From the NCBI GenBank assembly GCA_009746045.1, contig RPFO01000059.1, positions 1,869,716 through 1,933,715 of the forward strand: DNA of 64,000 nt, in the 5' to 3' direction. This document shows positions 1-64,000 of the stretch, in pieces. This DNA comes from Mesostigma viride (lineage: Eukaryota > Streptophyta > Mesostigmatophyceae > Mesostigmatales > Mesostigmataceae). The notes under the pieces were generated by a model. It made no database searches. It saw only the letters and a list, made by a program, of their open reading frames with translations, and was not told the DNA's origin. The position numbers and the translations under genes were made by a program. The stretch's first letter is position 1. Each line of letters begins with the position of its first letter.

Positions 1-458
1 TTAAATATATCATCAATACGAGGCAGAGGATATTTAGACTTCACGGTGATATCATTTAATTTCCTATAATCAGTAAATAAACGAAACTTGCCATTTGGCT
101 TAGGCACTAAAAGGACACCAGCTGAGTATAGGGGGAGTTACTAGGCTCTATTAATCCTGCTTCTAATAGTGATACTAAAATCTGCTTTAGTTCCTTTATC
201 TCGGTAGGGCCCATACTGTACATACGGTACATCGGAGAATGCGTAGGAACAGCACCGTCTTCTATCACTACACGGTGTAAAACAGAACGAGGAGGAGGGT
301 AAGGAGTCTTTTCTTCAAAAACTTTGGAGGATTCTATTACAGCAATGTATCTTACTAGTTCGTTCTCAGTAAATCCCACTCCTATGGTATCTACTGTATT
401 TACGTCTATATTCACACTATTAGTAGGGATAGGTATTTCTTGGACTTCTAGCTGAAGT
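1..458 (-). pseudogene. Ty3/gypsy reverse transcriptase N-terminal fragment (copy 1)
   Basis: The minus strand encodes the linker and start of a Ty3/gypsy RT: the stretch before RT with HRVVIEDGAVPTHSPMYRM, then EAGLIEPSNSPY, then, after a frameshift, the template-binding start (KPNGKFRL, DYRKLND). It is closely related to the copy at 9514-10690. Compared with that copy it has a 2-nt insertion near 133 that shifts the frame and 9 extra bases near 220. Similarity stops abruptly at 458, so the protease half is missing, and the catalytic RT core lies beyond the window start. The element would need protease, RT, RNase H and integrase to move, so this is a dead fragment. Confidence 0.8.
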
Positions 459-759
459 GTTGCGTCCAAGCCTATTTAATTAGGTTCCTTTAGTGGACAG
501 TTCGGCGCAACAATGTTAAATAGCCGTAGTCTCATTGTTCGGCTATTTAGGCATATTCATACAGCCGGTTCATACGGCGTTGTACTTGCTATTCAGTGGT
601 TTTGTAGTACTTTCGGTACTTTGGTTTATCTGTAGGTGCGCCAAAGCCAGTAGCATTGTTTTTAGCATTATTGAATATATTTTTTATTTTCGCTTACAAC
701 CTGAATCTTGCTTTGCTGGGTCTGCTGTGTTTGTGTCTCACTGTGCAGGCTATCCCCTT
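459..759. other. Non-coding stretch with a perfect stem-loop
   Basis: No convincing gene. A perfect 10-bp inverted repeat, TAAATAGCCG at 517-526 and its complement at 540-549, encloses a 13-nt loop. The segment starts with TGTTGCG at the break point of the gypsy fragment and ends at CCCTT (755-759), the left target-site duplication of Copia-A. It could be part of another LTR: in the rejoined target, a TGGTGGCAGCGC stretch follows at 8637. That reading is speculative. Confidence 0.4.
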
Positions 760-1374
760 AGTTGCGAGAGGGTTGCACTGAATTCCGCCATGGTTCTTGC
801 AGGAAATGTTGCCTTTATTATGAATAAGGAACACAGACGTAAGTCACGTCACTTCCAAGACTACACGCAGCACAGGCGACAGGGTCGCAGTGCCAAGAGA
901 ACGTGCACGCAAGAACTAGCGTCCTAGAGCTACCAAGTCACACATATAGGTTGCTCGGGACGCGTCCAAGTATTCAGCTGTACTGTCACAGCTGAACTGT
1001 CAATCAATTGATTGCACAGACTCTGGCACGCCTTTGGCGCGCAGATCTATCAATTGTCCATACGGCTAGTCCTGTGGACCTATCCGTACACTGCTCAGCA
1101 TCAATTGTCTCATAGGTCCTGGCGCGCTACAGCACGCCTACCTATCAATTGACCATCAAGTCCTGTACAAGTCCTGTCAACGTCCTGCGGACTATCAAAG
1201 TGACACTTGTACATCCTGTGTCCGTACGCGCCCACAGTGGCGCGCCGGGTACTGTCGGCACAGCCTAGGAAACGTCATAACTTTTACGTTCCTTAACCAA
1301 ATGAGGCGTTCAAGGTGCCGTTGGAAAGAGCGTAACAATCTCTATCCATCTAACGTAAATCCTTTACGTTAACT
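760..1374 (-). repeat. 3' LTR of Copia-A
   Basis: Matches 7997-8611 over 615 bp with about three substitutions seen by eye (near 1076, 1091 and 1354). On the minus strand it starts AGTTAACG and ends GCAACT. A purine-rich tract, AAAGAAAAGAAGGGATTGG on the minus strand, abuts it at 1375-1393 and is the likely polypurine tract. Confidence 0.9.
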
Positions 1375-2322
1375 CCAATCCCTTCTTTTCTTTAGGGATC
1401 ACATCCCCTGCCAGGGACCCTTGAAGTAGCTTGAAATGTCCTTCACTCCAGCTTGAAGCTTGAACAGATGTCTTTAATGGCCATGCCATTCCCCCAGCCT
1501 TTTCTTTTAAGGAACTGGAAAAGAAACAGATCTGCCACAGGGAAAACCATTCCATGAGAAATGGATAAAAACCTATGGAAGTGGCATTACAGAGTACCAC
1601 CAGATATTAGAACACACAAAATTAAATACATACAGGTTAATTCTATGAGGTCTTCTCCAGGAATTAATCCCATCACCTCGGTAGAGCCTCCAGTACAATG
1701 ACCTTCTGGCGGTGAGTTACATTAATCCCAGATACTAATCCCATAAAACCCAGTACATATTCAATATAAGTACAATAAATCCATGACAATTAAAATACCA
1801 CTTGACAAAGTAAGGCGTATTACAATAGTTTGCCTGTCATTCTCTCAACAGGGGTCTATTGGCGCCCGTCTTACGGCGCCCGTCTACTTGCCAGATGGTA
1901 AACTGCCACAGCAAACAAATGACAAAATGAAACACATAGGCAACAATTAAATCCTGCCCTGGGGAACTAGGGAAGTCTGAACAGGCAAACACCTGAACAG
2001 GCCAGCTTGTAGAAACATAATACCAGGGAATCGAACCCCGCCCTATAAACCCCAGAATAAAGGTTCCCAGACCATTGTGAGAAGTATGTACAAATATACA
2101 TTTCTTTTAAAATAGAATACATGGTCTGTAATGGACCTGTCAACCTTGTGTAGTCAACAGCATGAACCCCAGCCAAAACCTGGCTGTATCCTGATTAAAA
2201 TCAGAGTGAGTGTACCATGGTCCATGAGCCTTAGTACAGACTAAAATACAGGTATTATGCCAGTCACAATGCTGACACTACCACACAATCTGCTCTCCAA
2301 TGCCCTATAACCAGGCACCAGC
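1375..2322 (-). other. Non-coding 3' region of Copia-A
   Basis: Lies between the pol stop and the 3' LTR. Short open stretches (for example 1364-1600 and 1967-2176) show no family features and I do not call them genes. It has the polypurine tract at its LTR end. A tRNA T-arm-like string near 2028-2045 has no cloverleaf around it. Confidence 0.55.
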
Positions 2323-5300
2323 TTAGACAGCTTGCTGAGATGGGTCCATCAGAGACTGAAGAACCTTGTATTGCACTGCTGCCTTCTGCACTAGCTTGGT
2401 CAAAGCATCAGCAGGATTGTCAACCCCAGGGATATGCTCAATATTGGCCAAGGAGGACAATTCCTTAAGAAGGAGATAATCCAAGTCCCTACTTCTGGCC
2501 ATCTGCCTGTGCACAAACTGCACCATCCCCATGGAGTCTGTTTTTAGAAGAGTGGTAACCTGAAGTGGCCAAGGAGTGTTAGAAGTCATCTGATGAAGCA
2601 ACTCCTTCAGATAAAGGCTTGTGTGAATGCCTTCACAAATAGCCCTGCATTCTGCCACATCACTGCTGACAGCCACCCGTTTGTGCAGGCGACTAAACCA
2701 GCTCACCAAACTCCCCAGGCCTTCCTGTCTGAGCACAAAGAGCCCTGCAGCCCTGCCCCTGACCTTGGAGACCTGCCTGCTGTCCATTGAGCTATCCACA
2801 TACAGCTCCATGCAAATGGGTTGTGATAAATCCACTGCAGACAACAGAATGCCAGATGAAGCCCTGACCTGATCAGCCACCTTGGCAGACCCTAGCTCCA
2901 TCAGCATGTCATCAGGCAACCTGGCTATGACCATAAGGTCTGGCCTGGAAATGCCTGCCACCCAAGCAACCATGCCCCTCACCATGGGACACAGTGCCTG
3001 TGTGATGACTGGAGGAAGCTTGCTAATGAGGGTCTCTTGATAATCATTGCCCCCCACCAGCAGCATACGCCACTCCCCCCCTTCTTCACCAGTGTGGCCT
3101 CCATGCCCACAAACAGCAGAGGCTCATTCTCCACCTGCCATTGCTCCCTACCCAGAGGAAACTTGGACTTAATGATGGAGATCAGCTCCTTAAGCCACGA
3201 CGTGGGAGCTATCAGATGTAGGTCATCCCCGTGCAGCGAAGCATACACTGGTAGGCCTTCCCATTGCCCCAGAAACAGACAGGGGTCTACAGGAGAGACC
3301 TTCAAGTTGCAATGCTCCTTCAGGAAACGGTTGAGAGTCTCCCTCCAGATTATTGGACTTGACCTCAGGCCCTCCAGGCCCTTGAGGATTTTAAGGAACT
3401 CAGTGTGAATGTCCCTTTTCCATACAGCAGGCACCCTAACATAGAAAGGCGTCTTGCCCTCCCACTTTTCCTGTGCCACATCTGCATCCCCCTCCAGAAA
3501 TGCCCTCTTGAAGTCTACCACCACTGAGCCATAGTCCAAGCCCTTGTTGAGAAGGCCTAGAAATACACACAGCAGCAGCCTCCAAGTGTCATGCAGCATG
3601 CCAGGGGTATACAACTCCTCAGCAGTGCACTCACCAGTACCCTTGAACTCATTCAGCACTGGCCTGACATGTGGTACCTTGACCCCGTCCACCTCCTTCA
3701 TCTTGATGACAAACTTGAGCTTGAGTAGACGTCGTGCAGGAGGCAGGTCATTGACAGGTTCCACGCATTTCTTGGAGATCCAGTCCTCCCCAGATTTAAT
3801 CAGACCCAGTGTGACCTGGGGACACATAATGGGAGAGGACATGAGCTTCACCAGGCCTTGGTAGTTGATAGGGCTGTGTCCAGCAAGTGAGTGAGGACCA
3901 ATGCCCAAACTGCTTGGATGACTAGCAGCTGGCAGTATGAGGTCATCAACCAAGGGCTCCTGCCCCTGGCACACTTGCACACGCTTAACCGACCTGGTTA
4001 CTGCACGTGATAGGTGAGTGGTCCTGAAATTAATCAGTGGGACCTGACCAGCCCCTTCCTTAGTCAGGAGAGAGGACGTGATCACTACCCCATCCTGGCA
4101 TAGGAAATTCTGCCCCAGAAGAGCAGGTCCCTGATAGCCCTCCAAGACACAAAAAGCAGTGTCCTGTCCAAGGATAGGAATAGATACCTCACCCAGTACC
4201 TTCACGTGTACCCCGCCACTGAAGTCAGACACAAACTGATAGCTGGGTTCAGACATGCTGTACCCTGCTGCAGCTCTGGTCCCAATGATGGAAACCTGAG
4301 AATTAGTGTCTACCTCTAAGGCAGTGTCCAGCCCCAGATTGCCATGCCACCTGAGCTTGGCTACCTTGGGCTGCTTCTTGGCCCTTTGCAGAGCCCCAAT
4401 CAATCCAGCCAAACTTGTCCCCCTGGGCTTGGTTAGAGCCTTGGGCTTGACAGTTGACTCCCCAGCTGTTGACCTTGCAGCCTGTTCAACAAGTACCTCT
4501 GCAACCTGGCCAGGGCTGACAGATTCCCCTGCAACAGATGTGGTCGTTGCGTCAGTGATGTCACTTGGGACCTGAAAATCCTGCAGATCCTGTGAGCCTT
4601 GTGCCTGACTGCCCTCATTCATCAGGTTAGGCTTGACATATGACCAACTCAGCCGGTGTACATGCTTTGGTTCGTCCTCCATGCTGACCAAGCATGCGTG
4701 GCTAGCTTCATCAACCTGGGTAACCACCCCAGGACTCCAGCTACCACGTTTGCCATAAAGGCTAGGTTCCTTCCAAGCTAGGACCTTCTGACCCACTTGT
4801 GGCTCCAGCATCTTCCAACCCCGGTCCTTCTCCCTCAGCTTGGCAAAGGTGACATGTGCAGCATGTTTCCAGCCCTCCAGCACATGTGGTGGGCACAGGC
4901 CATGATATAGACCCATTGGGCTGACAGCAACTCCATCATAGTAGAAATTGACCCTGCTGTTCAGCTGCTGCTCCACGTTCCTCAGCCATGCACTCCTGAC
5001 AAGTGCAGGTGCAGACAAGGGTACCCAGTCTTCAGAGATGATCAATTTCTTGACCTCCTGGATTGCCCTCTCTATAGCACCCTGCTGCCCATGAGCCTCC
5101 CTAGGTGTAACCAGCAACTCAGGAAGGGTGGGATCACCCTTGAGATGCTGAAACTGCATGTCCACCTGGATCCTTGTGGTAGGAAACTTGGCTCTTACAT
5201 TCTGCAGGGCAGCCAGCAAGTACCTGTTCTTCATAGAAGGTAAATGCTCTAGCACCTTGTATTTGTGTACCTGTCCACGCACACCAACAGTTGCATGCCC

Positions 5301-5806
5301 CTGATGTGTTGGATATCACACTGCAGATCACCAATGCTCTGAGGTAGAGCTTTGGCATGTGATTTCCTGGGCTTGTTGGAGGACAACTGGCACTTACACC
5401 GTGAGGCAGCTTGCTGACACGCCTTGAGAAGGGGTGCCCTGCCCATACGGAAGGCAAAGTTGTTTGACAGAGAAGTGGCATGCCCAAACATGTTGTGGAT
5501 TCGGGCACCCAACTCCTGGTACACGGAGGAAGCAGTCCCTGGCACAGTCAGGACTGTGCTGTCAGGTTGTCCAGCATCACCATGCTGACTTCCATCCTGT
5601 TCTGACTCAGAGCCTGAGTCACCCTGCTCATGCCCAACACCTGGACCGCCAGCAGGGACCACATGCATACCACCAGAGGCCTTCACACCCCTCTGTGGTT
5701 GTACATTGGTTTCTCTCAAAATGAGAGGTCCACCCTCGTGCCCAGCACGAGGATGCATGGGGTCAGACATTCTTACAGCTGCACCAGCTGTCAAGGACGT
5801 CTTCAT
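2323..5806 (-). CDS. Copia-A pol: integrase, protease-like domain, RT, RNase H
   Basis: A Ty1/copia-type polyprotein with the domains in an unusual order. Integrase comes first: an HHCC zinc-binding segment (HNMFGHAT and CKCQ, about 5390-5500), core acidic residues in LQCDIQH and RIQVDMQF, and the catalytic Glu in HGQQGAIERA (about 5070). A retropepsin-like segment follows, with LEVDTNSQVSIIG (Asp codon 4308-4310) and ALLGQNFL. RT comes next, with VVVDFKRAFLEG and the active-site box LHGDDL (3219-3233) where YVDD is expected. RNase H is last (YVDSSMDSR, AECRA, KTDS, VDNPADALTK). Two apparent frameshifts, near 5265 in an A run and at 3091-3097 in a run of seven C (G on the coding strand), break the frame; each is repaired by one base. 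No second protease is seen between gag and integrase. Confidence 0.88.
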
Positions 5807-5946
5807 AGGAACCTGTACCTCTCCAGGTGACCTGGGGCCACCTGAACCTGGAGATCACCCTCTTGTTGCCCAGATATAAAATCTGCATTGGAGCACCTGG
5901 CCTCCCCCTTGGGTGAATTAAGGTGTGTAGGGGTTGCCTCAGACAG

Positions 5947-7061
5947 TCACTGCTCCTTGTTGTCTTCTTGTTGACTGCCCTTTGAAGGCTGGCCTGCCTG
6001 GGACTTGTTCTTGTTGTTGTTTTTGTTGTTGTTATTCTTGTTGCTGCCCTGGCCCTGGGTCTTCTTGAAGCTGGGACACTCCTTCTTGATGTGCCCCCAC
6101 CCCTTGCACAGGTAGCATTGGATCTTTGACTTGCCCTGGCCACCGCCCCCGTTGTCAGATGCGTTGCCCTGCTTGGGCTGACCACCCACCCGCCTGAACA
6201 CCGACTTGGAGTGTGACCTCCCGTCAGGGTCGGGTGAATGATTGGCCTTCCGCTTGTTGTGGTTGCCCCTACGCCCTCCTTGGCTTCTGTCAGCCTCAGA
6301 CGATTTGGAGCCCCCCTGGGTACGCCCACCTGCCTGGGTTGCCTTCACTGCTGGCACTCCACCCTCAAACAGCTCCTCTGCCTCGAGAGCTTGCTTGATG
6401 ATGACCTTGTAGGCCTTCAGGGTGGAGTGTGGGCACACATGACCTTTAGAGATCCACGTGTGGCCTTATCCAGCCCAGAGACCTTCAACCAGTTGGTCAG
6501 GGCTATATTGTCTGCCACGTTGAAACCGTGGGCCCTGCCTTCCTCAACCATTTTGCAATAGTTAAGAAAATTCTGGATGAGATCCCCCTTGACCTCCCAC
6601 CCTTGATACTTGTCTTGCCAATGGATGCCGACCTTCTTGCGTTGGTCTTCAAGCAGCTCCTTCAGCTCAGCTACATACAGCGCCCAGGCCTTATTGGCCT
6701 TCTTGCACTCCCTGGTCAGGTCCTTAATCTGGTCAGTACACTTGCCAAAAGTGCTACTTCCTATCCAGATCTGATAATAATTTGTACCACCGTACAAGCT
6801 AGGGAACCCTTCCAATCCTTCTACAAACTCTTCAGCCTGCTTAGGCTTGGAGTCTGAGGTTACAGGTTGCAGCTGATTAACAATTAAAAGACCCTGAGTG
6901 GTGAGGTCAAATCCATGAACAGCTTGTGTATTATTAGGGTTGTGATGCACATTGGTAATTTCCCCGGTGACACCCACGTCATCTACGTGAGCTGTCCCAC
7001 TACCCGCACCACCATTATTCCCACTGGCTGGGGCACCCTTGCTACGGCGCCCGTCTGCCAT
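5947..7061 (-). CDS. Copia-A gag with CCHC zinc knuckle
   Basis: Structural protein of the virus-like particle. It begins MADGRRSKGAP at 7061. A helical region follows (about 6440-6850), then a basic tail with a CCHC knuckle, CYLCKGWGHIKKEC (about 6075-6120), and an Asn/Lys-rich low-complexity end. The two halves are in different frames and meet near 6420-6438, so the sequence shows one frameshift; I cannot tell whether it is real or an assembly indel. Pol starts just downstream in another frame, so Gag-Pol would need recoding or a separate message. Confidence 0.8.
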
Positions 7062-7222
7062 GATACTCTACAAGCTGTCCTAGAAACACCTGAGCAAAGC
7101 AGCAAAACAAAGTATGTACAACTGTCGACTATTGCCGCCTGCACCGGTGTCGCCGCCGCCCCCGCGAAATGCCGTTGAAATGTCGACTAAATGCCGACGA
7201 GCACTGGAAAATGGCCGACGTT

Positions 7223-7972
7223 TTAATAGTCAAGGCCCCGAAAATCACAGTACTCATATGCAAACTCTGGATCCTCCATGTCTGGCGTGTGAGCCGGACC
7301 CGCACCGGTATGGATCAAAACCGGTGTATTCGCCGGGTTTTGCGTCGGGTCAAAAATCGCAATGCGCCGACGCGCGACGAGGCGAAGAGGATGCGTAAAA
7401 ATGGAAAGAAGCTCCCAGCCCGCTGGGATCCACTCACGCAAGGCCGAGAGAAATGCGACCAGGTTTATGAGGACCTGGCGCTCGCGAGTGCGAACGCCGC
7501 GAGTGAGCAGCGAAAGCAACGCGATGTCCTGAAACAAATTTGTAGTGACCACCGGCGCGCCCCCCGTGCGCGTCGAGGCCCAGTTTTGTAAGTTGCGCTG
7601 GTACCCGGTGAGCGATGAAATTGCGTTATCCACCTCCTCGATGGCGGTGGTGACTTCGTTCACCGAACGCAGGCCTCCGCGGACCTGGACCGTAAAAGCC
7701 GAAAGAATATTTTGGATTTGGTCTAATGGACCACGAATCGCCGGCACCAGCTGCGGCAGGCGGGGGTCTTCGGGAAAATCTCCCAGCAACGGGAGCGCTG
7801 CTCGCTGTCGACGATGTAACTCGTCGAGGGAAATCGTGACTTCGTCAAGGAGAGCTTGCCACGATGGAGCAGCCGGCCTCGGCTCACGCGGACGTGGAGC
7901 CGGTAATGGATCTGCCGGCGGAGCAGCTACTTCCTCATCGGTAGGAATGCGGAAGTCTTCGGAATTCGGCAT
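7223..7972 (-). CDS. Extra ORF upstream of gag in Copia-A (unknown)
   Basis: A 249-residue ORF starting MPNSEDFRIPTDEE, 25 bases inside the 5' LTR, so it is the first protein on the element's transcript. It opens with a Pro/Ala-rich acidic segment. A long predicted helical part follows (TISLDELHRRQRAALPLLG, VNEVTTAIEEVDNAISSL, IALLSLLTRGVRTRERQVL). I recognise no domain; it could be a capsid-like or accessory protein. Copia-B has an equivalent but non-identical ORF in the same place, which suggests an accessory gene of this lineage rather than chance. Confidence 0.6.
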   Translation of the reverse strand: MPNSEDFRIPTDEEVAAPPADPLPAPRPREPRPAAPSWQALLDEVTISLDELHRRQRAALPLLGDFPEDPRLPQLVPAIRGPLDQIQNILSAFTVQVRGGLRSVNEVTTAIEEVDNAISSLTGYQRNLQNWASTRTGGAPVVTTNLFQDIALLSLLTRGVRTRERQVLINLVAFLSALREWIPAGWELLSIFTHPLRLVARRRIAIFDPTQNPANTPVLIHTGAGPAHTPDMEDPEFAYEYCDFRGLDY

Positions 7973-7996
7973 GATCGTGAAAAGGCGAGTAATACG

Positions 7997-8611
7997 AGTT
8001 GCGAGAGGGTTGCACTGAATTCCGCCATGGTTCTTGCAGGAAATGTTGCCTTTATTATGAATAAGGAACACAGACGTAAGTCACGTCACTTCCAAGACTA
8101 CACGCAGCACAGGCGACAGGGTCGCAGTGCCAAGAGAACGTGCACGCAAGAACTAGCGTCCTAGAGCTACCAAGTCACACATATAGGTTGCTCGGGACGC
8201 GTCCAAGTATTCAGCTGTACTGTCACAGCTGAACTGTCAATCAATTGATTGCACAGACTCTGGCACGCCTTTGGCGCGCAGATCTATCAATTGTCCATAC
8301 GGCTAGTCCTGTGGATCTATCCGTACGCTGCTCAGCATCAATTGTCTCATAGGTCCTGGCGCGCTACAGCACGCCTACCTATCAATTGACCATCAAGTCC
8401 TGTACAAGTCCTGTCAACGTCCTGCGGACTATCAAAGTGACACTTGTACATCCTGTGTCCGTACGCGCCCACAGTGGCGCGCCGGGTACTGTCGGCACAG
8501 CCTAGGAAACGTCATAACTTTTACGTTCCTTAACCAAATGAGGCGTTCAAGGTGCCGTTGGAAAGAGCGTAACAATCTCTATCCATCTAATGTAAATCCT
8601 TTACGTTAACT
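7997..8611 (-). repeat. 5' LTR of Copia-A
   Basis: A 615-bp direct repeat of 760-1374, followed on its outer side by the CCCTT duplication. On the minus strand the base after the LTR begins CGTATTACTCGCC, so a standard initiator-Met primer site beginning TGG is not evident. Confidence 0.9.
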
Positions 8612-8616
8612 CCCTT

Positions 8617-8819
8617 GGTTGATCAACCAGGTGATTTTTGGTGGCAGCGCGGCCGTATTATCTTCTTGGCGTTTTTCATCCATGGCATGTGGATCGGACC
8701 GCATGGGCGGGCGGGAGGGCAGAGACGGCAGGGCAGGCCACACCAGGCAGGGGAGGATGCCAGGGTATGCATCACAGGTGCTGTAGTCTGGCAGTCAAGA
8801 GGCAAGGGGCAGGGGACAT
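8617..8819. other. Target flank of Copia-A
   Basis: No gene seen. It begins with the palindrome GGTTGATCAACC, and TGGTGGCAGCGC at 8637 resembles a primer-binding site in form only. It joins 459-754 in the pre-insertion sequence. Confidence 0.35.
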
Positions 8820-9245
8820 GGGGCATGATCCCCCCCCACACCCACGCATGGATGCCAGCCACCCCACAAACCCACGCACGCATGCCAGCCTCCCTCAAAT
8901 TAGCACGCATGCCAGCCCCCCCCCCAAGCCCACGTACGTATGCCAGCCACCCCCCACACCGACGCATGCATGCCAGCCCCTCCCACACCCATGCACACAT
9001 GCCAGCTATACCCCACAAACCCACGCATGGATTCCAGCCACCCCCCACATGCACGCATGCATGCCAGCCACCCCACCAACCCACGCACGCATGCCAGCAA
9101 ACCCCACAGCCACTTACGCATGCCAGCCACCCCACAACCTACTTATGCATGCCAGCAACCCCCACAGCCACTTACGCATGCCAGCCACCCCCCACCCCCA
9201 CGCACGCATGGCAGCCACCCCACGAACCCACGCACGCGTGCCATA
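8820..9245. repeat. Minisatellite, period about 30 bp
   Basis: About a dozen imperfect tandem copies built on ACGCATGCCAGCCACCCC plus a variable filler; starts of ATGCCAGC occur near 8852, 8882, 8909, 8940 and 8970. Long reading frames on both strands are by-products of the repeat and not genes. Confidence 0.85.
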
Positions 9246-9513
9246 TTGCGCCACGCAGGCCTGCCGGCTGGCGCAGGTACAAGGTGTACTGACTGCCAAT
9301 CACAGTTGCGCCACGCCTGGCGGCTGGCGCAGGTAACAAGGTCTAGTGACGTACGTTAGAAGCTACCTAGGCCTGCACTCCGGAACCACACTCAGCCTCG
9401 GCACAAAAGGGCCGGCCGGTGCAGTACCCTCGTGACAAGTGCTAGTCTTACGCTACCTACGGCAGGTCGGTCCCCTTTGAGCCCGTCCACGCGTCATATA
9501 TAAAATGAGCGAA
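9246..9513. other. Non-coding junction with a 60-bp duplication
   Basis: Two direct copies of a segment containing GGCTGGCGCAGGTA and CAAGGT sit at about 9246-9290 and 9307-9350. The rest is unique and has no ORF with family features. It borders the truncated end of gypsy copy 2 at 9514. Confidence 0.4.
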
Positions 9514-10690
9514 GCTCAGCAAATCAATACGAGGTAGAGGGCATTTAGACTTCACAGTGATATCATTTAACTTCCTATAATCAGTAACTAAGCGAAACTT
9601 GCCATTTGGCTTAGGGACTAACAGGGCACCAGCTGAGTAGGGGGAGTTACTAGGCTCTATCAATCCTGCTTCTAATAGTGACACTAAAATCTGTTTTAGT
9701 TCCTTTAACTCGGTAGGGCCCATTCTATACATCGGAGAGTGCGTAGGAACTGCACCGTCCTTAATAACTACACGGTGTAAAACAGAACGAGGAGGAGGAT
9801 AAGACGGAGTCTTTTCTTCAAAAACTTTGGAGGAATCTATCACAGCCATGTATCTTACTATTTCGTTTTCAGTAAATCCCACCCCTATTGTATCCACTGT
9901 GTTCACATCTATATCCACACTATTATTAGGGATAGGTATCTCCTGTACTTCTAACTGAAGGAACATACATAATAAATATCCATATTCCTTTAATTCAGAT
10001 CGCAATTCATCATTGGACATTAATACTTCAGGTATAGGTCTTACAGGAGGATCAGCAGGTGTAGGAGGAGTAATATCTACCAAGGATAAATTTTCTACTC
10101 TATAATGACGTTCCGGTACCCAGTAAGAGCTATATGGAAACCAGATGACCATGGTATCATAATTAATAGTAATCTTATTATCCTGGTGCCAATCTAATCC
10201 TAGTAATACATCAGCGGTAGTGATAGGGCCTATAGTGGCCGTCAGGTTGACAGTACGTCCTTGTATGACCAGGGGAAGGGACACCGTACCCGGGGAATGA
10301 CTGGTGCGACCGTCAGCATAATGGACAGTGACAGGTTTGGTGTGAGGGATAGGGACTAGTCCTAAACGCCTAACTAGGGCCTCGCTCACAAAGGAGCTAG
10401 CCGCACCACTATCCACTAACACAGAGACATTCAAAAGTTCATCAGCATGCAAGAAGGGGTCTACAACAGTGTGGGGAACGGTTAAGCCACCATTCAAAAA
10501 CATAAGAGGACGGACACGTAGTGGTAGGGATGATTCAGCTCCTACAGAAGTTATAAAAACAGGCAGGCAAAAATTATTATCTGGGGTACTATCTAAGGAC
10601 CTGTCCAGGTTACCCCCGGCTGACAGGCCTACTGTTCCCCCTCCCCCCCAAATCCATAGGGACTAACCCCGAAGAAGACCCTGGCAAAAA
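9514..10690 (-). pseudogene. Ty3/gypsy protease and RT N-terminus (copy 2)
   Basis: A retropepsin with an intact active site, VLVDSGAASSFVSEAL (about 10380-10420), and the downstream DVLLGLDW motif (about 10190-10220). A linker and the start of RT follow (GALLVPKPNGKFRLVTDYRK, then PLPRID). Homology ends at 9514, so the RT catalytic core, RNase H and integrase are gone. Upstream, the frame extends past the first ATG (10503) to about 10642, where a C7 run (10643-10649) shifts it. Beyond that, at 10690, the 16-kb TIR element is inserted. The gag of the same element resumes at 26950-26985 and 35363-37026. Confidence 0.85.
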
Positions 10691-10693
10691 TTA

Positions 10694-10726
10694 CCCTAAG
10701 CTCGTCTGGATTTGTACTAGAACACT
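10694..10726 (+). repeat. Left 33-bp TIR of the 16-kb element
   Basis: Perfect inverted match to 26917-26949. Just inside, ACTACAAATTG follows here, while its reverse complement follows at the other end, so the next 11 bases are flipped between the two ends. Confidence 0.8.
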
Positions 10727-10807
10727 ACTACAAATTGAGTTTTTTCAAACTTTGTTATTTAGGGCCTCTCGTAAGTCCAAAGCATGTAGGTTATTGTCCC
10801 AACATGT

Positions 10808-11180
10808 TGTGACACCGTGACACCGTGACACCGTGACACCGTGACACCGTGACACGATGGCACCATAACGCTAGTATTTTACGATTTTGTATGGTGTCAC
10901 AAGCGGTAATGTGGCGCCCATGGGGTTGCAACAATGATATTACATTGCCCAGAAGCACTGATTAACATGAGGTGACATTGTGACACCGTGACACCGTGAC
11001 ACCGTGACACCGTGACACGATGGCACCATAACGCTAGTATTTTACGATTTTGTATGGTGTCACAAGGTAATGTGGCGCCCATGGGGTTGCAACAATCATA
11101 TTACATTGCCCAGAAGCACTGATTAACATGAGGTGACATTGTGACACCGTGACATCGTGACATTGTGACACCGTGACAGC
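10808..11180. repeat. Left subterminal GTGACACC arrays
   Basis: Three clusters of the octamer GTGACACC (about 10809-10854, 10980-11017 and 11141-11180). They are embedded in a tandem duplication of about 163 bp that includes ACGATGGCACCATAACGC. Orientation is opposite to the right-end arrays. Confidence 0.85.
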
Positions 11181-11235
11181 ATGATAGTGACAATATGACA
11201 CGATAGCACTAGCATTTCATGATTTTGTTTTTTAA

Positions 11236-12924
11236 CCCCTAAATGGTCTTGCGGCCGATTTTCCGCCAAAAATCGAGTTCCAGCCGATGCATCGGCCCCT
11301 TCTCGGGCGACCAAATGCCGCGAAAACTATTGAGAATTAGGAAAAGTTTAGCTGAGAAGATCGAAAGTTTATAAAATACTCTAAAGCATGGTATATGGGT
11401 TTGCATACTTCTGACAAAGTTATAGAGGTGTTCTGGCCGGTCAAAGTACAAGGGGTCAGGGTACTTTTTCACGTACAACGTGCATTCCGGAAAACGGCGA
11501 CCTGGCCATGGCGGCTTGCGCCCACGCATGGCATTTACGTTTTCGTTAGAATTTTCTGACCAAACTTAGGATATTGATTTTATACGTCCTAAAGATCATA
11601 CAGGCCAATTTTTGGTTCGCGGGAATGCCATTTGATAGGTGTCGGCAGCGTTCTTGCTGGAAAAAACTGCGATTAGGCCGGACGATAGAAACGTTGACAG
11701 CAATACCTTTCCGGCGTATTTTAAAGGATATATCGGTTTCTTTGTACTTTTTATGATACATATTAGTCGTAAACGTGCAAGGGTGGCCAGAAATCGCCGA
11801 ATCCAGCGACCATGCTGCACAACTTTGGTGTGCCGAAATGCGCCATTTTGCGGCCACCGCCTGGGCCAAGGTAACGCCATCCATGCCTGGAAAAGCTTAA
11901 GCATCGTTTTCCTATCGATGTTTGACGTTTATATATACGTTCTAGCTTGTGTAGCACATTCTTTTTGCATTATTCATGCTCTTTCTTGACCCTGGCCTGG
12001 CCCCTTTCTAAAACACCCTTCTTAGATGCTTCCCTCAGTCAGTTGACCTGCCACAGGGTGATGGTGATAAGTTTTAGAGGCTGTATGGGTTTGAATACCT
12101 CCATATATGTTTGTTATACATTTCCCATACACATATTGCATGAGTGTGAGGCAGTTGGCTGGTCTCTGTGGCATCATCAAGCACGTAACTGGTGAGTAAA
12201 AGCTTCCCATTGACAGCATGTGCCACCAGGTGTGCTGGCCATCACCTGGCAAGCTATAGCAGCTTAGGCCTAGTTTATCCTTGCTAGGGCAGGCTGAAAT
12301 AGGCTCAACATCACTAGTTTGTTGGTGGCTGCCTCCTAGAATGCATGCCTTGCGTAGGGTAACCGTACCACGTTACCTACGTGCATGGACAAGGTAGCAC
12401 CTGCACATAGGTGCCATGTAAGGGCAGTGTGATGATGCAGTTATGTTTCCCCATCATTGTGGAAGGGAAATGTATTGTTTGGCATAGTTGGTGGCCATAT
12501 TAGTAGGTAGTATGCCCACCCTTACCCCCTTGGTTGCTTTTTACCAACGGTACCCCTATGGGCTGTACTGGGTGTAACTGCTGGTATACCCACCCAAATG
12601 ATGACCCCAATGGCTCAAACTGTTCAGCAACTAATTGTTTATCATCCCTGAAGTGGGAGGTGCCTAGGTCTTATAACATAATTCAAAATGCACATTCTAC
12701 CAAAAATGAAAACGCGCGTCTTGACCCCCCTGACTTTGACGGCAGTTATATATGGCCTACCCTGCATATATGTGAGGTTGTGATATACCAACCCGAAGGG
12801 CAACTCATGGACATGCTTGGCCCCCAAGGACAGCCATTGGATATGGGTAGGTTGGATGGCATCTGGTTTGCAAAATTGTGAAGATCCAGCCGATTTATCG
12901 GCAGGATCTCAGACCATTTAGGGG
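11236..12924. mobile_element. piggyBac-like TTAA-flanked non-autonomous element
   Basis: A 14-bp perfect TIR, CCCCTAAATGGTCT, at 11236-11249 and inverted at 12911-12924, with TTAA on both sides (11232-11235 and 12925-12928). A TTAA duplication and termini starting CCC are typical of piggyBac. Subterminal palindromes CCGATGCATCGG (about 11283) and CCGATTTATCGG (about 12889) mirror each other. The 1689-bp interior has only short ORFs without DDD-transposase features, so it would depend on a transposase in trans. Confidence 0.8.
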
Positions 12925-13179
12925 TTAATGCCACAAAGTATTAACGCAACCATGTATAAATAAAAGAAAATATGAATATGATGGATGACCAATAATCCCT
13001 ATTACATGGCCTAGCAAACTTGCATCTGCCAACTGTGTCTCTGTGCCTCTTTAATATCAAATGCAAGATAAAATGATGTATATTAGCTCAAACTTACCTG
13101 ACAATGATTTGCATACAGCTTTCTTTAATGCAGAATCTGGTGCCAAGCAAATGCCGTATCAAAACCATACATGCCCAAT

Positions 13180-14169
13180 CTAATATGAACCATAATAATC
13201 GTGTTGCCCCGACTCGTCTACATCTTGCGAGTAGGGTGGCCTTTTCCGCGGTGGAGCCTGGGCATGTGGTTGTGGGGCCGGCCGGACGTGGGCGTTGTAG
13301 GCCCGCGTCCCTTGCTCATCAAAATCGCTATGACCCATGAAATGAGAATCCCTGGCTGCATAACCTCCTCCCTCATCATGATGTTGCCAGTCTTGCTCCC
13401 CGGCGTCCTTGGGGATTTGGGGCCTCGGCTTTGTCTCTCTTGGAGATCTCCTTAGAGGGGGGGCTGCGGCATAACGGTAAGTGCCGTCATTGTAATGCTG
13501 CACGGGCTCAGGGTTCTCAACGTAGGTGGTTTGTTGCAATGTGCCGCGACCTCGAGGCTGATGTGGATCAGCTGCCGACCCTTCGCCAGGCTGTGGATCG
13601 TACATGCCGGCATGGTATACATAAGCATTGGCCGCTTGCCTGCCAGCGGCAGTAGGCTGGGCATGCATTCCTTGGTCGTACGGCGCGTACACACCGTGCT
13701 CGCCGTACGGTTCCCCCTCCCGATCCAGCTGCCTCGGCCCATCCATTGCGACTGCGCGCGCGCGTGGCTCTTGTTGACGGTGTGCTGGTTGCAGTCCTGT
13801 CACTTGGCCATGGGCCGCGCTGAAGCTTTCGCGTTGCCCCAACGCGGCAGGCGCAGCGGGCCGGCGAAGCTCCGTGCCAACGCCAGTGCTGGAGCTGGGT
13901 GCAGCACTTGCTGGGGAGGATGGCATTCTTCGTTGGTTCTCCAAAGCATTGACCCTCTCGGTCAGGGCCTTAACCTTGACGTACACGTGCGATTTCTTAT
14001 TCCCCCGCCCTTCATCACCTACGGGTGTCCCCGCATCAACTGCGCTCTCAGTCTCCTCCCCCGTTGGCCGTGCTACGCCCGTTCCATCGTCATGCTCCGC
14101 ACACAACGGTCTGAAAGTGCCAAAAAACAGCCTTATAACTCCTGTACGATGCAAATATTGTCGAAACAT
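13180..14169 (-). CDS. Hydrophilic, probably disordered protein (unknown)
   Basis: A 329-residue ORF, the longest non-repetitive frame in this part. It has a short possible coiled coil, VKALTERVNALENQRRM, near residues 68-84. The rest is long and low in hydrophobic residues, rich in Pro, Gln, His, Tyr and Gly (for example YAPYDQGMHAQPTAAGRQ). I recognise no family. It may be the last exon of a longer gene, since the N-terminal 20 residues look unlike the remainder. Its place inside the 16-kb element makes an element-encoded DNA- or RNA-binding protein possible, but this is inference. Confidence 0.4.
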   Translation of the reverse strand: MFRQYLHRTGVIRLFFGTFRPLCAEHDDGTGVARPTGEETESAVDAGTPVGDEGRGNKKSHVYVKVKALTERVNALENQRRMPSSPASAAPSSSTGVGTELRRPAAPAALGQRESFSAAHGQVTGLQPAHRQQEPRARAVAMDGPRQLDREGEPYGEHGVYAPYDQGMHAQPTAAGRQAANAYVYHAGMYDPQPGEGSAADPHQPRGRGTLQQTTYVENPEPVQHYNDGTYRYAAAPPLRRSPRETKPRPQIPKDAGEQDWQHHDEGGGYAARDSHFMGHSDFDEQGTRAYNAHVRPAPQPHAQAPPRKRPPYSQDVDESGQHDYYGSY

Positions 14170-14399
14170 GCTAGATCTTGGTAGGTAGCATGTTCAGGAC
14201 ACCAGTAGAAGGATTGCAACTTTCCGGACTTACCGGACCTCAGCTGACCTATTTTTGGCATTTCTATTTTTAGCAGTTTTCCAGATTTTAATATAAACAA
14301 ATACATTCTAGTATGCAAATAAAGAGTTCTTGACCTGGCTGTTTGCAAGTAAGTTGATACTCATGACTTATGACTGTACACAAGATCTGATGGTCATCC

Positions 14400-17240
14400 A
14401 ACCGCATTTGGTAACGAAATGCCACCAAATGCTAGCAAAAATGTGCGTTTTTTGTATTTTTCATCACATTTCATTGCAGTTTCCATACAAGATGTGCTCG
14501 GTTGAGGCTGGAAACTTGTAGGCATCTTAAACATCATTATTCTAGACATCCCACAAAAATTCAGGTCCATCATAGGGTATTTGATGTCAGTTTGCTCACA
14601 AATGTTACCAAAAATGCACGTTTTTCTTATTTTTCATCACATTCCATGGCAGTTTCCATACAAGATGTGCTCAGTTCAGGCTGGAAACTTGCATGCATCT
14701 TTGCCATCATTATTTTAGACATTCCACAAAAATTCAGAACCATCAGAGGGTATTTGATGTCAGTTTGCTCACAAATGTTACCAAAAATGCACGTTTATGA
14801 CACTTGAGCTCCCAAGAAAACCAGCATTTGATTGAAAACAATGAGTAGAGCCCCTGCCAAAGGCAGGTTTAAGTAGTCATCTCGTCTCCCTCGCATGCAG
14901 GAGCAAGAGCCCCCCAAGGGTGGGATGGGTGGGAAGAAACAATTACGGGTCACAACCCGCCGACCATGCTTATCAAGCCTACCGTCAAAATGGAAAACGG
15001 CAAAACCAGAAATATCCTAACGCTGACAATTTAATAATTCAGCCAGCCAGCTCATCTGTCACACGTCTGAGCTGTCAGGCCATGTGTACTCTTCGAATGC
15101 AACCCTGAACACACTACCCAACCAAGCAGCACACCAATCAATTGGTGAGTGCTGGTTACATCAGATTTTATTACAGCTTTTTGACGCAACTTCCGTCAGC
15201 ATTCCACACATGGCCGGCCGTTCAAACAAACGGCGCCTGACTTACAAAAGGCAAAGCTAGTTGCCAGTAGGATTCCCCGGTAAACAACAAGTCGTCCCCA
15301 TTCGTCTAACAAGCCTCTCTGCATGTACAGCCACAAGGTTGTGGCGGCCCTTTCTTTCCCGCATTCTGTTTAATAAACTATTTTCAGAGAAATCCGATTA
15401 TGACACTTGAGCTCCCAAGAAAACCAGCATTTGATTGAAAACAATGAGTAGAGCCCCTGCCAAAGGCAGGTTTAAGTAGTCATCTCGTCTCCCTCGCATG
15501 CAGGAGCAAGAGCCCCCCGATCCACCCCAGTCCCTGGCGCCATTGCCCTCCTCCCCCGCACTGTCGCCGTTCAGGAAACAAAACTTGATAGGATCACTGT
15601 TGCCCCAATAACAGTGAACAAAGAAAAGAAGAAGAATCCCCCCCCCCTCTTCCAGGCAGCCTCGAGGGTAGCCGCTTCCATAAAAAGACCACAAAGTGGG
15701 GCGTGTCGCAACATCTCCTTCATGGCGACTCAGCCCGCACAAGGCTATAATAACCCCCTAAGGGGCCCGACGATAAAAGGTTAGCGAATCCGCGGAGCCG
15801 CCTCAGCAAAATATTATTCCAGATAAAAACCCAGAAAATTCGCATTCCGACGCCACCAGGGTTTGAACCGCTACCTGCCGGGTGCTGAACAGGGAAAGAC
15901 GACAAGGCCAGGCACTGCCACTGCCAGCCGAGACGCCTCTCCGATACTCGGTTCCTTTTGTGGGAATTTTGCAAATATATTTTCTTCCGGAACGCAAGAA
16001 ATTAGCCGGCCGCGCGTCACCCTTATATCCCTCGCTGGCCCATAACAAAAAAGGGCCGCGCACCAAGCCGAAGGCAGCGCCATGCAGCGCCCTAGGCTGT
16101 GGGCCGCTGACTGACTACCAGCGCAGTCTCATGGAATCCAAATTAATCTATTGACCTTCGCACAGTTTCCGCATTAGCTGCGGACTTCTTAGTCGACATG
16201 ATTGGCTCCGCTGCTGGAATTACCAGCAGCCGGGGCGGGGCGCCCAGCCCACTTTCTATCAAAGAGACAACCAGCGCAGGCCAGAAATCGGGAGAATCCG
16301 GACCATGGTAGCTCGAGCCTGCCGTTATCTTTTCCGCGTTTTCGAGTCGTTCAGGATGATGAAGATGAATGGTGATGGAAATGTGTATCCTTGTGCATTG
16401 AAATGTGTATCCTTGTGCACTTTCTATGACCACCGAGACGCTGCCCAGCAAGGTGCCAACCAGAACCACTTGGCACATTGGTAACGCGAAATTTCCGTTC
16501 CGTTCAAACCGCCCCTACCTGCCGTGAAGTCGCAAAGCCCGCGACTTCATAGCAGGCAAGGACGGGGTCTTTGCCTAATTTTCTTTAGCCCCGCCGCCAC
16601 AGCAGCGAGGCCGCTCATACTGCTTCAGTGAGCACATTCAAAGAAACAATTACGGGTCACAACCCGCCGACCATGCTTATCAAGCCTACCGTCAAAATGG
16701 AAAACGGCAAAACCAGAAATATCCTAACGCTGACAATTTAATAATTCAGCCAGCCAGCTCATCTGTCACACGTCTGAGCTGTCAGGCCATGTGTACTCTT
16801 CGAATGCAACCCTGAACACACTACCCAACCAAGCAGCACACCAATCAATTGGTGAGTGCTGGTTACATCAGATTTTATTACAGCTTTTTGACGCAACTTC
16901 CGTCAGCATTCCACACATGGCCGGCCGTTCAAACAAACGGCGCCTGACTTACAAAAGGCAAAGCTAGTTGCCAGTAGGATTCCCCGGTAAACAACAAGTC
17001 GTCCCCATTCGTCTAACAAGCCTCTCTGCATGTACAGCCACAAGGTTGTGGCGGCCCTTTCTTTCCCGCATTCTGTTTGATAAACTATTTTCAGAGAAAT
17101 CCGATTTTCGTATTTTTCATCACATTTCAGTGCAGTTTCCGTACAAGATGTGCTCTGTTGAGGCTGGAAACTTGCATGCATCTTAGCCATCATGATTTTA
17201 GACATTCCACAAAAATTCAGGCCCATCATGTTCTATTTGG
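14400..17240. repeat. 173-bp-period satellite, interrupted
   Basis: Tandem units marked by GGCTGGAAACTTG at 14508 and 14680, and, after the 2.3-kb insertion is subtracted, at 17163; spacing is 172-174 bp. Each unit also carries CCACAAAAATTCAG and TTTTTCATCACATT. Period and motif order match the arrays at 44.1-44.96 kb and 50.5-51.6 kb, so these are diverged members of one satellite family. Confidence 0.8.
14796..17105. mobile_element. Insertion with P-Q-P-X-Q direct-repeat structure
   Basis: Inserted in a satellite monomer. Block P (about 122 bp, TATGACACTTGAGCTCCC...) occurs at 14796 and 15399. Block Q (about 466 bp, ending AAATCCGAT) occurs at 14934-15398 and 16638-17105. Unique sequence X (15521-16637) lies between the second P and second Q. 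The copies differ by about one base. Simplest reading: two tandem copies of one element, the first lacking X. Alternatively Q is a direct terminal repeat flanking P-X. No TIR and no coding sequence are seen. Confidence 0.6.
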
Positions 17241-17646
17241 TAGAGTTATCAATGCCATACCTGCCAGTTTCCATTACAAATTCTTACCCATGGATGCGAA
17301 ACTGCCAGTGTGGAATATCAAGGAGACAATCTGGTCAACTCAAATAAGATGACTCAGTAAAACATGGAAACCATTCACGAGTGATGCAAGACAACCCGTC
17401 CAGGAGACATACATAAAAGTTCATTGATATAGACACAGCTGACAATATGCACATGTGGCCATGTGGATGCTCACGCAATTTCTATTATACGGAGGAGCTT
17501 GCTGAACATAATATTGGCAGCTGTCGCATGCATGGCTAGAAAGGTCATTTTACACGTGCACCCACAGCATGCCAAGTAATGTAGTTGCAAATTACTCAAC
17601 ACGCGGCATGGCGCTGATGCGTTTGCGCGCCCTCATCTCGGTATCG

Positions 17647-18852
17647 CTAGCTAGGAGGTAGTGGCACCTCCCTGCACAATCTCTGCCTGACCTTGTCAGC
17701 CTTCATGCACTGTGTCAACATGGACACCCCCACACCCTTGCCCTTGGCATCACAGCCAAGCTTTCGACGGTGGTTGGTGAAGCTCTTGGTGTCCTCCTTG
17801 CGCATGTGGTGCATGTGCAAGTTACTAAGTGAGTGAGTGAGTGAGTGAGTGAGTGAGTGAGTGAGTGAGTGAGTGAGTGAGTGAGTGAGTGAGTGAGTGA
17901 GTGAGTGAGTGAGTGAGTGAGTGAGTGAGTGAGTGAGTGAGTGAGTGAGTGAGTGAGTGAGTGAGTGAGTGAGTGAGTGAGTGAGTGAGTGAGTGAGTGC
18001 GTGAGTGCGTGCGTGAGTGCGTGCGTGCGTGCGTGCGTGAGTGAGTGAGTGGGTGGGTGGGTGGGTGGGTGGGTGGTGGGTGGGTGGGTGGGTGGGTGGG
18101 TGGGTGGGTGGGTGGGTGGGTGGGTGGGTGGGTGGGTGGGTGGGTGGGTGGGTGGGTGGGTGGGTGGGTGGGTGGGTGGGTGGGTGGGTGGGTGAGTGAG
18201 GGAGTGAGTGAGTCCACGAGTGAGTGAGTCCACGAGTGAGTTCACGAGGGAGGGAGGGAGGGAGGGAGGGAGGGAGGGAGGAGGAGGGAGGGAGGGAGGG
18301 AGGGAGGGAGGAGGGAGGGAGGAGGGAGGGAGGAGGGAGGGAGGGAGGGAGGGAGGGAGGGAGGGAGGGAGGGAGTGGATCGGTCACTCACAGCAGTTTA
18401 TTCCCACCCCAGCAGGGCCCCTCCCTCACATCCGGCTGCAAAATCTGCTTGATGTCGCTTCTCTCTAGAATAAGCCGCACAGCCCTGATGCGAGCAAACG
18501 GCTCGCCATCATACTGTCGCTCACTGATGCTTTATACGCGCTTTCCGTAAGATGAAAACATGACGGAAAAGAGAGACTCGGGGAAAGGGGATACGGTGAA
18601 ATACTTGTCTGCTACCGGCCGGGGTTTCAACAGCGAAGAAATTCGCACCTGAATGTGCACATACCACTCCGTCACGTCGACAACGGTCTTGCATCGCAAT
18701 CGTTTCACAGACGCGGCAGCAAAAATTGCTGGCGGCATTGACATGCTCGCCGCAGTTAACGAACGTGCGGAGGTCCGTTTTAGCCCCTGACGCCATGGCG
18801 TCTTTGATGCCAAGAACGCCTGCAAAAGACACGATATCGGGCACAAAAGCAC
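17647..18852 (-). pseudogene. Degenerate gene split by tetranucleotide arrays
   Basis: Coding-like segments on the minus strand. About 18535-18852 includes RCKTVVDVTEWYVHIQVR. About 18400-18531 includes RQYDGEPFARIRAVRLILE and is followed by a GTGAGT donor at about 18396-18401. A last segment follows an AG acceptor at about 17830, includes SFTNHRRKLGCDAKGKGVG, and stops at 17647. One in-frame TAA (18532-18534) separates the first two. The microsatellite at 17830-18375 would then be an intron. I recognise no family with confidence; a transposase remnant of the surrounding element is possible. Confidence 0.35.
17829..18374. repeat. Compound tetranucleotide microsatellite (GAGT, GGGT, GGGA)
   Basis: Three adjoining arrays on the plus strand: GTGA/GAGT units to about 18050, GGGT units to about 18195, and GGGA units to 18374, with hybrid units at the joints. 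This looks like stepwise replacement of one tetramer by a point-mutated one. All reading frames through it are artefacts. Confidence 0.95.
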
Positions 18853-18899
18853 TTAAAAACGGATTACGGGTCTGCGACGCCTGGCCCAGCCTAGAAATT

Positions 18900-19533
18900 G
18901 GATAAAAAATCGCGCCAGCTCGGTTAAAGCAAACTGAGCCGGTAATGAAAAAAGTGCTTCGGTCAAGGCCTTAAAAACTAAAAAATGCGTCGGTTAGTGT
19001 CAAAAACCAGATGTTAGGGCGACTTTCATCGGGAAAATTTTTTGCTGCAGGTAGGTGGGGTCGAGAGAAAATCGGCGACAAAACAGGCACCCACCTGTGA
19101 ATGACGCCAAAATGCCGAAGGACTCCGCAGAATTTGTGGCGAAAAAAAATAACGGCAAGTAATATATGACCCTAGGAGCATACACTAAAATTTCCAGCCT
19201 CGATACTGCCTTTTTATTCGCTCACGATAGCCTGCCAGGCCGCCATGCCTGTCGGTGGAAATTCGGTCACCGTCGTGCACGCACACACCAAAAATCTCAT
19301 TTCGCGCCACTTTTCGGGTCCTTCTTACGAGGCTGCATTTTGGCGGGGCTCGGACCGTTGTGCATTTTCGGCATCCACGCCATTGTTCCCAATACCTGCC
19401 GCCGGCTGCTGCTGCTCGCCGCTAGCCATTCTTAGCTATCCTGACCAGAATGGCCGATGAATGGTTGATAATTTCCTCGGGGATTGAAAGGAAATACCTG
19501 CTGCACACCTTGTGACATCGGTTGTGACACCGA
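18900..19533. other. Unassigned sequence
   Basis: Short ORFs only; no family features recognised. It ends next to GTGACATCGG/GTGACACCGA variants of the octamer at the edge of the 110-bp inverted repeat. Confidence 0.4.
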
Positions 19534-19674
19534 TGTCTCAACATGTCGGTACGTGGTGTCTCGGTGTCTCAGAAACTCGTGGTCCGCATTGAGTGGGTGT
19601 CACGGTGTCTCGACATCTGATTGGCCCGGTTCAGATTCGCCCCCCCCCCCCCCAAAAAAAAAAAGAATTAAAGG

Positions 19675-22600
19675 GCTTTTGACAGATCTGAAAAGTTAGG
19701 GCCCGAAAAATACAGATGGCTAGGCGTATATGCAGATCTGTTTTTTTATTACAGATCTGTACGTAAACTCCGACGTAATGCCTTTACGTCTTCGGGGGTC
19801 GAGGTGCAGGCCGTGTTCACTTGTTCAGTACCTGGAAGCAAAATTCAGCCATGGCTACTGTACGAAAGCTAGAGGAATGTCAGCCGTATGACCTGCACAC
19901 GAGGGTAATTAAGAAATCAAGCCGAAGAATTAATCCTGCATCTGAGCGAGCAGAATAATTGCAAACACAACAGCAATTGTGCGACAGACCAAACAATATT
20001 GCCGCGTGCACTAGGCTCTGTATTCTGGTCACACCCATGTGCATTTGCTGCATTGGATTAGGCGCCATTACGAACTGAGTCGAGGGAAAACGCGAGGAGC
20101 GCCATCTAAGCAGTTGCTTGTCATGTCTATACGCCCGGGCATCTTATTATCTGTCTACCATGCACGCATTTTCCTTGGACGAATCAAACAGCTTTTGACA
20201 TTTTAATGGCGACATTGAAGTCCGGCCACGACAATATAGCGCTGCTCAGAGCTTCGTTGCCGAGAAAGGTTTTGTGCTTTGTCCGGGCCGATAATGTAAC
20301 TCTGCATAGACCCCGGTAGCTTTCAGCATGCGCATATTGCTTGAGGTAAGCGAGCCACGACGCCTGCAGGTGCTCCTGCCGAGGTGGAGACCTCCGAGAG
20401 CACGTGGATTAGGCTCATGCGTCAAAGCAGCATCGACCTTCATTCTCCTGGTGTGGAAGGTCACTTTTCAGGATTAACATATCTGAATGTTGATGGCCTG
20501 TGCATTTTCTGTCAATTGAGCAGCGATTGAAACCATGAGCCATGCAAGTGTAAGGTGCAGAATTCAGTTGATGAACCCAAGCCGGTAATGTGCAGAATTG
20601 ATGAACCCAAGTTATATGTGCAGATGTTTCGTCCCACTGGCTGTGTGCTAGTGCATGAACCGTCTAGGCCCTTGGCGTGTACTCACTTGCTGCAACCGTG
20701 CCCACAGCTGCTTGTCAATACACGCGGCAGGCACAATGACTTTTGCCGCGAGGTGAAACATTGAACTCCCCCACACCTTGCATTTTTCACTCTTTGTTTT
20801 CCCTATCCATCCTACCCCCCAGCACACACACATGCACACACACACACACGCCCACATACTGCACATGCACACAAATGTTCACACACACACACGCCCACAT
20901 ACTACACATGCACACAAATGTTCACACACACATGCACACACGCACACACATACACACATGCACACATGCACACATGCACACATGCACACATGCACACATG
21001 CACACATGCACGCATGCACACACGCACACACGCACACACGCACACACGCACACACGCACACACGCACACACGCACACACGCACACATGCACACATGCACA
21101 CACGCACACACGCACACACGCACACAGGCACACACGCACACACGCACACATGCACACACGCACACACGCACACACGCACACACGCACACACGCACACACG
21201 CACACACGCACACACGCACACACGCACACATGCACACATGCACACACGCACACACGCACACACGCACACACGCACACATGCACACACGCACACACGCACA
21301 CACGCACACACGCACACATGCACACATGCACACACGCACACACGCACACATGCACACATGCACACATGCACACATGCACACATGCACACACCCACGTGCG
21401 CACATGCACGCTAACACATGCGCACACACTAACACACACATCGTCGTCAGAACACACATGCACACAAATGTGCACACACCCACGAGCACACGTGCACATG
21501 CATACAATCCCACACAAACACAGGCAGACTTGCACACATGCGCCACATACATTAATCCATCACCAATAAACTGGTTGCTTGGACCCAACGACCTTCTTAC
21601 TCGCCTGTCCACCCAACGTTCTGCCCATCCTCCCGCCTGCCCGCCTGCATGTCTGCCACCCGCCTACTGCCCACCCATCTGTCAGCCTGTCTGCCTGCTT
21701 GTGTGCATGCCTGCGGGCCTGCATGTGCACCTGCGCCCATGCACCTGTTATGCCCCTATGGCACGTATATGCAGCCTAGCTAGTTGAGTGTCTCTTCGCA
21801 CGCGCACATGGGTGGCTACATGGGCATTTGCCTGTGTCTTGGGCTGGGGGGTTGGGCTGATTAGTTCAAGAGTGGGCGGGAAGACGGTGGTATAATTGGG
21901 TGGGTAGGGACGGAGTGGATGGATGATTGGGGGGCTGGATGCGGGTGGGACTCAAGTTCGTGTAAAGTCCAAAGTTGCCTGTAGCATCAGCAAAAATAAG
22001 CGAGAAAGCAGCCTAAATTCAAGGAGCCTACTTGTTGTAACATGTGCCAAACTGCAATTAATGGTTGCAGGCTCACAAGCTGCCAGCTTCATAACGCAAA
22101 TGGAATGAATTGCATGGTTACAGGACAAGCGTGTGGTTGGAAATCTTACAATGCCTGGCAACGTCTCTTTCATGTGCCCACTGAGAACCGCTGTTCAACA
22201 CAGGAAGGCTTTGGCAAGCAACGAGCTTCGGCCAGGGCCTTCATTGCAAGGAAGCGTGTGTGAAGCAATAACGTCAGGATTTACAAGCAGAAACTATACC
22301 TAACTTTGCGACCTTCATGCAGTATGTCATGTGCATGGCTGTGTAGTATGTGCCAACAATCACAACGAAAAAGTGCGAAATTGCAAACATTGGCATGGAA
22401 GGGCAGGAGCCACGCACGCAGCAAATTAAAACGGTTCGTGAACCAATCTGTCGGGCATAAAGGCAGCAAAGTCTGGCCAGCAATAATGCAGTGCGATGCG
22501 AGAAAAACTCGGTAACTATGAGCAGGCAGGCGCAGCTCGTCCTCAGCAGTGCTATCTAACGTGACGGCGCCTTATTTCCGCGTGCACGGTGCCGAACATG

Positions 22601-22995
22601 GCACTGGCCTGATTCCAGTTGCAGCAACGCCAGATGCCTTCCCGTCATAGAGCAGAGGCTTCACGTACCAATCGTAATGCTTCCCGTGATAATGCACTCG
22701 CGTCCGAACAAAATGTCGAGAAAGCAAACAGTCTACACGCGATAAAACTGGGCTGCTAGCTTTTCAGGACTGGTTTTACCATGCCTTAAAATTCCATTAG
22801 CTTACTTTTAAAACCATGGCTGACTAATTTTGGCTAATTTGCAGGTATTTGTGCCGCACCGCCCGGGACGAGTCTCGAAGACGTAAGGGCATTACGTCGG
22901 AGTTTACGTACAGATCTGGAATAAAAAAACAGATCTGCATATACGCCTAGCCATCTGTATTTTTCGGGCCCTAACTTTTCAGATCTGTCAAAAGC
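19675..22995. mobile_element. Candidate 3.3-kb element with 120-bp TIRs
   Basis: 19675-19794 and 22876-22995 are inverted copies over 120 bp with two mismatches. The termini read GCTTTTGACAGATCTG on the left, and AGATCTG recurs four times in each arm, a possible protein-binding motif. The interior holds the CACACRYG microsatellite and no intact ORF with family features, so it is a likely non-autonomous foldback or TIR element. Confidence 0.6.
20822..21480. repeat. Octameric CACACATG/CACACACG microsatellite
   Basis: Roughly 0.65 kb of 8-bp units CACACATG and CACACACG in irregular blocks. Because 8 is not a multiple of 3, every frame stays open and yields His/Thr-rich or Cys/Val-rich pseudo-proteins, which are not genes. 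Confidence 0.95.
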
Positions 22996-23138
22996 TCAGA
23001 ATTAAAAAGGAATTTCTGAGCTATCTGCTCATTTTATAGTTATGTTGCGGCGGGCTCAAAGGGGGCCGATCTGCCGCCTGTAGCGTAGCTCTACCGTACG
23101 TCACCTACACCATGTAAGGTGCTTGTTGTTACTTAGGA

Positions 23139-23894
23139 CTACCGTAGTGGTCAAAATCACTTTGCGTCTAATTGTTTGCGAATTGACCTCGCAAACTGCT
23201 ATTAATGGGCTTGATTTTGGGTCGCAAAGTTCAAATGTTACCGCGCCGCGCCTGCGCCGCGCCGCACAGCCCCAAGCCCAGCGAACCGAACGGCCTTTCG
23301 CGCCACAATTTTTCGCGCCTTTTGTTACTGTCACTGCGAAAGCCAAAGGCTTGTGCAGAATGCACGGTGTCTTGGCAGAAGAGCGGGGCGTCGAAGGCAG
23401 AAGAGCCGCGGGGCGTCAGGCAGGCCAGCAGGCAGTCAAGCCAGGTATCCTACACCATTATCCTAAGGGCTAATTAATGCTCGGCAGCGAGACAACCGCT
23501 ATTATTGGTAGTATTATAATTTTCGGGGAAATGGGTATATTTTTATTAGCCACTGAATTATGGACCAAAGAGGTGAGAGGGGAAATGAGTAGTCAGCGAA
23601 TCCTAATTAAAGGTGGGCACACACACGTAGAATTATAATAGGTAGTATTATAATCAGTGCTATACCCGCATTGATCAATCAAATCACTCAGGTGGGTACT
23701 TGGGTTACATGAGTGGAGAGGGGGCAAAGGGATATGAAGTTGGTGAGACCCAAGCCAAGCCACTGACCACTAACAAGCCGATGGGCTCGCAAACCTAAAA
23801 CTTTGCCTGCATTTTTGGTCGCAAACTATAAATTCCACCCAGTTTTGGGGTCGCAAAGTAATTAGACGCAAAGTGATTTTGACCACTACGGTAG
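23139..23894. mobile_element. MITE-like element with 35-bp TIRs
   Basis: A perfect 35-bp TIR starting CTACCGTAGTGGTCAAAATC at 23139-23173 and inverted at 23860-23894. A further GTCGCAAA motif repeats inside. The 756-bp body is non-coding. A target duplication is not clear. Confidence 0.7.
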
Positions 23895-25600
23895 AGAGAG
23901 AAAGGGACCGGCGGTGCGCCGGTACTAGTGCCTACTGGCAACCGTGCCCGCCCTTGATTGAGGGGGGCGCGGCGCCTTGAGACATGTGCTTTGTTTTCCA
24001 TTTTCACACCGTACTTAGAGCGGTGTGGTGAACGTAGGGAGGCCTTTTTGCAGCTTTGTCGACGGCCCATTCTGGGGCGTGTGTGCACTGCTATGGCGGT
24101 GCCGAATGTAAATCACAGCTACCGGCCTCCGAATTATTATTCGGGGGCCTGTTTTATTTAAAGTTATGACGGCTGCGCGACGGGGGTCGGCAGCACCCCA
24201 AGAATTTGCCATTCGAAGTGCGGGCGGTAGCTGCCAGTGCCAGATTGTGTATTTTTGCTCGCTCGTTGTACTCGCCACCCCGAGCTCGCGGGAGGGGTCT
24301 GGATAGACGCGGGAGTGACTCTTGATCGGACAACTAAAGCGGGGCAATCGTGGTGCTTGGGTGGCAACAGCTACAGGCGGAGGGGGATTACGCCTCAGGC
24401 AAATTCGCTGGGTATCGGATGCGCTGGGCCTGGCTAATAAATGTCGATAGTGCATGAGGGCGCTATGCGAGCAGGAAGAAGGCGGAGCCGAGCCCCCAGG
24501 CCAGCACAGGAGCGGGGTGGCTGCAGCCCCAGCGCCAAGGGGGGCAGCACCCTAAACAGCCTAACATTTCCTGGTGCTAATTGAGTCGGCAGCGGCCGGT
24601 GGCCAGGGCGGAATGGCGGGGTCGTTGACGCGTAATTTAAGCGGGGACGAGTTGTTGGGACTGACGGTGCACAGCGGGGAAGGGGAAGGATGTTAGGGCG
24701 GGGCATGGTGCCAAGGCGAGGGGGGAATTCAAGCCGCAGCGCGGTTTCGGGGGTAATCCGTAAGGAAACCCCCATGGTTTGCGCAACTTTCCTGAAAAAA
24801 TTTTCCCCTCGCGGGGGGCGCGTGAAAACGGCAAAGGCTCCGCTACGCCCGCCCAAAGGCGGCGGGCTCCGCTTTGCCTTTGCCGTTTTCACGCGCCCCC
24901 CTCGAGGGGGGGGGGGGTGCGTGTGGAACCCGGCAGTACGGTCCGGCTTTGTTTTAAGAAAATGCATTATATACCATAATAAAGCTCCACTCGGCTGCGG
25001 CTGCGCCAAGGCTCGTGACACCATGGCGATGGTGAGCCTTGGCGCTAGGAGGTCCGCAGCCATCATTATCACCACGATGGGGGTAATGGGGCCAGTGGCA
25101 GTGGCTCTACCCTCGGGAAATTCCAGCGGCTTTGCCGGTGGGCTGGTGATGGTGGTTGGGTGAGCTGGAGACGTTCCCAGGTGGCATAAGTCCTAAAGCG
25201 GCAGCACTGGGATGCGCCCCTCTAAGAAGGGGAACGCATGTGGCTCCGCCCTGCGTCCGCCGGGAGACCGTAGCGGCCACACGGGGGCGGGAAGGGGGGC
25301 ATCATCATGCCAACAAGAGCCCAGCATTCCAAGTGGTTGCGTTCCTACCACCAGGGCTGGAAACGGCCTGGGTGGCCAGAGATGGTGATGTGGGACAAGA
25401 TTGGACCAAGGGGGCATGTGCTGGGCCCCAGCATGGTGAACTGGCCTAACTTGACAATGACTTGTACAATGATTTTGAGGGTGTGGCTAGGCTCAACTGT
25501 TAAAGCCTGCACACACTTATTGTAATAAACTTGTTTCTCTGGTAGGAAGGCACTCCAATGGACCTTAGCTTCAGCACCTATTTTAAAAAAAAGAAATTAT
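23895..25600. other. GC-rich non-coding stretch with a long hairpin
   Basis: A 32-bp inverted repeat with one mismatch (24806-24837 and 24877-24908) has GGGGGGCGCGTGAAAACGGC in its left arm and surrounds a 39-nt loop with its own short GC stem. The open frame across it (24434-25075, minus) is a by-product of the symmetry and base composition. No other gene seen. Confidence 0.6.
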
Positions 25601-25953
25601 GGGGCGAATCTGAACCGGGCCAATCAGATGTCGAGACACCGTGACACCCACTCAATGCGGACCACGAGTTTCTGAGACACCGAGACACCACGTACCGACA
25701 TGTTGAGACACCGTGACACCGTGCGCTTTCACCCCGAATTCACGAGAGCGGCAACGATGGTGATCGCTGCCAAATGAGGTAACATGGGCTAAACAACTCG
25801 GGCAGACCGGGCTGGCGTGACATCCCGGTCTGCCATGTTAGATTCCCCCCCCCACATGGCGTGGGGATCTACGTTTGCCATCTGCCAACGTAGAAATAGA
25901 TGGGGAGGGGGGGGGACAAATGATGTTTGCAACATTGCCCAGTTGACATAGCC

Positions 25954-26331
25954 ATGGCGAGACCCGGCGTTTTCATGGAGCCCAGTGCGGGGGCGCTGGG
26001 TTGGCAGGTTTTGGGAATGTTCTTCTTGCTATTACTCCTGGGCGTCGTCGTGTTCAATATGATGGCGAGGCGCGGGGTCCGGTTATCTGCAGCCGCCGTG
26101 TTGGCGAAATGCACCCAGGATTCGTCCTTGGCTGCGGCACTTTGCAGGGACTGGGACTGTGGTTGTGGCCGCCATTGTTTGAGAAGCGTGCATTTCGAGG
26201 AGCTCAGGACGATGAGGACCGACATGTGGTCTAAGAAGCCTGCGGATCGGAAAGAGTTTATAAAGAACCAGCTTTTTCAGGCCGGCCAGCGAGAAACTGA
26301 AATCCCGGCAAGTGATTTAATGACAAAGTGA
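25954..26331 (+). CDS. Small ORF with membrane segment and Cys cluster (possible transposase N-terminus)
   Basis: An ORF starting MARPGVFMEPSAG. It has a hydrophobic stretch WQVLGMFFLLLLLGVVVF near residues 18-35, which could span a membrane. A Cys cluster, CRDWDCGCGRHC, follows, then a basic helical part (LRTMRTDMWSKKPADRKEF). The pattern Cys cluster, then Arg..Trp, then a charged helix resembles N-terminal modules found before transposase domains, and a similar arrangement occurs at about 49020-49160 in the 7.6-kb element. No catalytic domain follows, so it is a fragment or an exon. Function not assigned. Confidence 0.35.
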   Translation: MARPGVFMEPSAGALGWQVLGMFFLLLLLGVVVFNMMARRGVRLSAAAVLAKCTQDSSLAAALCRDWDCGCGRHCLRSVHFEELRTMRTDMWSKKPADRKEFIKNQLFQAGQRETEIPASDLMTK

Positions 26332-26611
26332 TTTTGATGGTTGCTTGCATGCATATTAAGTGAGACAACTATTCCTGGACGCATGGCGTGCCAACATATA
26401 TAAGTTGTTACCAGATATTAATCACATGCCCTATTGAAGCGACGTTGGACCGCATAAACGAGGAATGGCTGAACTTGTCATGACCCGGCAAGGTACCTAC
26501 ACGCACAACAAGAATACATCAACATGAGACGATATATGGTGAGATGACCGAGATGTATGGAGAAATGAATGTCTCTACTAGGATTATTATGAAGGTGTAT
26601 ACGTGGTATTT

Positions 26612-26830
26612 GCGGTGTCACGGTGTCACGGTGTCACGGTGTCACAGTGTCACGGTGTCACGGTGTCACGGTGTCACGGTGTCACGGTGTCAGAAGCATA
26701 GGTAAAACTTGCAATGACCCATTGAATACATCATCCCCATTAATAATCACTGCATACCTGCAAAGATGTGTGTTTATATGCATTTTGAGGTGTCACGGTG
26801 TCACGGTGTCACGATGTCACGGTGTCACGG
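26612..26830. repeat. Right subterminal GGTGTCAC arrays
   Basis: Two clusters (26612-26691 and about 26789-26830) of the octamer in the orientation opposite to the left-end arrays, consistent with symmetrical subterminal repeats of the 16-kb element. Confidence 0.85.
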
Positions 26831-26916
26831 GTCCTATGAACTTCCCCTTCCTCAGAGACTTTAGTGGAAACTTTAAATTCAATAAAATACAACTTTTCAA
26901 AATGAACTACAAATTG

Positions 26917-26949
26917 AGTGTTCTAGTACAAATCCAGACGAGCTTAGGG
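26917..26949 (-). repeat. Right 33-bp TIR of the 16-kb element
   Basis: Perfect inverted match of 10694-10726. The next 36 bases outward (26950-26985) are gypsy gag sequence that continues at 35363 once Copia-B is removed. Confidence 0.8.
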
Positions 26950-26985
26950 AAAGCCACTGCTGGAGGGTCACGAGGGAGCGAAGAG

Positions 26986-27391
26986 AGTTAGATATAGATG
27001 TACGTCGGAGACGTTGGGGACTCAGTGTGAGAATGATGGATGCAGCAACGCCAGGGATCGGGCGTTCCTTGTCATTATTCACTCCATATGTGGGCACACA
27101 TTATATGTCGTGGACACATCACTCACACGAGATCCCTAGGACAACTGGACTACGCTCAATTGTCCCCCACGTGTCCAGGCTCTAGAGGCTTCTAGACCTG
27201 GAGCAACGTTACTACGCACAACGTCCACCAGACTAGTTGCTAGCTACGTAACTTGCGTACACGTGTGTGCGTCGCGCCACAACCGGCGCTCGGCACCGTT
27301 ATTCAGTCTCCGCCAGAATAACTCCGGTCACATTGTATGTTCCCCTGTGTGGCTCCGGCCACAAGTCAGCCTCGAGGTATCTCAGCTAACT
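26986..27391 (-). repeat. 3' LTR of Copia-B
   Basis: A direct repeat of 34948-35357 lacking GATC after GGGACTC. On the minus strand it begins AGTTAGCTGAG and ends TATATCTAACT. A purine-rich GAAAGAAAACATAATGGG tract (27392-27409, minus) lies just before it. Confidence 0.9.
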
Positions 27392-28400
27392 CCCATTATG
27401 TTTTCTTTCAGATTGGAACATGCTCCAAGTCTGACCAACCAACCGTTGCAAGGCAACTAGAGCCCATACAGTCACAACTGGATTAGAAAAGGGCCCCAGA
27501 AACGGACTATACTGATGCTGACTGCTGATTTAACCCGGGGGTTCCTCCCCCTCAATAGTGGGGAAAACATAAATGAGGTACTGCGGCCATTCGTCACACA
27601 GGACGTCATGCAAGTCACATGTCACAGCATATAAGGAGTGCCCAGTTTCCATCTTTGAAGGAGCGAATTGTCGTCATTTCCCTGGCATCTGTCACTGCAG
27701 ATGGTAGAAAAAGGGGGGCTTGATTGCCACTTGTGGATGGAACCCCATGCAACATCCACTTCCCAAAAACCAATGGGATGACTCTAGTGAAACCAGAGGT
27801 CTTCCCCAGGTGCTTAGGACCTGATGTTTTGCCACTGCTGACCTGGGCCAGAGCAGCCAGATACCTGTGAGTGCCACATGGTGGTAAGCACAGGCAACTG
27901 ACAAGTGGGAACTGGTTCTCCACTTGATTTGCACATGGCGAATGGGTGGACTGCCCATCACCCTACCACAGGTCCTGGGACCAGATGGCAGCATAAGACA
28001 CAACAGGCACAGTCACAGGACTAAGACTGTCACACGTTACATGCACATGCACATGCACATGTACAAGGTAACCATGAACATGACCCAGCCACATAACAAT
28101 GCCATGTACAAGTACTGTCACCATGACTGACACAATGACACACTTGTGAAGGATTGACAGCTCACCTCCCAAGAGATGAGCTAACGAAATTCCATGAGAG
28201 AGACAAAGTCAAAGAGACTCAATTTATTCACCATAAAACAGGGCTTACAAGGCATACAGGTTCAGCTCCTCCCCAGGAGCTAGTGCTGATGATAAGACAC
28301 CCCGTGGCCTGGGCCCGGGTCTGGGTACCCCTACCCCCTGACAGGGGTTGCCCCATAGTAGGGGTGGGGAGACTAGCCACCCTCCCTGGGGAGGGGTGGA
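27392..28400 (-). other. Non-coding 3' region of Copia-B
   Basis: About 1 kb between the RNase H stop and the 3' LTR. It includes a short CACATG run near 28040. No ORF with family features. Copia-A has a matching 0.95-kb tail. Confidence 0.55.
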
Positions 28401-31400
28401 CTAGGTGTCTACCGGCGGGGGCAGGCTGGCCTGCTTGCCGTAGGGGTTCATCATGTGATAGAGCAGTTGGTACTGCTCAGGTGCTAGCTGGGGCACCTTG
28501 GTCAACGCATCCGCGGCGTTGGCCTTGTCCGGCACATGATTGGTAGACTCCCAGTAGGTGCACTCCTGTTTCAGGATCACCCAGTCCAAATCAGTATGCA
28601 CAGCATAAGGGTTGTCAAGGAAACTGAGGAGAGATTGACTGTCGGTGTGCAAGTGAGCCACCACCCCAGCCTGACTGCCTGCTTGCTTCTGTAACCAAAC
28701 CAGGACATGATTGAGATACCTGGCATGTAGCACAGCTGACACAACTGCCCTGCACTCAGCAGCATTGCTACTAACAGCTTTACGCCTATGTAGCCTGCTA
28801 TACCATGAGATGAGTGACATGGGTTGTCAGCATTTTGTACAAAAAATAAGCCAGCCTCCCTAGCCTGCAGTTGAGTAATCTGCCGTGATTCCATGGAACT
28901 GTCCATTATAGCCTGAATGTGAATGGGCTTAAAGAGTTCCAGGGAATGCAAGATAAGGGGTGGACCAGCCTGCAGGAGCTTGTTGATAGCCTTGTGGCCT
29001 ACCTGCATAAGAACTGCATCATCAACCCTGCTGACTACTGCCAAGTGTGGTGCACAAGTAGAACACAACCACCCCAGCTTGCCCCTAATGGTGGGACAGT
29101 CACAAGGTTTGATTTTAGTCTGCAGCACTCCTTACAACTGTGCATGTAATCTGATGGAGAGTACATTGCACAGACCCACTGATCTGCTTGCTTCTGAAGC
29201 TGCAACATTGTGCCACAGAACTTAATAGCAATGGTGCCCAGCTCTAGCTGCTTGCCAATCTCAAAAGACTTAGACACGTTGGCAATAAAATCATCCACAG
29301 CCTGCCTAGGCCCAGCAATAAGCTGATCATCCCCATGCCACACAAACATGATCATGCCATGAGGGTGAGGGACAACAAAGAAGCAAGGGTCTATGTCATC
29401 ATACCGAGCACCTAGCTTCTCAAACACAGCTTGAGCTGACATTCTGAAAATTCTAGGAGCAGATTGCAGACCTTCCACTCCTATGTTGGCTTTCAGAAAT
29501 GGTTGTGGGATATCCTTAGACCACACCTGAGGTGTGTTGACCACATACACCTTCCCATGCCAAACTTGCTCAGCTATTTCAGGTGAGCCTTTCAGAAATG
29601 CACGTTTAATGTCAGTGGCTTTGCACACATAATCATCACCTTGATTGATGTGCCCTAGAAAAACAGACAGCAAAATTTTAAGAGAAGTTTGCTGAATGCC
29701 AGGTGTATACAGGTCTGCCTCTGTCAAATCAGTGGATCCCTTAAACTCAGTCACACAAGGCCTAGCATGGAAAATGACAGAGCCATCTGCTGCTTGCTTG
29801 TGCTTGCACACGAACTTAAGTCTTAGGTGCTTGCTCCCGTTGGGCTTACGCTCTAAGGGAGTGACTGGAGGTGTGTGGGTGGGACTACGTGGATCTGGAA
29901 CCACCCATTCATCCATAGCCTTTCTAAAAGCTTCAACCCACTTAGTGAAACCTTCCTGAGTTTGACAGTCCTGGACAATCTGCTCATAGGAGAGGGGAGA
30001 CATTTTTGCAACATCATACTTTCCCAATCCAAATGCTTTGGGGTGCAGTTTCTGACTGTGCACCAAATCTGCCACACGTGGCTCGTGCCCAGGTGCATAC
30101 TTTGGTGCAACAAATTTGACAGTGGCTGGCTGTGTGTCAACCAAAGTCTGGAGTGGTACCTGAAAATGATCAAGTGACACCCCACCCAGGCCCTGTACCT
30201 CAAGCCTATCACAAGAGATGGTGACACCTGGGTAAGAAATAAATGGATCACCCAACAAAGCATTTCCTGTGTATCCTTCCAGTACCTGAAAAGGTGTGGG
30301 GATACCAAGAATGTTTAAGGTAACCTGACCTTTAACAGTCAAGCTAGCCTGCCCAGAGAAATCAGCCACCCGTTGCCAAGGGGAAGGCTCTAACTCTAGG
30401 TGTGGTACAGCCAATGCACTGATGATGCTAACCTGAGCTTGGGTGTCAACCGCGACTAGAGCTGGATTGTTGTCGCTGTGACCTGCCCTACTCACTTTGG
30501 CTGACCCTGCAGCAGTGTGAGCTTTGGCTCTATGCGCTGCTTGCAGTATGCGGACCGCTTCTGCTAGCCCATGTTTGGACACGGTAGGTATGGGTTGAGC
30601 TGGTACCGCTGAAGGTGTGCTGTCTTGCTGACCACCTTCTTGGTTAGTGCCCTCATTGACAGGTGGTCTAACCTGCTGTGGCTGGCTAGGCTCACTGAGG
30701 GTGACCTGGGGTGCACATGTGTTGTGGCTATCACACTCACCAGTGTGTGTTCCAAACAACCACTCACTGGGTACTCCAGATATACCAGGCAACTGTACTG
30801 AGCTGTCGACCATCAGCTCTTCCTCCTCTGCCACGTCTGACAGTGGAGTGTAATACAATTTAATCCTGTGAGGTGAGCACTTGTGCACATGCCCAGTGTC
30901 ATTGTGTTTCACATGCACAGTCTTGCCTGTGCTGGAAAACTTAAGGATAGTGGCTGGGCCTAACCATGTCCCAACCTTCCCTAGCCCTGACTCCTTATAG
31001 AAGAGAACTGTGTCCCCTTCCTTGAAGGAGGGGCGTGGATGCTTGGCATCCTTGGCTGCCAATCTGCTGGCAGCGTGGGCACGCTGTGCATTGTACACAG
31101 CTAGTACCTCAGGTGGGTATATCCCAGCCTGTAACCCATCTGGTGTGATAATACCATAGGGTGTCTGCAGGAGTGGTCGTCTATTGAGTATCTGGCATAT
31201 CTTAGTAGCCCACAGTGCCCTATCAGCGTATGACCCACTGTCAGCTAACAGGTTCTCACCTTCTTTGGCTACCAAGGTTTTGATAGACCTAATTGCCCTC
31301 TCAATGATACCTTGTCTCTCATGATCTTCTAGCCCAGCCAGGTCTATAGCTTCACAGCCCTCTGCCCCAGCAAGGCAACTAAATTGCTGATCTAACAGCA

Positions 31401-32196
31401 GTGCTTCTACTGGGTAGTACCTGGCTTGTGCTATTAATATAGCTCTGTGCAACTGAGACTTGTCCATACCAGGGAGAGGTTCTATTGCTGTGTACCTGGA
31501 CCATGCGTCCTTTAAAGCCAGATAGGGCTGTCCCTTAATATGGAACACATCCCCGACCACTCTGCCCTTGCACTTAGGTGGTGTAGCTACATGCCACTTG
31601 GGTGGTTTAGGTGCATACATTTGGCAGTGCTGACAGTGTTTTCTGATCAGCTGACATGCCTTCCTGAGTGCCGTACCTCCCAATGCAGCTGCTACCACCT
31701 CTGCACATGTCTCATGACCATACAGTAAGTGCAGTTGCAATGCCAGCTCCTCATAACTGATGTTACTAAGAGCTTGGGTCATGACCCTGGACACCTTGGG
31801 TATCAAGGAGGTGAACCTGGGTTCACTGTCAGAGGTTTCTGTGTAATACTTCAACACTTTGCCAACCTTGCTTACAGCCTTGACAGCTGAGCATGAAGGT
31901 GGAGAGTGAGAGGTAACAGAGTTAACTTGACATCCTGTCAACATCCTCCCATCCTGTGTCCCTGCCTGGGCAGTGGAGCTGGATATTGGGTGGTGTAGGG
32001 GACACGACTCATCATGACACGTGTGAGGGTGTGAGGACTTACATTTGGGGGCTGCCACGGCTCCTTGGTGCACTTGGCGGGGTCCCCGTGAGGCGGTCCC
32101 AGGCACTTGTGGCAGAGCACCTCCAGGTGCGCCAGGTGCTCCTTGTGTTTGTGGCACTTGTCCTTGCTGTGTCCACGACGCCCACAACGCACACAT
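28401..32196 (-). CDS. Copia-B pol: integrase, protease-like domain, RT, RNase H
   Basis: Integrase first, with HHCC (LYGHETCAEV, KHCQHCQMY, about 31610-31720), acidic core positions around VVGDVFHIKG and LLLDQQF, and the Glu region QGIIERAIRSI (about 31290). A retropepsin-like domain follows integrase: ALVAVDTQAQVSII (Asp codon 30445-30447) and NALLGDPFI. RT comes next with ATDIKRAFLKG and the active-site box VWHGDDQL (29323-29340). RNase H is last: IMDSSMESRQ, NAAECRAVV, HTDSQ, NAADALTK, stop at 28401. Between RT and RNase H the frame changes twice (near 29120 and 28820). The first about 150 codons after 32196 overlap the zinc-knuckle frame and may not all be translated. No protease lies between gag and integrase. 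Confidence 0.88.
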
Positions 32197-32201
32197 TTCA
32201 C
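31938..32201 (-). CDS. Copia-B zinc-knuckle segment of gag
   Basis: Begins with MKCVRCGRRGHSKDKC, a CCHC knuckle, followed by a second Cys/His group, CHKCLGPPHGDPAKC. It lies immediately after the gag ORF (stop 32198) in another frame, so it is probably the 3' part of gag joined by frameshifting or separated by a one-base assembly indel. It would bind element RNA during packaging. Confidence 0.65.
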   Translation of the reverse strand: MKCVRCGRRGHSKDKCHKHKEHLAHLEVLCHKCLGPPHGDPAKCTKEPWQPPNVSPHTLTRVMMSRVPYTTQYPAPLPRQGHRMGGC

Positions 32202-32920
32202 ATCCTTCTTGGGGGTGGAGGACCCAGCCCCAGAAGACTTGTTAGCGTTCCCCCCTGGGGGGATGACCTACCCTTCCCCTTCCCCTGCCCCTTGCCCTTG
32301 CCCTTGCCCTTGCCCTTGCCCTTGCCCTTGCCCTTGAGGCTCTTAACAAACTGACTCATAAGAGTCTTCACCTCCCCTAGCGTCACAGGACGCTTGTCCT
32401 TGGCCTTCCTGGCCTTACCCTCCTCATCTGATTCCTCCCCCCGGGCCCGCTTGACAGCAGGGGGGGAAGAGGTAGAGGGGGGAGGGGCTGAGTCCTGACA
32501 CAGTGGACCCAGGGCTAGCTTAACATAATCGAGAGCCTCTTTCATCGACTCCCAATGGGTGGCCAAGCCTGTGGTGATCATGGCAAAGGTGTTACGATCA
32601 AGGTTAAGCTTCTCGAGCAGGGAATGAACAAGCCACTTGTGATCTAGCTTGCTAACCTCGGGGTGGGCCTTCACTGCAAGTTCCCACTTCTTGATCTCTG
32701 CTACATAGTTCTGAGTTTCTACCTTATAGGTTTTCACCCAGTTAAACGCAGAGTACATGTCAACAGTGGTGGGAGCAGACAGCAGGTCATGCAGATCACG
32801 CAGAAAATTCTCCCATGGCTCCCTACCCTGTGTGTCCTGCCACCTGGGATACCTTTGCTGATATATGGATACCAAGTGCTGGATGGAGGGATTGGATTGG
32901 TGGAAGAAATCACCCTGCAT
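32198..32920 (-). CDS. Copia-B gag
   Basis: A UBN2-like copia Gag shape: helical N-terminal part (IQHLVSIYQQRYPRWQD, FLRDLHDLLSA, WVKTYKVETQNYVAEIKKWE) and a Leu-rich middle. It ends in an acidic/basic tail with a (Lys-Gly)n run encoded by a repeated plus-strand CCCTTG hexamer (about 32275-32336). The tail could bind nucleic acid. The zinc knuckles follow in the next frame. Confidence 0.75.
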   Translation of the reverse strand: MQGDFFHQSNPSIQHLVSIYQQRYPRWQDTQGREPWENFLRDLHDLLSAPTTVDMYSAFNWVKTYKVETQNYVAEIKKWELAVKAHPEVSKLDHKWLVHSLLEKLNLDRNTFAMITTGLATHWESMKEALDYVKLALGPLCQDSAPPPSTSSPPAVKRARGEESDEEGKARKAKDKRPVTLGEVKTLMSQFVKSLKGKGKGKGKGKGKGKGQGKGKGRSSPQGGTLTSLLGLGPPPPRRM

Positions 32921-33023
32921 GAGTGCCCCAAACCAGTTCTTGATATTCAGCTCCTCCCTAGCAGCTTGAGAGAGAGAAGAAGCTGAGCACCCTGCTGCCT
33001 AGTATACCCCTCTGGCAGCCCCC

Positions 33024-34937
33024 TCACCATAATCCTGTCAATTGGCCTATGCTCGTTATAACTGGCCAATCCTGAGAGGGTGAGAGGGAGAGGGAGAAGA
33101 AGACCTGCCTGGGGATGTAGCAGCATTGGCAGTGTTGGGATGCTAGGTGAGACCTGTGAGGGCCTGCTACGCGTGGCTGGCTGCACTGGGGGTTAGGTGC
33201 CTGCACAACATGTGCTGGTGAAGATGACATGTCCATGCCCCCCTGCACACCCTGACTCTGTGCCTGCCTCTTGCGTGCCCTAGCTGCCTCCCATTGCTCA
33301 AAGGTAGGGGTGAGAGAAACATCACTATCCTCACTGCTAGATGAGCTTGTCTGCTGCACGTCCCCCCCTGCTGGCTACCTGTCTGTACACGCAACCAAGT
33401 GGGGAGATACATACTTGCTTGCTGCATGCACACCCGGTGCAACGTCTGCACCATCTCCACCATCACGCCCAGATTCACCCTGATCTTCTTGCCTCGCAGC
33501 AAGGTCTGCAGGGCGGGAAGGAGTGCCTCGCACATCCTCCTGGTCATCGGCTCGATCGAGGGTTGATCGAGCAAATGATAGATGATCGCACACAACAGGC
33601 TGGTGTGTTCAGCCAACCTGTCGTCCAGCCTCTCGCTGGCCACCCCTTGGATACCCTGGGCGCAGCGCTGGACTGCGCGCCAAAGGGTTGGCTCACGGAG
33701 TGAGACGACGTCATCCCCAGGGATGCGTGCCTCGGCTGTCTCCATGGCCACATCCTCCTCGATCCCCTGGGGGAGATGGATGATCCCTTGCCACGGCCTG
33801 GGCCGTGTCAGGTCCCTTGCCGGCCCTGCCGGGGGCTTGGGACTGCGATGGGGGTGCCGAAGCACCCGCCTTCGCGGGGGGGTGGGTGTTGATGGCGTCG
33901 GTGTCGTCGGCTGAGGCCGACGGTTCCGACTAGCTCAGCGGCGGGTGTGCCGTGGGGGGGCGGCTGGCGCTTGCCCTCCGCCCGCCTGGGGGTCGCTGCC
34001 GCTGTCGCTGTCGCTGCTGCTGTCGCTGTCGAACCAGGGGATGCCGTCGCAGGTCCCCAGCCGACTGGCACGACAGGTGGCATCCTTGGCATCTCCTCGG
34101 CCGGCCTAGGTGGCTTGGCCACCACCGTGGCCGCTGCCACCTGGCGAGCCTCCGAATACATGTCGAGAGCAGTTACACCTTGTCTCACGGCCAAGTAGTA
34201 CAGCCGGATCAGAATCGCAACCTGGACATGCGAAAAGCGGCAATGGACGTCCTCCGGGAGCTCCGACGCCACCGCCTGAACCGCGAACTTGGTCAAGACG
34301 AAGCCGCCAGGGAGGGTACTCTGCTGGCGGAGACGCCAGCCGTCGAAAGGCAAAAAGTTTGGTACATTACGCACCGGGATCTTAAAGGGGATCTGGCCCC
34401 AACCGTTAACATAGACCTCACCTGCGTCCTGGGACGCAGGGGTCGGGTTCGCGCCGAGGCTCATGCCTGCCAGCGCCCTCCCGACAGAGGTGTTGCCGGA
34501 CGATGACCTCGTCTGGCCGGAGGTCACCTCTCTCCTAGGAGAGGGTGAAGCCTCCCCCTCCTCCGAAGAGGAGGAATCCTCTTCCACCTGTCGCCCTGGG
34601 GCGGGTGGCATGACTGCATGAGGTGCGGGGCAACCTCGGACTCGTTGCGAGTCCCGGTGCCCCTGTTCCCCTGGGGGGCAGACGCCTCGGCATCGACAGC
34701 TTCACGCTGCCGGGGAGGGGTGTCCGCCACCACCATGCGATAGGTGACATTGTCGTCACGCTCACGCAGTGGGGAACTGCGAGGAGAAATTCTCCTCTGA
34801 GACGCCGTGAAAGGCAGTCTCGCGGTGATGGGGGGCTCCCGGTTAGCGGGAGGCCGACCCCGACCGTTTCCTGCCCCTCCCCGTCGAAGGGTGGGGCGGA
34901 CATTGTTGTTTTTCGCATCCGAGTTCTTCGGCGCCAT
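33024..34937 (-). CDS. Copia-B extra ORF region upstream of gag (unknown)
   Basis: Starts MAPKNSDAKNNNVRPTLRRG, 11 bases after the 5' LTR. Coding potential runs through three or four frames: 34937-34524 basic and Arg/Pro-rich; 34611-33808 with WGQIPFKIPVRNVPNFLPFD; 33865 to about 33380 with DDRLAEHTSLLCAIIYHLLD. Joining them gives a long protein with a disordered head and a helical body. I recognise no domain. The switches suggest indels, some at short G/C runs, rather than introns. It occupies the position of the extra ORF of Copia-A but shares no obvious sequence by eye. Confidence 0.5.
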
Positions 34938-34947
34938 TTCTAATCCA

Positions 34948-35357
34948 AGTTAGATATAGATGTACGTCGGAGACGTTGGGGACTCGATCAGTGTGAGAAT
35001 GATGGATGCAGCAACGCCAGGGATCGGGCGTTCCTTGTCATTATTCACTCCATATGTGGGCACACATTATATGTCGTGGACACATCACTCACACGAGATC
35101 CCTAGGACAACTGGACTACGCTCAATTGTCCGCCACGTGTCCAGGCTCTAGAGGCTTCTAGACCTGGAGCAACGTTACTACGCACAACGTCCACCAGACT
35201 AGTTGCTAGCTACGTAACTTGCGTACACGTGTGTGCGTCGCGCCACAACCGGCGCTCGGCACCGTTATTCAGTCTCCGCCAGAATAACTCCGGTCACATT
35301 GTATGTTCCCCTGTGTGGCTCCGGCCACAAGTCAGCCTCGAGGTATCTCAGCTAACT
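34948..35357 (-). repeat. 5' LTR of Copia-B
   Basis: A 410-bp direct repeat of 26986-27391 with an extra GATC. The outer flank is AAGAG (35358-35362). Confidence 0.9.
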
Positions 35358-35362
35358 AAGAG

Positions 35363-37026
35363 GGTGCAGGAGCCTGATTATCATAGGGGAACCCTGAGGG
35401 TCCTGTCTGCACAGCATTCAGCCTACTAGGGGTAGCTGAGGGAATACGTCCTGTAGTGGGACGAATAGGAGCACGCTGAGGGGTACGAGGAGGGCGAGCA
35501 TCGGGATGAGGGGGAGCACCCGAAAGGAACTTGGGGCACTCACGTTTAAGATGACCTACTTCCTTACAATGATAGCATGTGATATGAGAGACATCCAGAG
35601 CCGAAAGGTCAGTAACACAAATGTCTAATTCTTCTACATAGGAGTTCTCCTCCTCAGGGGTAAGGTTAATGTTATTAATACGGGAACGGGTAGGAAGAGA
35701 AGGAGTAGTGAAGAAATCTGCCACTCGTAAGAGATGCTGGCGCACATGCTTGAGGGGTAGATCAGTAAAACGGTAGGCAGAGAACTGGCGCTTTACCTCA
35801 CGTAATAAGGGTCTACTGAGGCCTTGTAGGAAACGAGCACGTACTTCTGCACCCGACAAATCCCTAATTCGTACCATCTGTGCATCAAATTCTTTCATAT
35901 ATTCCCTAAACGGCTTAGTACCCTGCTGCAAGGTACCAAAGGCTAATCTATCCTGCCAATCTGCATCAGGAGGAACTAAATGGCTCTCTAATCGCTTAAA
36001 CAATTCTGCTACTGAGTTAGGGTAGGCATGAGAGGCCAAGGATTCACACTGGATGAGGTTAGCAAGCTCAGGAGTAATACAGGTATAGTAAGATATATCT
36101 TACTCACTATAGTGAGTAAACTCACTATAGTGAGGGACTAATACAGCATCAGGGAGACGCCATCTATTATGATTTTGCCACGACTCTGTGTTCTGGGTAA
36201 GCAACATAATAAAAGTGAAAAACTGTTGAGGGGTAGACTTGACATCCAACTTGGGAAGGTTAGCAAAGAGGGAAAGAGCAGGGGGCTTAGGAGGATGAGA
36301 AGGATCAGATTTACCCATAGGACCACTGTCTTCCACTGCTACATATGAGGGATAGAAAGAAGGAAGAGGAAAGGTTTTGGATAGGGGTCTAGATGGGGCC
36401 ACCGTTTCAGGATGGTGCCCATAGGAGAAGGGAACAGTATATTGCTCACGAAGGGAGGAGTAGGCAAAATGATCATAATTTCTGTCATCTAGAGGCATGG
36501 TGCTGAAATCACTATTAACTTCTAACTCAGCCACACGGGTAGGGACCTGGGCAGCCTCGTAGGCCGTATCAGGGTAGGACCAAGAAGCAGGAGGATAAAA
36601 TGGAACTGCACTAGGGCGACCAGAAGGGCCAACAGGGGCAGAGGTACGACCCGTGTTATAAGCAGGGATGGAAGGCACAGGGTGAGGAGGAGGCCTAGAA
36701 GCATTGTCAGGGAGTGAGGACCTAATTGAGGGTTGGACCGAGGTTGCAGGAGGGGCAGGGGCCTGGTTCAGGGTAAAAGAGGGGTCATCACTAAATCTGA
36801 CACGCATACGTTGTTCAAAGGTAGGTGGGGTAAGAGTGGGACGACGGCGACCACCAGTAGTAGGAGAAGGAGGTGAGGTACGCAAGTTACCTTGTGGAGT
36901 GAGATGGTGCACCGTTTCCAAGGAGTCCCGTCTGTTACCACGAGTGTTGTTATTATTAGTAGTATTAGTATTATTATTAGTATTATTGGTAGGTATAGGC
37001 GACATATCTCCACCCACTGGATCCAT
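35363..37026 (-). pseudogene. Ty3/gypsy gag with CCHC knuckle, split by Copia-B
   Basis: Starts MDPVGGDMSPIPTNN at 37026. An Asn/Thr and Pro-rich head leads into a retrotransposon gag domain (WQDRLAFGTLQQGTKPFREY, VRARFLQGLSRPLLREVKRQ) and the CCHC knuckle CYHCKEVGHLKREC (about 35540-35585). The frame is continuous except for one TAA at 36100-36102, next to two copies of the 14-bp palindrome CTCACTATAGTGAG (36103-36116 and 36121-36134). These look like a small insertion. At 35362 Copia-B interrupts it; the next codons lie at 26950-26985 and lead into the 16-kb element, beyond which protease follows at 10690. Confidence 0.8.
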
Positions 37027-37159
37027 GTTTACTTAATTAGAAAGGAAAACAATAAAAGTTGCCTTAAGAAAAGGATAGGAATCTAAATTAAAACAATGAA
37101 GGCAAAAGGAAAAAATCTTGAATGTCTTAAGCAGAGAAAACAATTAAAATCAATCCTTT

Positions 37160-37546
37160 TTAACCACAGTAATGGATAGGGAACCAAACTCTAACTAAGG
37201 TGAGAGGAGAATCTGAGCTAGATGAGGATGCAGCCCGTCTAGGGGGAGAAGAAGGAGGGGTAGCAAAGACTAGAGATTCCACGGGAGGACGACCATGAGG
37301 AATAGAGCCTACATGTAGGCCTAAATCTGATTCACTATGGTCTATAAGGAACTGCTGAGCTTCTTCAAAGGTAACAAATTTCTTATACCTAACTACGTTA
37401 TATATACGGTTATGAACTATCTTCCTAGCGTCGGACCAAGAAAGAAAAATGGCGGACCATTGAGGCGTAATCACTACGTAATATTTGGCTAAGCTATTAT
37501 CGCTGGAAGAATGGGAAGGAGCAGTAAAAGCACGCCGCTGGCTCAT
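37160..37546 (-). CDS. ORF with viroplasmin / RNase H1 hybrid-binding-like domain
   Basis: A 128-residue ORF 134 bases upstream of the gypsy gag on the same strand. Residues about 21-66 (KYYVVITPQWSAIFLSW, then the Arg/Val-rich part and KFVTFEEAQQFL) match the form of the small domain shared by RNase H1 N-termini (RNA-DNA hybrid binding) and caulimoviral viroplasmin: YYVV, then a Trp, then a Lys-F-x-[ST]-x-EEA-x-x-F end. A Ser/Pro-rich tail follows. As a retroelement accessory protein it could bind RNA-DNA hybrids, which is inference. It may belong to the gypsy element; the 5' LTR that would prove this was not found. Confidence 0.6.
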   Translation of the reverse strand: MSQRRAFTAPSHSSSDNSLAKYYVVITPQWSAIFLSWSDARKIVHNRIYNVVRYKKFVTFEEAQQFLIDHSESDLGLHVGSIPHGRPPVESLVFATPPSSPPRRAASSSSSDSPLTLVRVWFPIHYCG

Positions 37547-37888
37547 GGTAACGCACCTGGTAGGTCTTGTGACGTCACGCTAGAAGGAGAAGGAGTAGGC
37601 GACTTAGCTGGGTTATCTGGAGCACCGAAAGCAGCACGAGGGCGGCAATAGTCCAGCGCTCGTCCTAAAATCAGCGACCCAGTACATATCTCTGCGGGTG
37701 CGGCCGTCTAATAAACAGCAGCACGAAGGAAGAGGTGTAGTCTACCACGACGCTAATCGTCTCGCTATTGCCGAACCGAACAAGTATCCTCTATCTACGA
37801 CAGGAAGCAACCATACGCAGGAAAACAAAGCGAAGGAGCTATCTAGCAAAGCGAAGGAGCTATCTGGGTTTTTCCGCTACGAGCAGGT

Positions 37889-38230
37889 CTAGCATCTAGG
37901 CAGAGCGTGTCCCGAACCGGGCAGCACTATTCGGCCCAGCTTGAAGGCGACCCGCCCATTACCTGTCAAGAAAGTGTCGTCTTCATTTCCCTGGACGCGG
38001 AAGGGTTCTTGCAAAGGCGTATGTGACAAGGGACCGTCGTCTCGCTCTCTACCTACGAAAGTTCCTCCGGAACCATTGTTACGTCCTAAACTTCTACCAG
38101 CACCTCTACCTCTACCCGGCCTAACCCAACCTAAATTAGTCAGGCCACCTCTACTTAATCCCCTAGCGAAAGACGAACGAGACGGAGCAGATCTCAATGC
38201 ATTCACGTATGTATTACTGTAATACGCCAT
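37889..38230 (-). CDS. Small Arg/Gly-rich ORF (unknown)
   Basis: A 113-residue ORF with ARGLSRGGLTNLGWVRPGRG near its start, an RGG-like nucleic-acid-binding composition. No domain recognised. It lies on the same strand upstream of the viroplasmin-like ORF and could be part of the gypsy leader region. Confidence 0.3.
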   Translation of the reverse strand: MAYYSNTYVNALRSAPSRSSFARGLSRGGLTNLGWVRPGRGRGAGRSLGRNNGSGGTFVGRERDDGPLSHTPLQEPFRVQGNEDDTFLTGNGRVAFKLGRIVLPGSGHALPRC

Positions 38231-38600
38231 AAGCCATTTACACGAACCCGTTTACTCCAGGAATAGAGGAAGGAAACACAACTACACTGCCGTGACCCAA
38301 GCTAATATGTGTTAATTCATTTAACACACGCCGAGTGCAAACACGAGGGGTAGAACGTGCATAAATGATCACCAACGGTCCAGCATGCTCGGGCCGACCT
38401 GGCCCTCGCCTACAAATGTACAGATGCACGCTGGTCCACTACATTCTGCCCGAAGGATAAGAACCACTAGTAAAGTACGCGGCGCGACGCCCAAAAGCAT
38501 CCAATGCACCACAGTACTGTCACGAGGACAACAGTGTCCCCGTACAAACTACACGTAACCTAGGAACGACCGAGGCAAAGGACCTAATTTACGTCCGTAA
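38231..38600. other. Unassigned stretch
   Basis: No gene, tandem repeat or inverted repeat noticed. It could include the 5' LTR of the gypsy element, but no second copy is in the window to compare. Confidence 0.3.
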
Positions 38601-38924
38601 CTACGACGAATTGTTACGCGACGTAACAGCCAGGATGCGTTCCTCGGAACCGGGTTGTGTAAACGCGTCAAGGAAGCCGGGCTGGCTGGCTTCGGCGACA
38701 AAGTCGAGCTCTACCCAGCTCGGCTCGGCAGGGCGACTGCGCTTGGGTTCAGGCGATGCTGCTGGCGAGGCGGGCGCAGCAGGGGGCGGGACGACCACTA
38801 GAGCTTGGCTAGTGGCGCCGCTGCCTTCTGGGCCGGTGGGCGAAGCTGCAGCCGGAGCTGCAGACGTATTTTCATTGCTGAGCGCAGCCGCCAGGCTGCG
38901 TTGCGTCGAGAGGCGTTTGCTCAT
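38601..38924 (-). CDS. Small Ala/Pro-rich ORF (unknown)
   Basis: A 107-residue ORF starting MSKRLSTQRSLAAALSNEN, with an Ala/Pro-rich middle, the basic motif EPKRSRPAEPSW and the acidic VELDFVAEA. No family recognised. It could be a leader ORF of the gypsy element or chance. Confidence 0.25.
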   Translation of the reverse strand: MSKRLSTQRSLAAALSNENTSAAPAAASPTGPEGSGATSQALVVVPPPAAPASPAASPEPKRSRPAEPSWVELDFVAEASQPGFLDAFTQPGSEERILAVTSRNNSS

Positions 38925-39006
38925 CGTATATTGCGTAATAGCTTCGGAAAATTATATCAGCATGTGCGTCGTAGAAAGACGCGTCGATTGTGATATTCAC
39001 GGCTAA

Positions 39007-39253
39007 ATTCGGTGCTCAAACGTGAAAGTTATGAGCTCCGCCGTCAGCCATGGCTACCTCGTGGCTCGTGGGGGTGAGGCATGTTACAATGACTGATTTG
39101 GCATGTTATAATTTAATCCATGGCTACCTCGTGGCTCATGGTTAATTCGTCTCTCGGGGAGATCATGAAGCACGTATTCCCTTGCTGGTCAATGGGGGCC
39201 AGTGCCCAGGCGGGCGTTACCATACAACTACTACAGGAGACACCGGCCGGCGG
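39007..39253 (+). other. Left flank of Copia-C, probably LINE remnant
   Basis: Contains two near-identical 23-bp copies of CCATGGCTACCTCGTGGCTC (39049 and 39119). After removal of Copia-C this sequence joins 52668, which belongs to a LINE 3' region, so it is likely the same degenerate element. It ends in the target duplication GGCGG (39249-39253). Confidence 0.4.
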
Positions 39254-39952
39254 TGTTTTCTTTTATGATCCTTCCTTGCAGATCACAGGTCAAGATCAAG
39301 GCTGAGGAAGTGAGAGACTGAGAGACAAAATGTTCACGCAGAAAATTGGCAGCTTGAGATGCCCTTGCTGCCTTTGTTCATTTCATTATATAGGCAATTA
39401 GGTGGCAAAGGTAGAACTGCCACATGTCAAGCAAGGGTTGCAACACTTCTAGATTCCTAGAATATTTGTTGTGTGATTGCCAGATGGCATTTGCTGAAAT
39501 ACAACATAAGGAATGATTGCCATCTGTCAACATGCAAATAACCACTGATCATATGGAACTGCCATCTGTCAATAAACTAAGCAATGTGCTCTAGGCATTC
39601 GCCACATGTCCATGGAATAAAGTATCTAGAATCCTTGTCAGGAATCAAGAAACACTGACGTAAGATCTGACACAACAGTAGTCACTGTACCGTGAATCTA
39701 CCTCATGAACTAGCAACATGTTCAGGCCAGTTGGCATGCCAGTTGTCAGCACAATTGTCACGTGATATGCTGACACACTAGTCTACTTGGCAAGACCATA
39801 GTGCATATAACTTTGGAAGGCCGTATCTCAGCCATTCGTAGTCCAAATCGAGTAGGAAAAAGTGCTACAAGTCCAGCTATTAAATCTCTATCAAGCTGAC
39901 TATATACAAGCACAATGTGGGCAGGGCAGGTGGATACACTAATATCCAGACA
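39254..39952 (-). repeat. 3' LTR of Copia-C
   Basis: Line-by-line comparison with 51964-52662 showed no differences. Confidence 0.95.
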
Positions 39953-39986
39953 CCCCCCTTAGTCCAATGACGTGCCCACTAGCAGC

Positions 39987-42690
39987 TCAAGTCACACAGG
40001 AATGCAGGAGCCGTCCTCGAAGCAGCTCGAAGCGTGGTCGCGGAAGTGCCTTGGTCAGGATATCCGCCACCATCTCCTCACCGGGGCAATGTTGGACATT
40101 GATGTCACCATCCTCCACCTTCTCACGAATGAAGTGGAAACGCACGTCAATGTGTTTTGTGCGCTTGGGGTGAACCGGGTCCTTGGAGAGTGCCACAGCA
40201 CCGGTGTTGTCGCAGTAGACCGGAGTAGGTGCAGCCGTAGTAGAGCCCGTCAGCTCCATCAAGATCCTCCGCAGGGGGAGCACCGACTGCAGCAAGGTGC
40301 CCGCAGCGATGTACTCGGCCTCGCATGAAGAAAGAGCGGTCACCGTTTGGCGGCGGCTTGCCCAATCAATAGGGGCACCAGCGTACATGACCAGGTTGCC
40401 GCTGACAGACCGCCTGGTCTTGACGTCATTTGCCCAGTCCGCATCTGACCAGCCTTCAAGGCTCCCGCCAGTGAAGCGGAGACCGAGGCCGTGGGTTGCC
40501 AGCAGGTAGCGGATGACCCGCTTGGCAGCCTGCATATCACCTAGCGTGGGTGATTGCATCTGTTGCGCTAGGCGGTTGACAGCGAATGCCACGTCTGGCC
40601 GCGTCCATTGGGTGACGTAGATGAGCGCCCCCACTATTTGCTGGAACACCTCCCGTTGCGATTGGTCACACTGTCCCCCCTCGCTCAACACGGCACCCGG
40701 GACAACCGGGGTGGGAACACCACGACTCTCACCTAGCCCAAAGCGGGCAGCAATTTCTATGATGTAGGGAGACTGGTGCAGGGCAAGGGAACGGGTGACG
40801 CTGTCAATAGAAAGACACACACCTAGAAACAAGGAAGGGTGGTCCGATTCGGACAGCTGAAAACGTGTACCAAGGCGAGAAACCCAGGCGGCTACCCAAG
40901 GGGCAGAGGGGCTGGCAACGATCATGTCATCAACATGTACAAACACAAAGCCCCTAGCACTGGGATAAAGGTAAAGACATGTGTCTGTAGCGCTAGGCAC
41001 TGCACCATCCGACACGAGATGAGAACGGAAGGTGCGATGCCAATTGCGCGGAGCCTGACGTGTGCCATACAGGCTGCGATGAAGCTTCCATACAAGAAGC
41101 TCGCCAGAGGCGTCATACTCCTCATAGCCCAGGGGTGGACGTACATAGACATCCTCCTCTAAAGGAGCATACAAGAACGCAGTGCGGACGTCTAATTGAT
41201 GCAGAGTATAGCCATGCGTGACTGCAAAAGCAAGAGCCAAACGCACTGTGGAGGAACGAACAGTGGGGCTAAAGATGTCCTGAAAATCAACACCCTCACG
41301 CTGGGCATAGCCCTTGCATACAAAACGTGCTTTCTCACGTCCATCCGACTTACGTGCATACACCCAACGGGAAGGAATGGCCGAAGTGCCACGAGGAAGA
41401 GATGACCTACTCACCAAAGAAAAAACCTTGTGAGAACGAATAGAAGCCATCTCGCTATCCATGGCGGACTGCCACGCAGGAAGAGAACGAGCTTGTTGCC
41501 AAGACTTAGGGACGTCCAGGTCGACACTAGTGGCATATACATCCTCGACCACATCACGAATAGCAGCGTAATTTGGGCAAAAACGGGCCCACTTAGGAGA
41601 AGCAAGACGTTGAGAAGAGGAGGTCCAACCATAGGCGCCATATGTGTCACTAGAGGGACAGTAGCCATCGCCAACATTTTCCTCAATCGTTGCAGCAGCT
41701 ATCACCGAATCCGCCCCTGCCTGGTTGCTGGGCGCTGAAGATGAAGGTCGCTGCAGTGCGTGGATGGCTTGCTGCAAAGCCGTTGCACTCGAAATTTGAG
41801 GCGCAGGCGCAGGCGAGGGCGCAGGAACTCCTTGCGCAACTTGGTTGCCGGCGTCCGGCACCGCATCAGAAATTTCAGAGTCAGGAGCAGCACCCGGACC
41901 AGGATGCTCAGCGTTGCCACTGCCGTCTGCACCGGTGACAGTGCCCAGCTGTTGGCGAGCCTTGGCCCTGGTGACCGGACCATCAGGTACCGAGTCAGGC
42001 ACAGCAGTGACAGGCGGCAGCACTGCAGGCTCAGTGGGTGCAGGCAAAGGTACCAGCGCCACGCCAGATTCCGAGGCAGACTCAGGTGCCGGCAGCTGGA
42101 AGTTGACATCTGGACTCGCGACGTGCAGGGGAGCAGAATTTGCTCGCCAAGTCTCATCGAATGACACATGGAGCCTGCGAATAACGTCACGTGAGCCTGG
42201 GCGGAGAATCAGGTAAGCAGGCGACTCCAAGTCATAGCCCACAAAGATTCCAGCCTGGGCTTTGTCCTCCAGCTTGCCACGTGGCCCTTCTACACGAAAG
42301 TAGGCAGGGCAGCCGAAAATGCGCAAATGCGACAGGTCGGCATCAACGCCTTGAAAAAGGCGATGAGGGCTAGCAGAGTCTGCATTGGCCTCGCATGGCA
42401 GCCGATTGAGCAGGTAGACAGCACACGCAAAAGCTAGGGCCCAGAAAGTCTTGGGCAGGGTAGCATAATGCAGCATGCACAGTGTCATTCCCATCGCCAA
42501 ACCCCACATGCGTTCCGCAACTCCGTTTTGCTGCGGACAGTAGGGGCTGGAAAATTCTTGGTGAACTCGATGGCGAGCACAGAGGGAGCGGAAGTCCTCG
42601 GAAAGAAATACTGCGTCATTGTCGGTCCTTAGAAGCACAGAACCGTCGTAGTAGGGCCTGATATCCCTTGACAGTCGGTCGGTCGAAGTG
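39987..42690 (-). CDS. Copia-C pol 3' part: integrase core, RT, RNase H
   Basis: The frame reads from the second half of the integrase core: RTDNDAVFLSEDF and SSPYCPQQNGVAER (catalytic Asp and Glu). RT follows, with LDVRTAFLYAPLEEDVYV and the canonical FVHVDDMIVAS box. RNase H is last (SDADWANDVKTRRSVSGN, LSSCEAEYIAAG, YCDNTGAVAL, KTKHIDVRFH-like end), stop at 39987. It is separated from the upstream frame by a tandem GGTC duplication at 42677-42684, which adds 4 bases. Its normal order and VDD box make a built-in control for Copia-A and Copia-B. Confidence 0.92.
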
Positions 42691-44006
42691 CAGTGGCACC
42701 TCACTCTTCTGGCGCATAGGAAAAGACCAACGCCACCTTGTAGCGTCGTCAGTGATGCCCAGAATGTACTGGGAACCGCCCAGTGATGGCTGCATCGGCC
42801 CCATGATGTCCCCATGCAGCTTGGCACGAGGCACGGTCGAGCGTGGTTGCCCAGCAGCGAAGGAGCGTCGCCTAATCATGCCAGCAGGGCACGACGGGCA
42901 GCCTGGCGCACCTGGAGCCCGCATGGTAATGTTCGATGCAGGTATGGCCGCCAGCTTGCGAATGCGCTCAGCACCTGCATGTCCAAGTCGCCAGTGCCAC
43001 AATAGTGCAGCAGGGTTGTCTGTGGTGTGGTGGGCAGCAGGGGTTGTCACAGTCTGTGATTCTTGCAAACCGTAGACGTTGTTCTGCACCTTGATAGGTA
43101 CCTTGCTGCCTGCAAAGCATGCCACGCCCTGCAGTAGGTTCACCTCGTGTCCCTGCTGATGCAGCTGGGCCACGGAAAGAAGCCTTGCACCCAGAGAGGG
43201 CACGTGCAGAGCATGAGGCAGATGCACCACCTTGTTGGCGACTCGTAGCTTGAGCGTTCCCGTCCCCACAGCCTTCAGCCGGCCTCCGGAGCCCTGGATG
43301 GCCAGGTTGGTTGGCTGAACCTTGATAAAGTCAGCCTCCTCAGGGCTCATGTGGCTGGATGCAGCAGAGTCCAGAATCCAGAAAGGTACGCCCGGCACTA
43401 GGCGCGTAGTTGCAAACGCGTAGTCCACGGGAAGCTCAGGAGCCTCCACCGTGTTGTTCGCTGTCGCAGCCTGCTTCTTCTTCTGGTTCTTGCGCTTTGG
43501 CCTCTGCTGGCCCTTCTTCTTGCTGAGATGTGGGTACTTGGTATAGCACGTCTCCTCCGCATGTCCTTCCTTTCCGCAGAATGTGCAAGTCGGCCTCCCC
43601 GGCTTGGTTGGTTGGCCTGTGCTGTATGCTTGGCCTTGGGCAGCTGCTGGCTCAGGCTTGACCGTGGTGGTGGAGCGCGTCCCCACAAGCAGGTCATCTG
43701 CTTCAAGCATGGCCTTCTTCACCTCCAGCAGCGACATGTCCTCATCGAACCTGGTTGAAACGAGGGCAGGCCTATACGCATCAGATAAACCACCTTTCAG
43801 CGCAGCGGCAAAATCATTGTCTGCCAACACCCCCCCCACATCCCTGTACTCACTCAGAAGCAGTTCTGAAGCGGTAAGATAGTCCATCATGGACTGGTTG
43901 GGCTGCTTGGTCAGCCTCATTAGGGATGTCCTCAGGTCGTGCTTGTTGCTCTTGGTCAGTTTAGGCTGCTCAAACACCTCCACCAACTTAGCAAAAAGCA
44001 AACTGC
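42616..44006 (-). pseudogene. Copia-C gag C-terminal part, protease and integrase N-terminus
   Basis: Gag continues after the transposon insertion (LLFAKLVEVFEQPKLTKSNK) and has the CCHC knuckle CTFCGKEGHAEETC (about 43555-43600). The protease active site is FWILDSAASSHMS (about 43355), DSA instead of DSG. Then come the integrase HHCC (LWHWRLGHAGAERI, CPSCPAG) and the first core Asp in LHGDIMGPMQ. The frame ends at 42616 because of the 4-bp duplication at 42677-42684. The native start is on the far side of the insertion at 51929. Confidence 0.9.
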
Positions 44007-44960
44007 GAGGGGATTCATAAGTGTTTGCTCAATTTCATAAATTTTACTCAATTTTTCCACATGTGATTAAATCCTTATATTTGTCAATAAAGCAGGGGTC
44101 ATCCAGCCTTCAGACCATGAAAATAGACCACCCACAAAAATTGGGCTCATTCTGAGCTCAAATGGTGACATGTGACAGCATACATGTGCAGTTTTTCGTC
44201 ATTTTCCCCCTTTTCTTACATGAAACAAATATGAATAGTGAACAAATGAACTCATATCAGGCTGGATTCTTGCAGGCAGCATTTATACCATGAAAATAGA
44301 CCACCCACAAAAATTGGGCTCATTCTGAGCTCAAATGGTGACATGTGACAGCATACATGTGCAGTTTTTCGTCATTTTCCCCCTTTTCTTACATGAAACA
44401 AATATGAACAGTGGACAAATGAACTCATATCAGGCTGGGTTCTTGCAGGCAGCATCTAGACCATGAAAATAGACCACCCACAAAAATTGGGCTCATTTTG
44501 AGCTCAAATGGTGACATGTGACAGCATACATGTGCAGTTTTTCGTCATTTTCCCCCTTTTCTTACATGAAACAAATATGAATAGTGAACAAATGAACTCA
44601 TATCAGGCTGGATTCTTGCAGGCAGCATTTATACCATGAAAATAGACCACCCACAAAAATTGGGCTCATTCTGAGCTCAAATGGTGACATGTGACAGCAT
44701 ACATGTGCAGTTTTTCGTCATTTTCTCGGTTATCTTACATGAAACAAATATGAATATTGAACAAATGAACTCAGATCAGGCTGGAAACTTGTAAGCAGCA
44801 TGTAGACCATCAAAATAGACTGTTTACAGCTCAAAAGGTGACAAATGAAAGGAAAACAATGCTGTTTGATGCCATTGCCACTGTTCTCTTGAATAAAACA
44901 TTTTTGTGCGACCGATCATGTCAGGCTGGAAACTTGCAAGCATCAACTGAATCATGAAAC
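44007..44960 (+). repeat. Left arm: TIR plus 173-bp satellite, about five units
   Basis: Units begin ACCATGAAAATAGACCACCC at 44114, 44287, 44460 and 44633, with a diverged one at 44806; spacing is exactly 173 bp. The innermost unit is decayed. Confidence 0.95.
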
Positions 44961-45543
44961 TTCATGATTCAATCTGAGATGAAATGGGATGGCACAAGAG
45001 CAACCCAGGCCATCGACAAGGCACATGTCTCGGCTGCCAGTGGCACGCCACGTACTCTATCAGTCCAGCATGAATATACAATAAGTACTAAGACATCACC
45101 TTCTACTAGAAGCACTGGCTCACTTAATAATACATCAGAAACTAGTATAAGCTTAGCTGGTAAACCAGTCATTGCTCATAGTCCAGTCATTGGAGAAGTT
45201 TGGCCACTGCTGCAATGGGCGGCCGACACCATAGTTGGGCGGAGCTGACACGGATGATGGCACCCACGTGGTCACCGGGCGCCATCGTGGCACGGGCGTC
45301 GTGTTCCCAGACATGGCCAGTGTCGCAATTGAGTTGAGCGCAGCCACCGCCACAGAGACCGTGCCAGAGAAGGGGTCAATGGATGGGAGCCGGCGTCCAC
45401 CAACCTGCACACCACCACCCAGCACATCAAGCCAGCATGCCTTAGGGCACGGTATATGAAGGAATAATCAACAAACCAAACAAATATATCCTATATACTC
45501 CAACAAACTATTCACAAAGGCAGATTATGTTGATTCAAAGAAA

Positions 45544-45874
45544 TCACAATAGGAAAGGACATACCTGGGGAAGTTGCATCTGAGCCAGCATTTGCTGCAC
45601 TTGCGCGAGGGGCGCTACTTCGGCGTCCCCGTCAATTACTCGTGTAGTCGTTGTAGCGGCAGGGAGTGGGAGGCGATAGTGTTGCTGTTGTTGCAGCAGC
45701 TGCTGCAGTTGCTGCAGCACCAGCTGCTGCGGATGCTGCTGCTGTAGCAGCTGTTGCTGCATCGGCGGCTGCAGCAGCTGCTGTAGTTGCTGGTGCGGCG
45801 GCGGCGGCTGCTGCTGCAGCTGCTGTAGGAGCTGCTGCAGCAGCTGCTGCTGCTGTGGCGGCGGCGCCGGCTGC

Positions 45875-45916
<42 letters not shown>

Positions 45917-47716
45917 AGGAGCTGTGAGAGCTGCAGCAGCTGCTGTGGCTGCAGCAGCTGCTGCGGCGGCGGCTCCTGCTGCTGCTGTTGCAAAGGCTGC
46001 TGCTGCTGCTGCATTTGCTGCTGCTGCTGCAGCTGCTGTAGGAGCTGCTGCTGCTGCTGTTGGCTGCTGCTGCTGCTGCTGCTGTTGCTGTTGCTGTTCC
46101 ATCTCCTGCATCTTGCGTTGCAGCTGCGCAACCTCCGCGTTGTACTGCTTGTGCTGGTCCGCGACAGTGCGGCGTAGCTTCGCTACTTCTTGGTCCGAGT
46201 CGCGTTCTTCACCCGAGTCATCGCAGCGTACATATACCGAGCTCGAGGGAGGCCTCTTGTTGCGAACACCACTCGCCCTGGCTTCGGTGCTCGGCTTGAC
46301 TGGCACTTGAACACCGCACTTGGGCTCTGCAGTTGGCTGCTGGCTGTCCGCCTTCACACGCTTGGAGCGTGTGGGGTGAACCAGCTGCGCCTCTGGCACG
46401 CTTTTGTTAGCGCGAGGTTGGCTGGAAGTGGCAGCTGGTGGTGGTGCCGTGGCAGCTGGTGGTGGTGCCTTGCGCTTTGGGAAGTCCTTTACCAAGTCAA
46501 ACTTGACGGCCTCGCCTTTGTTTGTGTAGATCAAGCCACCAGATGTGGCTCGAAGCGCCGCCAGACCTGCGTTTGGCAGGTATTCGCACACAGCATCTAG
46601 CCGGTCGCGCAGGACGGTCAGGTCGCCAACCGTGGCGACAGCACCATCCTCCATGAAGACGGGCCGAAGGGCCTGGGATTGTTGAGCCCAGTTCACGTAA
46701 TATGCTGGGGGATCAGGCGTCAGCTTGGTCCCCCCGCTCTTGACAGCCTTTTCCATCATGTCCTTTCTTCCGTACGGTGTGTTGGCCAGGAAGATCCCCG
46801 CTCCTCCAGGGTACAAATGAAACCCAAGAATTACCTTGGGGAAGAGGGGTTTGCCAAACTCCTTATGAGGGATGGCGACGCGAACCAATTGTCCAACACG
46901 GAGATGGCCAGGGGAGGGGCCATCAGGGGAGGGAAGCCACGTCATAAACGCTGGAGCTTCCGACGCAAGTTGGTCGCCGGACTTGAGGTTCGCTGCATCA
47001 AAGCTGGCGCGCCGTGTCGCACTGCTAGCGCTGCCAGGCATGGCAGCTGCTGCCGGCTGGGCCTCGTCAAGGTTAGCGTGGTCTCCATGTTCTGCACCGC
47101 CTGCACAGGGGGGAGTCGCGGAGTCGGGGGGTGTGAGGAGTCGGGTAGGTCATCGTCCACCACCCCGCGGTCGACTTTTCATCACTCGATTGAACGCCCT
47201 TGCTGGCATCAGCCGGAATTGACGGCACGTCCTCCTTGCTGCGTGCATCTGATTCCTGGGTGGCATGGCCGTCGGTAGTACGAGGAAACACTAGCTTCCT
47301 GCCGGGTGCCTGGTGATGTGCTTTCTCGAAGTCGTCAACGGCCTTGCATCCGGAATCATCCATCAACATGCGCCGGTCTTTGTCGGTGTTTGGAAGAAAC
47401 TTGTTAGCAGCGGACCCCAGGGCCGGGGGGGAGTGCCGACCTCATGATGACCGTTCGAACCCGAAGCTTGGAGATTGGCAACTTTCACGCCACCGGGGTC
47501 ACGGCATCCTGGGCACCACCACTCCTCCCCATTTTTATTCCCGTCAATTGCCTTGACGCAGATCGCGTGAGCAAATAGGTTGCAGCTTTCACCATTTCGG
47601 CCCCGACAGTTGTTGTCTGCCCCATCGGCATGGCCTAAGAGGCAAACACCCGCAGTTTGTCCATAACACAGTCGTTCTGCCCGCAGCCTCTCTGTTTCAC
47701 TCAGATACTCCGCCAT
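45544..47716 (-). CDS. PHD-type zinc finger protein with Gln/Ala-rich tail
   Basis: Starts MAEYLSETERLRAERLCYGQ. Residues 17-71 give a C4HC3 ligand series ending NLFAHAIC ... EEWWCPGC, the PHD order, with wider spacing than usual between the first cysteines. PHD fingers commonly read histone H3 tails. A linker (ANKFLPNTDKDRRMLMDDSG) and a folded-looking region follow (LRVGQLVRVAIPHKEFGKPL to VKFDLVKDFPKRK, about 46480-46910). Then come a basic segment (HPTRSKRVKA), a coiled-coil heptad run (VAKLRRTVADQHKQYNAEVA) and a CAG-type tail read as poly-Gln or poly-Ala by frame. The Gln frame ends plausibly (EVAPLAQVQQMLAQMQL). Two breaks fall in G runs, 47425-47431 and 47126-47131; one base each restores the frame. 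It may help the element bind chromatin (inference). Confidence 0.6.
45683..46100. repeat. CTG/CAG trinucleotide-rich tract
   Basis: An interrupted CTG (plus) / CAG (minus) array inside the C-terminal coding part of the PHD gene, with GCGGCGG variants. It encodes poly-Gln/Leu or poly-Ala depending on frame. Confidence 0.9.
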
Positions 47717-47970
47717 ATCCCCTACAATTTAGCGGACGACGAACTTCATCGTCGACGACGTCATAGGCTGGCACGTTCTCGTTGTGTTCGTGCGCGCATG
47801 CCCTGCAGTGTTTTCTTGGCAGACTAGTGCACGCACCTCCACCCGCGCGCGCGCAAAGACGACGGTCACTGCGCTTTGTTCATTCAAATGCCATTTGCAT
47901 GCGAGGCTCGGACAACGCCGCGGACTGTTTCAGAATTTTTTCACTTTTTGGATGGTCCTTCGTTTCTCGC

Positions 47971-48500
47971 ATGTTCAGCCCAGTTCAGGTTGTACGGTCA
48001 GTGTTGGGGGTCGGTGAATGAGTTCTGAATGGAATTCTCAATGGAATGCCGCAACAGCCCATTTTCATTGAGAATGCAAGTCCTTTTTGCATGTTCAGCC
48101 CAGTTCAGGCTGTACGGTCAGTGTTGGGGGTCGGTGAATGGGTTCTCAATGGAATTCTCAATGGAATGCCGCAACAGCCCATTTTCATTGAGAATGCAAG
48201 TCCTTTTCGCATGTTCAGCCCAGTTCAGGCTGTACGGTCAGTGTTGGGGGTCGGTGAATGGGTTCTCAATGGAATTCTCAATGGAATGCCGCAACAGCCC
48301 ATTTTCATTGAGAATGCAAGTCCTTTTCGCATGTTCAGCCCAGTTCAGGCTGTACGGTCAGTGTTGGGGGTCGGTGAATGAGTTCTGAATGGAATTCTCA
48401 ATGGAATGCCGTTACAGCCCATTTTCATTGAGAATGCAAGACCTTTTCGTTTGTTCTGGCTGTACGGTCAGTGTTGGGGGTCGGTGAATGAATTCTGAAT
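47971..48500 (+). repeat. 120-bp tandem repeat between the divergent genes
   Basis: About 4.3 copies; CAGCCCATTTTCATTG recurs at 48053, 48173, 48293 and 48413. Each copy carries GTTCAGCCCAGTTCAGGCTG and two nested TCAATGGAAT motifs. It sits in the gap between the two start codons (47716 minus, 48604 plus), so a shared promoter or transposase-binding array is plausible. That is inference. Confidence 0.9.
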
Positions 48501-48603
48501 GGAACTCTCATGCGCCGCGCTGAGTCAGCGGAAGATCGAGCCACAAACGAGGCAGGAGAGGCATAATTGGGAGAGGCGTGCCAACATAATTGCGAGAGCT
48601 GCC

Positions 48604-50252
48604 ATGGGCGGTCGTGAAGGTTCAGACTATTGGAGGCGCCGTGACGAATATGGTGGGGGGCGCTGGAATTGGATGTCGTTGGAAATTGAAGAAGACCCTT
48701 GCCCCAGGCCCCCTGTTTTAGCCGGGGATGAGGCAGCTTGCTGGAGAATGTTCGTTGCCGTTTTGGTGTTGCTGCTCTTACGTCCCGACCACCAGGGGCC
48801 TGTCTCGTACAAGGGGAATTGATGCCCAGGCAGCGTCGATTCCCCTTGTACGAGGCCTACAACGTCGTAGTAGACGCGTTGATCATGACGATCAGGTCGA
48901 CCATCTGGATATCGGCAGTGATGACGATGATGATGTAGGTGGTGGGTGCCGCACAGCAGGATTCAAATCATCAGCAACAACAGTACTGAAATACGCCTGT
49001 AATGCCCATGTGATCGCGGCAGAGCTGCGCGGGCGGTGTTGTAAACATAGATGCATACAAGATCCCCAGAGCCCCCTGTCATCCGTTGTAATATGGGAGG
49101 CGGCACGTAGCAAATATTGGGGGCTGTCCTGCAATGAACGCCGGCAGCTGGTGGTGGGGCTCTTTGTCGCTGCCGGCCTGGAGCATGTGACAGTCACCTT
49201 GCCAGAGTTTGGCCGACACCATGGGAAATACGAATGCTCGGTGCCGGTTGTGGCGGAGGTGCTGGTGCATGGGCGACGGCACCACGTGGAGGGGTGCCAC
49301 CATGCGATACGACGCATGTTTGGCATCGCCCACTCCACGTGGAGGACATACATGGCCGTCGCCAAGGCGGCCTGCAAGCGCTAAAGCAAGCATCCGCTGC
49401 AGCATGGGAGGGCATCGAGGTGGGGAAGCCGGTGATGTGTCAACATCCGGGGCTAAAGGACGGCTGCGATCTTCTGTGCAGCCCCCTAATGCCTTTCACT
49501 CCTTTGCTGTACGCGGTGGCCCGCAACATCACCGGCGACTTATCGCCAGACGCCGTGGTTGAACTTGAGTGCTACGGCTCGCACTCGTACACAACGCGGT
49601 TTTCGCCCTTCAGCCCGAGCTCGGCCCATTTCCCCCTGCCCGCCGCCACAAGGACAGGTACCCACACATTTTCAGTGAAGGCAAGCACAATCGTCTTGTC
49701 TTCGTGGCGTGCGGGGGGGGCAAGGTGCGCCGGGTGGGCTTGACAAGCAGTGGCACATTGACGCAGCACACGAAGGATGCTGTTGTTGGGCTCTCGCTCG
49801 ACTGGATTCAGTGGGATGGGTACGGAACCCCGGCGATGGCGGAGAAGACGGCGGTGGGACTTTTCAAATCGCGTGTCATGGACGTGCCAGAGCCGGAATG
49901 GTTGGTGGGGACCCTGGTATGCAAGATATTTTCGGGCCCCAACTCGGGGGAGAAGCGGTATCATGGCCATGTGACGGCCTTTAGTAAGGAGCACGACATG
50001 GCCCATCTGCTATACTCCGATGGCGACGATGAAATAGTGGGATTTGATGAGGTGCAGGCTGCGCTTTGCGCATGCCCCGGTGTGCAGTTGCCAAATCTTC
50101 CACCTGCGAGCATTGCGCGAGGGAAGGCGGACATTACTGAGTGCATTCGCAAGCAGGTCGCCCAGCGGTCCACGGCAATGAAGCAAGCCAAGGCCACCCC
50201 GCGCCACAAGCGCCGGCCTCCCATCATTCCTGATTCAGACTCTGATGACTAG
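48604..50252 (+). CDS. Transposon-borne protein with Cys-cluster module and Tudor-like domain
   Basis: Coding potential begins MGGREGSDYWRRRDEYGGG at 48604 and passes through three frames, so introns or indels are present. About 48950-49384 encodes RGRCCKHRCIQDPQSPLSS, then EAARSKYWGLSCNERRQL and YECSVPVVAEVLVHG, an order (Cys cluster, Arg..Trp..ERR, then Cys and a helix-turn-helix-like part) seen in N-terminal modules of transposase-like proteins. About 49600-50252 is one clean frame, including HNRLVFVACGGGKVRRVGL, a Tudor-like stretch (WLVGTLVCKIFSG, YHGHVTAFSKEHD, LLYSDGDDEIVGF) and an acidic end DSDSDD. The Tudor-like fold (G..V.K.F...V.Y.DGD.E) resembles plant chromatin readers. I see no catalytic DDE triad. 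Exon boundaries are not resolved. Confidence 0.45.
48804..48854. other. Perfect 16-bp stem-loop in the plus-strand gene
   Basis: CTCGTACAAGGGGAAT at 48804-48819 pairs with 48839-48854 around a 19-nt loop. It lies exactly where the first reading frame ends (48822) and the next takes over. Confidence 0.8.
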
Positions 50253-50499
50253 CCTTGCCGCATGTGGCTTTTAATTTTTCATGGCTGCCCTACCTTCTCG
50301 GTGCATGCTTTGCGGCTAGCAGCCTTGTGATCAACACATTCCGTGTCTTATGACCTTGGTTCATAGGTTTATTACATGTCCTTACAATTGGTAGAACATA
50401 TATCAAATGGGATAAAACCATATTTGGGTGAACAGGTTTCATGGCTCATGGCTCATCTATTTTTTTTCAATGGGATATGACGTAAAAGCTGGCAATGTG

Positions 50500-51652
50500 C
50501 ATTTTCTAAATGCTGCCTGCAAGAATCCAGCCTGAAATGAGTTCATTTGTTCACTATTCATATTTGTTTCATGGAAGTTAACCGAGAAAATCACGAAAAA
50601 CTGCACATGTATGCTGTCACATGTCACCATTTGAGCTCAGAATGAGCCCAATTTTTGTGGGTGGTCTATTTTCATGGTCTAGATGCTGCCTGCAAGAATC
50701 CAGCCTGAAATGAGTTCATTTGTTCACTATTCATATTTGTTTCATGTAAGAAAAGGGGGAAAATGACGAAAAACTGCACATGTATGCTGTCACATGTCAC
50801 CATTTGAGCTCAGAATGAGCCCAATTTTTGTGGGTGGTCTATTTTCATGGTATAAATGCTGCCTGCAAGAATCCAGCCTGATATGAGTTCATTTGTTCAC
50901 TATTCATATTTGTTTCATGTAAGAAAAGGGGGAAAATGACGAAAAACTGCACATGTATGCTGTCACATGTCACCATTTGAGCTCAGAATGAGCCCAATTT
51001 TTGTGGGTGGTCTATTTTCATGGTATAAATGCTGCCTGCAAGAATCCAGCCTGAAATGAGTTCATTTGTCCACTATTCATATTTGTTTCATGTAAGAAAA
51101 GGGGGAAAATGACGAAAAACTGCACATGTATGCTGTCACATGTCACCATTTGAGCTCAGAATGAGCCCAATTTTTGTGGGTGGTCTATTTTCATGGTATA
51201 AATGCTGCCTGCAAGAATCCAGCCTGATATGAGTTCATTTGTCCACTATTCATATTTGTTGCATGTAAGAAAAGGGGGAAAATGACGAAAAACTGCACAT
51301 GTATGCTGTCACATGTCACCATTTGAGCTCAGAATGAGCCCAATTTTTGTGGGTGGTCTATTTTCATGGTATAAATGCTGCCTGCAAGAATCCAGCCTGA
51401 AATGAGTTCATTTGTCCACTATTCATATTTGTTTCATGTAAGTAAAGGGGGAAAATGACGAAAAACTGCACATGTATGCTGTCACATGTCACCATTTGAG
51501 CTCAGAATGAGCCCAATTTTCGTGGGTGGTCTATTTTCATGGTCTACATGCTGCCTGCAACAGTCCAGCTTTAGGTACCCTCAGATCTGAAAGATTTTTT
51601 TTTTACTCATTTGAAGACTTGTGAAATTGAGCAAACACCTATGAATCCCCTC
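50500..51652 (-). repeat. Right arm: 173-bp satellite, about six units, plus TIR
   Basis: Inverted relative to the left arm. Unit landmarks (CATGG after CTATTTT) are at 50673, 50846, 51019, 51192, 51365 and 51538, all 173 bp apart. The TIR occupies about 51622-51652. Confidence 0.95.
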
Positions 51653-51655
51653 TGC

Positions 51656-51929
51656 CCTTTCTCTCACCAATGGTCTTTGCAATCTGGGCTGCTCTGCCAG
51701 TGAGGCACGCCAGCAAGGCTGTGTAAACAACCTTCTCTTGCTTGGGTGTAGCCTCCTCAGGCTTGGTAATGACCCCCTCCAGATCATAGGCCTCCATGTG
51801 GGCTTGGAAAAGCTCCTTGGTCTCTCCCCATTTTGGCAGGGAAGAACCATCAAACTTGGGAATTGCCTTGGAACATGCTGGAATAAAAGAGAGGTACTTG
51901 TTTTCCAAAGCAGCAGCAGCAGCAGCCAT
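51656..51929 (-). pseudogene. Copia-C gag N-terminus, cut off by the 7.6-kb insertion
   Basis: Starts MAAAAAALENKYLSFIPACS at 51929 and runs to TIGERKG at 51656. It has the copia Gag opening: F-D-G-S-S-L-P-K-W followed by a helical part. An upstream in-frame ATG at 51950 would lie in the primer site, so 51929 is preferred. Gag continues at 44003 on the other side of the insertion. Confidence 0.9.
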
Positions 51930-51952
51930 GTTGTCAAAGAGAAGCCTCACTC

Positions 51953-51963
51953 CTCCGATACCA
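51953..51963 (-). promoter_or_regulatory. Primer-binding site of Copia-C
   Basis: TGGTATCGGAG on the minus strand directly follows the 5' LTR; it matches most of the standard initiator tRNA-Met complement (TGGTATCAGAG). Confidence 0.85.
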
Positions 51964-52662
51964 TGTTTTCTTTTATGATCCTTCCTTGCAGATCACAGGT
52001 CAAGATCAAGGCTGAGGAAGTGAGAGACTGAGAGACAAAATGTTCACGCAGAAAATTGGCAGCTTGAGATGCCCTTGCTGCCTTTGTTCATTTCATTATA
52101 TAGGCAATTAGGTGGCAAAGGTAGAACTGCCACATGTCAAGCAAGGGTTGCAACACTTCTAGATTCCTAGAATATTTGTTGTGTGATTGCCAGATGGCAT
52201 TTGCTGAAATACAACATAAGGAATGATTGCCATCTGTCAACATGCAAATAACCACTGATCATATGGAACTGCCATCTGTCAATAAACTAAGCAATGTGCT
52301 CTAGGCATTCGCCACATGTCCATGGAATAAAGTATCTAGAATCCTTGTCAGGAATCAAGAAACACTGACGTAAGATCTGACACAACAGTAGTCACTGTAC
52401 CGTGAATCTACCTCATGAACTAGCAACATGTTCAGGCCAGTTGGCATGCCAGTTGTCAGCACAATTGTCACGTGATATGCTGACACACTAGTCTACTTGG
52501 CAAGACCATAGTGCATATAACTTTGGAAGGCCGTATCTCAGCCATTCGTAGTCCAAATCGAGTAGGAAAAAGTGCTACAAGTCCAGCTATTAAATCTCTA
52601 TCAAGCTGACTATATACAAGCACAATGTGGGCAGGGCAGGTGGATACACTAATATCCAGACA
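51964..52662 (-). repeat. 5' LTR of Copia-C
   Basis: A 699-bp direct repeat of 39254-39952, no differences found by eye. Outer flank GGCGG (52663-52667). Confidence 0.95.
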
Positions 52663-52667
52663 GGCGG

Positions 52668-53760
52668 CCAAGGATTGCTGGGCAAATTGATTACATCCTA
52701 GGCCTACGTTTCAGCACATCAATGTCACCGCATTAGAGTGGTCCCGTGGTCACTGCCACAGGCATGCATTTTACCCGTGGACCCCACCACAGTGATACGC
52801 GACACCACATGGTTGCATGTTGGCAAGGGGCGCCTTGACACGCTCGCTCTGGACCCGCCGGCTAGAGCCGGTTTGGGTGGGTCCTCACAACGGGCGGCAC
52901 CCAAATGACGAAGTGCCTCTTCGACTACACGGCAGAATGGGGATACCGGCTTCCTCTACATAAACATCACAGGATGCACCCGGGTCGCCTCCGATGGCAG
53001 CCCGAGTGGCCGGGCTACACCTGGATCAAGAACATTACCTTAGCAGTGGATCACCCATTGGTCGACGAATGGGCCACTGACATCCAACACCTGCTAATGC
53101 ACCGGGCTATCGGGGTTAACTCCCATCTGCACCATCGGTACTCCCACGCGGCGGCGTACCTATGCACCTTCCCAGATGAAGCAGTTGAACACATATTCCT
53201 GGAATGCCAAATCGCAGGGGTTTGGCAATGGTTACTGGGTATATGGGCAAAGTGGATGGCTATTACATCACCACCCACCGTCGCATTATCTACGATCGTT
53301 TTCAGTATCACTGGGACACGGGACGAGAGCCTCACAGCCAACCAGATGGCATGGGTATGGCCTCTTACGACGATGCTCCACACCAGTTGGCAAGTACGCA
53401 ACGAGACCGTCTTCACACTACGCGCTGAGTACACTAGAGGTGGCGTGGTCCGCCAGTTTACATCCTCCTGGAACCTGGCCATGTGTCGGTACTGGCTCGG
53501 TGGCTCCTGGCGACGGAACAACACAAAGAATGGGACCCTTGTCCTAACAATGATGTCCCAAGCCCACTGGAGGTCTTTCATGCACTCATGGGGATGAATA
53601 AGGTCTTTACACTCATGCTGGACGACGAAATATCTTCAGTACAATGGCTACCATGGTCGCAGGCCGCACCTTATTAAATGCGGGCACCCCACTTTAGGCT
53701 CAACTAGGCTTTTGGCTATTTGTTGCATACCTTGGTTACATGGAAATAAAGAACACCCAT
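52668..53760 (+). pseudogene. LINE 3' fragment: RT-associated zinc-binding region
   Basis: The ORF at 52905-53597 has the zf-RVT-like pattern that ends non-LTR RT proteins: AAYLCTFPDEAVEHIFLECQ followed by a Trp-rich helix (VWQWLLGIWAKW) and a variable tail. The usual CPxC pair is reduced to one Cys. Upstream, 52668-52904 continues the degenerate element in broken frames. After the stop, about 160 bases lead to GGAAATAAAGAACACC, a possible 3' end without a clear poly-A tail. The main RT and endonuclease are absent, so it is 5'-truncated, as is common for LINE copies. Copia-C lies at its upstream side. Confidence 0.65.
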
Positions 53761-54680
53761 TCCCTGGAAAAGTGCTTCTGAACATTCCTGTAACCCACAG
53801 CCTGACAACTCCCTTACCCAGACTGCATCGGAATCATTGTGCAGGGATCATAGAATTGTAACAACCAAATGTTACATCCAAAGTTTTCCTACTGTTGATC
53901 TTACTTTGAGTTCTTTGGGACAATTATTTAGAACAGTTATGAGGCTCGAAGTATGATTAGTGTTGGGCCTGCTGAGACTTGTCGAATTATTGTTCTACCC
54001 TCATTGGTCGTGGCCTGATCCACGTGGGGTACTTTGAATGGCCTAGTTCAGTCCGCATTAGATTCTCTGTACGACTTTTGCACCTGGTGGATCTTGTTCC
54101 AGGTCACGGAGATTCTGTAGTGCTGGCCTTGTGTTGTTTGTGAATTTAGAGGACGGGATCTTACCTTGAGTGCTTCCTCCCATTTGATTGGTCCTTTCGG
54201 GTTAGGATTGAGCTGACTCTGCATGCACGATGACTTTTATCCTGTTTGTGGAGGTCGTGGAGAAGAGCGTGCGTGGGAACCAAACCTATGGTGTAATTCA
54301 AGGATTTCCTTGTTTCATCAAGCAATCAACCCTTGCCAAAAGTCAACTAAAACTTCAACAGATAGTCGACTTGGAAACAACTTGTCTGTTGTGTCTAACA
54401 AGGGTGGGGACTCAATCCCCACCCTTGGTTGAAGCTTCATCTTCATTGCTTCTCTGGACGTGAAGTTATCTGTCAAGACTCTAACCCAGGTATAAAGATC
54501 TTTTCACGCTAATGCTTATACTGAGGCTGTTGCAAACACAACATTTTTAGTCGTTACAAGAATAGACATACATGCCCCATATGCGCCGCGCCTTCTCAGA
54601 GCAATCGTGTCCATGCTGCTGAGTTCATTTTCGGCACGGTTTACCACGCTCCCGCACCCATTCTGCTAACAATGGCATGC
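53761..54680. other. Intergenic stretch with a perfect 12-bp hairpin
   Basis: No gene recognised. CAAGGGTGGGGA (54399-54410) and its complement (54416-54427) form a tight hairpin with a 5-nt loop. The end next to 54681 would hold the aconitase 3' untranslated region; no clear poly-A signal was identified. Confidence 0.5.
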
Positions 54681-63609
<8,929 letters not shown>

Positions 63610-64000
63610 CTGGAAGGAGCACGCCAGGGATGTGTGCGGACAGGCAGGCACAGTGGGGGAATGCACAGAGGGGGAATGTTGGTGTTGGGAGCGACAGCTC
63701 TGGAGAACCCACCACCCAGCTGACAAGCTCGACTGAACAAACACCTCCGAGCATTCGTGCTCCCTTCCTTTGTGATGAGAGGGAAGCTAGCCACAACGGG
63801 AAGACATGGCTGCATCTGGCCAGCACGTTCCTGAACCAACAGCTTGGCACTGGTATTAACCACACCCCCCTTCCACTTCCTTGTCCCTCCACCCTTCTAT
63901 GCGCCTCCCCCACTCACCTGTTTGGCCTGAACACATATTTTTCGACCCCCCACCGAACTTCTTTGGCCCCAACTTATGCAACCCTTTGGCTCCCCCTCGA
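63610..64000 (-). other. Aconitase intron / upstream sequence
   Basis: Upstream of the first visible exon. A GTGAGT donor at about 63913-63918 could end an exon, but the preceding residues do not match aconitase, so I do not call one. Short runs of T and C near 63920-63960 are unremarkable. Confidence 0.4.

Follow-up and report, generated by a model that had tools for sequence, protein, structure and literature searches.

A comparison of the retroelements described here with the Ty1/Copia elements (Pseudoviridae) shows a series of shared features, namely LTRs, a gag with zinc knuckles, an integrase (INT) encoded upstream of the reverse transcriptase (RT), an RT of the RVT_2 type and an RNase H after it. 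Unlike in Ty1/Copia, the protease-like domain of these elements lies after INT and not before it. In the Gypsy lineage Gmr1, the protease lies before INT, and the INT of foamy viruses follows RNase H. In the accessible parts of the respective sources, the canonical Copia order of protease, INT and RT/RNase H is described for CoRex1 (PMC3587641), Gmr1 is described as having a Copia-like INT order within Gypsy (PMC2774666), and the foamy virus protease is placed at the N terminus of RT (PMC6669543). Gmr1 is a known case of a changed INT position, and the elements reported here are like the foamy virus PR-RT in carrying a protease-like domain at the N terminus of RT. Their RT is Copia-type, whereas that of Gmr1 is Gypsy-type and that of foamy viruses is retroviral. 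A limited search of partial literature found no published INT-protease-RT order.

The window analyzed, by which we mean the whole 64,000-nt stretch of DNA, belongs to an assembly of 440 Mb in 2243 contigs, and all window coordinates given below are on the minus strand. Two LTR-bounded families are present in it, the Copia-like element A (760-8613) and element B (26986-35357). An ordinary Copia element (39987-44001) served as an in-window control; its Pfam domains (Pol_BBD, gag_pre-integrs, rve, SH3_retrovirus and RVT_2) follow the usual order, with Pol_BBD (E=1.2e-13) ahead of INT. The window also holds a Gypsy-type protease with a DSG motif (9457-10503; gag-asp_proteas E=1.2e-10), located upstream of an apparent RT start. 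Other families account for 150 scored RVT_2 places in the genome.

Element A is bounded by 617-bp LTRs (5' LTR, 7997-8613; 3' LTR, 760-1376), and its insertion is probably recent because the two LTRs are 99.5% identical. Its gag (5947-7061) is split in the window copy into two frames, 6417-7061 and 5947-6438, the second of which contains a CCHC zinc knuckle (Pfam zf-CCHC E=0.00087, below cut-off). An interval at 5501-5946 separates gag from the first recognizable pol domain; where a copy has the 989-aa open frame, this interval amounts to ~149 residues of the pol frame. The first-pass annotation had proposed that the A pol at 2323-5806 encodes an HHCC/DDE integrase, then a retropepsin-like segment, then RT and RNase H, and this order is borne out. 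INT comes first (4584-5500, ends approximate), with the HHCC residues, the D, D, E triad and a C-terminal part; in the window copy its frame shifts near 5255-5264, in addition to the frame change in gag. Next is the retropepsin-like segment (4017-4370), which reads VDTNSQVSII ... DFSG ... ILG ... ALLGQNFL; VDTNSQ is located at 4313 and ALLGQNF at 4124. It is followed by a Copia-type RT (3060-3725, end approximate; RVT_2 E=3.1e-6) with LHGDD as its active-site motif, and finally by an RNase H frame (2323-3066) that is Copia-like by eye but has no Pfam match. The INT profile had HIV integrase as its best match (E=0.0048), other retroviral integrases also being found, and a whole-pol profile gave, listed along the protein, integrase (0.045), KdpC chains (0.056-0.063) and HIV-type protease (2.2-3.0). 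The RT motif HGDD is common to all three families discussed here (window 3233 and 29337; L049:4302); the usual RT active-site motif is Y[VLI]DD. Both A and B also carry an open frame of 267-282 aa upstream of gag (7223-8071 and 33808-34611, respectively), with no Pfam match at E<=0.1.

The same order is present in two further families. Element B, with LTRs at 34948-35357 (5') and 26986-27391 (3') that are 98.8% identical, has a pol open frame of 1053 aa (29035-32196) comprising INT (HHCC near 31731), the segment (30154-30513, reading VDTQAQVSII ... ALLGDPFI) and RT from ~29826 down. Over pol, A and B are 32% identical. Used as a query against the genome, the B segment scored at least 150 places; among the matches listed, 56 are 96-100% identical, and 94 at 72-76% identity define a third family, C. 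Reading covered seven of the 94 listed, with long stretches of L048 and L049 and the segment region of L050-L054. The gag of L048 continues straight into INT, with one frame change within INT, while L049 has gag, two zinc knuckles (called by eye, with no Pfam match), INT, the segment and RT in a single open frame. The L049 frame stops at a foreign insertion within RNase H, after position 4661. RVT_2 scores for B and C (39.7 and 36.9 bits) exceed the cut-off of 31.6, and that of A (27.4 bits) falls below it. Elsewhere in the genome, at G000:C1501:57031-61095, two B-type segments lie ~3.6 kb apart, each in a 2252-aa open frame; these are perhaps one frame holding a tandem or nested pair.

The frame changes in the window copy of A raise the prospect of a chimeric or misassembled copy, which would make the order an artefact. 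We regard this as barely credible, since the segment occurs in at least 150 A-type places and at least 150 B/C-type places on many contigs and in three families; on the same counts, the order is not due to chance. The A segment alone identified at least 150 scored genomic places, those listed being 98-100% identical to it. A 767-aa A frame that starts inside INT retrieved 59 scored places. Each matches at 99-100% identity, and every one of them (59/59) is free of stops from mid-INT into RT. Around the match, 38 of the 59 have a 989-aa open frame with HHCC included, so at least 38 copies lack the INT frame change. The order INT, retropepsin-like segment, RT and RNase H is supported in families A, B and C.

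The claim that no protease is visible between gag and INT has also held up, on the evidence of a profile of the gap, the A rows and the unbroken C frame. A profile built from the gag-INT gaps of A and B had no matches in PDB at E<=10. Pfam detected no Pol_BBD, which we take to be the Copia protease domain, in the frames scanned, namely those of A, the pol frame of B and the polyprotein of C, the control Copia being positive. There are nonetheless some hints of a canonical protease at this position that could have been missed through divergence or frame changes: another frame of the gap in the window copy reads LDSWCS, and 23 of 33 A rows contain a DSG in an acidic stretch of the gap. For B, the Pfam scan covered the pol frame. 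The DSG is replaced by DSD in 9 of the 33 rows and missing in one, it has no hydrophobic flank and it lies only ~40 residues before HHCC. In the unbroken frame of L049, ~80 residues separate the last zinc knuckle from HHCC, which is too short for a protease; there is no D[ST]G among them, and both D[ST]G of the C polyprotein fall within INT. We rejected the gap DSG of A as a protease because of its sequence context and its absence from C. Unless C gained its order separately, the C frame opposes a missed protease in the other families as well, and we consider this explanation very improbable. A Copia-type protease placement between gag and INT was not found in A, B or C. INT does not follow RNase H as it does in Gypsy elements.

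Whether the segment is a retropepsin, as the first-pass annotation held, has received a more qualified answer. It is like clan AA retropepsins, including gag-asp_proteas and HIV-1 protease, in having an Asp-Thr pair, a flap-like motif and ILG/LLG motifs that are similarly arranged and spaced, and in having members of this clan as its best Pfam match and, for two of three segment profiles, its best PDB match. It is unlike them in lacking the catalytic glycine and in sitting between INT and RT. Pfam gag-asp_proteas matched five of eight segment sequences, with a best E of 0.035 and scores below the curated cut-off where shown, and it was the best Pfam match of the B segment (E=0.035-0.039), covering nearly the full profile. 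One of the eight also matched TAP35_44 at 0.033; a longer A segment had no Pfam match, and a longer C segment matched only FBA_2, at 0.21. Searched against PDB, the A+B segment profile returned HIV-type proteases in 20 of 25 listed matches, residues 57-104 of the profile aligning in register with 50-97 over the flap-to-ILG half. Its top E of 0.0033 sums over both copies of a tethered dimer, the best single chain having E=0.13. With C added, 11 of 14 listed matches were HIV-type proteases, at E=0.05 for a tethered dimer and 0.92 for a single chain. An eight-sequence profile (A6) was instead led by antibody light chains (E 0.18), and the 25 listed also included tethered proteases (0.56 and 0.83) and DDI1 (0.52, across the DT half, and 0.53). 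The B segment alone had two PDB matches, neither of them a retropepsin.

Structure prediction added little to this picture. AlphaFold models built with two and eight sequences were of low confidence (pLDDT 30.4 and 39.9), and Foldseek with the eight-sequence model returned 100 matches at E<=10 and none at E<=0.001; two HIV-1 protease chains among the best 50 of the 100 (E 6.2 and 6.9) were not used as evidence. In pairwise comparison by hhalign, the DT motif aligned in register with that of the window's Gypsy protease, though not significantly (P 0.09-0.11). The proposed profile and structure check therefore came out in part: HIV-1 protease is the top PDB family in two of the three profiles and the matches agree with one another in register, but no single-chain match is significant and the models are poor. 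An unrelated beta-rich domain that resembles retropepsins by chance is a further reading, for which the weak, alignment-dependent matches and the pLDDT values of 30 and 40 speak. Two libraries, Pfam and PDB, nevertheless indicate the same fold, and the order and spacing of DT, DFSG, ILG and LLG are those of retropepsins. Within the window, a signature of the segment drawn up post hoc matched A and B and nothing else, with no hits in 200 shuffles, and it misses the Gypsy protease. We consider a chance resemblance quite unlikely. It is certain, judged by its sequence, that the segment is a conserved domain, and a retropepsin origin is likely. No relatives were found in viral contigs.

Between A and B, no other part of pol is as well conserved as the segment, which has 42% identity compared with 37% for RT, 31% for INT and 16% and 22% for the linkers, and ALLG is present in all eight aligned segment sequences. 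Between B and C, its dN is 0.17 and its dS 1.9. Variation within A was examined in 34 rows with an unbroken INT-RT frame, some places being represented twice, which comprise 19 distinct sequences. Variable codons (synonymous/nonsynonymous) number 11/2 in INT, 6/2 in the INT-PR linker, 8/4 in the segment, 5/1 in the PR-RT linker and 20/3 in RT, and the segment is thus under constraint within A, though looser than INT and RT. The D, T and N of the A motif are invariant, the N being present in 19 of 19 distinct sequences.

That a working protease remains an inference follows from the replacement of the catalytic glycine, with DTN in A and DTQ in B and C (eight B/C sequences) in every sequence read, where DTG or DSG would be expected; the first-pass annotation does not mention this replacement. 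A DSQ motif has been described for some foamy virus proteases. A review gives foamy virus proteases as DSG in its accessible part (PMC6669543). The segment could be derived from a retropepsin and no longer be a peptidase, serving instead as a folding or dimerization module for the INT-RT polyprotein, with cleavage in trans by the protease of other elements, by a host protease, or not at all. Elements with their own protease do exist in this genome, the control Copia and the window's Gypsy element being examples. Loss of the Asp is what one would predict for a dead domain; all three families retain the Asp-Thr pair even though the glycine is replaced, and the domain that contains it is the most conserved in pol between A and B. 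On balance, loss of peptidase function is unlikely, if by no great measure.

We place at roughly 0.6 the probability of the reading we prefer, that A, B and C represent a Copia-type lineage with the order Gag-INT-retropepsin-like-RT-RNase H, in which no upstream protease was found and the retropepsin-like domain, acquired by replacement, would dimerize and cleave the polyprotein. Dimerization would take place in the assembled particle and would be followed by cleavage between Gag, INT and PR-RT, the domain probably acting as a PR-RT unit. As to its entry, the old Copia protease would have been lost and another protease captured. An alternative is that the ancestral Copia protease moved across INT with no capture, which differs from the preferred reading on origin only. 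The Copia-type RT and the detection of only one retropepsin-like domain in each element are compatible with such a move. The domain itself does not look like a Copia protease. According to the accessible part of Llorens et al. (PMC2642776), the C-terminal motif of Copia proteases is usually ILS, as opposed to ILG in nearly all the rest of clan AA. The segments of A, B and C differ from Ty1/Copia in having LLG at this position and DTN or DTQ at the active site, and the HGDD motif of their RT is a further difference from Ty1/Copia. The absence of a Pol_BBD match from the scanned frames of all three families also speaks against a moved protease, as does hhalign with the control Copia ORF, in which the protease of that ORF was not aligned to the segment. 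Replacement is favored over moving because the domain looks non-Copia while the RT is Copia-type, and a move is rather unlikely. A more specific form of replacement, in which a Copia-derived clade lost its Copia protease and captured an LLG-type retropepsin that now has a working DTN/DTQ site in a PR-RT enzyme, is tentative, and we think the odds lie somewhat against it.

In C, represented by L049, the parts from gag to RT occupy one polyprotein frame. In A, gag ends in CAG TGA CTG with pol directly in frame (~5944-5949; L042:3035-3046), and this junction string is present in 34 of 39 rows, corresponding to 28 of 33 distinct places, which suggests that readthrough of the UGA stop joins gag and pol. 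Both the window copy and eight of eight long A copies encode RNase H in the -1 frame relative to RT, and a G GGG GGG run (3075-3081) lies in -1 frameshift phase in the overlap of the two frames. The run is present in 39 of 39 A rows, or 33 distinct places, and a -1 frameshift there could join the RT and RNase H frames. RNA folding around the UGA and around the G run was not significant (z of +1.0, +1.1, -1.3 and -1.5).

In conclusion, we have identified three families of LTR retroelements in which a conserved retropepsin-like domain lies between INT and RT. The order of pol domains helps to define the families of LTR retroelements, and an INT-PR-RT order breaks this rule. This order departs from the usual order of pol and may reflect the loss of the original protease and its replacement. 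If the protease was replaced, the pol of a retroelement can lose and then regain a protease, and if the DTN/DTQ site works, it would revise what counts as essential in retropepsins.
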